A stretch of DNA of 64,000 bases. Source: Sulfitobacter albidus. Its GTDB lineage: Bacteria; Pseudomonadota; Alphaproteobacteria; Rhodobacterales; Rhodobacteraceae. The stretch lies in assembly GCF_018200035.1 (NCBI RefSeq), contig NZ_CP073581.1:988501-1052500 (forward strand). The letters run 5' to 3'. The notes under the pieces were generated by a model. The model worked only from the letters and a program-made list of their open reading frames with translations. It ran no database searches and was not told the origin of the DNA. Shown here in pieces: positions 1 to 64,000 of this stretch (position 1 is its first letter; each line of letters opens with the position of its first letter). The position numbers and the translations under genes are program-made.

Positions 1-17
1 TCAATTCGGGGCGGGGT

Positions 18-539
18 TTACCAGCTGAAGGTCTTGCCCGTGGCAATCGCCGTGCGCAGCGACGCTTCGGCCCAGGTCCCGGTGCCGCCGTGGGCGCGGA
101 TCGCGCGCAGCTGGGCCAGTGCGCCCTTCATGTCGCCTGCGTCGACCATGCCCTGACCCATGTAGGACCGGGCCAACACGTTGCCGGGGTTCCGGGCAAG
201 CGCGCGGCTATAGTAGGTCATCGCCGCCTCTGTCTGGCCCATCTTGCGGGCGGTAAAGCCCATGTAGGTCAGCGTGCGGTCATCGTCCTGCGGCATGGCC
301 GCCAGCACGACCTGTGCGGCGTCGTACTGCCCGTCGTGGGCCAGCGAGCGCACGGTCTGGTACAGCGTGTCGACGTCGAGCGTGTTGTTGTTGGCGTTTA
401 CGCAGGTCTTGGTCGATTTGTCATAGACCAGACCGTCGGCGCACTTGGGCTTTGACGGGGCTTTTTCTTCGCCGCCGCCGGCGGCGAGGGCGGCCATGGG
501 GAGTGAAAGGGCCAGGGTAGTCGCGAGAAGAAGACGCAT
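18..539 (-). CDS. exported tetratricopeptide-repeat protein
   Basis: The 173-residue product starts with a clear Sec signal peptide (MRLLLATTLALSLPMAALA), so it is likely periplasmic. After the signal comes a short cysteine pair framing the motif CADGLVYDKSTKTCV, then helical TPR-like repeats from about residue 55 to 150 (for example MGQTEAAMTYYSRALARNPG). TPR proteins scaffold protein-protein contacts; the partner cannot be named. The Cys-VYD-Cys motif recurs in the next small gene, so the two may be related or co-regulated. The ATG is preceded by a weak AGGAA. Confidence 0.8.
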   Translation of the reverse strand: MRLLLATTLALSLPMAALAAGGGEEKAPSKPKCADGLVYDKSTKTCVNANNNTLDVDTLYQTVRSLAHDGQYDAAQVVLAAMPQDDDRTLTYMGFTARKMGQTEAAMTYYSRALARNPGNVLARSYMGQGMVDAGDMKGALAQLRAIRAHGGTGTWAEASLRTAIATGKTFSW

Positions 540-678
540 GGGAAAATTCCTGTAATTGATACGAGTGACGCGGGGTGCGTGCCCTGAGACTTACGTCAAA
601 ATCGTCCGCGGTAAAGGGCCGGAGCCGCCGCGAACGATCACTTTAAATTTGCCGGAATGGATCGAATAAATCCGCCCG

Positions 679-840
679 TCAGGTTGTTGTGGCCACGCAG
701 CTGTTGCTGTCGGCGTCATAAACGGTGCCCGCCGCGCAGGACATCGCTTGCGTCGAATGGCTGCCGGAGCAGCCCATGGCAAGTGCCAGCGAGGGGGCCA
801 GCATGAGGGCGGTGGTGGCGAGTGCGATCTTCAGTTTCAT
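679..840 (-). CDS. small exported protein with Cys-VYD-Cys motif
   Basis: This 53-residue product has a signal peptide (MKLKIALATTALMLAPSLALA) and a mature part of only about 30 residues carrying CAAGTVYDADSNSCV. A longer in-frame start exists upstream, but the ATG at 840 has a good AAGGAG ribosome site about 8 bases ahead and begins the signal peptide, so I chose it. The mature peptide shares the C-x2-G-x-V-Y-D-x6-C-V pattern with the TPR protein to its left. Function unknown; the two cysteines could form a disulfide in the periplasm. Confidence 0.7.
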   Translation of the reverse strand: MKLKIALATTALMLAPSLALAMGCSGSHSTQAMSCAAGTVYDADSNSCVATTT

Positions 841-954
841 TTGACTTACTCCTTTTGAACGTGACGTAAGGGTAGCGTCCCGCGCGGGGCTTGCAAAAGA
901 AAATTGCGCGCCCGCGCGGTTTGTCGCAGTCAAATTGCCAAAAATGCCGCCGGT

Positions 955-2259
<1,305 letters not shown>

Positions 2260-2357
2260 CGGCACACCTTTGCGTGAACGCGCCCTTCGGCGCTGGGAGG
2301 AGGGTTGCGCGCGGCATAAACTGTGGGCGCATGAAGGACAAGGCGGAGGGGCGTGCG

Positions 2358-2690
2358 ATGCGGTGGATCGGGATTGTTTTGGCACTGGCGGGCGGGGTGC
2401 AGGCGCAGGCGGAGGAATGGCGCGCGATGGACGGGGCGCAGATCGTGCAGACGCTGACCGGCGCCACGGTGGAGTACGCCACTGCCTGGCAGGATTTCCG
2501 CGCGTCGGGCCGCACGCTCTACAATGCGGGGCGCGACAGCTGGGGATATTGGGCCGTGCGCGGCGATCTTTATTGCAGCCAGTGGCCGCCGAGCGATCTT
2601 TGGGCGTGCTACGGTATGCAGCGTCTCGATGACCGGCTGCGGTTCATCGGGGCTGAGGGCGACGTGACCGAAGGACGCCTGCGCGATTAG
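2358..2690 (+). CDS. hypothetical exported protein
   Basis: This 110-residue protein has a signal peptide (MRWIGIVLALAGGVQAQA). The mature part is rich in Trp, Tyr and Cys (YCSQWPPSDLWACYGM). I do not recognise a named family; proteins of this size and pattern are common in Rhodobacterales. The ATG at 2358 is preceded by a GGAGGGG ribosome site at suitable spacing; an in-frame ATG at 2331 is possible but would spoil the signal peptide. Its stop overlaps by four bases the stop of the convergent hydrolase gene. Confidence 0.7.
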   Translation: MRWIGIVLALAGGVQAQAEEWRAMDGAQIVQTLTGATVEYATAWQDFRASGRTLYNAGRDSWGYWAVRGDLYCSQWPPSDLWACYGMQRLDDRLRFIGAEGDVTEGRLRD

Positions 2691-3904
2691 GGGAGCACTG
2701 CCGTCGTCACCTTCGAGGCGCGCTCAAGCGTGCGGTGCACGGGGCAGCGGTCGGCGATCTCCATAAGGCGCGCGCGTTGGTCGTCGGTCAATGCGTCGCC
2801 GGTCAGACGGATGCGGCGGCGGAAGGTGTCGATCCGCTCATCCGTGGCCATGCCTGCGTCCTGCGCGTGCACCTTTTCGTGGCAAACCTCAACGGTGACG
2901 TGATCAAGCGGCCAGTCCTTGCGCCGCGCGTACATCCGGATCGTCATCGACGTACAGGCGCCAAGGCTTGCCGACAGGAACCCGTAGGGCGACATGCCAC
3001 GGTTGGTGCCACCGTAGGCCAGCGGCTCATCCGCGAGCAGGTGGATGTGGCTGCCCGAGGTGATGTCCTGCAGGAAACCGTCGCGGTCGGCCTCCGACAC
3101 CCGTACGATCCCTTCGGGCGTGCCGATGGGCGGGGCAGGCGGGCGGCGGTTAAGATAGCGGGCGGACCACGACGCAATCACCTCCGCCGCGTATTCGGCA
3201 TCCTCGGCGCGGGTGATAAGGTGATCGGCATCGTCGAGTGTGACAAAGCTTTTGGGGTGTTTGGCGGCGAGAAAGATCTCGCTCGCGTTGTCGATGCTGA
3301 CAACCGCGTCCACGGGGCTGTGCAGCACCAGCAGGGCGGGTTTGAGATCGCGCAATGTCTTGGTAAGCCGCTCGGCGCCCGTATCCTCGACAAAGGCGCG
3401 CCCGATGGTGAAGGGGCGCCCGCCAAGGGTGACCTCGGCCTGGCCACGCTCGGCGATCTCAGACAGGGCGTCGGCAAAATGGGTTTGCACGTGGCTGGGA
3501 TCGAACGGCGCGCCCAGCGTGGCGATGGCGCGGATGCCCTCAATGCGCGGCGCCGCGGCGATCACTGCGGCCCCACCCAGGCTGTGCCCGATCAGCATGT
3601 CGGGCGCCATGCCCTCGCCGCGCGCCCAATCGGCGGCGGCGATCAGATCATCGACATTGCTGGTGAAGGAGGTATTGGCGAATTCGCCCTCGGAATGTCC
3701 AAGCCCGGTGAAATCGAACCGCAGCACGGCGATGCCAAGGGCGGCAAGATGTGCGGCGATCCGGCGCGCGGCGGGAATGTCTTTGCCGCAGGTAAAGCAA
3801 TGCGCAAAGATCGCCGTGCCCAGATGCGGCCCGGTCGGGGTATCGAGCCGTGCGGACAGGGGGCTGCCGTCGTGACCGGGAAAGGTGATGCGTGAGGTGG
3901 GCAT
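2687..3904 (-). CDS. bifunctional alpha/beta hydrolase / OsmC family protein
   Basis: The 405-residue protein fuses two domains. Residues 1 to about 255 are an alpha/beta hydrolase with nucleophile elbow GHSLGG (Ser108). Residues about 275-405 are an OsmC/Ohr-like domain with the two characteristic cysteines (LGACTSMTIRMYARRKDW and DRCPVHRTL), which in that family reduce organic hydroperoxides. The combination is a known bacterial fusion whose substrate is not settled. The ATG at 3904 starts the recognisable hydrolase (MPTSRITFPGHDG). It is divergent from the trans-sulfuration gene. Confidence 0.9.
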   Translation of the reverse strand: MPTSRITFPGHDGSPLSARLDTPTGPHLGTAIFAHCFTCGKDIPAARRIAAHLAALGIAVLRFDFTGLGHSEGEFANTSFTSNVDDLIAAADWARGEGMAPDMLIGHSLGGAAVIAAAPRIEGIRAIATLGAPFDPSHVQTHFADALSEIAERGQAEVTLGGRPFTIGRAFVEDTGAERLTKTLRDLKPALLVLHSPVDAVVSIDNASEIFLAAKHPKSFVTLDDADHLITRAEDAEYAAEVIASWSARYLNRRPPAPPIGTPEGIVRVSEADRDGFLQDITSGSHIHLLADEPLAYGGTNRGMSPYGFLSASLGACTSMTIRMYARRKDWPLDHVTVEVCHEKVHAQDAGMATDERIDTFRRRIRLTGDALTDDQRARLMEIADRCPVHRTLERASKVTTAVLP

Positions 3905-4054
3905 GGGCGTTCCTTCGTGTTGGCATGAAGGTGGCGCATGGGCAGGGGGCGCGCAAGACCGCTGACACATCCCTCACGCGCAGGTGACGGAATGATTGCC
4001 TCCGGCGGAGGGGCTGCGTATGCCTTGGGCAGGATGCAAAGGACGCCCCCCGCG

Positions 4055-5200
4055 ATGACAGATGACCCGCTCAAACCCGCCACGATTGCCGCGCAGGCCG
4101 CGGGGCATGTCGATGACCTGACCCGCGGTGTGGTGCCCGCGATCCACCCCGCGACGACCTTTCTGCGCGATGAAGCCTACGCGACCGGCCCCGACGGCAA
4201 CGTCTATTCGCGCAGCCACGCGCCCAACGCGCGCATGGTCGAGGACGTGCTGGCCCGGCTCGAAGGCGCGGCGGAAACGATGGTGTTCCCTTCGGGCATG
4301 GCGGCGGTCGCGGCGGTGTTCCGCACGCTGCCCGCCGGTGCCTGCGTACTGGTACAAAGCCAGATCTACTGGGGCACAACCGCGTGGATCCGCGATTTTT
4401 GTACCCGGCGCGACGTTACCTTGATCGAGGTTGAGGCGTCGGACACCGATGCCTTCACCGCCGCCTGTACCGCGCACCGTCCCGCGCTTGCCTGGGTCGA
4501 GACGCCGTCGAACCCCTGGCTGCGCATCGTCGATATCGCCGCCTGTGCGCAGGCCGTGCACGATGCAGGCGGGCTGCTGGTGGCGGATATGACCACCGTG
4601 ACGCCGGTGCTGACCCGCGCGCTGGATTTTGGCGCCGATCTGGTGATGCATTCAGCCACAAAGGGGCTGAACGGGCATTCCGATGTGCTGGCCGGTGCGC
4701 TGGCCACGCGCGACGGGGGCAGCGATACATGGGCCGCGATCCGGGCGGACCGGGACATGGCCGGTGCCGTGCTTGGCCCGTTCGAGGCATGGCTGCTGCT
4801 GCGCGGGATGCGCACGCTGCCCCTGCGGATGGAGCGGATGAGCGCCAACGCGCAGGCGCTGGCCGAATACCTCGCCGATCACCCCCGGGTCGAGGCGGTG
4901 CTCTATCCCGGTCTGCCCACGCATCCGGGCCACGATCTGGCCGCGCGCCAGATGTGCGGCGGGTTTGGCCCGCTGTTGTCCTTCGTCGTCCGGGGCGGGG
5001 CGGAGGCGGCGCTGGGCGCGGTCGGGCGGCTGAAGCTCTTTCACCGCGCCACATCGCTGGGCGGGGTCGAAAGCCTGGTGGAGCATCGCCACACGATCGA
5101 GCCGCACACGGGCATCCCCGAGGGCCTCTTGCGCCTGTCGGTCGGGATCGAGGACGCGGGCGATCTGCGCGATGATCTGGCGCAGGCGCTGGGGCAATGA
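4055..5200 (+). CDS. metC: PLP-dependent cystathionine beta-lyase-type enzyme
   Basis: The 381-residue product belongs to the Cys/Met-metabolism PLP family (fold type I). The PLP lysine is Lys203 in MHSATKGLNGHSDVLAG, and the N-terminal part (VVPAIHPATTFLRDE) fits cystathionine beta-lyase, which makes homocysteine, pyruvate and ammonia from cystathionine. Family members overlap in specificity, so gamma-lyase or gamma-synthase activity cannot be excluded. The ATG at 4055 is preferred; ATG 4034 is an in-frame alternative. The stop overlaps the ATG of the following GNAT gene (ATGA), so the two are translationally coupled. Confidence 0.85.
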   Translation: MTDDPLKPATIAAQAAGHVDDLTRGVVPAIHPATTFLRDEAYATGPDGNVYSRSHAPNARMVEDVLARLEGAAETMVFPSGMAAVAAVFRTLPAGACVLVQSQIYWGTTAWIRDFCTRRDVTLIEVEASDTDAFTAACTAHRPALAWVETPSNPWLRIVDIAACAQAVHDAGGLLVADMTTVTPVLTRALDFGADLVMHSATKGLNGHSDVLAGALATRDGGSDTWAAIRADRDMAGAVLGPFEAWLLLRGMRTLPLRMERMSANAQALAEYLADHPRVEAVLYPGLPTHPGHDLAARQMCGGFGPLLSFVVRGGAEAALGAVGRLKLFHRATSLGGVESLVEHRHTIEPHTGIPEGLLRLSVGIEDAGDLRDDLAQALGQ

Positions 5201-5697
5201 ACCTGCGCCCGGCCACACCCGCCGATGCCTCCAGCCTCGCGGCGCTGAGCATCGAGGTCTGGCTGGGCACCTATCTGCGCGCGGGGGTGAGCGGTGTTTT
5301 TGCCGATTACGCGCTTGAAACCTTTACCGCCGCCAATCTGGCCCGCCTGATCGCCGACCCGGATCAGACGCTGATCGTGTCGCAGAACGTGGCCGGGATT
5401 GATGGCTACATCCGCCTCGACCGCGCGGCCCCTTGCCCCGTGGACGGGGGGCCGGTGGGCGAAATCGCCACCCTTTACGTGCAGCCGCGGCACCACGGGC
5501 GGGGCATCGGGCGGGCGTTGCTTGCTGCCGGATTTGGCGCCGCACAGGTACGCGATGCTCTCTGGCTGGCCACCAATGCCGAAAACGCGCCCGCCATCGT
5601 CTTTTACCGCGCGCAGGGCTTTGACCAGATCGGGGAGACGGATTTTCACCTTGCCGGTCAAGGCTACAGGAACGTGGTGCTCACCAAGGCGTGTTGA
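5197..5697 (+). CDS. GNAT family N-acetyltransferase
   Basis: This 166-residue GNAT-fold enzyme has the acetyl-CoA pyrophosphate-binding motif QPRHHGRGIGRA at residues 96-107 and the usual C-terminal pattern NAPAIVFYRAQGFDQIGE. It would transfer acetyl from acetyl-CoA to an amine; the acceptor is unknown. Its ATG overlaps the stop of the upstream PLP enzyme, so the pair forms a two-gene operon. Confidence 0.88.
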   Translation: MNLRPATPADASSLAALSIEVWLGTYLRAGVSGVFADYALETFTAANLARLIADPDQTLIVSQNVAGIDGYIRLDRAAPCPVDGGPVGEIATLYVQPRHHGRGIGRALLAAGFGAAQVRDALWLATNAENAPAIVFYRAQGFDQIGETDFHLAGQGYRNVVLTKAC

Positions 5698-5766
5698 CGC
5701 ATCGGTTGAAAAGGGGCCTCTCCCGGCTACCATTGGGATCTACATAAAAAAGGGAGGAACAACCCC

Positions 5767-6195
5767 ATGAAGACACTTCTTCTTGGCACCGCCGCTGCAC
5801 TTGCGCTTGCCGGTACCGCCTTTGCCGACGGTCACCGCAACGCCGCCCCCGAAGGCGCGCAGGCCTCGATCATCGCGCCCGAGGATGGCGCGACGCTCAC
5901 CAATCCGGTGACGATCCTGTTCGGGCTTGAAGGGATGGGCGTGGCGCCTGCGGGCACCGAGGCCGAGAATACCGGCCACCATCATCTGCTGATCAACACC
6001 GATCCCGACAGTCTTGATATGACCACCAGCCTGCCTGCAACCGACCAGATCGTGCATTTTGGTGGCGGTCAGACGCAGGTGACGACGGATCTGCCCGCAG
6101 GCACGCATACGCTGCAACTGCTGCTGGGCGATCTCAACCACGTGCCGCACGACCCGCCCGTGCTGAGCGAGGCGATCACCATCACCGTTGAATGA
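5767..6195 (+). CDS. exported DUF4399 domain protein
   Basis: The 142-residue protein has a signal peptide (MKTLLLGTAAALALAGTAFA) followed by a DUF4399 domain, recognised by the pattern FGLEGMGVAPAGTEAENTGHHHLLI and the later THTLQLLLGD. The double-His patch and beta-rich pattern suggest a periplasmic Ig-like fold. No biochemical function is established for the family. AGGGAGGAA lies upstream of the ATG. It converges directly on dddP: the two stop codons abut with no spacer. Confidence 0.85.
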   Translation: MKTLLLGTAAALALAGTAFADGHRNAAPEGAQASIIAPEDGATLTNPVTILFGLEGMGVAPAGTEAENTGHHHLLINTDPDSLDMTTSLPATDQIVHFGGGQTQVTTDLPAGTHTLQLLLGDLNHVPHDPPVLSEAITITVE

Positions 6196-7536
6196 TCACG
6201 CGCCCATGAGGGCCGCGTCAAAGGGGTAGGTGGTGAGCCGCTCGAACCCGTCTTCGGTGATCAGCACCTGATCTTCGAGCTTGATCGAGAAATCACTGCC
6301 CGCTTCGCTCACCAACGCCTCGACGCACAGCGTCATGCCGGGTTCCAACGCGTAGTCAAAGGCGCCCGGCACGGCCTTGTCCGCATAGGCGACGAGCGGC
6401 CACTCATCGCACAGCCCCACGCCATGCATCAGGCAGCTGTATTTCTGCGCCTGAAACTTGTCGTCCAGCCGGTGACAGTTTTCGATAAGCTCGGGAATGG
6501 TGACGCCGGGTCTGAGCATCTCCATGTTTCGTTTGATATGCTCGACCCCGTGCTGCATGGCATAGACCATGTCGGCGCGCGGCTTGCGGTCGCCGATCCA
6601 CCAGCTGCGCGAGATGTCGATGCAGATGCCGTAGGCGCCGATGAGGTCGGTGTCAAATGAGATCACCTCGTTTTGCTGGCAGATGCGGGGCCCGCATTCC
6701 TGAAACCACGGGTTGGTGCGCGGGCCGGAGGCCAGCAGCCGCGTCTCGATCCACTCGCCGCCGCGCCGGATGTTCTCGGCGTGCATTACTGCCCAAACGT
6801 CATCCTCTGACGTTTTGCCGTCGCCCACGTGGGTGCGGGCAAAATCCTCCATCAGCTTGACGGTCGTCTCGCAGGCATGGTTGGCGCAGCGCATGGCGAG
6901 GATTTCATCGGGGCCTTTGACGGCGCGGGATTTCTCGGTGACCTCTTCGCCGTCCATGATCGTGAACCCCTGCGCTTCCAGCGCGCGGGCGCCGTGCAGC
7001 ATGATCTTGTCCACCGCAAGGCGGGTGTTGGTGCCGGCATGGGCGGCCATGATCTCGCGCACCTCGTTTGCAAAGGCGTCCGCCGCGGGGTCGATCTTGT
7101 CCCCGTTGGCGAAATAGAACATCGACGCGCCGGAGCGCGCCTCGCGCACGAGCGGATTGAAATCCGCCAGAAACGGTGCGTTCTTGTAGTCCCAGATCAC
7201 CATATAGCCATCGGCGCACAACAGGACCGCGCGGAACGGGTTATGCGTGTTCCACAGCTGCATATTGGTGGTGTCGGTGGCGTAGCGGATGTTGAGCGGG
7301 TCGAACATCAGCAATCCGCCGTAGCCGCGATCGACGATATGCTGCGTCAGCCGTCGCCAGCGAAATTCGCGCATCGCGGCCAGATCCGGCAAGACCAGTC
7401 CGGCGGCTTCCCACTCGGCAAAGGCCAGCTGCGTCGGGCCGATCTCGATCCGGTCGGCATCGTTGGGCGTGCCGTCGCCAAGGGTGCTGCCCTTCGTGGG
7501 ATCGATCTTGCGGGTCTCGCGGTAGTGCTGGTTCAT
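6196..7536 (-). CDS. dddP: DMSP lyase DddP (M24/creatinase fold)
   Basis: The 446-residue protein matches DddP of marine roseobacters in length and nearly throughout (for example MNQHYRETRKIDPTKGS, WNTHNPFRAVLLCADGYM, SWWIGDRKPRADM). DddP cleaves dimethylsulfoniopropionate to dimethyl sulfide and acrylate using a metal site within a peptidase-M24 fold. The published ligand positions are all present with identical numbering: Asp295, Asp297, Asp307, His371, Glu406 and Glu421; catalytic Asp377 is also kept. Such genes are often mis-called Xaa-Pro peptidase or creatinase. The start is set by GGAGGA just ahead of the ATG at 7536; the longer frame adds 63 unlikely residues. It is divergent from an N-demethylase-like gene. 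Confidence 0.94.
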   Translation of the reverse strand: MNQHYRETRKIDPTKGSTLGDGTPNDADRIEIGPTQLAFAEWEAAGLVLPDLAAMREFRWRRLTQHIVDRGYGGLLMFDPLNIRYATDTTNMQLWNTHNPFRAVLLCADGYMVIWDYKNAPFLADFNPLVREARSGASMFYFANGDKIDPAADAFANEVREIMAAHAGTNTRLAVDKIMLHGARALEAQGFTIMDGEEVTEKSRAVKGPDEILAMRCANHACETTVKLMEDFARTHVGDGKTSEDDVWAVMHAENIRRGGEWIETRLLASGPRTNPWFQECGPRICQQNEVISFDTDLIGAYGICIDISRSWWIGDRKPRADMVYAMQHGVEHIKRNMEMLRPGVTIPELIENCHRLDDKFQAQKYSCLMHGVGLCDEWPLVAYADKAVPGAFDYALEPGMTLCVEALVSEAGSDFSIKLEDQVLITEDGFERLTTYPFDAALMGA

Positions 7537-7593
7537 GGCGTCCTCCCGTGCCGTTAGGATAGCTTTGCGCAGATTCGCGCGGCGGGTTTGGCG

Positions 7594-7617
7594 ATTTGCG
7601 ACCTGCAAACCTGTCGC
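7594..7617. promoter_or_regulatory. inverted repeat in the dddP divergent promoter region
   Basis: The 124-base region between the dddP and 7661 start codons contains GCGAC-N10-GTCGC (7598-7617), a possible operator for a dimeric regulator. No regulator gene adjoins it and chance occurrence is plausible. Confidence 0.25.
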
Positions 7618-7660
7618 TTTTGACCTGACAGCGCGCGCTTTGGGGGCTATCAGCGCGGGC

Positions 7661-8392
7661 ATGAGCCTGATTTTACAGCACAGCCTACCGCCCGAGATGC
7701 GCGCGCCCAGTCGGCTGCCGGGCACGGCGCCGGCGGCTTCCGATGACTGGTTGCGCGTCGATGATGCCTACGCGGGCCAGATGGCGCGACGGATTGACCT
7801 GCTGGAGACGCGGGCGGCGGAGGTGCTCTTTCTCGACCCGACAGCGCTGGGCGCCGCGCGCGAGGTGCTGGCGCAGGCGCGCCACCTGCTGCCCGGTCTG
7901 GGATTTGAGGACGGGCCGGACGGCATCCGCTGCCCCGACGGGCGGCTGGTGGTCGCGGATCAGAGCGACCCGCTGGGCACCCTTGGCCGTCTTGTGCAGG
8001 AGGACATCTGCCTGATGCGCAAAGAGGGCGCCGAACATGTGCTGGTCGGTGCGGTGCTGTGCTTTCCCGCAAGCTGGCGTTTGGCGGAGAAGGCCGGGCG
8101 CCCCCTGGTCGGTATCCATGCGCCGGTTGCTGAGTACGACGACGCGCTGGCGCGGCGGGTGCAGCGGCTGTTCGACGGGGTTCGGGTCGGGCGACCGCTG
8201 TGGCGGTTCAATCGGTTGTGGTACGAGGATCCGGAGCTTTTCCAGCCGCGCTCGCGGGTAGCCCCGCGCGCGATGGCGGGGGCGCCCGCGCCCTACGTCC
8301 GATCCGAGCGGCAGTGCATCCTGCGGATGCCCGACAGCGATGTCTGCGTGTTCACGATCCACACTTATGTGGTGCGCGCGGGCGACGCGTAG
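7661..8392 (+). CDS. heme-dependent oxidative N-demethylase-like protein (DUF3445)
   Basis: The 243-residue product looks like the DUF3445 family, whose characterised member is the alpha subunit of a heme-dependent oxidative N-demethylase acting on dimethylamine via a PAS-like heme domain. Supporting patterns are LVQEDICLMRKEG, LVGAVLCFPASWRLAEKAGRPLVGIHAPV, the WRFNRLWY segment and the C-terminal ERQCILRMPDSDVCVFTIHTY. It is shorter than fused enzymes, and no reductase subunits are adjacent, so activity is unproven. The ATG at 7661 begins the conserved region. It is divergent from dddP. Confidence 0.75.
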   Translation: MSLILQHSLPPEMRAPSRLPGTAPAASDDWLRVDDAYAGQMARRIDLLETRAAEVLFLDPTALGAAREVLAQARHLLPGLGFEDGPDGIRCPDGRLVVADQSDPLGTLGRLVQEDICLMRKEGAEHVLVGAVLCFPASWRLAEKAGRPLVGIHAPVAEYDDALARRVQRLFDGVRVGRPLWRFNRLWYEDPELFQPRSRVAPRAMAGAPAPYVRSERQCILRMPDSDVCVFTIHTYVVRAGDA

Positions 8393-8410
8393 CCGCCCAC
8401 GCGCGTGGGG

Positions 8411-8839
8411 TCAGGCGGGGTGCAGCTCCATATGCGGCACCCCGGTCGAAATCGTCTCGACCGTGCGGCCGTCGGCGGTCAGCGTCGCGTTGACCTGACG
8501 GCGCAGGGCGCTGAATTGGTCAGAGCTGACCACGTCGATCGGCACATCGAACCGCACCGTCACACGCCAGAAGCCGCCCGCATTCATCTGTGCGGCCTTG
8601 AGCGTTCCGGTGAAGGGATGGCCCAGATAGGTGCCCTTGACCCGCTGCGCGGGATGCCAGACCGTCGCCGTTGCCTCGGATTTTGCGGCCAGCGTGTTCC
8701 AGTCACGCATGCCCCATTGGTGGGCCACGGTTTCGAGCGATGCCGCATGGGTCATCGTGGTTCCCTGCGCCGCAAGATCGGCACGCAGGGCTTTTGCCTG
8801 ACGCTTGAGCGCGTCACGCGGGGGGAGAGGGGGTGTCAT
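8411..8839 (-). CDS. glyoxalase-superfamily-like small protein
   Basis: The 142-residue protein begins with a helical region (LKRQAKALRADLAAQGTTMTHAASLETVAHQWGMRDWNTLAA) typical of a proteobacterial family labelled glyoxalase-related, in which a short helical domain precedes a beta-rich part. No metal-binding glyoxalase residues can be assigned with confidence. The ATG at 8839 has AGGAGT about 8 bases upstream. Function unknown. Confidence 0.65.
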   Translation of the reverse strand: MTPPLPPRDALKRQAKALRADLAAQGTTMTHAASLETVAHQWGMRDWNTLAAKSEATATVWHPAQRVKGTYLGHPFTGTLKAAQMNAGGFWRVTVRFDVPIDVVSSDQFSALRRQVNATLTADGRTVETISTGVPHMELHPA

Positions 8840-9106
8840 ATCAATCACTCCTGTCACGTCTGTCGTTCGGGTGTCCGCGTTGCCATGGACCACGTGAAGA
8901 GGGGTGGTTGAGGGCGTCTTGACTTCAGGACTTCACCAGTTGCGGACGGCAGGGGCCTGACCCTTGGATCCCACATAGGGGGGCAGGTGGAGGCGCGCAA
9001 GAGCGGGCGGCAGCGCAAGGCGGCTGCCGTGGCATTCAGGTATTTTTGAAAGGGTGCAGGGGAGGGCGCGCCCCAGCGGGGGCGGGGCGCGCCGGTATCT
9101 GTGGGG

Positions 9107-9910
9107 TTAGCCGTCGATTTGGGCGGCCATGATCGCGATGGCCTGTTGGTAGACGGTCGCGGCGTTCCATTGTTTGATGACGTTGAAGTTGGGCTGGCCC
9201 TGCTGGTAGTCGGCACCAGGGCGCCAGCCCTTTTTGCGCAGGAAATTGGCAGTGGAGGCCATGGCGTCGGTCTGGTTGTAGAGATCGACACGCCCGTTTC
9301 CGTCCCCGTCCACGCCGTAGCGCAGCGCGTTGCCGGGCAGGAACTGGGTGTGGCCAAGCTCCCCGTGTTTGGCGCCTTTGGTGTTGCCCGTGATTGAGCC
9401 GCGGTCCACCAGCATCAGCGCGCCGATGGCGTGCGGGGTGAAAAAGCCCGAGCGGCGGCAATCGTAGGCGAGTGTCGTGATGGCAGAGACCACGGCGCTG
9501 TTGCCCATGAATCCGCCAAAGCCGGTCTCCATCCCGTGAATCGCGAGCAGCACGCCAGCGGGCACGCCGTATTGACGCTCGAGTGCTGCGTAGAAGCCTG
9601 CATTGCGTGCCTTGCGTTTGCGGCCCTGGCTCACGATCGCGGGAGCGCCACGCACCTGCATGAATTTATCGAGCGAGTATTTGAAGCTTTTTTGGTTGCG
9701 GTCGGCCTTGATGGTGTCGGTTGCGTATCTGGCGTTGGCCAACGCGTCGAGGCCGCGCTGCTTGACGCCTGCGCGCTGTGCTTCGGCGGCGAAGGCTGTT
9801 TTCCATGCGCCAAACCCGCCGGCATTGTTGCCGCATTGCGCAGCGATGGCTGGCCCTGCAAGGGCCGCGCAGAGGGTGGCGGTGACGGTGAGAGATTTGA
9901 GCGTTGGCAT
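9107..9910 (-). CDS. lytic murein transglycosylase, MltB type
   Basis: The 267-residue exported protein has a signal peptide (MPTLKSLTVTATLCAALAGPAIA) and an SLT_2-type catalytic domain. The catalytic Glu128 lies in IHGMETGFGG, and the active-site lobe GHTQFLPGNALRYGVDGDGNGRVDLYNQTDA is typical. The family cleaves the MurNAc-GlcNAc bond of peptidoglycan, forming 1,6-anhydro products. It lacks the C-terminal peptidoglycan-binding domain of larger homologues. The ATG at 9910 starts the signal peptide; the longer frame is unlikely. Confidence 0.9.
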   Translation of the reverse strand: MPTLKSLTVTATLCAALAGPAIAAQCGNNAGGFGAWKTAFAAEAQRAGVKQRGLDALANARYATDTIKADRNQKSFKYSLDKFMQVRGAPAIVSQGRKRKARNAGFYAALERQYGVPAGVLLAIHGMETGFGGFMGNSAVVSAITTLAYDCRRSGFFTPHAIGALMLVDRGSITGNTKGAKHGELGHTQFLPGNALRYGVDGDGNGRVDLYNQTDAMASTANFLRKKGWRPGADYQQGQPNFNVIKQWNAATVYQQAIAIMAAQIDG

Positions 9911-10245
9911 GGTGCGGGTTTCCCTGGCTATGTGTTGGCCAAAGAGTACCCGAAGGGGCCAACGATGCAATCCCCCCTTTTTGCCCGCGTCGCGTGCGGT
10001 TTCAGGCGGCGCAGCAAGCTCCGGGATCGGTATCGGGGGCGCTGTTTTCATTGGCGGGCGCCGGTATCGGGATCGGTCCGCCAGCGGCGTAGACGATGGT
10101 CCGGTCGCGTGTTCTACGGGGAAGGGGGAAGGGATCGGTCATTTTCTCTCCAGCGATTGTTCTCCTATAGGTAGAGAGCCGGGCGGGTGCGGCGACAATG
10201 TGGCGGCTTGGGGGAAAGAGCGTGCGGGTGCCGCGACGGCACGTT
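9911..10245. other. intergenic region upstream of the transglycosylase
   Basis: This 335-base stretch lies between the transglycosylase start and the glnA terminator. It should hold the transglycosylase promoter. I see no credible gene on either strand. Confidence 0.6.
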
Positions 10246-10279
10246 GAAACGAAAACAGGCGCCCCCGGAAGGGCGCCTG
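10246..10279 (-). terminator. rho-independent terminator of glnA
   Basis: Read on the minus strand, a nine-base-pair stem CAGGCGCCC/GGGCGCCTG with a six-base loop is followed by TTTTCGTTT, directly downstream of the glnA stop. Confidence 0.9.
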
Positions 10280-10301
10280 CAAATCTGGCTGAGGGTTTGG
10301 T

Positions 10302-11708
10302 TCAGCAGCTGTAGTAGAGCTGGAATTCCACCGGGTGTGGCGTGTGCTCGTAGGCTTCGACCTCTTCCATCTTGAGCTCGATGTAACCTTCGATCTGGTC
10401 CTTGGTGAAGACATCGCCAGCCAGCAGGAAGTCCATGTCCTTTTGCAGCTCGTCGAGCGCTTCGCGCAAGGAGCCGCAGACCGTTGGGATGTCCGCCAGT
10501 TCCTCGGCGGGCAGGTCGTAGAGGTTCTTGTCCATCGCCTCGCCGGGATCGATCTTGTTCTTGATGCCGTCAAGGCCGGCCATCAGCAGTGCCGCGAACG
10601 CGAGGTAGGGGTTGGCCGCCGGATCGGGGAAGCGGGCCTCCACACGCTTGGCCTTTGGGCTTTCGGTCCACGGGATGCGCACACAGCCCGAGCGGTTGCG
10701 CGCGGAGTAGGCGCGCAGCACGGGCGCCTCGAAACCGGGGATCAGCCGCTTGTAGCTGTTGGTCGCCGGGTTGGTGAAGGCGTTGAGCGCTTTCGCGTGG
10801 GTCAGGATGCCGCCGATGTACCACAGGGCTTCCTGGCTCAGATCCGCGTATTTGTCGCCCGCAAACAGCGGCTTGCCGTCTTTCCAGATCGACATGTTCA
10901 CGTGCATGCCCGTGCCGTTGTCGCCCGCGATGGGCTTTGGCATGAAGGTTGCCGATTTGCCATAGGCGTGGGCCACGTTGTGGATCACGTATTTGTATTT
11001 CTGCAGCTCGTCGGCCTGTTTGGTCAGGCTGTCAAAGATGAGGCCCAGCTCGTGCTGGCACGAGGCCACCTCGTGGTGGTGCTTGTCGACCTTCATGCCC
11101 AGACGTTTCATCGTCGAGAGCATTTCGGAGCGCAGATCCTGGGACTCATCCGTGGGGTTCACCGGGAAATAGCCGCCCTTGACGCCGGGACGGTGGCCCA
11201 TGTTGCCCATCTCGTAGTCGGTGTCGGAGTTCCAGGATGCATCCGATGCATCAACTTCATACGATACCTTGTTGATCGTGTTCGAGAATTTCACGTTGTC
11301 GAACAGGAAGAACTCGGCCTCTGGCCCCATGTAGGCGACATCGCCGATACCGGAGGATTTCAGGTAGGCTTCGGCCTTTTGCGCCGTGCCGCGGGGGTCG
11401 CGTTCGTATGATTCGCCGGTGTCCGGCTCCACGACGGAGCAGTGCAGACAGACGGTCTTCTCAGCGTAGAAGGGATCGATATAGGCGCTGTCGACATCGG
11501 GCATCAGCTTCATGTCGGAGGCTTCGATGGATTTCCAACCAGCGATGGAGGAGCCGTCGAACATGAACCCTTCCTCAAGGAAGTCCTCATCGACCTGATC
11601 GCTCATCACCGTGACGTGCTGCAGTTTGCCGCGCGTATCGGTGAAACGGATATCGACGTAATCGACGTCCTCGTCCTTGATCATCTTAAGCAGGTCTTTA
11701 TTGCTCAT
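10302..11708 (-). CDS. glnA: type I glutamine synthetase
   Basis: The 468-residue enzyme condenses glutamate and ammonium to glutamine with ATP; it forms a dodecamer in the cytoplasm. Signatures include FDGSSIAGW near residue 50, [26 protein letters not shown] (residues 244-269) and Tyr397 in NLYDLP, the adenylylation site of GS-I enzymes, implying control by GlnE. A GGAA ribosome site precedes the ATG. It lies 45 bases downstream of glnB on the same strand, the classic glnBA operon. Confidence 0.98.
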
Positions 11709-11753
11709 CGTGGCTTCCTTTTGGTTGTCAGTGGTATCTTGGGTTGGGTGGGT

Positions 11754-12425
<672 letters not shown>

Positions 12426-12947
12426 TCAGGCGGCGTGCAGGACCTCACCGCGAGCGCGGGCGCCATCGGCGGTGCTGAGCTCAAGCCCGTCAGCATAAAG
12501 GATATGCGGCCCGTCACAGAAAATCTGGATGATCGTCTGCTCCTGTACACCCAGATCGCGGATGAACTCTCCGTCAACGAGGGTGCGGGCCGCGACCAGC
12601 GCGCGATCTGAACTGAACATCGCCTGTGCGCGCCAATCCCGGATCAGGCACATCTGATCGCCCGCCAGCAGCGCATCGCGCTCGGGGCGGGTATGCCCCA
12701 GCGATCCGGCGGCGAGTCCGATGGTGTGAACCATCCTGGTAGAGCGTTGAATATGTTCGATTTTCGCGATCCCGCTGTCACGCGTAATCACCTTGTCCCC
12801 GACGCTTGCAAATTCGACGGGCATCTCGCCGTCGAGCGTCAGAAGTGTGGTGCCTTGCAGCAGCCCGGTATCGCGGGATGCGTAAGGCGCATAGCGGCCC
12901 GTTTGTGGAAGCTCTCCACCAACGCGCCCGACCGTATTCGGTTTCAT
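12426..12947 (-). CDS. Hint (hedgehog/intein-like) domain protein
   Basis: The 173-residue protein is a compact Hint module: LLQGTTLLTLDGEMPVEFASVGDKVITRDSGIAKIEHI is the N-terminal block of the hedgehog/intein-type fold abundant in Rhodobacterales. In place of the usual Cys or Ser at the splice junction it has GTTLLT, and there is no extein domain, so it may not splice. The C-terminal block IIQIFCDGPHILYADGLELST is present. Role unknown. No signal peptide is visible. Confidence 0.75.
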   Translation of the reverse strand: MKPNTVGRVGGELPQTGRYAPYASRDTGLLQGTTLLTLDGEMPVEFASVGDKVITRDSGIAKIEHIQRSTRMVHTIGLAAGSLGHTRPERDALLAGDQMCLIRDWRAQAMFSSDRALVAARTLVDGEFIRDLGVQEQTIIQIFCDGPHILYADGLELSTADGARARGEVLHAA

Positions 12948-13083
12948 GGGCGTCTCTTTCTTGTCTACCTGCCTCAGGTATCACCAACAATAAGACAAGA
13001 TGATGTTAATGTCGCGCGTTTTTTTGGCTCGCCATGGCGGCTGTGCTTTGCTAGGCACGCGCTGTCGGCGGATGCTGACACGT

Positions 13084-13167
13084 GCGGGTGTGGCGGAATT
13101 GGTAGACGCACCAGATTTAGGTTCTGGCGCCTTTGGCGTGGGGGTTCGAGTCCCTTCACCCGCACCA
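13084..13167 (+). tRNA. tRNA-Leu (anticodon TAG)
   Basis: The acceptor stem GCGGGTG pairs with CACCCGC. The anticodon stem CCAGA/TCTGG encloses loop TTTAGGT with anticodon TAG. A short class II variable arm and T-loop GTTCGAGTC follow, and CCA is encoded. Confidence 0.95.
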
Positions 13168-13176
13168 CATCCCGGT

Positions 13177-14106
13177 TTATCCCAAGATCCCCAGCCAGAC
13201 CCAGACCGTCAGGATCGAGCTTGCTGTTGCGATCAGCACGGATGAGGCGGCGACCCTGCGGCCGCGGCCGTACATGTTGGCAAAGATATAGGCGTTGAAA
13301 CCCGGTGCCATGGCCGCTGTCAGCACGCCCGCGCGGAACAGCTCATCCGGGACATCGAGCGCGCCGCCGAACAGCCAGACAAGTGACGGATGCACCAGCA
13401 GGGCGATGGCGCAGACCATGGCGATAGCCTTCATGTCACCTTCGGGACGGTATTGGATCAACACACCTCCCAGCGCGAACAGAGCGGCGGGCAGGGCCGC
13501 GCGCACGATCAGCGACAGCGCATCGTCGATCACGCCGGGCAGGGCGATCCCGCTGAAATTCACCGCAAACCCGGCCATGATCCCGATGACCAGCGGGTTA
13601 TGGAACATCGCGTTGCCAACCGACCTTGTCATGGCGAGCGCTCCCTGACCGCGGCCCTTGACGATCTCCATCACGGTGATGCCGAGGCCGTAGCAGAAGG
13701 GCGAGTGCACCGCGATGATCATGTAGTTCCCGGTCAACGCGTCCGCGCCGTAGGCCCGCTCGGATATGGGCAGGCCCAGCAGGACGGAGTTGGAGAACAG
13801 GCAGCAAAAGCCGATGGCCACGCAATCCTCCCACTCGCGCCCGAAAAGCACGCGCGCCCCGATCATCCCAAGCGCAAAGCAGATCGCGGCGCCCGCGTAG
13901 AAGCTGATCAACAGGCCCGCGTTGAACGACGCGCCCAGATCCAGATTGGCGATCGCCTGAAACAACAGGCAGGGCACGGCAAAGCTTTGCGCGAATTTCA
14001 GCACACCGTCGACGCCGCTGACAGGGAACCAGCCACGCCAGACCGAAACATAGCCGAAACCGATCACCAGAAAGACCGGCAGGATAACCTCGAGAAGTGT
14101 TTGCAT
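13177..14106 (-). CDS. AEC family transporter
   Basis: The 309-residue membrane protein of the auxin-efflux-carrier family has about ten hydrophobic segments in the typical 5+5 arrangement. It starts MQTLLEVILPVFLVIGFGYVSVW and includes the crossover motif ISFYAGAAICFALGM and the C-terminal TAAMAPGFNAYIFANMYGRG. AEC proteins export or exchange organic acids such as malate; the substrate here cannot be told. It stands alone, ending a few bases from tRNA-Leu. Confidence 0.9.
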   Translation of the reverse strand: MQTLLEVILPVFLVIGFGYVSVWRGWFPVSGVDGVLKFAQSFAVPCLLFQAIANLDLGASFNAGLLISFYAGAAICFALGMIGARVLFGREWEDCVAIGFCCLFSNSVLLGLPISERAYGADALTGNYMIIAVHSPFCYGLGITVMEIVKGRGQGALAMTRSVGNAMFHNPLVIGIMAGFAVNFSGIALPGVIDDALSLIVRAALPAALFALGGVLIQYRPEGDMKAIAMVCAIALLVHPSLVWLFGGALDVPDELFRAGVLTAAMAPGFNAYIFANMYGRGRRVAASSVLIATASSILTVWVWLGILG

Positions 14107-14165
14107 CGCGCGCGCCTTTGAGCCGTTGGCCCTTGCCTATACCCGCATCGCGCGGAGGGGAAGGC

Positions 14166-14966
14166 TCAGCCCAGATCGAAGGTCAGCTGCATCCCGTCGT
14201 AAGCCGGGCGCACACCTGTCGGCACCTCATCGACCAGCGTGCGGTAATCGAGATCGGTGTGCATGTTGGTCAGCACCGCCTCTTGCGGCGCGGCGCGGGC
14301 GATCCAGTCGAGGGTTTGCGCAAGGTGACTGTGGGTGGGGTGCGGATCGCGGCGCAGCGCGTCCACGATCCAGCAGCGCAGACCGGTGAGATGTGGCCAA
14401 GCGTCGTCAGGAAGGTTTGCAACATCAGGCAGATACGCGACGTCGTTCACGCGAAATCCCAGCGCGTCCATCCCGCCGTGCGGCACCGCAAAATGCGAGA
14501 ACGTCAGCGCACCGCCCGGCCCGTCAATGGTCACATCGCCCTGCATATGGTTCATCTCGAGGATGGGCGGATAGCTGGACCCTTCGGGCTGGATGAACAC
14601 ATAGCCAAAGCGGTCCAGCAGCGCGTCGCGCGTTGGCGTGTCGGCCCAGACGGGCACCCGCGCGCGCATGTTGATCACGATCATGCGCAGATCATCGAGC
14701 CCGTGCACGTGATCGGCATGCGCGTGGGTATACAGCACCGCGTCAAGCCGCCCGACGCCCGCGTCCAAAAGCTGCGCGCGCATGTCGGGGGAGGTATCGA
14801 TCAGCACCGTCGTCGTGCCCGCGTCCGTGATCCGCTCCACCAGGGCTGAGCAGCGGCGGCGGGTGTTGCGCGGCTCATCGGGATCGCAGGCGCCCCAGAT
14901 GCCGCCGAGGCGCGGCACACCGCCCGAGGATCCGCAGCCAAGGATGGTGATACGCATCTGGGCCAT
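14166..14966 (-). CDS. MBL-fold metallo-hydrolase, PhnP-like
   Basis: The 266-residue metallo-beta-lactamase-fold protein has the metal motif THAHADH (His81, His83, Asp85, His86), an N-terminal GCGSSGGVPRLG segment typical of PhnP-like phosphodiesterases, and a later histidine in NMHTDLDY. PhnP acts on cyclic phosphodiesters, but in this operon context with tatD a general nuclease or phosphodiesterase role is equally likely. Its ATG shares one base with the tatD stop, so it is the last gene of the dac-tmk-holB-tatD operon. Confidence 0.88.
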   Translation of the reverse strand: MAQMRITILGCGSSGGVPRLGGIWGACDPDEPRNTRRRCSALVERITDAGTTTVLIDTSPDMRAQLLDAGVGRLDAVLYTHAHADHVHGLDDLRMIVINMRARVPVWADTPTRDALLDRFGYVFIQPEGSSYPPILEMNHMQGDVTIDGPGGALTFSHFAVPHGGMDALGFRVNDVAYLPDVANLPDDAWPHLTGLRCWIVDALRRDPHPTHSHLAQTLDWIARAAPQEAVLTNMHTDLDYRTLVDEVPTGVRPAYDGMQLTFDLG

Positions 14967-15771
14967 CAGGCGGCCCCGGCGTAGGCGGCAGCCTTGGCAA
15001 AGAGACGGTCGAAATTCGCCTCAGTCGCGGCGGCAAAGGCGGGGTAGTCGATGCCGAATGTCTCCGCCGCGCGTTCAGCGGTATGGGCGGTGAAGGCCGG
15101 CTCGTTCCGCTTGCCCCGGTGGGGCGGGGGGGCGAGATAGGGGCTGTCGGTCTCGACCAGTATACGCTCCAGCGGGGCGTTGGCGAAAATCTCGCGCAGG
15201 GGTGCGGATTTCGGGAAAGCGGTGATGCCGGACATGCTGAGGTAGAACCCCAGATCAAGCGCCGCACGCGCCAGATCCTCCGACGAGGAAAAACAATGCA
15301 TGACGCAAGCGTAGGCCCCCTTGGCGTGTTCATCGCGCAGGATCGCGGCCATGTCGTCGTCCGCATCGCGGCTGTGGATGATCAGCGGCAGCCCGGTTTC
15401 GCGCGCCGCCGTGATATGGGTGCGTAGCGATGTCTGCTGCGCCTGTGCGCTCTCGGATGTGTAGTGGTAATCCAATCCCGTCTCGCCGATGCCGACCATT
15501 TTGGGGTGTTGGGTGAGGGCGATCAGATCGTCAACGCTGGCCATCGGCTCGGCCGCGACGCTCATCGGGTGGGTGCCTGCGGCGTAGAACACCGGCGCGT
15601 GCGCCTCGGCGATGGCGCGCACCTGCGGCTCTGCCCGCAGCTTGGTGCAGATGGTGACCATGCGCGCCACACCGGCCTCGGCGGCGCGGGCGATGACGTC
15701 TGGCAGTTCACCGTCAAAATCGGGGAAATCGAGGTGGCAATGGCTGTCGGTGATCCGGGGGGCATGAGCAT
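14966..15771 (-). CDS. tatD: TatD family metal-dependent DNase (apparent frameshift at start)
   Basis: The frame encodes a TatD hydrolase: ITDSHCHLDFPDFDG supplies the N-terminal HxH metal site, with VGIGETGLDYHY and PLIIHSRDADDDM further on and IETDSPYLAPPP near the end. No ATG, GTG or TTG is in frame ahead of the HxH motif. The two ATGs at 15771 and 15765 lie one base out of frame. Adding one base to the G6 run at 15757-15762 gives MLMPPRITDSHCHLDF and a 268-residue product. Starting at GTG 15670 would lose the metal ligands. A sequencing error is likely. The gene lies between holB and the MBL gene. Confidence 0.88.
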
Positions 15772-15788
15772 CCTGTCGGGCTGCCGCG

Positions 15789-16901
15789 TCAGCGCGCGGC
15801 CTGCGAAATCTTCAAGAAGGTATCTAGAACGAGCGCTGCAGGGTCAAGGTTGACCGCGATGCCGTGACGCGCCCGCGCGCGGGTGGTCGCGGCCAGATCG
15901 GCCCAGACGCGCGCCCGGTGCGCGTCGTGCGACAGGCGTTGCAAAATCGCGGCCTCGCTCCGATGTGCCTGCGGCTCAGGTGCTGCGCCGGTGGCGCCGG
16001 TGCGCGCGAGGCGGCTGAGCAACAACTCAATGAGCACGAACGTCAGATCGCGGCGGTCCTCGGCGCCGCGCGCGCCCGCGGCCTCGGCAAGCTTCAGCGC
16101 GCGGCCCCGGTCCATCTGCGGCAGCGTGTCGATGAGCGCGAGCAGATCGGCATAAAGCGTTTCACCATCGAGCAGCGACAGGCGCATGGCCCCGCCAACC
16201 GATCCGCCCGAGAGCGCGGTCAGCGCGTCAGGATCGCCTGCGGGCACCTCGGCCTGCGCCATTGCCTGCGCCACCTCGCCGGCGTCGAGGCTGCGCAGGG
16301 GCAGGGTGCGGCAGCGCGATCGAATTGTCGGCAACAACCCCGAAGGTTGGTGCGAGATCAGCAACAATACCGTGCGGGCGGGCGGCTCTTCGAGCATTTT
16401 CAACAGCGCGTTTGCGGCGGTTGCATTCATCTGGTCGGCGTCGTCGATGATCACGACCCGCGTGCCACCATCGGGCGCGGACATCTGGAAAAAGCCATTC
16501 AGCGCGCGAATATCGTCGGCGGTAATCTCTTGCCGCATCTTCTTGGTCTGCGGATGCGGCGTGCGGGTGACGTTGCGCACCCCCCCTTCGCCACCGGAGG
16601 CGATCCGCTGCGCCACGGGATGGTCGGGCGAGATGTCGAGGCTTTGCGCGGGGTCGGGCGCGAACATGCCCGCGTCCTGCGGAAGCGGTGTTGCCAGCAG
16701 GAACCGCGCGATGCGCCAGGCCAGAGTTGCCTTGCCGACGCCGCGCGGGCCGGCCAGCAGCCAGGCATGGTGCAGGCGCCCGGTATTGAACGCCTCGACA
16801 AATGCAGCCTCCGCCGCGTCCTGCCCGATCAGCCGGGGCGTATCGCGCGGGTGCGGCGCGCCGGTCAGGCGTTCGGGCTGGGGAGGTGTATCATCGCTCA
16901 T
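15789..16901 (-). CDS. holB: DNA polymerase III subunit delta'
   Basis: The 370-residue AAA+ clamp-loader subunit has its P-loop GPRGVGKAT at residues 51-59, Walker B-like VVIIDDADQM, and sensor region NALLKMLEEPPARTVLLLISHQPSGLLPTIRSRC. Delta' is the rigid stator of the clamp loader that places the beta clamp on DNA. A zinc module is not evident. It lies between tmk and tatD, a gene order common in alphaproteobacteria. Confidence 0.95.
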   Translation of the reverse strand: MSDDTPPQPERLTGAPHPRDTPRLIGQDAAEAAFVEAFNTGRLHHAWLLAGPRGVGKATLAWRIARFLLATPLPQDAGMFAPDPAQSLDISPDHPVAQRIASGGEGGVRNVTRTPHPQTKKMRQEITADDIRALNGFFQMSAPDGGTRVVIIDDADQMNATAANALLKMLEEPPARTVLLLISHQPSGLLPTIRSRCRTLPLRSLDAGEVAQAMAQAEVPAGDPDALTALSGGSVGGAMRLSLLDGETLYADLLALIDTLPQMDRGRALKLAEAAGARGAEDRRDLTFVLIELLLSRLARTGATGAAPEPQAHRSEAAILQRLSHDAHRARVWADLAATTRARARHGIAVNLDPAALVLDTFLKISQAAR

Positions 16902-16955
16902 AGGCGTGGTTTAGCGGGCTTGGCGGGTATTTGGAACGGGCGCAGGCGGTGTTTT

Positions 16956-17582
16956 TCAGGTGAGCTTGCGATCGACCGCCGCGACGACATCCGCCGTCAC
17001 CGCCTCGACCGTGCGCGCGCCGTCGATGACGGTAAAGCGGTCGGCGAATTCCTGGGCCAACGCGAGAAATCCGGCCCGCATCGCTGTCTGCAGATCGGTG
17101 CCGAAATCCTCGAACCGTTCCTCGATCCCCTTGCGGGCCTTGGCGCGGGCCAGCCCCGCTGCCGGGTCCATGTCGATGAGCAGGGTCAGATCCGGCTCGA
17201 CCCCGATCATCAGATCGTGCAGCTGATCGACCGTGGCGCGCAGATCCCCGCGGCTGAGCCCCTGATACATGCGCGTGCTGTCGGCAAAACGGTCACAGAT
17301 CACGATCTTTCCCGCCGCGAGCGCGGGGCGGATCAACCGTTCCAGATGATCGCGGCGCGCGGCGGTAAAGAGCAAGAGCTCGGTCTCGGCCGACCAGCGG
17401 TCGGGATCGCCTTGCAAGACCAGTGCGCGGATCTCTTCGGCACCCGCACTGCCGCCGGGCTCGCGCGTGACGACGACCTCGCGGCCCCGCGCGCGCAGAT
17501 GGTCAGCCAACAGACCCACCTGCGTGGATTTGCCGGAGCCGTCGATGCCTTCAAAGCTGATGAAAAGCCCCCGCGTGCTCAC
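16956..17582 (-). CDS. tmk: thymidylate kinase
   Basis: The 208-residue enzyme phosphorylates dTMP to dTDP with ATP. The P-loop FEGIDGSGKST is at residues 10-20, followed by the TREPGG motif and the lid region around RDHLERLIRPAL. The start codon is GTG at 17582 and overlaps the stop of the upstream dac gene (GTGA), so translation is probably coupled. Next on the strand is holB. Confidence 0.95.
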   Translation of the reverse strand: MSTRGLFISFEGIDGSGKSTQVGLLADHLRARGREVVVTREPGGSAGAEEIRALVLQGDPDRWSAETELLLFTAARRDHLERLIRPALAAGKIVICDRFADSTRMYQGLSRGDLRATVDQLHDLMIGVEPDLTLLIDMDPAAGLARAKARKGIEERFEDFGTDLQTAMRAGFLALAQEFADRFTVIDGARTVEAVTADVVAAVDRKLT

Positions 17583-18739
17583 GAAGCAGTGTCAGCCGGG
17601 CCTGCGTTGATCCGGGCAATCAGATGGGTGGCCGCGGCCAGCATGCGATCGACAAACCCGTAGGGCGCGATGGCCCGATCCGCGACCAGCGGCACGCGTT
17701 TTTCGGGCAGCCCCTCGGGGCGGATGATCAGCTCACCGATCTGGTCGCCCTTGGCGATGGGGGCCTGAACGGGGCCGTCGTAGACGATTTCGGTCTGCAA
17801 CGGCTCGATCGGATTGGTGGGGATCAGCATCGACAGATCTTCGGCCAACTCCATGCCGACCGTTTTTTCGGCCCCGACGGAGACATCGGCCTGCGCGATC
17901 ACCGTCCCCGCCGCGCCCAGCTCGGTCTGCGCGAACTGGCGGAATGCCCAGTTTGCCACCGCCTCGGCCTCCTGCGCGCGGGCCTGTGCGGTGTCGAGAC
18001 CGGAGAGCACGAAAATCACCCGCCGGTCGCCCTGTTTCGCCGACCCCGCAAGGCCGTATCCGGCCTCCTGCGTATGGCCGGTCTTGAGCCCGTCCGCGCC
18101 GATGCCCAATCCCAGCAACGGGTTGCGGTTGAAACGGTTCTGCGCCTCTTTCGCGTCGAAAAGGAACTCCTTTTCGGCGAACATGGGGTAGTACTGCGGG
18201 AAATCGCGGATCAGCCGTGCCGACAGCAATCCCAGATCGCGCATCGACATGCGATGCCCGGCTTTGGGCCAGCCATTGGAATTGGTGAAGGTCGAATTTG
18301 TCATGCCCAGCTGTTGCGCGCGCATGGTCATGCGGCGGGCGAACTTCGCCTCCGTCCCCGCAAGCGCTTCGGCCAGCACGACGCAGGCGTCATTGCCCGA
18401 AAGCACGATGATCCCGCGCAACAGATCCTCGACGCGGACCCGCTCGCCCGCCTGCAGGAACATCGTCGATCCACCGTAAGCCTGCGCTGCCGCGGAAACG
18501 GGCAGCTCCTGATCAAGGTTGAGGATGCCCGCATCAATCGCTTCAAAAGCCATGTAGAGCGTCATCAGCTTGGACATCGAGGCGGGCGGCAATGGCGTAT
18601 CCGCCTCCTTTGCCAGAAGCACGGTGCCAGTGTTGAAATCCATCACGTAGGCCGATGTCGCGCGGGTCTCGAAACCCTGTGCGGCGAGGGAGGTCGCGGA
18701 AAGCGCGAGAGCGCAGAGAGTGAATAGCAGGCGGCGCAT
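17579..18739 (-). CDS. dacC: D-alanyl-D-alanine carboxypeptidase (class C-type PBP)
   Basis: The 386-residue penicillin-binding protein has a signal peptide (MRRLLFTLCALALSATSLAA) and all three active-site motifs: SxxK (Ser54-Lys57, ASMSKLM), SGN (114-116) and KTG (219-221). It trims the terminal D-Ala from peptidoglycan pentapeptides. A PBP5-like beta-sandwich domain follows (from about residue 270), with a possible amphipathic membrane anchor at the C-terminus (VDRMLAAATHLIARI). The symbol dacC is by family resemblance only. It lies 21 bases after the SPOR lipoprotein. Confidence 0.92.
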   Translation of the reverse strand: MRRLLFTLCALALSATSLAAQGFETRATSAYVMDFNTGTVLLAKEADTPLPPASMSKLMTLYMAFEAIDAGILNLDQELPVSAAAQAYGGSTMFLQAGERVRVEDLLRGIIVLSGNDACVVLAEALAGTEAKFARRMTMRAQQLGMTNSTFTNSNGWPKAGHRMSMRDLGLLSARLIRDFPQYYPMFAEKEFLFDAKEAQNRFNRNPLLGLGIGADGLKTGHTQEAGYGLAGSAKQGDRRVIFVLSGLDTAQARAQEAEAVANWAFRQFAQTELGAAGTVIAQADVSVGAEKTVGMELAEDLSMLIPTNPIEPLQTEIVYDGPVQAPIAKGDQIGELIIRPEGLPEKRVPLVADRAIAPYGFVDRMLAAATHLIARINAGPADTAS

Positions 18740-18760
18740 GGGGCAGGCTCCTTGGTAGGG

Positions 18761-19614
18761 TCAGCTCGAGACGGCGTAGGCGTCGGTGAAACCTTCGGAT
18801 TTGATGGTCGAGAGGATCCGCGCGCGTTCGGCGGAACTGGTGGCGGGGCCGACGACCACACGCCAGAAGGTTTTGCCGTTGATCTGGCTTTGCTTGACGG
18901 TGGGGGCAAGCCCGGCACCGCTCATCTGTTTGGCCGCGCGGTTGGCATTCGCCTCGACGCTGAAAATCCCGATCTGGATGAAGGGTTTGTCCAACGATGA
19001 CGTCTGCGGGCGGGGGCAGGGGGCGGCGTGGGCGTCGCGGCCTCGATCGCGGCACCGGCGGAGGCTGCGACGGGATCGAGGGCGGCGGTCTCGACCGGGG
19101 TGGCCTCGGGCACGGCAGCGGCATCGGGGGTGTCGTCTGTGATGGGGGCCGCATCGGCCGGAGCCTCGACCTTGCGCAGCGCGGTGACGTTCAGCTTGGT
19201 CGGCGCGCCCGCAAGGATCCCAAGCTCGACCGCGGCGTCGGAGGAGATCTGAAGGCTCGGCCCCGGAATGTCCCGCTCGCGCCGGAACAGCGCGCCGACG
19301 ACGAATTTACCGTTGGATTGGTTGCGGATGATCACCCGCTCGGGGTCGGTCACATCCGGATGCGCGACCCAGACACCGCCCAGGCTGGGCCGGCCGTCCC
19401 AGAGCCCGTCATCGGTTACCGAGAATACCTCGGGGGCCTCTACGTCCCGCTCTACCACGGGCCCGTCGGGAGCCGCCGCGACCGAGCCCCCTGCGTTGGC
19501 GCCGCCGAGTGACGGAAAGGCAAACTGACCGCTGTCGTCACAGGCCGCAAGCGCGCCCGCAAGGCCAAGTGCCGCAAGGGTGCGGAGGGGAAGGGGAATG
19601 CTCTGACGGCTCAT
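18761..19614 (-). CDS. SPOR-domain lipoprotein (apparent frameshift)
   Basis: The upstream frame encodes a lipoprotein signal with lipobox LAAC (MSRQSIPLPLRTLAALGLAG then ALAACDDSG), a beta-rich region and a Pro/Ala-rich linker. The SPOR domain (DKPFIQIGIFSVEANANRAA to TDAYAVSS) lies in another frame. One extra C in the C-runs that read as G-runs at 19008-19023 joins them into 284 residues. SPOR domains bind denuded glycan strands at division septa, which fits its place directly upstream of a carboxypeptidase gene. Without the correction the protein would end in an unrelated Arg-rich tail. Confidence 0.85.
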
Positions 19615-19836
19615 GTCGGTGTCCTTGCCTGATGGGCCCACCGCGCGGTGAGGGGACCTGCGTACCCGTTGCGGCACACGTTTTGGCCCTTTGTCAGGGC
19701 GATTGCGATTGGTTTTACGCGCAAGGCCCCCGTCGGGCAAGGGAACCCGCACAGGATCGGCAATTTTCCCCGTCCGGCGCCCAGCGATTGCCCGATTGCC
19801 GAATCGCGCCGGTCTCATGTACACGGTCGCCATTGC

Positions 19837-19926
19837 GGAGGTTTGGCAGAGTGGTCGATTGCACCGGTCTTGAAAACCGACGGGCGTGAGAGCGTCCCCA
19901 GGGTTCGAATCCCTGAGCCTCCGCCA
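19837..19926 (+). tRNA. tRNA-Ser (anticodon TGA)
   Basis: The acceptor stem GGAGGTT pairs with AGCCTCC. A three-pair serine-type D-stem, anticodon loop CTTGAAA (anticodon TGA), a long variable arm and T-arm AGGGTTCGAATCCCT follow, with discriminator G and encoded CCA. It marks the left border of the mobile-DNA region. Confidence 0.95.
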
Positions 19927-20017
19927 TACCTTATCCATCTGTTTGATTTTATGTGATAATTTTAAGCGACATGCGCCTACCCGCCATCCTATCCGCCAAC
20001 TCATTTGGCCTCAAAAC

Positions 20018-20677
20018 TCAGCCGCGCTCCAGTGCATTGCGAACGGTCATTGCATGCCATTGCCCACCTCTAGCTGTCTTTACGCCTCTTTCATTCAGTT
20101 CAATCGCAATCTGACGCAAAGAGATACCGCGCTCCTTGATGGAATTAATAAGGGGGAGCACGGTAGCCGCGTGTTCGTCGGCGTTCCTTCGGCGCGTAAT
20201 TAGCGACTTAGCTTCACCCGCCTGCAATGCCTTTCGTATTGTAGGGTTAGACGCGCCCAGCGCCACGCCACGGGCCTTAGCGGCACTTAGGGCGGCTTTG
20301 GTTCGGTCAGAGATTGCACGGGCCTCATGCTCTGCTACAGCAGCCATAACATGCAACAAGAAGCGATTTGCTTCGGGCATGTCAGCCGCCGCGACTTCGA
20401 CGCCACTTTCTAACAGGTTTGCAATGAAAGCCACGTTGCGCGCTAGACGGTCTAATTTGGCGATCAAGAGCACAGCGCCCTGCTTTTTCGCGTCAGCTAA
20501 TGCTAGGGCCAGTTTCGGGCGGTCGTTCCACTTACCGCTTTCGACTTCGACAAATTCAGAAACGATTTCGCCCTTGCCCGTGACGTGATCCAACACTGCT
20601 TTGCGCTGGGCATCTAAGCCTAAGCCACTTTTGCCTTGGCGATCCGTGCTAACGCGCAGGTAGCTGACAAATTTCAT
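20018..20677 (-). CDS. serine recombinase (resolvase/invertase family)
   Basis: The 219-residue protein has the resolvase catalytic domain: YLRVSTDRQGKSGLGLDAQ with nucleophile Ser10, LIAKLDRLARNVAFIANLLE with the conserved Arg pair, and MAAVAEHEARAISDRTKAALSAAKARG. A C-terminal helix-turn-helix-like segment (SLRQIAIELNERGVKTARGGQW) would bind DNA. It is small, of the resolvase class rather than a large phage integrase. It appears intact and is the first gene after tRNA-Ser. Confidence 0.92.
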   Translation of the reverse strand: MKFVSYLRVSTDRQGKSGLGLDAQRKAVLDHVTGKGEIVSEFVEVESGKWNDRPKLALALADAKKQGAVLLIAKLDRLARNVAFIANLLESGVEVAAADMPEANRFLLHVMAAVAEHEARAISDRTKAALSAAKARGVALGASNPTIRKALQAGEAKSLITRRRNADEHAATVLPLINSIKERGISLRQIAIELNERGVKTARGGQWHAMTVRNALERG

Positions 20678-20826
20678 GGCTAAGCGCCTTCTGTATAAAT
20701 TGCTTACGTTGGTTAGCTTTTTATACGACTAATTCTCGCGCTCTTGCAACAGCGATAGTCTTCAATTTCTCGCGCCGATCCACTTGCGAAGCTAGCCTGA
20801 CTTGGCGTGGAATGCAGGAGAATATT

Positions 20827-21042
20827 ATGCAGACGTATGAGGTTGAATCCAACTACTCGAACAAACATCCGATTGGGGTCTTTGTTTGCCCGTGCGGTCA
20901 ACGGCACAAGCACGGTTTAACGGAAAGAGTAAACAAACCGGAACATCGCGTTGCGCATTGGTTAGATTCTTCGCTTCACCCGAGCGGATATATGATTATT
21001 TGGAATGGCACCGTGGCTAAAAATTCGCCCCGAAAGAGGTGA
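20827..21042 (+). CDS. small hypothetical protein with CxC motif
   Basis: This 71-residue ORF has AGGAG a few bases before the ATG and a clearly non-shadow composition (low GC). It contains FVCPCGQRHKHG, a CxC...HxH cluster that could bind a metal. I do not recognise the family. It overlaps the end of the decayed ATPase on the other strand and may itself be a fragment. Confidence 0.45.
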   Translation: MQTYEVESNYSNKHPIGVFVCPCGQRHKHGLTERVNKPEHRVAHWLDSSLHPSGYMIIWNGTVAKNSPRKR

Positions 21043-21890
21043 TCCGACAGAGTTGGAAACCGCCGCTTACCATAATGACGGTTAGCCGCGAACGCACCGA
21101 ACCGTTCCACGCTGTTGACCCGCTGTCGCCGCCCCCGGTTTCCATGCCTGACTTTGATGGGTGAGCTAGCAACACTACGGCACAGTCATAAGTGATCGCC
21201 AATGATTTCAGCATCCCAAAAAACTGCCGAACCTTAGCGCGGTCATTCTCATTTGCCGGGACATGTCTGCAAGGGTGTCCAACACAACAACCTTGGGGGA
21301 GAACCTCAAAAGCTCCCTCGTTATCCTGTTGTAGAGGGGTGACGCAGAAAGGGGCCATGTGTTGCGCCTTCGACTGCGAGTAGCGCATCTTCGCCCGCTA
21401 ATGAGCAGATGCGTAGCTGTGAAAGGTTATGAAAGCTGCATTTTTCAGCTGCAACAATGCCCTCTAAGCGACGGTGCATTTCGTCTTGCTCGTCTTCAGC
21501 GCCGAAATATAGAGCGCTTCCACTAATAACGGGGCGTCCTAGCCAAGTCTGTAGAGGCTTTTTCTCACGCAGCGCCACTGCTGTCGCAAGCTGCATGGCG
21601 ATCAAAGATTTACCTGTCCCGCCATCACCTGTGAACAGTGTCACTTGGCGATCAGGTATCATATCTTCGACGATCCATTTTCTGTCAGGCGCGGTTGTGC
21701 CTTCAAAGTCGGCTACGCTGAGTGTCAGAGAGGGTGTCTCAGCGTTTAGCGCTCCTTTCACTGCCCCCAAGCCCTCACGGGTAGTGTCTGTATTCGTTCC
21801 TTGAGTGGTATGGAGTGTGGTACTTCTTGAATGGCCCTTTCTGGTAAGTTGACGAAGAAGCTGGTCGAGAACCCAGGCGCTGGGCGTCAT
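21017..21890 (-). pseudogene. decayed RepA-like AAA ATPase
   Basis: The first frame has Walker A FTGDGGTGKSL and flanking AAA_25/RepA-type sequence (GSALYFGAEDEQDEMHRRLEGI). After LAGEDALLAVEG the homology moves to a second frame (LYNRITRELLRFSPKVVVLD) and then to a third (NENDRAKVRQFFGMLKSLAI, then LLAHPSKSGM and GSTAWNGSVRSRL), after which the C-terminus is lost. At least two frameshifts plus truncation make this a real pseudogene. Such ATPases are replicative helicase-like genes of plasmids and phages. Confidence 0.8.
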
Positions 21891-22137
21891 GGGGACGGTA
21901 AAGGCGCTAAGGTCGGATTTTGTGTTCGAAGGTCAAAAGCGCCACAAACCGTTGTCCAATGTGTCGATGCTTATGCTTTTGCGCCGGATGGATGTGGAGG
22001 GGGCCACAGTCCATGGCTCTCGATCGACGTTTCGCGATTGGGCGTCCGAGGTTGCCAATGTGCCGCGCGAAGTTGCTGAGAAGAACTTGGCGCACTCGGT
22101 CGGGTCGGAAGTTGAGCGCGCCTACGGGTATCGCATG
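21831..22137 (+). pseudogene. tyrosine integrase with large internal deletion
   Basis: The first 24 or so codons (MALSGKLTKKLVE, then GRHGDGKG) match the N-terminus of P4-type integrases. Right after, in a different frame, the sequence becomes the C-terminal catalytic part: SDFVFEGQKRHKPLSN, then TVHGSRSTFRDWASEV and VPREVAEKNLAHSVG with the R..H signature and terminal tyrosine region ERAYGYR. Roughly 300 internal residues, including the core-binding domain, are missing, with a junction near 21903. It then runs into IS3 sequence. Confidence 0.75.
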
Positions 22138-22208
22138 GTGACGGGTTTGCTGAACAATGCAGGCTGGAGCGTGAACCACAAGCGCGTGGAACGGCGAGCC
22201 ATTGAAGG

Positions 22209-22233
22209 CGCCATTGGTTCAAGCCCAATGGCG
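22209..22233. repeat. 9-bp inverted repeat inside the IS3 transposase
   Basis: CGCCATTGG and CCAATGGCG flank a 7-base loop. The hairpin lies in about 40 bases of extra sequence that separate RVER from RREGLKVP in the transposase reading, and it changes the reading frame. Confidence 0.6.
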
Positions 22234-22241
22234 AGCGGCGA

Positions 22242-22829
22242 CGTGAAGGGCTGAAGGTCCCGCAAAAGCAGAAGAAGAAAGGACGGCTCTGGCTGAATGA
22301 CGGGTCGTGCGTGCGCCTACGGCCTGAACGCCCCAACCACGTCTGGTCTTACGACTTCGTGCAGGATCGGACCGCTGACGGGCGGGTCTATCGAACACTG
22401 AACATCATCGACGAGTACACCAGGGAGGCGCTGATGATCCGTGTCGATCGCAAGCTCAACTCCAAGGACGTGCTGGACGCGTTGACCGATTTGTTCATCC
22501 TGCGTGGCCCGCCGGCATACATCAGGTCAGATAATGGGCCGGAATTTATCGCCCTGAAAGTACGGGACTGGATCGCCGCCGTTGGAGCAAAGACGGCCTA
22601 CATCGAACCAGGATCACCCTGGGAGAACGGCTACTGCGAGAGCTTCAATGCCAGATTCCGCAACGAATTGCTGGACGGTGAGCTCATTTACAGCCTACGT
22701 GAAGCCCAAATCCTGATCGAGCAATGGCGCATCCACTACAACACAGTCAGGCCGCACAGCTCGTTGGCGTATCGACCACCTGCGCCGGAAAGCACCGTTC
22801 CAATGGACCACAGACCGACGATGCACTAA
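22242..22829 (+). pseudogene. IS3-family transposase OrfB, C-terminal part
   Basis: The open part encodes an rve integrase core: NHVWSYDFVQDRTADGR (first Asp), FILRGPPAYIRSDNGPEF (second Asp), and SPWENGYCESFNARFRNELL (catalytic Glu), ending RPHSSLAYRPPAP. The DDE residues are intact, but the N-terminal helix-turn-helix part and OrfA are gone and an insertion breaks the frame just upstream, so it should be inactive. Confidence 0.85.
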
Positions 22830-22858
22830 TAAACAAATCGGACCACCCGATGGGGGCA

Positions 22859-23010
22859 CGCCAGCCTCACCATCGCTGATCTTGGATGCGCCTTTCTCAA
22901 ACGTGAACCATTCGCCTTTCCCGTCCGCTGTGGTCGGGTCGTCAATGTCGAGAAGTTTGCAAAGGTCGTTGAAATGCGATTGAGAGGCGGACCGCTCTTT
23001 GAGTTCGTTC
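22859..23010 (-). pseudogene. remnant of a large DNA methyltransferase N-terminus
   Basis: Translated on the minus strand, this gives NELKERSASQSHFNDLCKLL, then DPTTADGKGEWFTFEKGASK. That is the typical N-terminal region of large class I SAM-dependent DNA methyltransferases of the MmeI-like restriction-modification type. Stop codons lie immediately upstream and IS3 sequence cuts it downstream, so only about 50 residues remain. Confidence 0.5.
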
Positions 23011-23383
23011 GTGCACTATTATTTGATAAAGGCTTGGGGTGTCAACATAATTCCTGCGCGCTCCTGTTTCACCCAATAGGCGTGCGACTGCGTGTAAGGT
23101 CAACCTTAAGCCGTGATGTGGCTGTCATTGTCGCCTATCACGCATCGAATAGGATCTGGCGGTCCTCTGCGCTGAGAAGGGGCGCAGATTCGCTTGGAAA
23201 CAGCTGGTTTGCTTGCTGTTCGCACCACTGAATTTCAAACCGTTTGCGCTGGTAGCTGCGTTGCCACATGCCTTTGGCTTTGGCTTTGGAGGGCGATAAG
23301 ACGATGAGCGCGCTGGTGACACAGTTCGATGTTTATCTGTTTCCGCCAGCGTCGTGGCCGCGCGGGAAGGCCTGCGCCGGAAT
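23011..23383. other. mobile-DNA debris without an assignable gene
   Basis: One short minus-strand ORF (23139-23269, starting MWQRSYQRKRFEIQWCEQQA) has a protein-like look but no recognisable family. The rest shows no coding signal. Confidence 0.35.
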
Positions 23384-23490
23384 CTGGCATTGCACAACTC
23401 AAGGAGACCGCATTCATCGCTGGACGGGCAAACGCCCGATCAGGCATGTCTCAACCCGTCGTCACCAATCCCGGTGGCGGCTCCACCGAG
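23384..23490 (+). pseudogene. second IS3-family transposase fragment (C-terminal end)
   Basis: The reading LALHNSRRPHSSLDGQTPDQ followed by ACLNPSSPIPVAA is the very C-terminus of an IS3-family OrfB of another subgroup. No upstream part remains. Confidence 0.65.
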
Positions 23491-23502
23491 CGGGAAAGCT
23501 AC

Positions 23503-24984
23503 TTACAAAACGCGTCGAAAATGTTCAGACAAACGGAACGACCTCTGTTCCGCGTCAGCCCTCCTTGCCTGTGCGGCGAAATCCGTTGATCGAAACGCTC
23601 CTTCGCGTTTATCGGCGCTCTGCATCGGTGCGGAGCGCGGGCACGTAACCAACAAGATGCTGCATCCGTTGATTTGGTGTTTCTTCAGGTCGCGATCGAG
23701 GGCCCCGAGGCAGGTTTCGACAAAACTCTGGGATGGTTTTGAGACGTTTGCCGCAACGGTCACTTTTGTTGACGCGGGAAGCCCTCGCGCGATCAATTGC
23801 GCGGCGATTTCAGCGGATTTCCCGATGGCCATGTAAAACGCCAATGTCGTGCCTGGGACGGCGCGGCTGTGCCAATCGGGCGTGTCCGCACCGGGCTGGG
23901 TCTGGCCGGTAGAAAACACCACCGTATCGGTTTCTCCCCGACTGGTCAACGGCCGCTGCAGGGCCGCCGCCGCGGCGCTCGCGGCCGTTATTCCGGGAAC
24001 GACTTCGATCGGAATTCCGGCCGCCCGGGCGGCATCCAATTCTTCCGTGGCACGGCCGAACAGCATTGGATCGCCTGATTTCAGACGCACGACCCGCTTG
24101 CCCTGTTTCACGGCAGCCACGATCACGGCGCAAATGCGTTCCTGCGGCCATGCGCTGGCGCCCACCACTTTGCCGACAAACACGCGCTCTGCGTCGCGGC
24201 GGGCAAGTTCAAGCACCTCTGGATCCACCAGCCGGTCGTAGAAGATGATATCGGCCTCTTGCAAGCGCTCGACGGCCCGCAGTGTCAGCAGATCCCGCGC
24301 CCCCGGGCCTGCACCCACCAGCGAGATCGACCCGGTGGCTTCGGCCTCGACCGCGCCGCCATTGCTGATCGCCTCTTTCAGCAGGGTGGCGGCCTCACGC
24401 TCCGCGCCGCGTTTGTGCGCCTGCCAGGGCGCCTCCCGAAAGGCCCACCCCCAGAACGCGCGCCGCTGGGCCCGCGGCACTTTTTGCGCAACCGCGCTGC
24501 GCATGCGCCCGGCAAGAGCGGCAAAGCTGCCCAGCGAGGGGTCGAGCAACTGCTCGATCTGGGTTTTGATGCCACGCGCCAGTACCGGTGCCGTGCCCTC
24601 GGTTCCGATGGCCACAACGACCGGTTCACGGTCAACCAGCGAAGGCGTCGTGATGTCGCATAGATCCGGCTGGTCGACGACATTGACGGGCACCGACGCG
24701 GCCTTTGCAATCGCGTGCAGGCTGGCGTCGATGCCGGGGCATCCGGTGCCGATAAACACCATGGCGGCCCCCTCAAAGCTGGACGCGCTGATGGGGCCTT
24801 TCATCTGCGTGGCGCGGTGCGCTTCCACCAAACCCTGCAATTCATCCTCGAGGCGGTCCGCCAATAGCACGATCTGCGCATCGGTCTTCAACATCAGGCG
24901 CGCCTTTTGCGCGGCTTGCTCGCCCCCACCGGCAATCACCACGCGGCGATTGGTGGTCTTGATGAACATCGGAAAACTTTTCAT
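23503..24984 (-). CDS. cysG: siroheme synthase (altered C-terminus)
   Basis: The 493-residue protein combines a precorrin-2 dehydrogenase/ferrochelatase half (Rossmann start VVIAGGGEQAAQKARLML) with a uroporphyrin-III C-methyltransferase half (VGAGPGARDLLTLRA; RLKSGDPMLFGR; EVVPGITAASAAAA). It makes the siroheme needed by NirB, and is the last gene of the nas operon. After about residue 445 (CSILLVTCPRSAP) the tail is unlike CysG and overlaps the IS3 fragment on the other strand, so the natural C-terminus seems replaced by mobile DNA. The catalytic halves are complete. The ATG at 24984 begins MKSFPMFIKTTNRRVV. Confidence 0.9.
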   Translation of the reverse strand: MKSFPMFIKTTNRRVVIAGGGEQAAQKARLMLKTDAQIVLLADRLEDELQGLVEAHRATQMKGPISASSFEGAAMVFIGTGCPGIDASLHAIAKAASVPVNVVDQPDLCDITTPSLVDREPVVVAIGTEGTAPVLARGIKTQIEQLLDPSLGSFAALAGRMRSAVAQKVPRAQRRAFWGWAFREAPWQAHKRGAEREAATLLKEAISNGGAVEAEATGSISLVGAGPGARDLLTLRAVERLQEADIIFYDRLVDPEVLELARRDAERVFVGKVVGASAWPQERICAVIVAAVKQGKRVVRLKSGDPMLFGRATEELDAARAAGIPIEVVPGITAASAAAAALQRPLTSRGETDTVVFSTGQTQPGADTPDWHSRAVPGTTLAFYMAIGKSAEIAAQLIARGLPASTKVTVAANVSKPSQSFVETCLGALDRDLKKHQINGCSILLVTCPRSAPMQSADKREGAFRSTDFAAQARRADAEQRSFRLSEHFRRVL

Positions 24985-24997
24985 GTGCAGTCTCCTG

Positions 24998-25966
24998 TCA
25001 GGCAGCTTTTGAACGGGACCGGTTTTCCCAAAGAGCGCGGGCGCGGCTGTCCGCGTCCGCAACGCCCAAAGTCTCAAGCGCGAGTGCCGTGGTCCCTTCG
25101 ACAACCGCCTGCGCAAAGGGATCCTTCAGCTGGCCGGCCCATAGCGCCGTGAGATCTGACGCGTCAGGTGCGACGGGGGCCAGACGCCGGATCTCATCCA
25201 ATTGCGCGGCAGCCTTGCCTTGCCATGGGGCACCGTTTCGCAAGCCAAAAGCGGCGATATCCTTGCTGGGATGCCGCTCGAACTCGCCACCGCCACCCTT
25301 GATGACGCTGAGGTTTTTCTGTCCCAGCAGCGCCGAGGCATCCGCCTGGATTTCGCGGTAGACGGGGTGGAAAACCCCCTGCACCGCGGCATTTGCCGCA
25401 AAGGGATTGAGCAGGCGCACAACCGTATTGATGCACGACCGCAGGCCAAACGTGTCGCGCAGTTGCAAAAGCGCAAACATCGGCGGGGAGAGGATTTCAA
25501 GCGGCAGATAGGCAATGCCGTGGGCCGCCAGCGTCTCTTGCGCCGTCGCCTGATCGGTCGCGATGTGAATGCCCAGTGCCCGACAGCCGCGCCGCACGTC
25601 CGCGTGGCTTGATTGATGCGAATTCCACCCGTGCAGCAGAACGGGATAGCCTGCCTGAGCCACCAGTTTCGCGCTGAGCAAGAACCACGGCAGGCCACGG
25701 GTCCGTCCCGCAGCATAGCTTGGCCAATCCAGTGCGGGGGCGAGGCGGGGCACATCGATTTGGGCGCGGGCCGCCTGCACAAACCCGGCAAGCTCCGCCG
25801 CCGTTTCGCCCTTCATGCGCATCAGCATGAGCAGGGCACCGATGGCTTCGGGTGCGGCTTGCCCCGAAAGAATGATCGCCATCGCCGCGCGCGCTTCATC
25901 CTGATCGAGGGAGCGTGCGCGCCCGGGACCGCGCCCCAAAATCCGCACATAAGGCGCGATGCTCAT
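24998..25966 (-). CDS. TrpD2/YbiB-like glycosyltransferase-fold protein
   Basis: The 322-residue protein resembles anthranilate phosphoribosyltransferase: LDQDEARAAMAIILSGQAAPEAIGALLMLMRMKGET is the N-terminal helical domain. In the catalytic domain the glycine-rich PRPP motif is replaced (LLHGWNSHQSSHADV) and VIKGGGGEFERHPSKD follows, as in the TrpD2/YbiB group, which lacks that enzyme activity and in E. coli binds nucleic acid. It starts inside the nasA stop (ATGA overlap) and ends 13 bases before cysG, so it is an integral nas operon gene of unknown role. Confidence 0.8.
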   Translation of the reverse strand: MSIAPYVRILGRGPGRARSLDQDEARAAMAIILSGQAAPEAIGALLMLMRMKGETAAELAGFVQAARAQIDVPRLAPALDWPSYAAGRTRGLPWFLLSAKLVAQAGYPVLLHGWNSHQSSHADVRRGCRALGIHIATDQATAQETLAAHGIAYLPLEILSPPMFALLQLRDTFGLRSCINTVVRLLNPFAANAAVQGVFHPVYREIQADASALLGQKNLSVIKGGGGEFERHPSKDIAAFGLRNGAPWQGKAAAQLDEIRRLAPVAPDASDLTALWAGQLKDPFAQAVVEGTTALALETLGVADADSRARALWENRSRSKAA

Positions 25967-28562
25967 TCTGCCGCCTCGCGCAGCATGCCCGCGCCAAGAA
26001 GCGCCTTGATCTCGGGGCGGCAGGAGCCGCAATTCGTTCCCGCCTGAAGCGCCTCGCCAATCTGTTCGACCGACGCGAGGCCCTCTGCCTCGACCGCGCG
26101 CAGGATTGTGTTCACCCCGACCTTGAAGCAGGCGCACAGGATCGGCCCGGGATCGGGTCGCCCGACGGGCGCGCGGCCTGACAGCATGTCATCGGGCAAA
26201 TCGGCAAGATAGTCGCGCATGACCGAAACCGGGTTCGGCGACACGAATATTGCGGCCTCCACGCCTGCCTCACCCATAAAGACGGCCCGGAAACTGCCGC
26301 CCTTGGGATCCGTTATCGTTTGCGCGGCAAGATCATTCACACCGAGCAGATCACGGGCGTAGCTCTCCCAATCCTGCGGTGCCTCGGGCCCGGCCAGCTC
26401 ACACCGCCAGCCTGCATCGGTGCGCACCCGCGCCCAATAGGCGCTTTGGGGCGACAGCGGTTTGCGCGAGACCGCAAAGCCATACCAGCGGGCGGAATAG
26501 GGGGCCAGGGCGACGACGGCCCCTTTGCTTTCGGGCTGGCCGGAGACGGGATCGACGACATCCGGAACGACCGTATCAATGCGGCCGCTGGGCGCCGTCT
26601 CGCCCGTCCAGTGGATCGGCGCAAAGACCTCGCCCTTGCGCACCCGGTCGGTGATCAAGGCGCGCAGGATAGCCGTACCGGTGATGCCCGTAACCTGCAC
26701 GAGGCTTGCATCGGTGATCCCGTGGACAGAGGCATCGCGCGGGTGGATTTCGATGAAGGGCTCTGCCAGATGGGCAGACAGCCGGGCGGATTTGCCCGTG
26801 CGCGTCATCGTGTGCCACTGATCGCGGGTCCGGCCGGTGTTGAGGCGAAAGGGAAACGCCGCATCGGTCGGCCGCGCCATCGGCGCAGGGGTGACCGGCA
26901 GCATGTTGGCGCGGCCCGATTTGGTGAAAAACCCCCCTTTGCAAAGAACCGTCCACCTTTTTGCGCGGCATGGGGCCAGCGGAAGGGTGCAAGCGCGTCA
27001 TATTGCGTATCTGTCAGATCCGCGTGGCCGGAGATGTCAAAATCGCGCCCCAACCCGCCAGCGATGCCCGACAGGGCAGCGTGTTCGCGGAAAATCTCCG
27101 CAGGATTGGTGAAATCAAACGCCGCGCGCCAGCCCATCCGGCGCCCCACCTCGGCAAGCTGCGCCCAATCTGGGCGTGATCCGCCAAAGGCAGGCAGCAC
27201 GGCACGCTGGCGGCTGATCGTGCGGTCGGAGTTGGTGACGGTGCCGTCCTTTTCGCCCCACGCACTTGCGGGCAAAAGCACATCGGCAAGCCGCGCGGTA
27301 TCGGTCTGGCCCGTCACGTCGCTGACAACCGTAAAGTCGCAGCCCGCGATCGCGGCGGCCACGGCATCGGCGTCGGGCATGGAGACGGCAGGGTTGGTGT
27401 GGATGATCCAAAGCGCCTTGATCCGGCCTGCGCCCTCGGCGCGGAACATGTCGACAGCCTTGAGGCCTGCCGCCTCGGGCATCCGGGGCGCCTCCCAGAA
27501 CAGGCGCACGGCGTGGCGGTGGGCGGGGTTTTCCAGATCGAGGTGGCAGGCCAGCATGTTGGCCAGACCGCCCACTTCACGCCCGCCCATGGCGTTGGGC
27601 TGGCCCGTCACGGAAAACGGCCCGCAGCCCGGCGTACCGATGCGGCCCGTGGCAAGGTGGCAATTCAGGATCGCGTTGACCTTGTCGGCCCCGCTGGTCG
27701 ATTGGTTCACCCCCTGGCTGAAGATCGTGACCGTTTTTTCCGAGCGCAGCCAGATGTTCACAAAGGCGCGCAACTGGTGGCCGTCAAGCTCGGTCGCTGC
27801 CACGTCGCTGGCGCGGGCGCAGCGCAGCGCCTCGGGGTAGCCGTCGACGTGGGCCGCGACATAGCCTGCGTCCATCGCGCCCTGATCGTCGATTTGGGTG
27901 AGCAAGTGATTGAACAGCGCCACATCGGACCCCGGCGCCAGTGGCAGATGCAGATCAGCCGCATCACAGGTGGCGGTCCGGCGTGGGTCGATCACGACGA
28001 GTTTCATATGCGGTCGCGCGGATTTTGCGGCCAGAATGCGCTGATGCAGGACAGGATGGCACCAGGCAAGGTTGCTGCCGACCAGCACGATGGTATCGGC
28101 CAGCTCGAGGTCCTCAAAGGTGCCGGGCACGGTGTCGCTGCCGAAGGCGCGTTTGTGGCCCGCGACGGTCGAGGCCATGCAAAGCCGTGAATTGGTGTCG
28201 ATATTGGCCGTGCCGATGAAGCCTTTGGCCAGCTTGTTGGCGACGTAGTAATCCTCGGTCAGCATCTGGCCCGAGAGATAAAACGCCACGCTGTCCGGCC
28301 CGTGCGCCGCGATGGTCTGCGCAAACCTGTCGGCCACCAGTTGCAGCGCGTTGTCCCATGCGACTTCTTTACCCTGTACCATTGGCGCGTTGAGCCGTCC
28401 TTCGTGACCGACAGTCTCGCCAAGCGCCAGCCCCTTCGAGCACAGCCGCCCGAAATTGGCGAGGTGATCTGGATCGCCCTTGACCTCAAGGCCCGCGTCC
28501 GTAGCCGTCAGCAAGACGCCGCAGCCAACCCCGCAATAGGGGCATGTCGAGCGCGTGGTCAT
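25963..28562 (-). CDS. nasA: assimilatory nitrate reductase catalytic subunit (apparent frameshift)
   Basis: The first frame starts with the [4Fe-4S] motif CPYCGVGCGV and continues through the molybdopterin-binding domains (NIDTNSRLCMASTVAGHKRAFG). At the run G6T5 (plus-strand 26927-26937) the homology moves to another frame, which has the dinucleotide-binding domain (PFRLNTGRTRDQWHTMTRTG) and a C-terminal [2Fe-2S] BFD-like module (ILCACFKVGV, later TNCGSCRPEIKALL). One extra base restores FFTKSGRAN and an 866-residue protein, normal for NasA. It reduces nitrate to nitrite in the cytoplasm. Its start overlaps the nirD stop. Confidence 0.93.
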
Positions 28563-28891
28563 GCCGCAGCCCGCGCGGAGAGTGCCGCCGTGTCGAGCAG
28601 GATGCGCCCCTCCTCGAGCTTCACTTCATAGGTGGGGATTTGCCCCTCATCCGCCCCCTGCGCCGCGCCCGTCTCGAGCGAGAACACCCAGTTGTGCAGC
28701 GGACAGGTGACAGAGCGGCCATGCACGATCCCCTCGGACAACGGCCCGCCCTTGTGAGGGCAGGTGTCGGAGGCGGCAAAGACCTCGGCCTCGCTGGTGC
28801 GAAAGAGCGCCACGCACCCCGCGGGTGTTTTGACCAGACGCGCCCCGCGCAGGGGGATGTCGTCGATATGGCCCACGTCAATCCAGCTCAT
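28559..28891 (-). CDS. nirD: nitrite reductase small subunit
   Basis: The 110-residue protein has a Rieske-like fold and keeps the pattern CPHKGGPL...CPLHNWVF, so it probably has a Rieske [2Fe-2S] cluster, unlike the clusterless NirD of enterobacteria. It partners NirB in reducing nitrite to ammonium. The ATG at 28891 overlaps the nirB stop and its own stop overlaps the nasA start, both as ATGA. Confidence 0.93.
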   Translation of the reverse strand: MSWIDVGHIDDIPLRGARLVKTPAGCVALFRTSEAEVFAASDTCPHKGGPLSEGIVHGRSVTCPLHNWVFSLETGAAQGADEGQIPTYEVKLEEGRILLDTAALSARAAA

Positions 28892-31317
28892 TCTGCGGCC
28901 TCCAATGTAAGATCTGCGAGCGGCTGATAGGCATCCGCCTTCGCCGCGTGTTCGGCCCATGGATCGTTGCGATAGATGGATTGCGACAGCTCGAACCGGG
29001 CGACCAGTGCGGCGCGGTTTTCAAGGTCATCGACCACCTGTTCCTTGACCCAATCCAGGCCCACTTTGGCGACCCATTTGTAGCCACGATCAAGGTATTT
29101 GGCGTTCTCGCGGTAGATCTGGATGTAGGCGGTGGTCACGGCGATGGCTTCTTCCTCGGTCGGGACCTTGGCGAGCAGCTCCGTCTCGCGCACGTCCATG
29201 CCCGCGGCCCCCGCGACGGAGACTTCATAGCCGCTGTCCACGCAGATGATGCCCACATCCTTGCACGTCGCCTCCGCGCAATTGCGCGGACAGCCCGAAA
29301 CGCCGAGCTTGACCTTGTGCGGTGTCCACGACCCCCAAAGCAGTTTCTCAAGCTTGATGCCAAGGCCCGTGCTGTCCTGCGTGCCAAAGCGGCAATGGTC
29401 CGTACCGACACAGGTTTTCACCGTGCGCAGCCCTTTGGAATAGGCATGGCCCGACACCATTCCCGCCTTGTTCAGATCGTACCACATGGCGGGCAGGTCC
29501 TCTTTTCGCACGCCCAGCAGGTCGATGCGCTGACCGCCGGTCACCTTGACCGTGGGCACGTTGTATTTGTCCGCCGCATCCGCAATCGCGCGCAGCTCGT
29601 CCGGCGTGGTGATGCCCCCCCACATGCGCGGCACCACCGAATAGGTGCCGTCCTTCTGGATGTTGGCGTGGTTGCGTTCGTTGACAAAGCGCGATTGCGG
29701 GTCGTCTTGATACTCCAGCGGCCAATCGGCGATCAGGTAATAGTTGATGGCGGGGCGGCAGACATGACAGCCGTTGGGCGTGCTCCAGGCCAGCTGCTGC
29801 CAGACGGCGTCCTGGGATTTCAGCCCCTGGCTCTTGATCAGGCGGCGCACGTCCTCGTGGGTAAGCTCCGTACAGCCGCAGACCGATGCCGCCGCTGGAA
29901 CGACAAAGTCATCGCCCAGGGTGACGGCAAGAACCTGCTCCACCAATCCTGTGCACGTCCCGCAGGACCCGCTGGCCTTGGTGCCTGCCTTGATGTCGGC
30001 GAGCGTGGTGGCGCCGCCTTCGATGGCTTCTACGATCTGACCTTTGCAAATGCCGTTGCAGCCGCAGATTTCTGCGTCAGCCGGTAAGGCTGCAACGGCC
30101 TGCAACGGGTCCACTTCACCGCCTTGCATGTTGGGGCCAAAGATCAGCGTTTCGCGCATATCGCTGATATCGGTCTTGTCGCGGATCAGGCCAAAGAACC
30201 AGTTGCTGTCGGTGGTGTCGCCATAGAACACGGCCCCGACGACAACATTGTTTTCCAACACCAGCCGTTTGTAGACACCGCGTGCCGGATCGCGGAACAC
30301 GATGTCCTCGCGCGTCTCACCTTCGGCGAAATCACCCGCACTGAACAGGTCACAGCCGGTGACCTTGAGCTTGGTGGACAGTTCCTTCTGCACGAAGGCG
30401 GCCTCTTGCCCCATCAGCGTCTGCGCCGCGACCTTCGCCTGATCGTAAAGCGGGGCGACAAGGCCAAAGATCGCGCCTTGATGCTCCACACATTCGCCCA
30501 CGGCGAGGATATCGGCGTCAGAGGTGACCATCTGGTCATCCACATGAATGCCTTTGCCGACGGCAAGGCCGGCCTCCGTTGCCAGTTTGATGTTCGGGCG
30601 GATGCCCACGGCCATCACCAGCAGGTCGCAGGGAAGCTCGGTTCCGTCATCCAGCAGCAGGGCGCGCACCTTGCCCTTCTCGCCGAGGATCTCCTTGGAG
30701 TTGGCGGCGCATTTGACGGTGATGCCCTTATCAACCAGCGCGCGGCGCAGCAGGTAGCCCGCGGCCTCGTCCAGCTGCCGCTCCATCAGGTGGTCCATGA
30801 TATGCACGACGGTGACATCGACGCCCCGTGCAGCCATGCCTGCCGCCGCCTCAAGCCCCAGCAAGCCGCCGCCTATGACGACGACCTTGTTGCCCTCCCC
30901 CAGGTCCATCATCCGCTGGGTGTCTTCCAGATCGCGGTAGGCGATGACGCCCTCCAGATCGTGCCCGGGGAGCGGGATCATGAAGGGGTTGGAGCCGGTG
31001 CCAAAGACCAACTTGTCATATTCCAGCACATCGCCGTTCTCTGCCGTAACGGTCTTTGCGGCGGTGTTGATACCCGCGATCCGCTCGCCAAAGCGGCAAG
31101 TGATGCCCGATGCCGTATACCAATCGTCATCATGTGTGACGATCTCGGCATAGGTCTTCTCGCCCGACAGAACGGGTGAGAGCATGATGCGGTTGTAATT
31201 GCCGCGCGGCTCGGCGTTGAAGAGCGTGATGTCGAAGTCCGCGTGCTGTTCGACAAGCGTCTCCAGCATCCGCCCCGTGGCCATGCCGGCCCCGATAACG
31301 ATCAGTTTCTGTGTCAT
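28888..31317 (-). CDS. nirB: NADH-dependent nitrite reductase large subunit
   Basis: The 809-residue enzyme has FAD/NAD-binding domains (VIGAGMATGRMLETLVE at the start, VVVIGGGLLGLEAAAGMAARG), a BFD-like [2Fe-2S] module (ICGCNGICKGQIVEAIEGG, then GSCGTCTGLVEQVL), and sulfite/nitrite reductase domains with the siroheme-[4Fe-4S] cysteines in TCVGTDHCRF and SGCPRNCAEATCKD. It carries out the six-electron reduction of nitrite to ammonium. Length is normal. It lies between nrtC-D and nirD with almost no spacing. Confidence 0.97.
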   Translation of the reverse strand: MTQKLIVIGAGMATGRMLETLVEQHADFDITLFNAEPRGNYNRIMLSPVLSGEKTYAEIVTHDDDWYTASGITCRFGERIAGINTAAKTVTAENGDVLEYDKLVFGTGSNPFMIPLPGHDLEGVIAYRDLEDTQRMMDLGEGNKVVVIGGGLLGLEAAAGMAARGVDVTVVHIMDHLMERQLDEAAGYLLRRALVDKGITVKCAANSKEILGEKGKVRALLLDDGTELPCDLLVMAVGIRPNIKLATEAGLAVGKGIHVDDQMVTSDADILAVGECVEHQGAIFGLVAPLYDQAKVAAQTLMGQEAAFVQKELSTKLKVTGCDLFSAGDFAEGETREDIVFRDPARGVYKRLVLENNVVVGAVFYGDTTDSNWFFGLIRDKTDISDMRETLIFGPNMQGGEVDPLQAVAALPADAEICGCNGICKGQIVEAIEGGATTLADIKAGTKASGSCGTCTGLVEQVLAVTLGDDFVVPAAASVCGCTELTHEDVRRLIKSQGLKSQDAVWQQLAWSTPNGCHVCRPAINYYLIADWPLEYQDDPQSRFVNERNHANIQKDGTYSVVPRMWGGITTPDELRAIADAADKYNVPTVKVTGGQRIDLLGVRKEDLPAMWYDLNKAGMVSGHAYSKGLRTVKTCVGTDHCRFGTQDSTGLGIKLEKLLWGSWTPHKVKLGVSGCPRNCAEATCKDVGIICVDSGYEVSVAGAAGMDVRETELLAKVPTEEEAIAVTTAYIQIYRENAKYLDRGYKWVAKVGLDWVKEQVVDDLENRAALVARFELSQSIYRNDPWAEHAAKADAYQPLADLTLEAAE

Positions 31318-31320
31318 GAT

Positions 31321-33029
31321 CTACTCCGCCGCAATGGCTGGTTTGGATTTAGGTGTCCCGCCGGAGGTGGGCGTCTTGGGCTTCGCGCCGTGCTCGTATT
31401 CCTCAAGGAAATCGAGCACTTCCTGACGGTAGGTATAGTAGTCGGGGTGCTCCAGCAGCGCTTTGCGGGTGCGCGGGCGGGGCAGTTTTACATCCGTGAT
31501 CTTGCCGATGGTCGCTTGCGGACCGTTGGTCATCATCACCACGCGGTCAGCCAGCAAGATCGCCTCGTCCACATCGTGGGTGACGCAAATGGCGGTGACC
31601 TTGGTGCGCGACCAGACCTCCATCAGGACTTCCTGCAGTTCCCACCGGGTGAGGCTGTCGAGCATGCCAAAGGGTTCGTCCAAGAGCAGCAGCTTGGGCG
31701 ACAGCGCAAAGGCCCGCGCGATGCCCACCCGCTGTTTCATGCCGTTCGACAGATCCGCCGCGCCCTTGTCCATGCTGTCGGCAAGGCCCACGCGCTCGAG
31801 GTAGTATTCCACCACATCCTGACGCTCGGCACGCGACGCATTCGGATACACTTTATCCACCCCGATCGAGACGTTTTCCTTGGCCGTCAGCCATGGAAAG
31901 AGGTTGGGCGACTGGAACACCACGGCGCGCTCGGGGTCGGCCCCCTCCACGTGCCAGCCATCCAGGCGTATCGCACCGCTGGAGATGGGGTTCAGGCCCG
32001 CGGCCATTGTCAGAACCGTGGATTTGCCGCAGCCCGAGTGCCCGATCAGCGAGATGAACTCGCCCTTGTTCACCTTGAGGTCGAAGTCTTCCACCACCGT
32101 CAGCGGACCTTTAGGCGTGGGGTAGACCTTGTCGAGCTTCGAGAAGGTGAGATAGCGCTCCTCCAGCGGGCTGGCTTGCGCGGCTTTCACAGCCGCGGGG
32201 ACGGCGTGGATCGGCGTGACATTCGGCAGGGTGCGGGTTTCCTCGACCTTTGCCTCGATACCCACATCCATCAGGTACTTGGTGATCTCGGCGCGCAGGG
32301 CCTTGAACGCGTCATCCGTGTTCATCGCAGATCGGTCGCGCGGGCGGGCCAGCGTGACGGGAAACGGGTCGGCCAGCGTGCCATCCGGGTTCAGTACGAT
32401 CACGCGGTCGGCCATCAGGATTGCCTCATCCACGTCATTGGTGATCAGCAGGCAGGTCTTTTTGTCCTGCTCCCAGATCTCGAGGATTTCATCGGCCAGA
32501 TTTGCCCGCGTCAGCGCATCCAGCGCGGACAATGGCTCATCCAGCAGCAACAACTCGGGGTCCATCGCGAGCGCCCGCGCCACGGAAACCCGCTGACGCA
32601 TGCCCCCGACAGCTCTGCCGGACGGCGCGCGGATGCGTGGCCCAGTCCCACCATGTCGATGTAGTGGTCGGCCTTTGCGGATTTTTCCGCCTTGGACAGC
32701 TTGGGAAAGACCGCCTCGACCGCGAGCAGGACGTTGCCCTTCACCGTCAGCCACGGCATCAGCGAATAGGATTGAAATACCAATCCGCGCTCGGGGCCGG
32801 GGCCTGTGATGGGCTGACCCTTGAAGGTCACCGATCCCGTATCGGGGGTGTCCAGCCCCGCCACCATGTTGATCAGCGTGGTCTTGCCCGTGCCCGAGAA
32901 CCCGAGGATGGCGATGAACTCGCCCTCCTCGACGTCCAGGGAGATATTGCGCAGGATTTCAGCGCGGTCGGTCCCCTGGCCAAAGCCGCGACACAGGTTG
33001 TCGAAAGATAGGATTGCCATATCGCTCAC
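31321..33029 (-). CDS. nrtD: nitrate ABC transporter ATPase, tandem NrtC-D fusion (apparent frameshift)
   Basis: Two complete ABC domains sit in one gene: the first with Walker A GFSGTGKTT, the second with GHSGCGKST and signature LSNGMKQRVGIARAFALSPKLLLLDEP. In the first domain the signature [27 protein letters not shown] is split by a missing G in the G5 run (plus strand 32603-32607). Restoring one G gives 569 residues. The family powers import of nitrate (or cyanate/taurine) with NrtA and NrtB. The C-terminus carries a Lys/Pro-rich tail. Its start overlaps the nrtB stop. Confidence 0.92.
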
Positions 33030-34108
33030 CGGTTATTCGAGAATGTGAACAGGGATTGCAGTGCGTACATCACTCGATCCAAGAGGAACCCGATGATGCC
33101 GATGGTCAGCACGGCGACGATGATCTTGGCCAGCGATTGGGACGATCCGTTCTGGAATTCATCCCAGACGAATTTGCCAAGGCCGGGGTTCTGCGCGAGC
33201 ATTTCCGCCGCGATCAGAACCATCCAGCCGACGCCGAGGCTCAGACGCAGACCGGTAAAGATCAGCGGCAGCGCCGAGGGCAGCACCAGTTTGGTGATCT
33301 TGGTGTAGGTGTTCATTTTCAGCACACGGCTGACGCTGACGAGATCCTTGTCGATGCTGGCCACGCCGAGGGCGGTGTTGATCAGCGTGGGCCAAAGCGA
33401 GCACAGCGTCACGGTGATCGCCGAGACGAGGAAGGATTTCGCAAACAATCCATCGTTGGTCACATAAACCGCCGAGACGACCATCGTCACAATCGGCAGC
33501 CATGCCAGCGGCGAGACGGGCTTGAAAATCTGAATGAGCGGGTTGAGCGCCGCGTTGGCCGTCGGCGACAGGCCCGCCGCAATGCCCAACGGGATCGCAA
33601 CGGCGGAGGCGATCAGAAAACCAAAGAACACCGTGCCGATCGACGTCCAGATCTGGTCGTAATAGGACGGCGGCCCGGTAAAGGCGATCTGCTTGACCTC
33701 ATCCGCGCGCCCCGCGTCGATCAGGCGCTGGTTGCGGGCGTCCACGCGCTCCATGAATGCGGCTTCTTTGTCGGCCTTGCGCTGCGCGTCCTCGTGCAGG
33801 TTGACCGCTTCGGTCCAGACGGCAGCGGGGCCGGGAATGGCACCGAGCGACGTGACCACGCGGGGTGCCAGCGTGGCCCAGAGCGCCAGAAAAATCACGA
33901 TGGCCAGAAGCGGCACGACCAGCAAACGCCAGATCTCCTTGATTTGCCCCTTGGGGTTGTCACCGGCAGCGGCCCGCAGCAGGGGCGTGACCCATGTCAG
34001 GCCAATGACGCTGAACCATTTGTCGGCGGTGGTGATGCGCGAGAAAAGCCGCGCCTTGCGGGCGGCCTTGGCGGCCTCGGTTTCAAAACTCGGGTCAACG
34101 GTTGTCAT
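33026..34108 (-). CDS. nrtB: nitrate ABC transporter permease
   Basis: The 360-residue membrane protein of the BPD_transp_1 family has an EAA-type loop (VSRVLKMNTYTKITKLVLPSALPLIFTGLRLSLGVG) and about six or seven hydrophobic segments. It has an unusually long loop after the first segment (about residues 90-150) that is rich in charged residues (AQRKADKEAAFMERVDARNQ). It forms the membrane channel with the NrtC-D ATPase. It follows nrtA by 78 bases. Confidence 0.93.
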   Translation of the reverse strand: MTTVDPSFETEAAKAARKARLFSRITTADKWFSVIGLTWVTPLLRAAAGDNPKGQIKEIWRLLVVPLLAIVIFLALWATLAPRVVTSLGAIPGPAAVWTEAVNLHEDAQRKADKEAAFMERVDARNQRLIDAGRADEVKQIAFTGPPSYYDQIWTSIGTVFFGFLIASAVAIPLGIAAGLSPTANAALNPLIQIFKPVSPLAWLPIVTMVVSAVYVTNDGLFAKSFLVSAITVTLCSLWPTLINTALGVASIDKDLVSVSRVLKMNTYTKITKLVLPSALPLIFTGLRLSLGVGWMVLIAAEMLAQNPGLGKFVWDEFQNGSSQSLAKIIVAVLTIGIIGFLLDRVMYALQSLFTFSNNR

Positions 34109-34186
34109 CGGGGATGCTCCGGCTGGCGTGTTGCGAATGGGAGGGGAGGTGGCCGCGCAAAGTCATGCCCTGCGCGGCCTGTCGGG

Positions 34187-35548
34187 TCAGTTGACGACTT
34201 CGCCATCCTTGACCGTTTCACCTGATTTCAGGCCAATGGTCAGGCTGTCGATGTAGGCGTTCGGTGTTGTGCCGTCATAGACCACACCGTCGATGATATC
34301 GCCTTCGGGGGTCGCCGGGCGGTAGCCGTTTGTGTCCCAGGGGAAGTCTGCCTCATTCGCCAGACCCTCATCCACGAGGCTGCGCGCGGCGGCCAGATAG
34401 ATGTCGGGGCGGTACACCGATTTGGCCACCTCGTCATACCACGCGTCTGTCTGGGTCTCGGCGATCTGGCCCCAGCGGCGCATCTGGGTCAGATACCAGA
34501 CCGCATCGGAGTAGTAGGGATAGGTCGCATTGTAGCGGAAGAAGACGTTGAAATCGGGGATGTCGCGCACGTCACCCTTCTCATACTCGAACGTACCGGT
34601 CATCGAGGCTGCGATCACATCTGCATCGGCCCCAACATACTCAGGCTGGCTCAGCAACTCGACCGCTTCCATGCGGTTGGCGTTGTCATTCTCGTCGAGC
34701 CACATACCCGCGCGGATCAGCGCACGCACAATCGCCTTTGTGGTATTGGGGTTGGCTTCGGCGAATTCTTCGGTGATGCCAAAGACTTTCTCGGGGTTGT
34801 TTTTCCAGATCTCGTAGTCGGTGATGACCGGCACCCCGATGCCTTTGGCCACCGCTTGTTGGTTCCAGGGCTCGCCCACGCAATAGCCGTGGATCGTACC
34901 GGCCTCCAGCGTGGCGGGCATTTGTGGTGGAGGGGTCACGGAAAGGAACACATCGGCGCCAATCTGGCCGGTGACGTTTTCGGGGCTGTAAAAACCGGGG
35001 TGCAGACCGCCAGAGGCGAGCCAATAGCGCAACTCGTAATTGTGGGTGGACACCGGAAAGACCATGCCCATGTTGAATGGCTCACCGCGCGCGGCGAATT
35101 CCTCCACCACCGGCTTCAACGCCTCGGCGCTGATCGGGTGCTGCGGGCGGCCATCCTCCATGCTGGAGATATGGGGGCGCATCATGTCCCATACCTCGTT
35201 GGATACGGTGATACCGTTGCCGTTCAAATCCATCGAAAAGGGCGTGATGATGTTGGCCTGCGTGCCATACCCGATGGTGGCAGCAATAGGCTGGCCTGCC
35301 AGCATGTGCGCGCCTTCCAGCGTGCCGTCGATCACACCGTCGAGCAGGACCTTCCAGTTCGCCTGTGCCTCAAGGGTCACGAACAGACCCTCGTCGTCGA
35401 AATAGCCTTGCTCGTAGGCGACGGCCAGCGGGGCCATGTCGGTCAGTTTGATAAAGCCGAAGGTCAGCTCGTCAACTTCGAGGTCTTGCGCCCAGGCAGG
35501 CGCGCAAAGCGCGGTTGTGGCGGCAAGGGGGAGGAGGAATCTTTGCAT
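34187..35548 (-). CDS. nrtA: nitrate ABC transporter substrate-binding protein
   Basis: The 453-residue exported binding protein has a signal peptide ([20 protein letters not shown]) and the NrtA pattern [40 protein letters not shown], and [13 protein letters not shown]. It captures nitrate in the periplasm. It is the first structural gene after the leader terminator, so its expression should depend on NasT antitermination. The ATG at 35548 starts the signal peptide. Confidence 0.94.
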
Positions 35549-35593
35549 GGTGCATTCCTTTTGAAAGGCGTTCAGCCATGGGGCTGAAAAACG

Positions 35594-35643
35594 AAAAAAG
35601 CCGCTTCGATCCAGTGCAGGGAGGATGCACAGGGTCGAGCGGC
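35594..35643 (-). terminator. conditional intrinsic terminator in the nas leader
   Basis: In the transcript sense, GCCGCTCGAcCCtGTGCA pairs with TGCACtGGaTCGAaGCGGC around loop TCCTCCC, then runs into TTTTTTCG. It lies 46 bases before the nrtA start and would stop transcription unless antiterminated. Confidence 0.85.
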
Positions 35644-35656
35644 ATTGCTCACGGAG

Positions 35657-35699
35657 CCCAGACTTTGGGGGTATTCCAGGGCAGACATCGTTGCCTGCC
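35657..35699 (-). promoter_or_regulatory. ANTAR-type (NasT) target hairpins in the nas leader
   Basis: Sense strand: GGCAGGC-AACGAT-GTCTGCC (35680-35699) is a seven-pair stem with a six-base loop having A at position 1 and G at position 4, the hallmark of ANTAR antiterminator targets. Nine bases on, CCC...AAAGTC...GGG offers a second A1/G4 loop (35657-35671), though with a closing C-U mismatch. Known ANTAR targets are paired hexaloop hairpins just before a terminator, which is exactly this arrangement. Confidence 0.7.
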
Positions 35700-35808
35700 A
35701 CGCTTCAAGTAAGCGGTGAGTCGGGGGTGTTTGCAAGCGCAGAAATTTAGCGCCGCCGATTTTTCTGCATTGCGGCGCCCGTTGCCGTGCCGCGCGCCCG
35801 TTTTTTGG

Positions 35809-36981
35809 TCATTCAGGCGCGCGCGGGTCAAAAACGCGGCCATCGAAGAATTGATCGGGCATCAGGGTGATCTGCCCCAGGGCGGACGCGACTGCCGTCG
35901 GATGGGCCAGCGCACCCTCAACACGGCTGGATGCGCCGGGCACATCCATGCCCGATCCCTCCAGCGCGGCGCGGTGGATGTCGGGACGAAAGACAGCGCT
36001 TGCCGCCGCCATCGACTGCGTCCGGTCCAGGCCCGTGCGGCGCGCCAGTTGCAGCCCGATCCACTCCGCCTGCGAGCGCCACGGGAACGTCGCGGCCCCG
36101 TGGTGGAAGGTGACAAAATTCGGCACATGGCGCCGCTCGCCCCGCGCTGAAATCACCAGATGCCCCGTTAGCGCGCGCTCAAGTATATCCCACGGCAGGT
36201 TCAGATAGTCCGGCCGCGCGAGCATCTCGGCGGTGAGCGCGGGGGACGTGGGATTGGCCAACCATGCGGCCGCCTTGACCAATGCGCGCACGAGCTTGCC
36301 GCAAAGCACGGGATTTTCCTCGGCCCAGGTCGTGCGCATCGCCAAGACTTTTTCGGGAAAGCTGCGCCAGATCGTACTGCACGGCAGCAGCAGCTGACCC
36401 ACATCCTGTTCCACCACCAGCGAGCCCCAGGGTTCGCCCACGCAAAAGGCATCAATCTCGTCCGCGGCCAACGCATCGGCCATGGACGAGGGTGGCACCG
36501 TGCGGATGTCGACGTTTTGCGGCGCGGGCAGGCCAAGGGCCGAGAGCCAGTAAATCAGCAATTCGGCGTGCATGGAAAACGGAAAGGGCACGCCGATGCG
36601 CAGCGGTGCGCGGGTCGCCGCAATCAGCGCCGTGCCCGCCGGGCGGGCATCGGTGAACCCGAAATCATGCCCGGCTGCGCGCAATTTGTCCGCCAGCGCC
36701 TTTGACACTCCGATGACCGAGCCGTTCATCGACAGCACGGAGACGGCACACATTGGCGCGGTGCCAGCCCCCAGACCAAGGGCCGAGGCGATCGGCAAGG
36801 GCGCCAGCATATGTGCCGCATCCACCGCGCCAAAGCTGAGCATGTCGCGCACCGAGGACCATGACGGCGCAGGCCGAAGGTTCAGATCGAGCCCTTCTTC
36901 GCGCGCAAATCCCATTTCCTGTGCGATGATGAGGGGGGCGGCATCAAGCAAGGGCACATATCCGATCGAGACGGTGGTCAT
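35809..36981 (-). CDS. nasS: nitrate sensor NasS (NrtA-like)
   Basis: The 390-residue protein resembles NrtA (IGYVPLLDAAPLIIAQEMGFAREEGL; VDAAHMLAPLPIASALG; AFCVGEPWGSLVVEQ) but has no signal peptide, so it is cytoplasmic. NasS proteins bind NasT in the absence of nitrate and release it when nitrate binds. Its ATG overlaps the nasT stop (ATGA) and it precedes the leader controlled by NasT. Confidence 0.93.
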   Translation of the reverse strand: MTTVSIGYVPLLDAAPLIIAQEMGFAREEGLDLNLRPAPSWSSVRDMLSFGAVDAAHMLAPLPIASALGLGAGTAPMCAVSVLSMNGSVIGVSKALADKLRAAGHDFGFTDARPAGTALIAATRAPLRIGVPFPFSMHAELLIYWLSALGLPAPQNVDIRTVPPSSMADALAADEIDAFCVGEPWGSLVVEQDVGQLLLPCSTIWRSFPEKVLAMRTTWAEENPVLCGKLVRALVKAAAWLANPTSPALTAEMLARPDYLNLPWDILERALTGHLVISARGERRHVPNFVTFHHGAATFPWRSQAEWIGLQLARRTGLDRTQSMAAASAVFRPDIHRAALEGSGMDVPGASSRVEGALAHPTAVASALGQITLMPDQFFDGRVFDPRAPE

Positions 36982-37562
36982 GACAAAAGCCCCGCCGCCG
37001 TCACCAATCCTTGCGCCACATCGGCAACCTTGCGGCCCTGATCCATGGCGGTACGGCGCAGCAACGCATAGGCTTCCTCCTCGTCCACACCGCGTGCTTT
37101 CATCAAGATGCCCTTGGCGCGGTCGATCACCTTGCGCTCCTCAAGGGCGCGCTTGGATTGTTCCAACTCCTTGCGCAAACGGCCGAACATATTGAACCGC
37201 GTGATCGCCGCTTCGAGGATGGGGCGCAAACGCTTGGCGCTGAGCCCGTCCACAACATAGGCTGAAACGCCCGCCTCGATCGCCGATTGCGCAAGACCGG
37301 CGTTGTCATGCTCCACAAACATCGCGACCGGCCGCGTCATCGGATCGGCGGCGAGCGTCAATTCCTCCAGCGTGTCACGCGACGGATCGCTGACATCGAT
37401 CAGCACGACATCCGGGTTGATCGTCTTTATCCGTGCGGCGAGTGTGCCGCGCTCTGTCAAGACCTCGACCTTTCCCAAAGACGCAGAGGCGAGCGCATTG
37501 ACGATCTGCTCGGCCCTTTCGGCATCCTGTTCGACAATCACAATGGAAAGATCGTTCTTCAT
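36978..37562 (-). CDS. nasT: ANTAR-domain antiterminator NasT
   Basis: The 194-residue response-regulator-like protein has a receiver domain (IVIVEQDAERAEQIVNAL, Asp in VVLIDVSDPS) and a C-terminal ANTAR RNA-binding domain (RKVIDRAKGILMKARGVDEEEAYALLRRTAMDQGRKVADVAQ). It binds paired hexaloop hairpins in leader RNA and prevents termination. First gene of the nas cluster; the target leader lies between nasS and nrtA. Confidence 0.95.
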   Translation of the reverse strand: MKNDLSIVIVEQDAERAEQIVNALASASLGKVEVLTERGTLAARIKTINPDVVLIDVSDPSRDTLEELTLAADPMTRPVAMFVEHDNAGLAQSAIEAGVSAYVVDGLSAKRLRPILEAAITRFNMFGRLRKELEQSKRALEERKVIDRAKGILMKARGVDEEEAYALLRRTAMDQGRKVADVAQGLVTAAGLLS

Positions 37563-38393
37563 TCCTTTCGGGTTTCACTGCCTTTGTGAAAAAACAAGAA
37601 TAAGTATGGCTCGGACACGCGGAAGCCGACGGATGCTTAAATTATCGGCGGAGTTTTCCGGGTCAGCCCGCAATGGCGGCGATTGCTCTGCCAAAGGGGG
37701 CCGTCGCCCCGATGTGCCCGGCACCGCGTTCTTCTTGAGCAGCAAAGCCCTCGGGTCCGGACAGCGTCGCCGCGTGTGGGCCTGTGGCTGTTTGCGAAGG
37801 CTGCCGCGTTCGGGGCGTGGGAAGGACTGGGCCGGAAAGCGGTCCTTGTGATGGAAAATCGCGTCCCAGCCTCCGGTAGACCTTGCCGCAGTGCCGGGTC
37901 GATCAAATGGGTCGCGCGTGGTCAAGGGCGGTTGCCTGCGTCTTTCGTCGCCGTTGGCGCTGCTGTTGTGAGGGTTTACTAGACGTGTGGTCGTTTAAGG
38001 GGGCGTATCCTGAAGGTCATGGCAATCATGACGGGCGCGCGACGGGTTTTGCGCGTTTTGAAGCGGGCGTGTGCAAGAGCGGCTTGCAGCACGTTGCAAA
38101 TCGCTTCAAATATGCCACACCCGCGCTGGTTGCGGGACGCCGAACGAAAATTACCCGGAAAGTGCATTTTATGACACCGGCGCAGCCCTCATTGGTGGCT
38201 ACAAAATTCCTTTTGCGGTTCAAGAAGGTGACCAAGGATCGCACGCCAATTTACGACACTCTTTGACTGGACACGCGCATGCAGCAGTTGACCCCCCTTT
38301 GCAGGGCAGACGACCCGGCACCCGATACGAATGCCATACGCGGGTACGCCCCGCGTCGAAATTTGAGCACGACCGAACGCTGCGGGGCCCGGT
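37563..38393. other. large intergenic region between nasT and the glycosyltransferase gene
   Basis: This 831-base stretch should hold the divergent promoters of nasT (minus) and the giant gene (plus). Open frames exist but all look like random GC-driven ones, with no motif or ribosome site I trust. The part 38000-38300 is less GC-rich than its surroundings. Confidence 0.5.
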
Positions 38394-41300
38394 ATGGGGG
38401 ATGATCGACCAGTCGGCGGCGGTGTAGTGATCCGGCTGGTCTCCTGCCTGGGGGCGGCGCTTGATCTGGATATGCTGCCGCATTTCCTTGCGCATTACGC
38501 GTCGATCGGGATCGCGCCCGAGAATATGCACATCATCCTTCAGGGCACGTCCGAGGATGGCGACGACATTCTGCGCGCCGCGACTGTCTTGCGGTCTTTT
38601 GGCGCCGCACCCCCCAAACGCTGGATCGGCGACTACACAAGCGATGCGATGTGGGCGCAGCGGCGGGCGTTGCAAGAGGAGGTCGCAGGCCCCGCTGACT
38701 GGATCGTCAATTCCGACATCGATGAGCATTATCACTTTCCGGCACCGCTCGCCGACGTCGTGGCCCATTGCCTGCAGATTGGTGTGAACTGTGTGCAAGG
38801 GCTCCAGATTGATCGCTTTGCGCCGAATGGCGTTCTGGCTGCGGTTCGGGAGTCACCGTCCCAGGCTGCGCAGTTCCCGATCGAGGGCGAGGCGTCGTTT
38901 CATATCTTTGGCACGGGCAAACATCACGGAATCTCGGCCACCACCAAACTGATGCTGCACAGCGCGCAGGTATTCCCGCGTCGCGGTGGCCACAATCCCG
39001 AAGGCATCATCGCAGATGCCGCCGAAGGCAAACGGGGCGTCGTGCCGCGGTTTCTGGCCGGACGCCCGCTGCACCAGATCGCGGCGATTGCCGATCCGGC
39101 CTATCGCTTTGCCTTTCCCTTCACCAGCGCGCATTTCAAATGGACGGCGAGCCGGATACCGTCCGTGCGCAAGCGCATCGCGACCGACGGTGTCAGCCCG
39201 GCGGGCGAGGAATACGGCGGCAAGATCCTCGAATATCTCGGCGAACACGGCAGGATGCCGCTGGAGAACGTCGCCCTGAAAGACGGAGCAGGGGCGCCCG
39301 CAGGGGGATGGCGCAAACAGATGCGGATCATGCGGGCCGAGGCATCCGCGATTGCCAATCCTGCCGCGTCCGGCGGTGACGTCTTTGTCGTCGTGCGCGC
39401 GGCGGGGGAGCGGACGCAGGCGCTTGCACAACACCTCGCCGCCGAGCAGGTGGGCGCGGCCAAGGTCGCGCTGCTGCGTGAAGTCCCCTTTGCGACCGCA
39501 ATCCGCAAGGCCTGCGAGCGTGGCACGCTGGCGGGCGCCAAATGGACGCTGTTTCTGGACGCCGACGTGCTGTTGCGCCCCGGCGCCATCGCCGATCTGG
39601 TGGCGCAGGCAAACCGTCAGGACGCGAATATCCTGGGGATCAGCGGTCAGGTCGCGGACCCGCTGCTGGGCCAGTGGCGCGTTGCAGGTCAACACCTGTA
39701 CCGGACGTCGCTCTTGCACCAGATCCTCGACACCTGCGATTTCGACCCGGCGCAAAGGCGTCCCGAATCCTACATCAAGCGGCAGATGAAAAATGCGGGC
39801 TCCCCCTGGATCGACTGCGATCTGCCGGTCGGGTTGCACGATGCCGAGCAAAGCTTTGTCGATATCTTCCGCAAGGTCGTGGTGCATTCGCGCAAACACG
39901 CCCGATTCATGGAATACGCGCGGGCGTACTGGGACCGCGAGGCGGCCCGTCAGCCTGATCTCAAGGTCGCGCTGCACGCGTTGGAGCGGCCCGAAGACAT
40001 CGCTCAGCTCCGCTTGCCGCGCGCGGAAGGCGCACGGAATGTGCGGATCGACCGGCGGGAATTCCCCGATGACATCGGCGCGTTTCTCACCCGGATCGGC
40101 TTGACCGAGAAAGCTCCTCTCCCCGTCACGGCACTGACATCGGCAGACGTCACGGCCCGGCTTGCTGCCTTTCGGGAAGCCCCCGAATGGCTCCGCGACA
40201 AGGCGGAGATCGAGGCAAGGCACGCCCAGCATCTGGCCTCGTTGGGCGATGGCGCGGGCGTTGCAAAGGCCGCACTGGATACGCCGCGTCTTTTGTCCTG
40301 CGTCGGCGTCGACGGTGTCAGCGATGCCAACAGTGATCTGCGGTTGCTGCCACATTTCGTGCGCCACTACCAAAGCCTTGGCGTGGCGCCCGCGCGTATG
40401 CATTTCATACTCAACGCGCGCACGGCGGAGAGCGCGTCACTTGCCGAGGCGCGCGCGTTTCTGGACGAGGCGGGCACAGCCGAGCCGGAGGTTTGGATCG
40501 GCGAGTATACCAGCGCGGAGATGTGGAAGCGCCGATCCGATTTGCAGATCAGGACGGCCTCGGCAGAGGATTGGATCCTGAATGCAGATGTGGACGAGTT
40601 TCATGACTATCCGTGCACCCTGAAGGAACTGACGACCTACTGCGCAATCCACCAGATCCGCTGCGTGCAGGGCCCGATGATCGACCGGATCAGCGCCGAT
40701 GGGTCGCTGCGCGCGGTCGCGGCGGACACGGATCTGGGCCAGCAGTTTCCCGTGGCGGCAGATGTCGGCATCGCCTTGGGAAAGACACCGGGGGCAGGGG
40801 ACGCGACGGGGACCATCAAGCTGATGTTGCACCGAGGCGATGTGCTGCCCACCCTTGGCGGGCATCACCCTAAGGATCTTGCGCCCCGGCACCATCTCTA
40901 CGGCATGCCGCTCACCGAATTTCCGCGGATCAAGGCATCGGCATTTCGGGCGCATCTGCCGTTCCGTGTGTGGCACTACAAATGGACAGACGGGCTTGCG
41001 GGCTCGCTCGAGCGGCGGCGCGCAGCACCCGGTGCCAGCCCCGCAGGATCACGCTACGGCGGCAGGATCCTTGCGTATCTCGAAAAAAACGGGGGCCGGA
41101 TCGCGCTGGATGATCTGACGCGCGTGCCGCTCAGGCGCCCCGGTATCGCGGAAAGCTGGCAGGCCCGCATCGCGCAGCTGTCGCAGGCCGCGGCGCTGCT
41201 GCGCAGCCGCTCCGACCGCGCAAACCGTTACCGGGTGACGCGCGGGGCGTGGGATGCAACCACGGCCGACGGCTGGACGGTCAGACAGCTGACCTTTGGC

Positions 41301-42476
41301 AGCGGCGCCGGGCAGTATCACGCCCACAGCTATTACGACATCCCGATCCTGAACGATGACGCAACGCGCATCGCCGCCTACCGGATGAATTTTGAAGGGC
41401 GCTGGATGACCTCCGAGGATGCCGTGCAGATCGGTATCGTCGATGTGGCGCAGGGCGGGTTTGTGCCCATCGGGATCAGCCGCGCCTGGAGTTGGCAGCA
41501 GGGTCCGATGGCGCAGTGGCTGCCGGGTGGTCAGCGCATGGTCTGGAACGACCGCATTCCCGCCACCCAGGGCGATGGTAATGACGGGGACAGGTTCGTT
41601 GCGCGTATCTTCGATCTGGAAAGCGGACGCACGCGAACGATTGCGCGTCCCATCTATGCGCTGTCACCGGACGGGCACAGCGCGCTTTCGGTCAATATGG
41701 CCCGGCTCGACGCGGCCCGACCGGGATACGGGTATACCGGCGGGGCCGGTGCCGGGCTGGACGTCGGCGCGCCGCAGGATGACGGCATGTGGCGGCTTGA
41801 TCTGAGGATACGGGACGGGGCGCCGCAGCTGATCTTGCCGCTGGCGCGGGCGGTTGCGTTCCTGGCCGAACAGCTGCCGGAGGAAGAGCGTGCGGTACAT
41901 CTGTCAGGCGCATACGTGCATTGGTTCAACCACGTGAAGATTTCGCCCGACGGCCGTCGCTTTACGGCCAAGCTGCGGTGGCGCGATGCGGATCTGAAAG
42001 GCGGCTGGAGCGGCCTTATGGGCGTCAGCGTTACGTGCAATATGGATGGTACGGAGCTTGCGCTGCTCGAACGGGGGACAAGCCACGTGATGTGGCTGGA
42101 TGATGAGCGGCTCTATTTCTGGCATCAGGCCGAAAAATGCTTTGCCATGATCCGCGATGCGGTACCTCGGGGGCGTGAAAAAACGACACCGTTTCCTGAC
42201 ACCATCACCGCGAATGTCCACTTTCGGCACATTCCCGACGACCCCGATCAGGCCATTTACGATACCCCCTACGCCGAGGAAATCGATATTATCCAGATCG
42301 ACCAGACGACGGGGCAGACCAACAGGTTGGCCCGGTTCACCGGCCACGTCCCGCATCACGGGCCCTTCCGCTGCGACTTGCACCCGGTTCCGTCGAGGGA
42401 TGGCCGACGCATTGTCGTGACCTCTTTGCAGGACGGCGGGCGCCAGTTGTATCTTCTCGAACGGACAGACACATGA
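38394..42476 (+). CDS. giant multidomain glycosyltransferase-like protein with C-terminal beta-propeller
   Basis: The 1360-residue protein has four parts. Residues about 12-310 form a GT92/GT2-like domain with DxD in NSDIDEH (108-110). Residues about 330-560 form a distinct GT-A-like domain with FLDADVLLRPGA (DAD 389-391). Residues about 630-910 repeat the first domain, with DVD 732-734 and parallel blocks (RLLSC, WIGEYTSAEMW, TKLML/IKLML, HYKWT/HFKWT). Residues about 940-1360 look like a beta-propeller (YDIPILNDDATRIAAYRM, AQWLPGGQRMVWND, VKISPDGRRFTAKL). No signal peptide or membrane segment is evident. The substrate is unknown; a role in surface polysaccharide is inferred. It overlaps the next gene by four bases. 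GTG 38427 is an alternative start. Confidence 0.8.
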   Translation: MGDDRPVGGGVVIRLVSCLGAALDLDMLPHFLAHYASIGIAPENMHIILQGTSEDGDDILRAATVLRSFGAAPPKRWIGDYTSDAMWAQRRALQEEVAGPADWIVNSDIDEHYHFPAPLADVVAHCLQIGVNCVQGLQIDRFAPNGVLAAVRESPSQAAQFPIEGEASFHIFGTGKHHGISATTKLMLHSAQVFPRRGGHNPEGIIADAAEGKRGVVPRFLAGRPLHQIAAIADPAYRFAFPFTSAHFKWTASRIPSVRKRIATDGVSPAGEEYGGKILEYLGEHGRMPLENVALKDGAGAPAGGWRKQMRIMRAEASAIANPAASGGDVFVVVRAAGERTQALAQHLAAEQVGAAKVALLREVPFATAIRKACERGTLAGAKWTLFLDADVLLRPGAIADLVAQANRQDANILGISGQVADPLLGQWRVAGQHLYRTSLLHQILDTCDFDPAQRRPESYIKRQMKNAGSPWIDCDLPVGLHDAEQSFVDIFRKVVVHSRKHARFMEYARAYWDREAARQPDLKVALHALERPEDIAQLRLPRAEGARNVRIDRREFPDDIGAFLTRIGLTEKAPLPVTALTSADVTARLAAFREAPEWLRDKAEIEARHAQHLASLGDGAGVAKAALDTPRLLSCVGVDGVSDANSDLRLLPHFVRHYQSLGVAPARMHFILNARTAESASLAEARAFLDEAGTAEPEVWIGEYTSAEMWKRRSDLQIRTASAEDWILNADVDEFHDYPCTLKELTTYCAIHQIRCVQGPMIDRISADGSLRAVAADTDLGQQFPVAADVGIALGKTPGAGDATGTIKLMLHRGDVLPTLGGHHPKDLAPRHHLYGMPLTEFPRIKASAFRAHLPFRVWHYKWTDGLAGSLERRRAAPGASPAGSRYGGRILAYLEKNGGRIALDDLTRVPLRRPGIAESWQARIAQLSQAAALLRSRSDRANRYRVTRGAWDATTADGWTVRQLTFGSGAGQYHAHSYYDIPILNDDATRIAAYRMNFEGRWMTSEDAVQIGIVDVAQGGFVPIGISRAWSWQQGPMAQWLPGGQRMVWNDRIPATQGDGNDGDRFVARIFDLESGRTRTIARPIYALSPDGHSALSVNMARLDAARPGYGYTGGAGAGLDVGAPQDDGMWRLDLRIRDGAPQLILPLARAVAFLAEQLPEEERAVHLSGAYVHWFNHVKISPDGRRFTAKLRWRDADLKGGWSGLMGVSVTCNMDGTELALLERGTSHVMWLDDERLYFWHQAEKCFAMIRDAVPRGREKTTPFPDTITANVHFRHIPDDPDQAIYDTPYAEEIDIIQIDQTTGQTNRLARFTGHVPHHGPFRCDLHPVPSRDGRRIVVTSLQDGGRQLYLLERTDT

Positions 42477-44806
42477 GCCAGCGCACGCAGAAATACCCGC
42501 TGGTGATGACAATCCTGGTGCGTGACGAGGCCGATATCATCGGGCAGAATATCGCCTTTCACCTCGATCAGGGGGTCGACCATATCATCGTGATGGACAA
42601 CGGCTCTGTCGATGGCACGCGCGCCGTGCTTGAACCTTTTGCCGCAGACCGGAAAATCACGATCCTCGACGAGCCGTCGCAAGACTACCTTCAGGACGTC
42701 TGGATGACCCGGATGGCCGTCATGGCCCGCGAGACTTTCGGCGCGGAGTGGATCATCTGCAACGACGCGGATGAATTCTGGTGGTCGCCGACCGGCAATC
42801 TCAAGGACGCCCTGCCACCCCTAGATGGTCACGAGACGATGCTGACCTGCGTGCGTCATCAGATGATCGGCCCGCGCGATGCGCTTGACCACACCGATTG
42901 GCGGCAGGCACTGACCTACCGGCCGGCAACGCCGCCGACCTTTCCCGAAATTCCGAATGATCTGGTCGGCATCGCCGAACTGGAGCTCGACCACCCGCTC
43001 TTCTACTATCAGCTACATGGAAAAATGATTTTCCCTGCGCAGGGGCTGCAATATGTCGTGCGCGGTGCACATACCGGGCACTACGATCGCACATTGCCAA
43101 ATCCTGCGGCTTGCGAAGTGGAAATCTTTCATTTTCCGATCCGGTCGCGCGTCGAGCTGCAACGCTCTGTGCAGCGCATCGAAAGTGCGGTCGCGCGCAC
43201 GCCCGGCGTGGCCATCCAGACATCGTGGAAATACCGGCGCTGGCAATACATGGCCGAACGTGCCAATTCGATCTGGCCTGCTTTCTGTGACGCCCTGCCT
43301 GACCGCAAGCGGGTCATGCGGGATCTGGCAAATGGATATCTGGTCGAGGAGCCCGTGATCCTGCAACTGCTCGACCGGATCATGCCGCAGCCGACCGCCG
43401 ACACAGTATCGCCCGAAGCCGCGCCGCCGGTCCCTTTGCTTCAGGACAACACCGTCGGAGATCTGGTGCTGGTCATGGGCGCCGAAGAGAATGCGGCAAA
43501 CACAGTCGCGGACTTTCTGCAAAAGCTGGGCGCCCCCGGCGGGCGCCCCGATGCGGGGCCTTCTGATCTGCTTTTGGATGCGCACCGCGCGATCCTGTCC
43601 GAGATGGAGCGCGCCGCGTTGGATTTCCGGGATCCGCCGCCGGAATGGTTCAAGGGGACATCGGCCAAATCATGGCATGTGACGGTGATGGAATTGCTCT
43701 TGGCCCAGCACGCCGATCTTGATTTTGCGGTCTTGTGCGACCCAACCCTGGACGCGCTGTTGCCGCTGTGGCGCGATGTGGCAAAGGCGAACTATCTCGG
43801 CCTTCACGTGGCACTGGTTCTGGATAACCCGCTGACCGCCGCAAAAAGGATCCAACAGCAAATGGGTATCCCCGTCGAGGTTGGGGCGCTCCTGTGGGCG
43901 CGACGTATAATCCGTATGGAGCGCGAGAGCCGTGATCTGCCGCGCCACATCGTTGAGATTGCGGACATGACCAGTGACTGGGAAGCCGCTGCAGATAGAT
44001 TCCTGCGCGCGATCAAGCCACAGTGGCCGCGTGCGCACCGGGCCGACGGTGACGATATCAATGCCGCGCTTCAAGGCTCCGTTGCCGCATTTGCGCACTC
44101 GGAAGCTGACGTGATGCATGCCGCGCAAGTCCCCGACGTCGTGAAGGAAACCTATGACGTTCTGCGCGCGCTTGCGGTCAATGACCGGATGCCTGAGCTG
44201 CACGCGCGGCTTTCAAGCATCGCTAAAGAGATCGAGCGTACGACACGCTATCTGCACCATGTTCTGGGAACGGCCAAACTGGCGAGGGACGCGGGCCTGT
44301 CGATCGCGCACCCTAGCCCCCTCAATCGCTCACAGGCGCAAATCGACCGCCTGACGCTGCCGGTCGTCAGCGCCGAGAGCACCGTCCAACCGGTCAAGGA
44401 CGACAGCCCGTCCATGACACGGCGTGAGCTGCTGGATAAATCGCGCGCACGCTTGCTCGAAAAGGATACGCACGGCGTGCGAGGCACCTTCGACAAGAAC
44501 GCCAAGGGTTTACCCAAAACCTCCGCAATCCTGATCGCCGCGATCAAGGACGCGCCCGAATTCGATCCTGCGTGGTACCAGACCACTTACCCGGATGTGG
44601 CCGAAAGCGGGGCCGATCCGGCCTTGCACTACCTGCATGTCGGCGCGTTTGAGTGCCGCAATCCGGGGCCGGATTTTGACACGCTACGCTATTACGAGGC
44701 CAATCCGGACGTCTTGGAGGCAGGCATGTTTGCGTTCATCCATTTCATCCGGTTCGGGCGCGCGGGAAATCGCGCAATTTTCCCGGCGGAACCGTTGCCG
44801 GGCTAA
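42473..44806 (+). CDS. glycosyltransferase / sulfotransferase-like / repeat protein
   Basis: The 777-residue protein starts with a GT2-like domain (PLVMTILVRDEADIIGQNIA; CNDADEFWW as DxD). The middle (about 320-530) recalls sulfotransferase folds: LVLVMGAEENAANTVADFLQ in place of the usual PAPS loop, and LVLDNPLTAAKRIQQQMGIPVEVGALLWARRI as in bacterial sulfotransferases; the missing PAPS motif argues that it may be inactive. A charged helical region follows, then two FDPAWYQTTYPDVAESGADPALHYLHVG-type repeats often attached to glycosyltransferases. Its ATG overlaps the stop of the giant gene (ATGA), so they act together. Confidence 0.78.
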   Translation: MSQRTQKYPLVMTILVRDEADIIGQNIAFHLDQGVDHIIVMDNGSVDGTRAVLEPFAADRKITILDEPSQDYLQDVWMTRMAVMARETFGAEWIICNDADEFWWSPTGNLKDALPPLDGHETMLTCVRHQMIGPRDALDHTDWRQALTYRPATPPTFPEIPNDLVGIAELELDHPLFYYQLHGKMIFPAQGLQYVVRGAHTGHYDRTLPNPAACEVEIFHFPIRSRVELQRSVQRIESAVARTPGVAIQTSWKYRRWQYMAERANSIWPAFCDALPDRKRVMRDLANGYLVEEPVILQLLDRIMPQPTADTVSPEAAPPVPLLQDNTVGDLVLVMGAEENAANTVADFLQKLGAPGGRPDAGPSDLLLDAHRAILSEMERAALDFRDPPPEWFKGTSAKSWHVTVMELLLAQHADLDFAVLCDPTLDALLPLWRDVAKANYLGLHVALVLDNPLTAAKRIQQQMGIPVEVGALLWARRIIRMERESRDLPRHIVEIADMTSDWEAAADRFLRAIKPQWPRAHRADGDDINAALQGSVAAFAHSEADVMHAAQVPDVVKETYDVLRALAVNDRMPELHARLSSIAKEIERTTRYLHHVLGTAKLARDAGLSIAHPSPLNRSQAQIDRLTLPVVSAESTVQPVKDDSPSMTRRELLDKSRARLLEKDTHGVRGTFDKNAKGLPKTSAILIAAIKDAPEFDPAWYQTTYPDVAESGADPALHYLHVGAFECRNPGPDFDTLRYYEANPDVLEAGMFAFIHFIRFGRAGNRAIFPAEPLPG

Positions 44807-45033
44807 GGCGGGTCCGGACCGGCTTTGCTCCTACGGCCCGCACCAGCCGGGCACGGGGGGAGATGACAGCTTTTCGTGCCCATGCCACTACGCACGCCGA
44901 CAAACGGGTTTAGGTCCCGAACGGTCTGGAACCTTGCCTTTCGACAGGGACGTGCGAGGCTGCGGGCGCGCCTGTACCTAAGCTTCCGCCAAAATCTGTT
45001 TGTCTTGCCGGAGGCGCCCTGGCGCAGTCGGGC

Positions 45034-47075
45034 CTAGCGCCGCCGCGCGTGGGCAGGCACAGGAGGCTGAGGCGCGGCAGCGCGTGCTTCGGCCAAAGGG
45101 ATTACATTGGCCGTGGCCAGCGGGGCAGTGATCGAAAATACGCTGCCGTGCCCCTCGGCATCGTCGATCCGTGCGGTGCCGCCCCAATTTTCGACCGTCT
45201 TGCGAATATACGCGAGGCCAAGACCGCTACCGCTGGTATTTTTCGACAGGCGCTGGAATGGCTCGAATATCTTTTTCTTGAAACGATCGGGCACGCCGGG
45301 GCCGTCATCCTGCACCCGGATACAGGCGGTCCGGGCGGTAACGGTGCAGGTCACGTCGATCCTGCCGATGGGCGCATCATGATGTTTGATCGCGTTGGAA
45401 ATCAGGTTGCGTAGCACTGCCTTGAAGGCCGTGGCGCTGCCCCGCAGCATCGGGGCCTCTGGCGGCAGGCGCACGTCAAATCCGTCGGGGATGGTCAAGA
45501 GCGCCAGACATTCCTGCATCGCGGTTGCGGCGCAAAAGGTCTCGAGCGCGGACGCGTCGGTCTCGATCTGAGCGTATTCCAGCAGATCCTCGACAAGTTG
45601 TTTCATCCGGGTGCTGCCTTCCTCGACGAGGCTCCAGTATTTTTGCGCTTCCGCAGGCAGGTCGCGCCCGTCCTCGGCAAGGATTTCTGCGATGAGTTCC
45701 AGCATCATGCTTTGCCGCGACAGGGGGGCGCGCAGGTCATGTGCGGCAATCGCAGCAAATTCACCCAGTTGCTGGTTGGTAGTCGACAGCTTGTCCGCCT
45801 GCCGCGCGATCAGGTCGCGCTGTTGCTGGAGCCGCGTCACATCCACCCGGATCGACGCGAAATTTTCCGGACCAAGCTGAAAATCGCGCGCCTCGATCAC
45901 GCTGCCATCGGGGCAGTGGATCGTCATCGGCTCTGCCCGTCCGGCCCGGATCTGTGCGATGCGCTGATCGGTGAAGGCCTGCGCGCCTTGCGGCGTCACG
46001 CCTTCGGGCAGGTTTCCGTGGGCGCGGGCCAGTTGCATCAGTTCGCGCATGGTAGCGCCGCCTTTGCACGGCTCGATCAGGAAAGGGAATGTTGCCTCGA
46101 ACCCTTTGTTCCAATGCAGCGCGCGCATGTCGCTGTCGTAGATCATGATCGCACCCGCCACCTGATCGAGGGCGGCGATCAGCAGGGCATTCTCACGGTT
46201 TTCCACGATCAGATCATCCGCGCGACGTTTGTTGCGCAGAATTTGAACCGCGCTCCACAGCAGGAGTGTCAGGACGCTGACCGCCCCCCGAGGATCGCCC
46301 AGAACAGCGGCGTTTCGGTCAGGCGGCGGTCACTGCCGAACCACAGGCGCCGCAGCGTGGCAAGCTGGGCCTGCGACAGATCGGCGGCAATGGCCGCGTT
46401 GAAGGCGGCCTGCACATCCGCGCGCTCGGGTGCGATGACAAATCCGTAGGGGCTGACGGCAAGGGCAGGGGTGACGCTGTGCACCGCGTCCGACACCTCC
46501 ATGGCCCGCAGGCGCGCGCGAAAGCTGTCACCGGCGGAGACGACGGCGTCGATCTCTCCGCTCAACAGGGGTACCACCATATCGTCGGTCTGCGCAAACT
46601 CCACCAGTTGCACAAACGGAATGGCGCCCGCCGTGGCCAGTGCGTAGCTGCCGCGTACCACGCCCACACGCGCGCCAGCCAGATCCTCGACGGTGCGCCG
46701 CCCGCTGCGCCTGAGCGCGAAGGCCCGCGATTCAAAGGCGCCAAGCGGATCGGTCGCCAGCCCGCGGTCAAGCCGCGCGGGGGTCAACGCCAGCAGCGAG
46801 GTAAGCTCTGCCGCGCCCGCGTTGAGCATGTCTAGCGCGTCGCCGGGGTTTTCGGCTTTGACGAAATCGGCGGAATAGCCCGCAGCCTCCGCAATATGGC
46901 GAAACAGATCGACCGACAGGCCGCGGGCCTGGCCGTTTTCGTCGGTGAAGGAATACGGGTCAAATTCCTCGTAGGCCATGCGCAGTGTACGGTCCTGCGC
47001 ATGGGCAACCTGCGGCGCCAGTATGCACGCCAGCACAAAGGTGAAACAGCACAATCGCTGGAAAAGAGAGGACAT
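45034..47075 (-). CDS. membrane sensor histidine kinase with periplasmic solute-binding sensor (apparent frameshift)
   Basis: Two frames abut. The first has a signal peptide and an SBP_bac_3 domain (MAYEEFDPYSFTDENGQARG to LRRLWFGSDRRLTETPLFWA). The second has a PAS-like region, HisKA H-box IAAHDLRAPLSRQ and an HATPase (NLISNAIKHHD; DDGPGVP; GSGLGLAYIRK). One extra G in the G6 run (plus strand 46284-46289) joins them and produces the otherwise missing membrane segment FWAILGGAVSVLTLLLWSAV, giving a 680-residue sensor. It would sense a small solute in the periplasm, phosphorylating a regulator not found nearby. Confidence 0.85.
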
Positions 47076-47268
47076 AACAAAATTCCTGAACCGGTCTCAT
47101 CGTGAGCCTAGCGCCAAGCTCTCAATAAAGGTTGAATGTGTCCCGGCTCTGCGACGCTGCGTTCGGGCGCGGTGGTTTTTGTGGACAGCGCCGCAGGCTT
47201 GCGCCTTACTGCGAGGCCACGGGCCGTGCGCGCGCGCCCATAGGACACAACAGACAAGGAGTGCCGCC

Positions 47269-48882
47269 ATGCTCGGACAAATGATGACCCAATCGCTGAC
47301 CATCGGCAGCCTGATCGACCATGCCGCGCGCTGGCACGCGCAGGGCGAGATCATCTCGGTCGAAACGACCGGCGGAACAGAGCGGACCACCTGGGGGCAG
47401 GTGGGCGCCAACGCCCGCGCGCTGGCCTCGGCGCTGCGCAAGCGGGGGCTTGAGCCCGGCGCGCGCTGCGGCACGATTGCGTGGAACAACCGCCGCCATC
47501 TTGAGATCTATTTCGGCGTCGCGGGGGGCGGTTTTGTCTGCCACACGATCAATCCGCGCATGGGCCCCGAACAGATGGTCTATGTCATCAATCACGCCGA
47601 AGATCAGGTGCTGTTCATCGACGCAACATTCGTGCCCGCAGCGGGCAAGCTTGCGCCGGCGCTCAAGCATTGCAAGCACATCGTGCTGATGGGCCCGCGC
47701 GATGAGGCCGCCGCCGAGGCCGTGCCGGGTATCCTGTTCTACGATGAGCTGCTGGCCGAGGGCGACGCGTCGGAGCCGTGGCCCGATCTGGATGAGAACG
47801 CCGCGTCGAGCCTGTGCTACACCTCCGGCACCACGGGCGATCCAAAGGGGGTGCTCTATTCGCACCGCTCGACCGTGCTGCACTCGATTGCGGGCAACCA
47901 GCCTGACGGGATCAACATCTCGGCCATGGATACGGTGCTGCCGGTGGTGCCGATGTTCCACGTCAACGCCTGGGGCGTTCCCTATATTGCGGCCGGTACG
48001 GGCTGCAAGCTGGTGCTGCCCGGCCCGAACCTCGATGGCAAAAGCCTTGTGAACCTCATCGACGCGGCGGAGGTGACGCTGGCGCTGGGGGTGCCGACGA
48101 TCTGGATGGGCCTGCTGGGGGCGTTGAAAGAGACGGGATCAAAGATCCCCTCGATGACGCGCACGGTGGTCGGTGGCTCGGCGCTGCCGCCCTCGATGAT
48201 CCCGAAATTTGCCGAATACGGGGTGGAGTTGATCCACGCCTGGGGGATGACGGAAACCTCACCGCTGGGCACGATGAACCAACTGCTCGCCAGCCACCGC
48301 AGCCTTACGCCCGAGGCGCAGGCGGCGCTGCGGCTGGGGCAGGGGCGCCCGCCCTACGGCGTCGATCTGCGCATCGTGGACGAGGCGGGCGCGCCGCTGC
48401 CCCACGACGGCGCGGCGCAGGGTGATCTGCAAATTCGCGGTCTCTGGATCGTGGATACGTATTTCGGCAAGGACACGCCGGCGCTCACCGACGACGGTTG
48501 GTTCGACACGGGCGACGTGGCGACCATCGATGCCGAGGGGTTCATGATCATCCGCGACCGCTCGAAGGACATCATCAAATCGGGGGGCGAGTGGATTTCG
48601 ACCGTGACGCTGGAAAACATCGCCATCGCGCATCCGGGTGTCGCCAACGCCGCCGCCATCGCCGCCGCCCATCCCAAATGGGACGAACGCCCGGTGCTGG
48701 TGGTGATCAAGGCCGGTGACGTCACCGAGGAAGAACTGCTCGCCTCCTTCAAGGGCGAGGTGGAAAGCTGGCAGATCCCCGACCGCGTGATCTTTGTCGA
48801 TGAGCTGCCCATCGGATCGACGGGCAAGGTGCAAAAGAACAAGCTGCGCGAGGAATACGGTCAGGTGCTGATCGCGGGATAG
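47269..48882 (+). CDS. acyl-CoA ligase, DmdB-like
   Basis: The 537-residue adenylate-forming enzyme has P-loop YTSGTTGDPKG (184-194), motif GWFDTGDVATIDAEGFM and lysine region GSTGKVQKNKLRE. Its N-terminus MLGQMMTQSLTIGSLIDHAARW and block CGTIAWNNRRHLEIYFGVAGGGFVCHTINPR closely recall DmdB, the methylmercaptopropionate-CoA ligase of the DMSP demethylation pathway. Related medium/long-chain fatty acid ligases share these blocks, so substrate is uncertain. The ATG at 47269 has AAGGAG upstream; the frame extends further but without support. Confidence 0.88.
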   Translation: MLGQMMTQSLTIGSLIDHAARWHAQGEIISVETTGGTERTTWGQVGANARALASALRKRGLEPGARCGTIAWNNRRHLEIYFGVAGGGFVCHTINPRMGPEQMVYVINHAEDQVLFIDATFVPAAGKLAPALKHCKHIVLMGPRDEAAAEAVPGILFYDELLAEGDASEPWPDLDENAASSLCYTSGTTGDPKGVLYSHRSTVLHSIAGNQPDGINISAMDTVLPVVPMFHVNAWGVPYIAAGTGCKLVLPGPNLDGKSLVNLIDAAEVTLALGVPTIWMGLLGALKETGSKIPSMTRTVVGGSALPPSMIPKFAEYGVELIHAWGMTETSPLGTMNQLLASHRSLTPEAQAALRLGQGRPPYGVDLRIVDEAGAPLPHDGAAQGDLQIRGLWIVDTYFGKDTPALTDDGWFDTGDVATIDAEGFMIIRDRSKDIIKSGGEWISTVTLENIAIAHPGVANAAAIAAAHPKWDERPVLVVIKAGDVTEEELLASFKGEVESWQIPDRVIFVDELPIGSTGKVQKNKLREEYGQVLIAG

Positions 48883-48931
48883 CGGTCGGGCAGGGGGGTG
48901 CAGCACGGCGCACCGCCCGCCACTGCCGGGC

Positions 48932-51367
48932 CTAGCCGCGCATCCATTCGTGATCGGGATCGAAGGGGGAGGGGGCGATCACCTCCGCGTCCACAAGATC
49001 GCCGCATAGATCGAGCTGCATCCGCGTGCCAAGGGCGGCCTTGTCGGGCATCACGAAGGCGTAGGCGAGGTTCAGCCCCGTGCGGTGCCCCCAACCGCCC
49101 GAGGTGATCGTGCCAATCACCTCCGTGCCCGCCATCAGCGAGCCGCCGGGATGGGCGGGCGCGGTGGTGCTGTCGATCCTGAGCGTCACGAGCTTGCGGC
49201 GCGGCCCGTCGGCCCGGCGCTCACGCAGCGCGTCGCGGCCCACAAACGGCCCCTTTTCCAGACGCACAAAACGATCAAGCCCGGTCTCGAAAGGGTCGAA
49301 TTCGGTCAGCAGATCCGCTTTCCAGTGCAAAAACCCTTTCTCCATCCGCATCGCATCGACCGCGCGCGCACCAAAAAGCTGCAGGCCATGGGCCTCTCCC
49401 GCCTGTCGCAGGGCCGTGTAGGCCGCAAAGAGCGACGCGTTTGGCACGTGAATTTCATAGGCCAGCTCGCCGGAGAAACTGACGCCCAGAACGGTGGCAG
49501 GCGCGAAACCGATGAAACACTCGCGCACCGACAGCCACGGGAATGCCGCGCGCGACCAATCCCCGCGCGCGCAGGCTGCCAGCACATCGCGCGCCTTGGG
49601 GCCGGCCAGCACAAGGATGGTCTGATCGTTTGTCAGGCTGCGGATTGTGACGTCTTCGTCGGGATCGAGATGCTGCGTCAGCCAGTCCATATCATGGGCT
49701 TCTGCCGCCGCGGCGGATCCGTACCAGACGCGCGCGGGCCCGGTATGGGACGCGGGCAGATTGGCGATCGTCGCCTCGGCCTTGATCATGCCATGCGCGT
49801 TGAGCAAATAGCCCAGTCCCACGCGCCCGTCCTTTTTCGTCACGGTGCCGCACATCATCCGGTCGAGGAAACGGTGCCTGTCCGCGCCGGTGATCTCGAA
49901 CCGGTTGAAGCCGTTGACCTCGCACAGGCCGACGTTGTCGCGCAGGTTGCGCACCTCGGCTGCGACCACGTCAAAGGTTTCGTCGAAATCGAAGGTCAGG
50001 CTGGGGTGAAAATCCGGCGTGGGCTTGATGTAGTCGACACGCTCCCACCCGTTGACGACCGTGAATTCGGCGCCCTCGGCGGCCAGGATCGGGGTCAGCG
50101 GGGTTGTCTTGGCGCCGCGCCCTGCGGGACGGTGTTCGTGGGGGAAGTGAAAGCGGAATTCGTTTTGATAATCTTCGATGGCCTTCAGCGCCGTCAGCTC
50201 GACATTGGTGTGCCCGGTAAACCGGCGCGGATCGATGACCCATGTGTCATACTGCGCCTCGCCGTGCACGATCTGCTGGGCCAGCAGCCAGCCGTGCCCG
50301 CCCCCTTCGCCCAGCCCCGCGCGCAGGCCGATGATGCAATAGGCGTTGCGCTTGCCGGGGATCGGACCGACCAGCGGCGCGCCGTCGATGGTATAGGTGA
50401 TGGGGCCGTTGACGACCCGCTTGATGCCGACCTCCTGCAGGACCGGCATCCGCTCGAACGCGCCTTCGAGCACGTCCATCACCCGCTCCAGATCGTCGGG
50501 GCACAGATCATTGCTGAAATCAGGTGAGATCCCGTCCATCCCCCAAGTCTTGCAGTCCTGTTCGTAAAATCCGACGAGCAGGCCGCCTTTCTCCTGCCGC
50601 GAATAGTAGTCCGAAATCGGGCAGCGCAGCAGCGGCATCCGGTGACCGGCGGCGGCGATGGCGGGGATGTCTTCGGTGATGAAATACTGATGCTCCATCG
50701 AGGCGACGGGGTGGTGCACGCCCATCATGGCACCCACCTCGTTGACGCGGTAACCGCAGGCGTTCACGACGATATCGGCGTCGATGGGGCCCTTGTCGGT
50801 CTCGACCGTCCAGGTATCGTCGCGGTGCTGCGAGAGGCCGGTAACGGCGGTCTGGCGATAGACTTCGGCGCCCGCGCGGCGCGCGTGGAACGCCAGCGCC
50901 TGACAAAGCTGCGCGGGGTCGATATCGCCATCCTCGCCGTCCCACAGGCCGCCGATGAGGTTCTCTGTCGAGATCAGCGGATGACGGCGTGCGCATTCCT
51001 GCGCGTCGATCACCTCGTATTCGACGCCCATGCCCCGCGCCATCGAGGCAAAGTGGCGATAGCCCTGCATGTGCCCTTCGGTATTGGCCAGCCGGATGCC
51101 GCCATCGCCGTGGTGATAGCCCACCGGGTAATCGGGGTCGTCGCGCAGCTTTTTATAGAGCGCGATGGAATGGGATTTCAGGCCCACCATCGTCTGGTTC
51201 ATTCCGAAATTCGTGACCTGTGCTGCCGAATGCCATGTCGTGCCCGAGGTCAGCTCATCCCGCTCGATCAGAACAACGTCGCTCCACCCTTCCTGCGTCA
51301 GGTGATAGAGCGTGGAGCAGCCGGCAATGCCGCCGCCGATGACCACAACCTTGGTGCGCGATTTCAT
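48932..51367 (-). CDS. FAD-dependent oxidoreductase fused to GcvT domain (dimethylglycine/sarcosine dehydrogenase type)
   Basis: The 811-residue protein has an N-terminal DAO-type FAD domain (VVVIGGGIAGCSTLYHLTQEGW; ELTSGTTWHSAAQ, whose His is the flavin-linking site in this family), a FAO_M connector, and a C-terminal GcvT folate-binding part (NVGLCEVNGFNRFEITGADRHRFLDRMM to GWGHRTGLNLAYAFV). Such enzymes oxidatively demethylate methylated amines and pass the one-carbon unit to tetrahydrofolate. Which amine is unknown. An AGGAG site precedes ATG 51367. Confidence 0.9.
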   Translation of the reverse strand: MKSRTKVVVIGGGIAGCSTLYHLTQEGWSDVVLIERDELTSGTTWHSAAQVTNFGMNQTMVGLKSHSIALYKKLRDDPDYPVGYHHGDGGIRLANTEGHMQGYRHFASMARGMGVEYEVIDAQECARRHPLISTENLIGGLWDGEDGDIDPAQLCQALAFHARRAGAEVYRQTAVTGLSQHRDDTWTVETDKGPIDADIVVNACGYRVNEVGAMMGVHHPVASMEHQYFITEDIPAIAAAGHRMPLLRCPISDYYSRQEKGGLLVGFYEQDCKTWGMDGISPDFSNDLCPDDLERVMDVLEGAFERMPVLQEVGIKRVVNGPITYTIDGAPLVGPIPGKRNAYCIIGLRAGLGEGGGHGWLLAQQIVHGEAQYDTWVIDPRRFTGHTNVELTALKAIEDYQNEFRFHFPHEHRPAGRGAKTTPLTPILAAEGAEFTVVNGWERVDYIKPTPDFHPSLTFDFDETFDVVAAEVRNLRDNVGLCEVNGFNRFEITGADRHRFLDRMMCGTVTKKDGRVGLGYLLNAHGMIKAEATIANLPASHTGPARVWYGSAAAAEAHDMDWLTQHLDPDEDVTIRSLTNDQTILVLAGPKARDVLAACARGDWSRAAFPWLSVRECFIGFAPATVLGVSFSGELAYEIHVPNASLFAAYTALRQAGEAHGLQLFGARAVDAMRMEKGFLHWKADLLTEFDPFETGLDRFVRLEKGPFVGRDALRERRADGPRRKLVTLRIDSTTAPAHPGGSLMAGTEVIGTITSGGWGHRTGLNLAYAFVMPDKAALGTRMQLDLCGDLVDAEVIAPSPFDPDHEWMRG

Positions 51368-51817
51368 GGGCCGGATCTCCTGTAGGCGGGGTGTGCATCG
51401 GGGCGGCTCCCGTGTCAGTTCAGGTGCCCCCGTGCGTGCCGCGAACGTAGAGGAAGCGGCGTCAACCGACAATCGGGTATTGCCGCGATGCGCAGGGCGC
51501 GATCGCGGCGGCTGAATGAAGGGCTGGGTTGATCCGGGCAAAAGGTGCACAGGATATTCAGGGCTACCCCCAAACGGATTGCGGACTACCGGCTCCGCCG
51601 GTTTGCGACGGGGAACCCCTGCAGCCGATCATTCCCGAGGGGGTTTACGGTGCTCTCCTGCACGGGCCGAACGGACCGCGCCTTTCGGCAGTTTGCTGAT
51701 TGGATGCCTTAGGGAAATACGATTCCCGAAAACCGCTGGCCCGATGGGCCTGTGCGTCAACCATTGCAAGCACCGGCCTAGCGTTCCCGATGCAGCGCTG
51801 CCGCCTGCGCGCGCGGA
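51368..51817. other. intergenic region upstream of the FAD/GcvT gene
   Basis: This 450-base region between the GntR gene stop and the oxidoreductase start should hold the promoter of the latter. No convincing gene is seen on either strand. Confidence 0.55.
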
Positions 51818-52534
51818 TCAGTCTATGCGCACATCCGTCCTGAGCTGGAACCGGTCGGGATCGAAGGTGGCGATTGAGACCTCGATCAAGATCCCGTCGC
51901 GGTCGTAAAGCTGTGCGACGATCCGCAGGGCTGGGGCATCTGGCTCCAGACCCAGAACCTTTGCGATCCCGGACGGACAGCGGATCGCCTGCGCCGTCTG
52001 GCTGACGCGCCCCACGACCAGATCAAAATGTTCTTCGATCTTGCGAAAGATGGATGGCTCCGTGTCGCTGAGACTATGCGCGATCCCCGCAAAGCGCGCG
52101 GGCACGTAGATCTGCGTGGTGTTGAATGGCACGTCTTCTTCGGACAGGGTGCGGGTGCCGCTGATTTCCAGCCAGTGATCCGCCTCGCTGATGAACCCTT
52201 GCAGGTGTTCGATTTCGGCGGTTGGCACTGTTCGTGTCCCCGACAGCGCAAGATTGGTATCGCGTCCCAGGCTAAGCAATTCGTGCAGCCCGGCGGTGCT
52301 CATGTTGAATTGCGCCTTGGGTTTATCAGCAATGATCGTGGTGCCGGCACGTTTGCGCCGTTGCAGGACGCCCAGGCGCTCCAGCTCGGAATAGGCCAAC
52401 CGCAGGGTTGAGCGGCTGACCCCCAGTTCGGCGGCGTATTGCGCCTCGGGGGGGAGTTTGTCGCCCACCCGCAATTCGCGCGTCTCGATCCGGTCCAGCA
52501 GCGTCGAGGCGAGTTCCTGATGCAGCGTTGTCAT
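51818..52534 (-). CDS. GntR family regulator, HutC type
   Basis: The 238-residue protein has an N-terminal winged helix (LRVGDKLPPEAQYAAELGVSRSTLRLAYSELERLGVLQRRKRAGTTI) and a C-terminal UTRA-type ligand-binding domain. The start ATG at 52534 overlaps the TRAP permease stop (ATGA), making it the last gene of the hydantoinase-TRAP operon. It probably controls that operon in response to its substrate; a candidate operator lies upstream of hyuA. Confidence 0.9.
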   Translation of the reverse strand: MTTLHQELASTLLDRIETRELRVGDKLPPEAQYAAELGVSRSTLRLAYSELERLGVLQRRKRAGTTIIADKPKAQFNMSTAGLHELLSLGRDTNLALSGTRTVPTAEIEHLQGFISEADHWLEISGTRTLSEEDVPFNTTQIYVPARFAGIAHSLSDTEPSIFRKIEEHFDLVVGRVSQTAQAIRCPSGIAKVLGLEPDAPALRIVAQLYDRDGILIEVSIATFDPDRFQLRTDVRID

Positions 52535-53820
52535 TGCAGCGTCCGGGGGAGCCACAGGGCCAGATCGGGAAAAAGTGCCAGCAGCATCGCAAATCCCAGC
52601 AGGATGAAAAAGAACGGCAGCGCGGCGCGCGCGATGCGCCCCATGCTCTCACCGGTTTGGGATTGAATGACAAACAGGTTGAAGCCGATGGGCGGTGTGA
52701 TCTGGCTGATCTCGACGGCAACGACGACAAAGATGCCGAACCAGATGGGATCAAACCCCGCCGCCGTGATCAGGGGCAGGGTGATCGGCAGGGTCATCAC
52801 GATGATCGACGTGCCATCAAGGAACATGCCCAACAGCGCGTAGAACACCAGCAGGACCGCAATCAGTGCCATCGGTGACAGACCAAAGCTGGCGATCTGC
52901 CCGGCGATTGCCTTTGGAATGCCGAGGAACCCGAAGGCGGCGTTCAAAAGGGCCGCCCCGATGATGATCAGACCGATCATCGCTGAGGTGCGCACCGCGC
53001 GGCGGCCCGCCGCAAGCATGCCCGCAACACTGCACCGCCCCATAGACAGCGCGATCAGCACCGCGCCCAAGACGCCCAGGGCGGCCAGTTCGCTGACGCT
53101 GGCAAAGCCCAGATAGAGGGCGGCCATGATGGTGCCGATGAGCGCTGCGATCGGTCCGATGTCGCGCGCGCCGCGCCACAGATCCGCCGCGGTCGCGCGG
53201 TCGACTGCCGGCTGGGTTCCCGTCAGGCTTTGGTGGGCTGCGATATAGGCCATGTAGATCCCGGCCAGTGTCAGGCCCGGAATGACACCGGCGATGAAAA
53301 GCTCCAGAATGGACTGCTCTGCCACGACGCCGTAGATGATCATGATGATCGACGGCGGAATCAGAAAGCCCAGCGTGCCCGCCCCGGCGAGCGAGCCCAT
53401 GGCAAGCTGTCGGTCGTACCCGCGCGCCTTGAGTTCGGGCAGGGTGACATTGCCCACGATCGCTGTGGTCGCGGCCGAGGAGCCTGAGACGGCGGCAAAA
53501 AGCGTCGAGCCTACGACGTTGACATGCAGCAGACCGCCTGGAAGCCGCCCGACCCAGGGTGCCAATCCCGAAAACAGGGACCGGCCCAGCCCGGCACTGA
53601 CGAGGATTTCGCTCATCAGAATGAACAGCGGCAGGGACAGAAGCGGCGTGGGGATCATGCTCCCCCAGATGACGCCCCCGCTGAATACATCCATCGGGAT
53701 GTTGGGTTTGAACACCGACAGCAGGACATAGCCCGTCGCAAAGAGCGACAAACCGATCCAAACAGACCCGGCAAGCAGCGCCACAAAGAGCAGGCTGGCA
53801 ACGAGGGCGATTTCAAACAT
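52531..53820 (-). CDS. dctM: TRAP transporter large permease
   Basis: The 429-residue DctM-like membrane protein has many hydrophobic segments and the family blocks PLFILMSEILVSAGLGRSLF, AAVSGSSAATTAIVGNVTLPELKARGYDRQLAMGSLAGAGTLGFLIPPSIIMIIYG and VEISQITPPIGFNLFVIQ. It forms the ion-coupled channel. It overlaps the small permease by eight bases. Confidence 0.95.
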   Translation of the reverse strand: MFEIALVASLLFVALLAGSVWIGLSLFATGYVLLSVFKPNIPMDVFSGGVIWGSMIPTPLLSLPLFILMSEILVSAGLGRSLFSGLAPWVGRLPGGLLHVNVVGSTLFAAVSGSSAATTAIVGNVTLPELKARGYDRQLAMGSLAGAGTLGFLIPPSIIMIIYGVVAEQSILELFIAGVIPGLTLAGIYMAYIAAHQSLTGTQPAVDRATAADLWRGARDIGPIAALIGTIMAALYLGFASVSELAALGVLGAVLIALSMGRCSVAGMLAAGRRAVRTSAMIGLIIIGAALLNAAFGFLGIPKAIAGQIASFGLSPMALIAVLLVFYALLGMFLDGTSIIVMTLPITLPLITAAGFDPIWFGIFVVVAVEISQITPPIGFNLFVIQSQTGESMGRIARAALPFFFILLGFAMLLALFPDLALWLPRTLQ

Positions 53821-54334
53821 CGGATGGTTCCTTGTCCGCGCCGCGCCATTCGAACGGTCGGTCGCTGGCCCGCCGGATCAGCCGTGCCAGCAGATCGAGC
53901 CAGAGCTGCGCAAACCCCCACAGCACAAGGGCCTGCGGGATCCAAAGCGGGGTTTTCGAGACGGAGGTTGCCAGAATGTTGCGATCAAACGATCCGGCCG
54001 TCTTGACGTATATCGCCCAGACGACGGCGGCCACGATCACGAGGGCCACAAAATTCGCGCCGACGTCCAGCCATTTTGTCACCCGAGACGAGAGCAATTC
54101 GGTGACGAGGGTAATCCGCACATGCACGGCCGTGCGGATCGCGGGCCCCGCAGCAAGCGCAAAGACCGCCGCCATGGCGTAGGTGGAAAATTCCCACGTG
54201 AACGAAAAGCTTTGCGCCCGCGCGCGGGCCACGACCTCGGTGAGCATCAACAGGCAATAGCCGATTATGAGCGCGACGGCGGCAGTTTCCGCGAGGCGCG
54301 ACAGGCGGTCAATGAGTGTGAGAAAACGGGTCAT
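53813..54334 (-). CDS. dctQ: TRAP transporter small permease
   Basis: The 173-residue protein has four hydrophobic segments and the DctQ-type pattern VVARARAQSFSFTWEFSTYAM and AVHVRITLV. It pairs with the large permease and the binding protein to its side. Confidence 0.92.
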   Translation of the reverse strand: MTRFLTLIDRLSRLAETAAVALIIGYCLLMLTEVVARARAQSFSFTWEFSTYAMAAVFALAAGPAIRTAVHVRITLVTELLSSRVTKWLDVGANFVALVIVAAVVWAIYVKTAGSFDRNILATSVSKTPLWIPQALVLWGFAQLWLDLLARLIRRASDRPFEWRGADKEPSDV

Positions 54335-54388
54335 ACCGGGGCTGGGCGGCGGGAAAGGTGACCGGATGCCACCTCTCCCCCACGATGC

Positions 54389-55375
54389 CTATTTCCCGGC
54401 TTTTTCGGCGTAGGCTTCGACGACGCTCTGCGCTTCGGGCACGGTTGAAAAGAAGTCCGCCCACATTGCCTTTCCCGCTTCGGCCATCTTTGCGGTCAGT
54501 GTGTCATCGGCGGCGGAGATTGTCATGCCGTTTTCCACAAGTACCGCGGTCTGGGCCTCATCCTCTGCGGCTGAGGCGGCCCAGAACTCCGCTTCCATGC
54601 TGTCCGCGAGGCCCTCGATTGCGGTGCGCTCTTCATCGCTCAGCGCGTTCCAGGCATCGAGGTTCACGGTCACGGCGTCGGGCGACATGGACCAGTTCAG
54701 CGGGTTGAAGTGCTCGGTGAACTGATAGAGTTTCGAGTTGGCACCGGTCGAGGTCGATGTGGCAGCGCCGTCCACGGTTCCGGCGGCAACGGCGGTGGCC
54801 AATTCCTCAAACGGCAATTCGACCGGAGCGGCGCCCATCTTTTCGAGGAAGGTGAAGGAGGTGGCGTTGAACGCACGGATGCGCTGGCCTGCCATGTCAT
54901 CGGCGCTGACGACCGGGTTTTTGGTATACACGCCCGGCGAGGGCCACGGCACGTAATAGAGCACCTTTTGGTTGCGACGCTCGAATATCGCGTCGTAGGT
55001 CGGGCCTGCCACTTCAAGCCACTGTGCCATTTCATCCTGTCCCTGGATCAGATAGGGCAGGGTGTCGACGCCCAGAAACGGCTCCTCGCCCGCTTGCAGA
55101 AACAGCAGCATGTCGGCCATCTGCACGATGCCGGTTTCGACCGCCGCGAGCTTTTCGGTGATCTTCACGCCGGTTTCGCCCGAGAGATGTACGGTGATGT
55201 CGACCGATCCATCGGTCGCCTCGCGCACGGCGTCGGCAAAGGCGATCGCACTTTGCGCATGAAAGTTGCTGGCCCCCCAGGCGGTCGACAGATCCCATTT
55301 CGTTTCTGCAAACGCGCCTGCCGCCGTCAGCGACAGGGCCGTGGAAATCCCCAGTATCGTTGTCATCTTGGTCAT
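54389..55375 (-). CDS. dctP: TRAP transporter substrate-binding protein
   Basis: The 328-residue exported protein has a signal peptide (MTKMTTILGISTALSLTAAGAFA) and DctP-family features (KWDLSTAWGASNFHAQSAIAFADAV; GQRIRAFNATSFTFLEKMGAAPVELPF, containing the carboxylate-binding Arg). Ligand likely an organic acid; the neighbouring hydantoinase/oxoprolinase suggests a cyclic amide or its acid. A GGGAG site precedes ATG 55375. Confidence 0.93.
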   Translation of the reverse strand: MTKMTTILGISTALSLTAAGAFAETKWDLSTAWGASNFHAQSAIAFADAVREATDGSVDITVHLSGETGVKITEKLAAVETGIVQMADMLLFLQAGEEPFLGVDTLPYLIQGQDEMAQWLEVAGPTYDAIFERRNQKVLYYVPWPSPGVYTKNPVVSADDMAGQRIRAFNATSFTFLEKMGAAPVELPFEELATAVAAGTVDGAATSTSTGANSKLYQFTEHFNPLNWSMSPDAVTVNLDAWNALSDEERTAIEGLADSMEAEFWAASAAEDEAQTAVLVENGMTISAADDTLTAKMAEAGKAMWADFFSTVPEAQSVVEAYAEKAGK

Positions 55376-55403
55376 TGTTTTACGCTCCCGTTGGTTTCGA
55401 ATG

Positions 55404-57044
55404 TTATTCTGCGTCAAATTTGTAGTCTGTTCGCGCGGCGTCGTCGGATATCAGCCCGTCGGTCAGATCCCGCTGCACCGCCGCGCGGTCGCGCTTTGCC
55501 GGATCCCCGTATCCACCGCCGCCCGGCGTCTGCAGGATCACCCGCTCGCCTGCGGGGATCGTATACATGCCCTTGTCTGAAATTTCTGTCCCATCGCTGA
55601 TGGTGACCCTGCCGCTGGCGCCCCGCTGGCCGCCCTGCCGTCCTTCCGGGCCGCTGGTGAGACGCTCGAAAGCGGCGGCAGACATGAACATGTCCTCGCC
55701 AAGACGCGCACTGATTTCGATGCGCTGGGCCAATCCTCCGCGGAACTGTCCGGCACCGCCGCTGTCGCGGATGAATTCCTTGGCGTGGTAGATGACGGGT
55801 GCTGCGACTTCGGCTGCTTCGACGGGAACAGAGCCGACACCGGACGGAAACGCCGTGGTCGACAGACCGTCAGCGCCGGGCCGTGCGCCCATGCCACCCA
55901 AGGCGACGTTCAGCGACGAGAATGCCGTCTTGCCCGCCCCCGACAGCGAAAGCGTCCACAAGGCGCCCGCACTTTCCGCAAGCACCTCACCGGGCAAGGC
56001 CTGCTCAAGGCAGCCCAGCATGAGATCGGGCAAGGCCTGTCCGATGACGTGGCGCGCCGAAACCGGGCTTGGCCTCTGGGCGCTGACGACAAGGCCGGGA
56101 TCGGCCGTGATGGTGATCGCGTCAAGCGACGCCTGATTATTGGGAATTTCGGGCGTCAGCAGGGCGCGGATCCCGAAAGAGGCGTAGGCGGCGCTATAGT
56201 TCAACGGGCAGTTGATGCCGCGCGCGACCGCCGCAGAGGATCCCGACAAGTCTACGGCGATGGTCCCATTCCCGATGGTCATCCGGGCCTTGAGCGTGAT
56301 CGGCGCGTCATAGCCATCCAGATGCATCTTGTTTTCGTAAATGCCCTCGGGCGCGCGCGCCAGAGCGGCCTTGGTGCCGGTAGCGGACCGCTCGAAAATG
56401 AAGTCGGCGATGGAGACGAGATCCGCCAGATGATATTCCTCCAGCAGATCCAGAAGGCGCGCGACGCCCGTGTCATTGCACGACAAAAGCGACAGGATAT
56501 CGCCGCGCGCCTCATGCGGGACGCGCGAATTCGCGGTAACTATCGCCAGCAGGTCTTCGTTCAGGGCTGTGCCACGGCGCAGGTGGAGCACGGGGAAGGT
56601 GACCCCCTCCTCGTAGACAGATGCCGCCTCAGCCGACCAGCCGCGCCCGCCGATGTCGACGATGTGGCTGGTCGAGGCAAGGTAGCCGATAATCTCACCC
56701 TCCAGAAAAGCGGGCGTGACGACCACGAAGTCGAACACATGCCCGGCCCCCAGCCACGGATCGTTGGTCACCAGGGCGTCACCGGGTCCAAGCGTGTCGG
56801 CCGGCACATGGGCAAGCATGGCGCGCACGGAGGCCGCCATTGTGTTCACGTGCCCCGGCGTACCGGTCACGGCCTGCGCCAGCATGTCGCCGTTTGCGTC
56901 AAATACACCTGCCGACAGATCGCCCGCTTCGCGTACGATCGCCCCGAACGCTGCGCGCATCAGGGCATTGGCCTGCTCTTCGCAGACGGAAATCAACCGG
57001 TTCCACAGGACGTTGCGCGTCACGATGTCGAGGGTGTCGGTCAT
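55404..57044 (-). CDS. hyuB: hydantoinase B / oxoprolinase family subunit
   Basis: The 546-residue HyuB protein is marked by TDTLDIVTRNVLWNRLISVCEEQANALMRAAFG, DMLAQAVTGTPGHVN, and the C-terminal ILQTPGGGGYGDPAKRDRAAV. With HyuA it would hydrolyse 5-oxoproline or hydantoins with ATP. The ATG at 57044 overlaps the hyuA stop. Confidence 0.94.
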   Translation of the reverse strand: MTDTLDIVTRNVLWNRLISVCEEQANALMRAAFGAIVREAGDLSAGVFDANGDMLAQAVTGTPGHVNTMAASVRAMLAHVPADTLGPGDALVTNDPWLGAGHVFDFVVVTPAFLEGEIIGYLASTSHIVDIGGRGWSAEAASVYEEGVTFPVLHLRRGTALNEDLLAIVTANSRVPHEARGDILSLLSCNDTGVARLLDLLEEYHLADLVSIADFIFERSATGTKAALARAPEGIYENKMHLDGYDAPITLKARMTIGNGTIAVDLSGSSAAVARGINCPLNYSAAYASFGIRALLTPEIPNNQASLDAITITADPGLVVSAQRPSPVSARHVIGQALPDLMLGCLEQALPGEVLAESAGALWTLSLSGAGKTAFSSLNVALGGMGARPGADGLSTTAFPSGVGSVPVEAAEVAAPVIYHAKEFIRDSGGAGQFRGGLAQRIEISARLGEDMFMSAAAFERLTSGPEGRQGGQRGASGRVTISDGTEISDKGMYTIPAGERVILQTPGGGGYGDPAKRDRAAVQRDLTDGLISDDAARTDYKFDAE

Positions 57045-59106
57045 GGCGCATGACGCTCCAGAACAAGGTGCCCGGCGTCCGAGGCATGCACTGACCAACC
57101 GGGACGCACCAAGGTCGTGGTCTGGTCTTCGGTGACGATTGCGGGGCCTTGCGTGACGTCGCGCCCGACGCAGGCCCGGTCCAGAACGCGGTAGGCGATG
57201 TGCTCTTTTTCACCCAGATCAAAGACCTGCCGAAGGGCGGGCGCGCCCGGCTGTGCGCCGGGCGTGACGGGAGGCGTGCCCAGGCTGCGGTTTTCGCGCG
57301 CGGTTACGCTGACAGAGACGAGATCAAGCGGGATATCCTTGAGCGTAAAACCGACAAGCGATCTGTAGCGGGTGATGAATTCGGCCTCCAGCTGCGCAGG
57401 ATCAATCGCAAAATCCGCGTCTGCGGCCTGTTCCAGCACGATTTCCAGACCCTGACCCTGATAGCGCATCTCAATCTTGGCGGTGGTGAGAATGCGGTCT
57501 GCGGGAACGGCCTCTTCGACGATTGCGCGGACGTGGGCAATCTGCGTGGTCACGCGGTCCGACAGGGCCGTGGCGTCGATGTCTGCCAGCGGCTCCATCA
57601 AGGAAATGGCGGCTTCGAACGCGACCGGCGAGCGCAGAAATCCGACGGCAGAGCCGACGCCTGCATTCTGCGGCACGATGATGCGCGCGATGTCGAGCTT
57701 TTCGGCGATCCGCGCGGCATGCAGGGCGCCGCCACCGCCGGTGACCAACAGATCAAAGGATGAAATATCGTGGCCCAGTTCGATGCCATGCACGCGCGCG
57801 GCATTGGCCATGGTCTCATCGGCCAGTTCAACGATACCCGCCGCAGCCGTCTGCACATCGTCGATGCCCATCGGGGTCTGCACATGCGCGCATATCGCGG
57901 CAGGGGCGTTTTCAGGGGTGAGCGAGATCATCCCCCCGCAAACCCTTCGGCGGAAATGTTGCCGACGCTCAGGTGCGCATCCGTGATCGTCGCATCCGTC
58001 CCACCGCGCCCGTAGCCCGCCGGACCCGGGTCGGATCCCGCACTGCGCGGACCGACCTTGAGCCGCCCGAGCGTATCGACCTCGGCGATAGAGCCGCCGC
58101 CCGCGCCGATCTCGACCAGTTCGACCGTGGGCACGCGCACCGGCAGCCCGCTGCCCTTCACGTCGCGCCATGCGCGGGCCACCTCAAATCGCCGTGTCGT
58201 TTGCGGATCGCCGTCGCGGATAAAACAGATCTTTGCCGTGGTGCCCCCGATGTCGAGGGACAGGGTCTTTCTCGACCCGACTTCGCGGGCGACATGCGCC
58301 GCGAGGGCAACACCGCCGGCGGGTCCGCTTTCGACAAGCCGGATGGGAAACCGCATCGCCTGGTCGAGCGTTGTAAGGCCGCCACCGGACAGCATCATCA
58401 GGAACGATCCCTCAAATCCCAGATCGTTCAGCGCGGCCTTGAGCGCGCCAAGATACCGCGACATCAGCGGACGTACGTAGGCATTGGCGCAGACCGTCGA
58501 GAACCGCTCGTACTCGCGGATTTCGCAGGCGACATCCGCGCTGCGGCAGATCGTGACATCCGGGCTCAGCCGCTCGCGCAACCGGTCGGCGACGTGGATT
58601 TCATGGGCAGGGTTTCGGTAGGAATGCAGAAAACCGATCGCCACAGCCTCGACCTGCGCGTGTTCCATCTCGTCGGCCAATGCGTCAATCTCCGCATCCG
58701 TCGGCGCCTTGAGGATCGCGCCATCGGCCAGGATACGTTCATCCAATCCAAACCGCAGCGGGCGGTCGACGAGCGAGCTGGGCATTTCGATGTTCAGATC
58801 ATACTGCGCGAACCGCTTTTCGTACCGCATGTCGAGCACATCGCGAAATCCCGCCGTGGTGACAAAAGCGGTCCGGGCGCCGCGCCGTTCGATCAGCGCG
58901 TTGGTCGCCAGCGTCGTCCCGTGGATGACGGCAGAGATATCGGCATGTGTCTTGCCCAGATCCTTCAGCAGCCGTGCCATTCCGTCGAGCGCGCCCTCAT
59001 CGGGGGCTGCCGGTGTGGTGAGCACCTTGACGGAGGAAAGCCCTGCCTCGGTCTCGGCAACGACATCCGTAAAGGTCCCGCCGATGTCGATGGAAAACCT
59101 CAGCAT
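57041..59106 (-). CDS. hyuA: hydantoinase A / oxoprolinase family subunit (apparent frameshift)
   Basis: The first frame holds the N-terminal domain with ATP motif SIDIGGTFTDVV and ends early at EGFAGG. The second frame carries the rest (MISLTPENAP; LLVTGGGGALHAARIAEKLD; VPQNAGVGSAVGFLRSPVAFE). One extra G in the G6 run (plus strand 57932-57937) joins them as EGFAGGMISLT and a 688-residue protein of normal length. It partners HyuB. It is the first gene of the operon hyuA-hyuB-dctP-dctQ-dctM-gntR. Confidence 0.92.
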
Positions 59107-59115
59107 GGAATTATT

Positions 59116-59125
59116 AGTACGTACT
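59116..59125. promoter_or_regulatory. palindrome upstream of hyuA, candidate GntR operator
   Basis: AGTACGTACT is a perfect ten-base palindrome in an AT-rich patch about 10-19 bases before the hyuA start. GntR/HutC proteins bind such short palindromes; the operon ends with a GntR gene. Confidence 0.4.
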
Positions 59126-59390
59126 TAATTGCCTGTGTCAATACTTCTCAGGGCTGGCCCTGCGAGCGGCGCGCAGCGGGCCGCGTTCGTCTGTCTTTCG
59201 CGCCTTCAAAAGGGCCTCGGATGACATCGTGCCGCGTGACGGTCGATGGCGAACGCCGACACCCAATCGCAGCACACTGCGGCTGGTGGAGGGGGGCGAA
59301 GTCTTGATCCAGAACTTCGACCTTTGATATTCTGGGATTCGAAGTTGCGGCTTATTGATGCGCAAGGCTTTTTTGAGGAGGAATTTTCCA

Positions 59391-62300
59391 ATGCCAACTT
59401 TCACGCTTTCGGGTTTTCAGGTTAATCGTGACGTCCCAGATCCGGTAACGGGCGACGCCGATGCGATCGCAATCAATCCCGTCGACCTGAACGTCGTGGT
59501 GCCCGATGGTCAGGAGTTCCTCACCTACAGTGTGGTAGAGACTTTGCCGGACGGCATCCCGCGGGTCGACATCACGTCGAGCGATATCTCGGTCACGGGA
59601 ACGGGCCCCGGCATCCCCGGGGGCACGGCAAGCCTGCCGGAAGATACTATCGATTTCCTGGGTTTCGTGGAATCCTCCGAGGGGGTCCATATTCTGCTGA
59701 ACATCGAATTGCCGCAGGAGGACGGCAGCCGGATTGATCTGATTTTCCAGATCGGCGGCGCCGCGCTGACGATACCGACGTCATTGCCGGAATTCGAAGC
59801 CCTGGAATCCTCGATCGATTTCATCGGTAATTTTGGAACGGCGACAGGCGCATTCGCGCCCGGTGTGTCGATTGACTTCAACAGCTTTGCAAACACCACG
59901 GTCGATCCGAACCCCACCATAACGGGGACCCCGGGGGACGATTTCCTGTCCGGGACTGCCGGGAACGACTACATCGCAACGGGCAATGCGACCTCGGATG
60001 GCGATCAGGTCGTAGGCTCGGCCGGCAATGATACCATCGACATGTTCGGCAACGACGGCGTGAACGGGTTCATTTCCCTCGATTACAGCGGGCTGGCCGG
60101 TCCTGTGACCGTCAACATCGATGGGGATGCGAATACCGGCAGCGTGGTCAAGGGCAGCGGCACCGATACGCTGCTCGGTGTTGTGCAGCCGCTCAACGCC
60201 GGCTTTGAAAACGGCGGCCTTGGGGTTGTCGGGACGGCGTCGGGCGACACGTTCATTCTGGCACCCGAAGGGGAGCAATGGATGTCGGTGCGCGGCGGCG
60301 ACGGTGCCGACAGCTATACGATCAACGGCACGGGCCTTGTCCGGCTTGATTTCAGGGATGCATCGCAGGGCATCGACGTCAATCTTGGCACCGGTACGAT
60401 CGCGAACGATGGGTTTGGCAACGCCGAGACGATTGGCGGCGCGGGCGCGGTCTGGGAGGTGCGGGGCTCGTCTCAGAACGACACGTTTGTCGGATCGAGC
60501 AATGACGAATCCTTTCGCGACTTCGGCGGCAACAATGACCTCGATGGGGGAGCGGGCTTTGACAGGCTGCGCTACGATTCGGGCCGCACCTTTGGCGTAA
60601 ACATCGATGCCGAGGCCGGTGTCGTCAGCGGGCTGCGCTTTAATCCACTGTCACAGCACGGTCAGATTTTCACCGACACGATCTCGGGGTTTGAACACCT
60701 GCGCGGCTCAAATTCGGATGACCGGATCGTCTCGGAAGCGGGTGTCGGGAACCTGCTGCAAGGCCGCAGGGGTTCGGATATCTTTGTCCATACCGGCGGG
60801 GCGGATACGATTGGCGATTTCGATGCCTCGACCGAAACGCTTCAGGTGCGTGTGGCCGGGTTGACCCAGGCCGGATTCGACTTTGCGCTCGATAACAACG
60901 TATCCGAGGGCCCCAATGGCGTTCTGGTGAATTTCGGCGGCGGGTCATCGGTGCTTTTCGCGGGCAGGACGCTTGCGGATTTGTCAGACGCCGACGTGCA
61001 ATTCATTGACCCCGCAGCGACAAATCTGTTCCAAGGCACCGAGGGCGACAACAGGTTCTTTGGCTCCGCCGCGGGCGAGACGTTTCTTGGCCTTGCCGGC
61101 AACGACGATATCTGGGGCGGCGGTGGCAGTGACTACATCAATCCCGGAGAGAATGCGGGCGGAGACAGCGGCTTTGACTTCATCCAGACCGGCTCTGGCA
61201 ACGATACCGTGGATATGGGCGATATCGTCAACGGCTTTGTCGAACTGGATTACAGCTTTCTCAACGGCACTGGCAACGCCATCGCGGTCGCGATCGACGG
61301 CGGCGCCAATACTGGCACCATCGGCAAGGGCGCGGCAGGCACCGATACCCTCGTGGATGTCGAAAACCCGCTGCTGTCCGGCTGGACAACGGGCGGGCTC
61401 GAAATCCGGGGCACGACGGGCAACGATACGTTTGACGTCTCGCCAGAGGGTGAACAATGGATGATTATCCGGCCCGGTGACGGGGTGGATACGATCATCA
61501 TCAACGCAAACAGCACGACACGTGTCGACGTCGATGATCCCGTCGGGGCGGTGCGCATCGACATGCGCGATGGCAACGGGATCAATGTCAATCTCGCGAC
61601 CCGCACGATTGCAGATGACGGATTTGGCAACGCCGAGACCATCGGCGGCACCGGCCCGGTCTGGGAGGTGCGCGGCACCGCCGGCGATGATGTTTTTGTC
61701 GGGTCGAGCAACGCCGAGTCCTTCCGCTCGAACGGCGGAAACGACATGCTGGACGGCGGGACAGGTTTTGACCGCTTGCGGTACGACGGGCCGATCCAAT
61801 CGGTAGACATCAACGCCGCGACCGGCGTTGCGACAGGGGTGCTCGGATCCGGCGGTTCCTTCACGGATGCGATCTCGGGATTTGAATGGTTCCGGGGCAC
61901 GCAGGGAAATGACACCTTCATCGGTGCGGGGCAGAGCGAGCTTTTCGAAGGCGGTCAGGGCAATGACGCTGTGTCCGGCGCCGGTGGGGCGGATACGGTT
62001 TACGGCGATGGGGGCAATGACACCCTTTCGGGCAATGGCGGCTTTGACGAGGTGTACGGCGATGCGGGCAACGACATCGTCGGCGGGGAGGCTGGCAACG
62101 ACAGTCTGTTCGGCGGGGAGGGCGATGACAGGCTCTTCGGCGGCTCTGGCAATGACATGCTGAATGGCGGCAGCGGCAACGACGAACTGAACGGCGGCGG
62201 AAATTTCGACACGGCTGATTATTCCGATGCCACGCAGAGCCTTGTTGTCAATATCAACTTCGCGGGGGATCAGACCGTTTCCGCCCAGATGGGCACGGAC

Positions 62301-63116
62301 CGTTTTGTCTCCATCGAGGGGATCCTTGGCGGCTCCGGAAATGACCTTTTGGTCGGCAACGCGGCGGGCAATGTGATCGACGGTGGCGCAGGCAATGATC
62401 AGATCTACGGCATCGGCGCTGGCGACGTCTTGCGGGGCGGGAGCGGCAACGACCTGATCGAAGGCTCCGGCGGCAATGACAGCATGGATGGCGGCGCCGG
62501 TGACGCCGATATCATCAGCTACTTCAATTCCGGGGGCGGGGTAACGGTAAACCTGCGTTTGCAAGGCACAGCGCAGGCCGTCGGCGGCTCCTCGGGCGTG
62601 GACACGTTCGAAGGGTTTGAAAATATCTACGGCTCGAACGTCGGCGGTGACGTGCTCGTGGGGGATGACAATGACAACATCGTTCTGGGCTTTGGCGGCA
62701 ATGACCGTGTCTTCGGCTTCGGCGGTGATGACAACCTGATCGGGATGCAGGGGAACGACACGCTTGCCGGTGGCCGGGGGGCGGATAGCCTGAACGGGGG
62801 TAATGGATCGGACACGTTCGTGTTCAACGACGTCAGCCATTCCTTCTTTTCCGAGCGCGACACGATTGTCGATTTCGGCGTCGGCGGTGCAGACCGGGTT
62901 GATCTTTCTGTCATCGATGCAAACGCCAATACGGGCGGGAACCAGGCCTTCACCTTCATCGGGGCGGCTGGGTTCGGAGGTGCGGGCGATCTGCGTTTTG
63001 TTACCAACGGGACAAATGGTTTTGTTCTGGGCGATGTGGACGGGGATGGCGCGACCGACCTCAATATCCTGTTGCTCGGTGTGACCTCAATGACGGCGGC
63101 CGATTTCATCCTTTGA
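59391..63116 (+). CDS. RTX calcium-binding secreted protein with duplicated module
   Basis: The 1241-residue acidic Gly/Asp-rich protein has no signal peptide, as usual for type I secretion. Nonapeptide repeats GGxGNDxLx cluster at about residues 845-945, 980-1045 and 1085-1140 and bind calcium outside the cell. Two related modules of about 280 residues (about 180-450 and 550-845) share APEGEQWM/SPEGEQWM, DDGFGNAETIGG, VWEVRG and DGGAGFDRLRYD. The C-terminus resembles the serralysin/M10 C-terminal domain (SDTFVFNDV, DTIVDFGVGGADRVDLS). No protease motif is seen. GAGGAGG precedes ATG 59391. No type I exporter genes are in the window. Confidence 0.9.
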   Translation: MPTFTLSGFQVNRDVPDPVTGDADAIAINPVDLNVVVPDGQEFLTYSVVETLPDGIPRVDITSSDISVTGTGPGIPGGTASLPEDTIDFLGFVESSEGVHILLNIELPQEDGSRIDLIFQIGGAALTIPTSLPEFEALESSIDFIGNFGTATGAFAPGVSIDFNSFANTTVDPNPTITGTPGDDFLSGTAGNDYIATGNATSDGDQVVGSAGNDTIDMFGNDGVNGFISLDYSGLAGPVTVNIDGDANTGSVVKGSGTDTLLGVVQPLNAGFENGGLGVVGTASGDTFILAPEGEQWMSVRGGDGADSYTINGTGLVRLDFRDASQGIDVNLGTGTIANDGFGNAETIGGAGAVWEVRGSSQNDTFVGSSNDESFRDFGGNNDLDGGAGFDRLRYDSGRTFGVNIDAEAGVVSGLRFNPLSQHGQIFTDTISGFEHLRGSNSDDRIVSEAGVGNLLQGRRGSDIFVHTGGADTIGDFDASTETLQVRVAGLTQAGFDFALDNNVSEGPNGVLVNFGGGSSVLFAGRTLADLSDADVQFIDPAATNLFQGTEGDNRFFGSAAGETFLGLAGNDDIWGGGGSDYINPGENAGGDSGFDFIQTGSGNDTVDMGDIVNGFVELDYSFLNGTGNAIAVAIDGGANTGTIGKGAAGTDTLVDVENPLLSGWTTGGLEIRGTTGNDTFDVSPEGEQWMIIRPGDGVDTIIINANSTTRVDVDDPVGAVRIDMRDGNGINVNLATRTIADDGFGNAETIGGTGPVWEVRGTAGDDVFVGSSNAESFRSNGGNDMLDGGTGFDRLRYDGPIQSVDINAATGVATGVLGSGGSFTDAISGFEWFRGTQGNDTFIGAGQSELFEGGQGNDAVSGAGGADTVYGDGGNDTLSGNGGFDEVYGDAGNDIVGGEAGNDSLFGGEGDDRLFGGSGNDMLNGGSGNDELNGGGNFDTADYSDATQSLVVNINFAGDQTVSAQMGTDRFVSIEGILGGSGNDLLVGNAAGNVIDGGAGNDQIYGIGAGDVLRGGSGNDLIEGSGGNDSMDGGAGDADIISYFNSGGGVTVNLRLQGTAQAVGGSSGVDTFEGFENIYGSNVGGDVLVGDDNDNIVLGFGGNDRVFGFGGDDNLIGMQGNDTLAGGRGADSLNGGNGSDTFVFNDVSHSFFSERDTIVDFGVGGADRVDLSVIDANANTGGNQAFTFIGAAGFGGAGDLRFVTNGTNGFVLGDVDGDGATDLNILLLGVTSMTAADFIL

Positions 63117-63140
63117 TCCTGCGGCTGATCCGCCAACCGA

Positions 63141-63185
63141 CCCCTGTCCTGCAAAACGCATGTTTGCGGGGCAGGGGTTCTTTTG
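63141..63185 (+). terminator. rho-independent terminator after the RTX gene
   Basis: A 15-pair stem (CCCCTGtCCtGCAAA with TTTGCgGGgCAGGGG, two or three G-T pairs) with a seven-base loop is followed by TTCTTTTG. Confidence 0.9.
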
Positions 63186-63672
63186 TTCCACTTCCGGTCG
63201 GGTGAGGTGCTTTCACACGGTATCGCATCTCTCTGCCCGGCCGCGTACGGTGACATTGGGTGGCTCACGCGGAGCGGTCTTGTCAAAAGCGTCAACGCAG
63301 GCAGAAGACCGGAACCTTTCGTGAGCATCCGTACAAAAGCCTGCGCCATCCCCGCAACTCAGGGGGGCAAAGGCGTCTGGAGGTCCAAAACCGGCATCGC
63401 TCCTGGCCTCGCGCGGCATAGCTCCCTTGAATGGGGAAACCGACCGCGGAAGACACCAAAACCTGAACAAAACTGATCTGAATGAGCGGACGCAGAAGCA
63501 AGCATGTCACCACGCCGCGCATCGGATCAACGGTCAACCATGCTTCACTGCACACAGCGATGTCTGATTCCCACGCTCCAGCGCAGCAACGCCTTCCAAC
63601 ACGCTCCATATCTGCGAGTCAGATCTCCGACCTGCACATAGATCGAGTAATTCATTGTTCCATTCGGAAAAA
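63186..63672. other. non-coding stretch before the tRNA fragment
   Basis: About 490 bases without a gene I can support; the open frames here lack ribosome sites and protein-like composition. Confidence 0.5.
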
Positions 63673-63717
63673 TGGTGCCCCCACACGGACTCGAACCGCG
63701 GACCTACTGATTACAAA
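63673..63717 (-). repeat. 3' fragment of tRNA-Thr (TGT): probable attachment site
   Basis: On the minus strand the sequence runs from the anticodon loop TTTGTAA (anticodon TGT) through TCAGT, the T-arm GCGGTTCGAGTCCGT and acceptor strand GTGGGGGC to ACCA. The 5' half of the tRNA is absent: upstream of the loop the stem partner is GGCCG, which does not pair. This is how an att duplicate at an integrated element looks. Confidence 0.8.
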
Positions 63718-63882
63718 CGGCCAAAATGGGATTTCGCTCGATTTCGCCAAGTCGCGCCAATCGCACATAAATAACTGATAACGCATGTTTTTATTTGACG
63801 CGCGCTGCGCTTGTCTGTCACCACCAACGCCACGAAACGCTGCACGAGTCTTCCGATAGGCTTCCGGTTTTGGTGGGTAGAG

Positions 63883-64000
63883 ATGGCAAAACTGACGACA
63901 AGGTATGTCGATAGCCTTGCGGCTGGCGATAAGGAAAGCATCAGCTGGGATGACGAGCTTGCGGGCTTTGGGCTGCGTAGCTACCCAAGTGGGCGGAAGG
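63883..64000 (+). CDS. tyrosine integrase, P4 type (start only; runs off the window)
   Basis: The first 39 codons read MAKLTTRYVDSLAAGDKES and WDDELAGFGLRSYPSGRK, the N-terminal arm-binding domain of P4-type site-specific integrases. It lies 165 bases from the tRNA-Thr fragment and points away from it, so the element extends to the right of the window. Confidence 0.85.
   Translation, partial: MAKLTTRYVDSLAAGDKESISWDDELAGFGLRSYPSGRK

Follow-up and report, generated by a model that had tools for sequence, protein, structure and literature searches.

The window analyzed here is a 64,000-nt stretch of the Sulfitobacter albidus genome (NZ_CP073581.1, positions 988,501 to 1,052,500 of the forward strand; positions below are those of the window). 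It carries a gene in which three glycosyltransferase (GT) domains and a propeller are fused, followed by a second GT gene, with the following features.

38394 to 42476, plus strand: fused gene of 1,360 residues with an ATG start, in the order GT (PF13704), GT2-like, GT (PF13704), propeller
38430 to 39278, plus strand: D1 (residues 13 to 295), PF13704-type GT domain with D108-I-D110-E111 at 38715 to 38726
39372 to 40217, plus strand: D2 (residues 327 to 608), divergent GT2-like domain with D389-A-D391 at 39558 to 39566 and GLHD (H482, D483) downstream
40287 to 41135, plus strand: D3 (residues 632 to 914), PF13704-type GT domain with D732-V-D734-E735 at 40587 to 40598
41289 to 42464, plus strand: oligogalacturonate-lyase-like propeller (residues 966 to 1357) with conserved H1180, H1231, H1276, D1328, and H1330
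42473 to 44806, plus strand: second gene of 777 residues, overlapping the fused gene by 4 bases, with an N-terminal PF13704 GT and C-terminal repeats of the YPDV...DPxxHY type

The acidic motifs of the fused protein (DIDE at 108 to 111, DADV at 389 to 392, and DVDE at 732 to 735) include the DxD metal motif typical of such glycosyltransferases. A sequence-only reading had placed three GT-like domains and a propeller in this one protein, with DxD at residues 108 to 110, 389 to 391, and 732 to 734; the motifs lie where it put them, and the propeller was recovered in the structure model. A chance open frame at 38394 to 42476 is ruled out because the domain order is shared by proteins P0002, P0003, and P0005, the fragment P0006, and locus L028. 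The whole 1,360-residue protein had no match among PDB sequences. Its gene has a GC content of 64.5%, compared with 63.1% for the window, and composition thus gives no sign of foreign origin; promoter and terminator scans around it gave results no better than shuffled sequence. The highest 19-residue hydropathy mean (1.69, residues 7 to 25) is slightly above the usual membrane threshold of 1.6, and residues 13 to 20, within this peak, form a strand of D1 in the structure model.

D1 and D3 share 38% identity over 288 aligned columns (pairwise E value of 3e-65). The Pfam family PF13704 (Glyco_tranf_2_4) matched the whole protein over two stretches with 51.9 bits, passing the curated cutoff of 27.5, while the single domains each scored below it (24.0 bits for D1 and 27.2 bits for D3). 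Neither domain matched GT92 (PF01697) at an E value of ≤10, and among the fold matches were viral Foldseek rows named as family 92 domains, which, like viral rows named GT2, were ascribed to D3 by name and length. The proposal of a duplicated GT92-like domain survives in part: D1 and D3 are homologous, both are of PF13704 type, and a recent internal duplication is rejected. In a tree of 48 GT domains, a 100/99 branch separated the D1 domains, together with P0143 and a GT that stands alone in locus L033, from the remaining 39 domains. Two label changes are needed in this tree for the labeled D1 set, since the L033 GT falls among the D1 domains; P0143 is a long branch. The grouping with a stand-alone GT shows that D1 did not arise recently as a copy of D3.

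The middle domain had been described as different and GT-A-like, and both points hold. D2 scored 19.3 bits against PF00535 (curated cutoff, 23.3) and was likewise subthreshold for PF13641, and its predicted structure matched enzymes that we take to have the GT-A fold. In the structure models, residues 620 to 1360 had a mean pLDDT of 90.3, with a high-confidence propeller and a confident model across most of D3. D1 was well modeled at residues 11 to 110, but past about residue 139 it was modeled poorly, as was the D1-D2 linker.

A homologue search of 5.8 billion proteins, in which the best 7992 candidates were scored, returned at least 21 rows for the whole protein at an E value of ≤1e-5, including the query. 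Architectures assigned with module HMMs confirmed that the domain order exists elsewhere. D1-D2-D3-propeller proteins are P0002, P0003 (Palleronia aestuarii), and P0005 (Pseudoroseicyclus tamaricis); P0006 has the same order with most of D1 absent. Locus L028 also shows the D1-D2-D3-propeller order, its D3 being near-identical to that of P0006. A sulfotransferase domain is inserted in P0004 (1,687 residues; D1-D2-sulfotransferase-D3-propeller), and D2 is absent from P0007 (Limimaricola; D1-D3-propeller). A sulfotransferase (PF13469) takes the place of D1-D2 in P0008, P0009, P0011, P0012, P0015, and P0019 to P0021, and P0018 has a weak sulfotransferase match. Such sulfotransferase-GT-propeller proteins, from Roseivivax, Histidinibacterium, and Pararhizobium for example, share the GT-propeller core of the window protein, with 38 to 64% identity in eight proteins. 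Five others consist of GT and propeller only (P0010, P0013, P0014, P0016, and P0017). PRSG, presumably the cofactor loop of sulfotransferases, occurs in 11 of 13 sulfotransferase domains, the misses being P0018 and L064. D2 relatives include five proteins of about 343 residues, three of which were shown to hold D2 alone.

Between the window protein and P0002 to P0006, identity is 59 to 61% for D2, 56 to 62% for D3, and 67 to 71% for the propeller, the most conserved domain; D1 is 63 to 64% identical in four of these, P0006 lacking most of it. The distribution of the family is patchy. Matches were found in 3 of 98 related genomes (own genome included, the other two partial only), in 13 of 295 genomes of the family at an E value of ≤1e-10 (own genome and several distant propellers included), and in 7 of 385 genomes of the class at 1e-20 (own genome included), and the own genome was the sole match among 398 genomes of the phylum at 1e-60.

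We fetched 12 regions and called their genes as longest open frames, filtered by third-position GC. Fused genes were present in five (L028, L029, L030, L031, and L034, the GT part of the last being incomplete) and distant propellers in four (L036 to L039). The modules lie in consecutive genes in L033 (GT of 317 residues, GT2, sulfotransferase, propeller), L035 (sulfotransferase, GT, propeller), and L032 (GT2, ABC transporter, GT, propeller, GT2); we therefore interpret the fused protein as parts of an operon joined into one. The GT-propeller unit is modular, exchanges modules with neighboring genes, and recurs as a fusion in several genera. Since its parts are separate neighboring genes in relatives, some with a sulfotransferase, the fused protein has the look of a sugar-chain assembly line made in one piece.

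Homologues of the second gene follow the fused gene directly in L028, L029, and L030 (40 to 44% identity, nearly full length), and its first part only was found in L031 (34% over 463 columns) and on the Palleronia LCG004 plasmid (L064); L034 is uninformative, its sequence stopping about 640 bases past the fused gene. The split clusters L032, L033, and L035 had no homologue beyond one chance-level row. A broken sulfotransferase in the middle of the second gene was rejected (hhalign probability of 0.9%).

No Pfam or NCBIfam model matched the propeller (residues 966 to 1357) over cutoff, and PF14583 (oligogalacturonate lyase) had no match in the fused protein (hmmscan) or in its own genome. The fold nearest to the predicted propeller is that of the pectin-degrading oligogalacturonate lyases 3pe7 and 3c5m, which we take to be family PL22. 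The title of 3pe7 names manganese. A search with PF14583 matched 3 of 200 genomes of the phylum, and one PL22 sequence obtained in this way closely matched the PDB entries 3pe7 and 3c5m. A narrow propeller profile (A3) gave chance-level PDB rows and a weak hhalign match to PL22 (probability of 37%). The lyase was found only with a wider profile (A5; 17 rows, 24 to 54% identity to the first), which hhalign aligned with PL22 at a probability of 95% (E value of 4.1e-8, 194 columns) and, in a HMMER search of 177635 PDB sequences, placed 3pe7 first (1.7e-4) and a WD-repeat protein next (0.0064). The original impression was of a propeller that recalls sugar-lyase or WD-like folds.

The lyase residues of 3pe7 are presumably H242 as the base and H287, Q350, H353, and H355 as manganese ligands. 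The base position is matched by H1231 and H287 by H1276 in both the hhalign and HMMER alignments. In the hhalign register, D1328 faces H353, H1330 faces H355, and H1180 faces H192, with Q350 falling in a gap; in the HMMER register, C1327 faces Q350, H1330 faces H353, and H355 faces a variable residue. Neither register recovers all four metal ligands, and in each of them His is retained at three of the five positions compared. The last motif reads IDPHP in one distant propeller from a polysaccharide locus, intermediate between CDLHP of the fused protein and THPHP of the lyase, which in our reading favors the hhalign register. Because fold and profile match while PF14583 and part of the ligand set do not, the propeller appears, from sequence comparison, to be a relative of PL22 and not a member.

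This propeller family comprises 772 proteins at an E value of ≤1e-5 among the best 7998 candidates scored, and among the 120 relatives listed, many proteins are about 390 residues long, as long as the propeller alone. In the members scanned, no Pfam or NCBIfam model was over cutoff, with a few subthreshold rows such as DPPIV_N and PD40. The table of 772 lists PF07676 for a few relatives. The candidate active site of the family is conserved: H1180, H1231, H1276, C1327, D1328, and H1330 are invariant in all 17 rows of A5, down to 24% identity. SHxxW, NxH (a loose pattern), and CDLHP occur together in 141 of 143 propellers longer than 350 residues (window copy included; 3 of 146 excluded for length), both misses lacking CDLHP, although such counts, here and for the GT domains below, are partly expected to be high since the sets are homology matches.

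Propellers are common scaffolds, and with the lyase ligands incompletely matched, the same GT assembly protein might carry its propeller as a noncatalytic module that binds glycan, senses chain length, or makes protein contacts. In support, WbbB of Raoultella terrigena, a trifunctional O-antigen GT, has polymerizing GTs together with a terminating GT on a single polypeptide (PMC9587256). We regard this noncatalytic role as possible, if on the unlikely side: conservation is focused on the polar motifs that align with the lyase center (141 of 143 propellers, with five His/Asp residues in 17 of 17 rows), and the propeller is both the most conserved domain and one that exists alone.

A further alternative concerns the GT domains, some of which could be inactive copies serving as scaffold or acceptor-binding parts, so that only one or two sugars are added. 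The weak PF13704 and GT2 fits and the partly unmodeled D1 are consistent with this, but the DxD motifs are retained in every full-length D1, D2, and D3 of the GT-GT2-GT-propeller architecture. DxDE is kept in 47 of the 48 GT domains longer than 200 residues (window copy included; 3 of 51 matches excluded for length), the sole miss being P0143, which has another architecture, and DADV and GxHD are present in 13 of 13 D2 domains, window copy included. We consider inactive copies rather unlikely.

The window copy stands apart from polysaccharide genes. Upstream are a nitrite/sulfite-reductase-type protein, ABC transporter parts, NMT1-type proteins, and an ANTAR regulator, genes that we take to serve nitrogen assimilation; downstream are a sensor histidine kinase, a solute-binding protein, and an AMP-binding enzyme. 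The genome has 15 PF13704 matches, 3 in the fused-gene operon and 12 elsewhere, so the locus is not its sole glycan maker. Together with three PF13469 and two nucleotide-sugar dehydrogenase matches over cutoff, they make a uronate glycan possible; the dehydrogenase family also matches 13 of 14 control genomes.

The propeller had 14 plasmid matches, with neighbors viewed for six, one of those without annotation. On the Palleronia LCG004 plasmid, the locus includes sulfotransferases, UDP-galactopyranose mutase, phosphomannomutase, and mannose-1-phosphate guanylyltransferase. A distant propeller on a Pseudooceanicola algae plasmid (24.8% identity) lies beside a nucleotide sugar dehydrogenase, a sugar transferase, a pyruvyl transferase, an O-antigen ligase, and GalU. 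A D1-D2 search of plasmids matched only the GT of the Palleronia plasmid, and stand-alone D2 had no plasmid match. Other distant propellers occur with tricarboxylate transporters and GntR regulators (Pacificitalea and Thioclava) or with dehydrogenases (Bradyrhizobium), neighborhoods that look catabolic. That the propeller is instead a catabolic or editing lyase, trimming or recycling uronate oligosaccharides with the GT fusion of little functional weight, would fit these transporters and dehydrogenases and the pectin-lyase fold, but it is improbable given that the fusion is repeated in several genera and that all three close stand-alone propellers with neighbors viewed (L032, L033, and L035) adjoin a GT gene of PF13704 type, with a sulfotransferase present in two cases.

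A phage or defense origin was rejected: PADLOC gave no hit, phage records no match, and PHROGs weak hits only, and 21 pattern matches on viral contigs yielded none confirmed. An Agl32-type C5-epimerase was rejected as a relative, Agl32 being predicted as alpha-helical in the available part of its description (PMC13308652).

Like WbbB, the fused protein has three GT domains on one polypeptide and would act on a surface glycan, its activities being predicted from three DxD domains; compared by description and not by sequence, WbbB differs in being membrane anchored, with an N-terminal GT99 Kdo transferase and, in the part of the account available, no propeller described (PMC9587256). In Foldseek, the rows ranked first with the D1-D2 model were those of chondroitin polymerase K4CP (2z86/2z87), and the ~10% identity and rmsd of ~19 over the pair indicate kinship of domains, not of arrangement. 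K4CP presumably has two GT domains and no propeller. The PL22 lyases (3pe7, 3c5m; PF14583) differ in that the propeller here is joined to GTs, with ligands replaced in part by Asp and a gap or by Cys and a variable residue, depending on register. Within the open-license papers searched, neither the GT-GT-GT-propeller order nor a synthesis protein carrying a PL22-like propeller was found; although multi-GT chains are already known, as in the available account of WbbB, this order is apparently undescribed in that literature, as had been suggested. The broader sequence-only reading, a processive or multistep glycan builder with its own glycan-reading module, is partly supported.

On balance, we lean toward a multienzyme glycan-assembly protein, probably cytoplasmic, whose propeller most likely binds and acts on a uronate stretch. 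The three GT domains (PF13704 type, GT2-like, and PF13704 type) would add sugars successively to one carrier-linked glycan, most likely in the cytoplasm, and the second GT encoded next door would take part. The propeller most likely uses a metal site to bind a part of this glycan that contains uronic acid, on which it would act by C5-proton chemistry, either epimerization or elimination; we prefer an epimerase only because the close neighbors are biosynthetic. Among relatives, a sulfotransferase domain, absent from the window protein itself, would join in. We infer the activity of all three GTs, their donor sugars, and the cellular place, as well as a surface polysaccharide as the product and catalysis on uronate by the propeller. 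Weighing against this reading are the position of the window copy away from polysaccharide genes, the lack of a sulfotransferase domain in the window protein, the poorly modeled part of D1, the incomplete lyase ligand set, the catabolic-looking neighborhoods of distant propellers, the failure to detect the second gene in the split clusters, the 12 PF13704 matches elsewhere in the genome, and the hydropathy peak at residues 7 to 25. A more specific version, in which the protein is a single-chain assembly line for a glycosaminoglycan-like uronate polysaccharide (GT, GT, and GT, with the sulfotransferase in sister proteins) equipped with a metal-dependent uronate C5-epimerase/lyase of an unrecognized PL22-fold-related propeller family, is speculative and on present evidence unlikely.

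The propeller family is sizeable, has a conserved lyase-like center, and lies outside Pfam and NCBIfam models in the members scanned. The fused protein unites steps that are usually on separate genes, namely sugar addition and possibly uronate modification, plus sulfation in relatives, and such a fusion is natural evidence for which parts cooperate.

The gene that shares the operon with the fused glycosyltransferase-propeller gene encodes three parts:
window 42473-44806, second operon gene: N-terminal PF13704 glycosyltransferase, middle part and C-terminal repeat part
The middle part spans ~200 aa, and the C-terminal repeats are of the type WYxxxYPDV...DPAxHY. In relatives, homologues of this gene are placed after the fused gene.

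A complete glycosyltransferase-propeller part is preceded by a weak sulfotransferase match in both a Palleronia LCG004 plasmid gene (L064:8258-11155) and the protein relative P0018. These matches lack the PRSG cofactor loop, and the matching part is probably a decayed module.

A plasmid of Pseudooceanicola algae has a polysaccharide locus that contains a distant propeller (L068:7794-9155); the IDPHP motif of this propeller is intermediate between CDLHP of the fused-gene propeller family and THPHP of the lyase. Other distant propellers, in L066, L069, L039, and L047, carry HFFGYYNK-type motifs, adjoin tricarboxylate transporter genes, and are possibly catabolic enzymes without a Pfam model.

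Elsewhere in the window lies an open frame in which Pfam recognises calcium-binding repeats of the RTX type and, at the C-terminus, a serralysin-type part:
window 59355-63116, open frame of 1253 aa, TTG start

Beyond the window, the stretch G000:C1:2812000-2846000 of the same genome (L051, L052, L053, L055, and L063) matches sulfotransferases three times and PF13704 twice; one of the PF13704 matches falls within an open frame of 2028 aa. The stretch may be an island for a sulfated polysaccharide that includes a giant glycosyltransferase.
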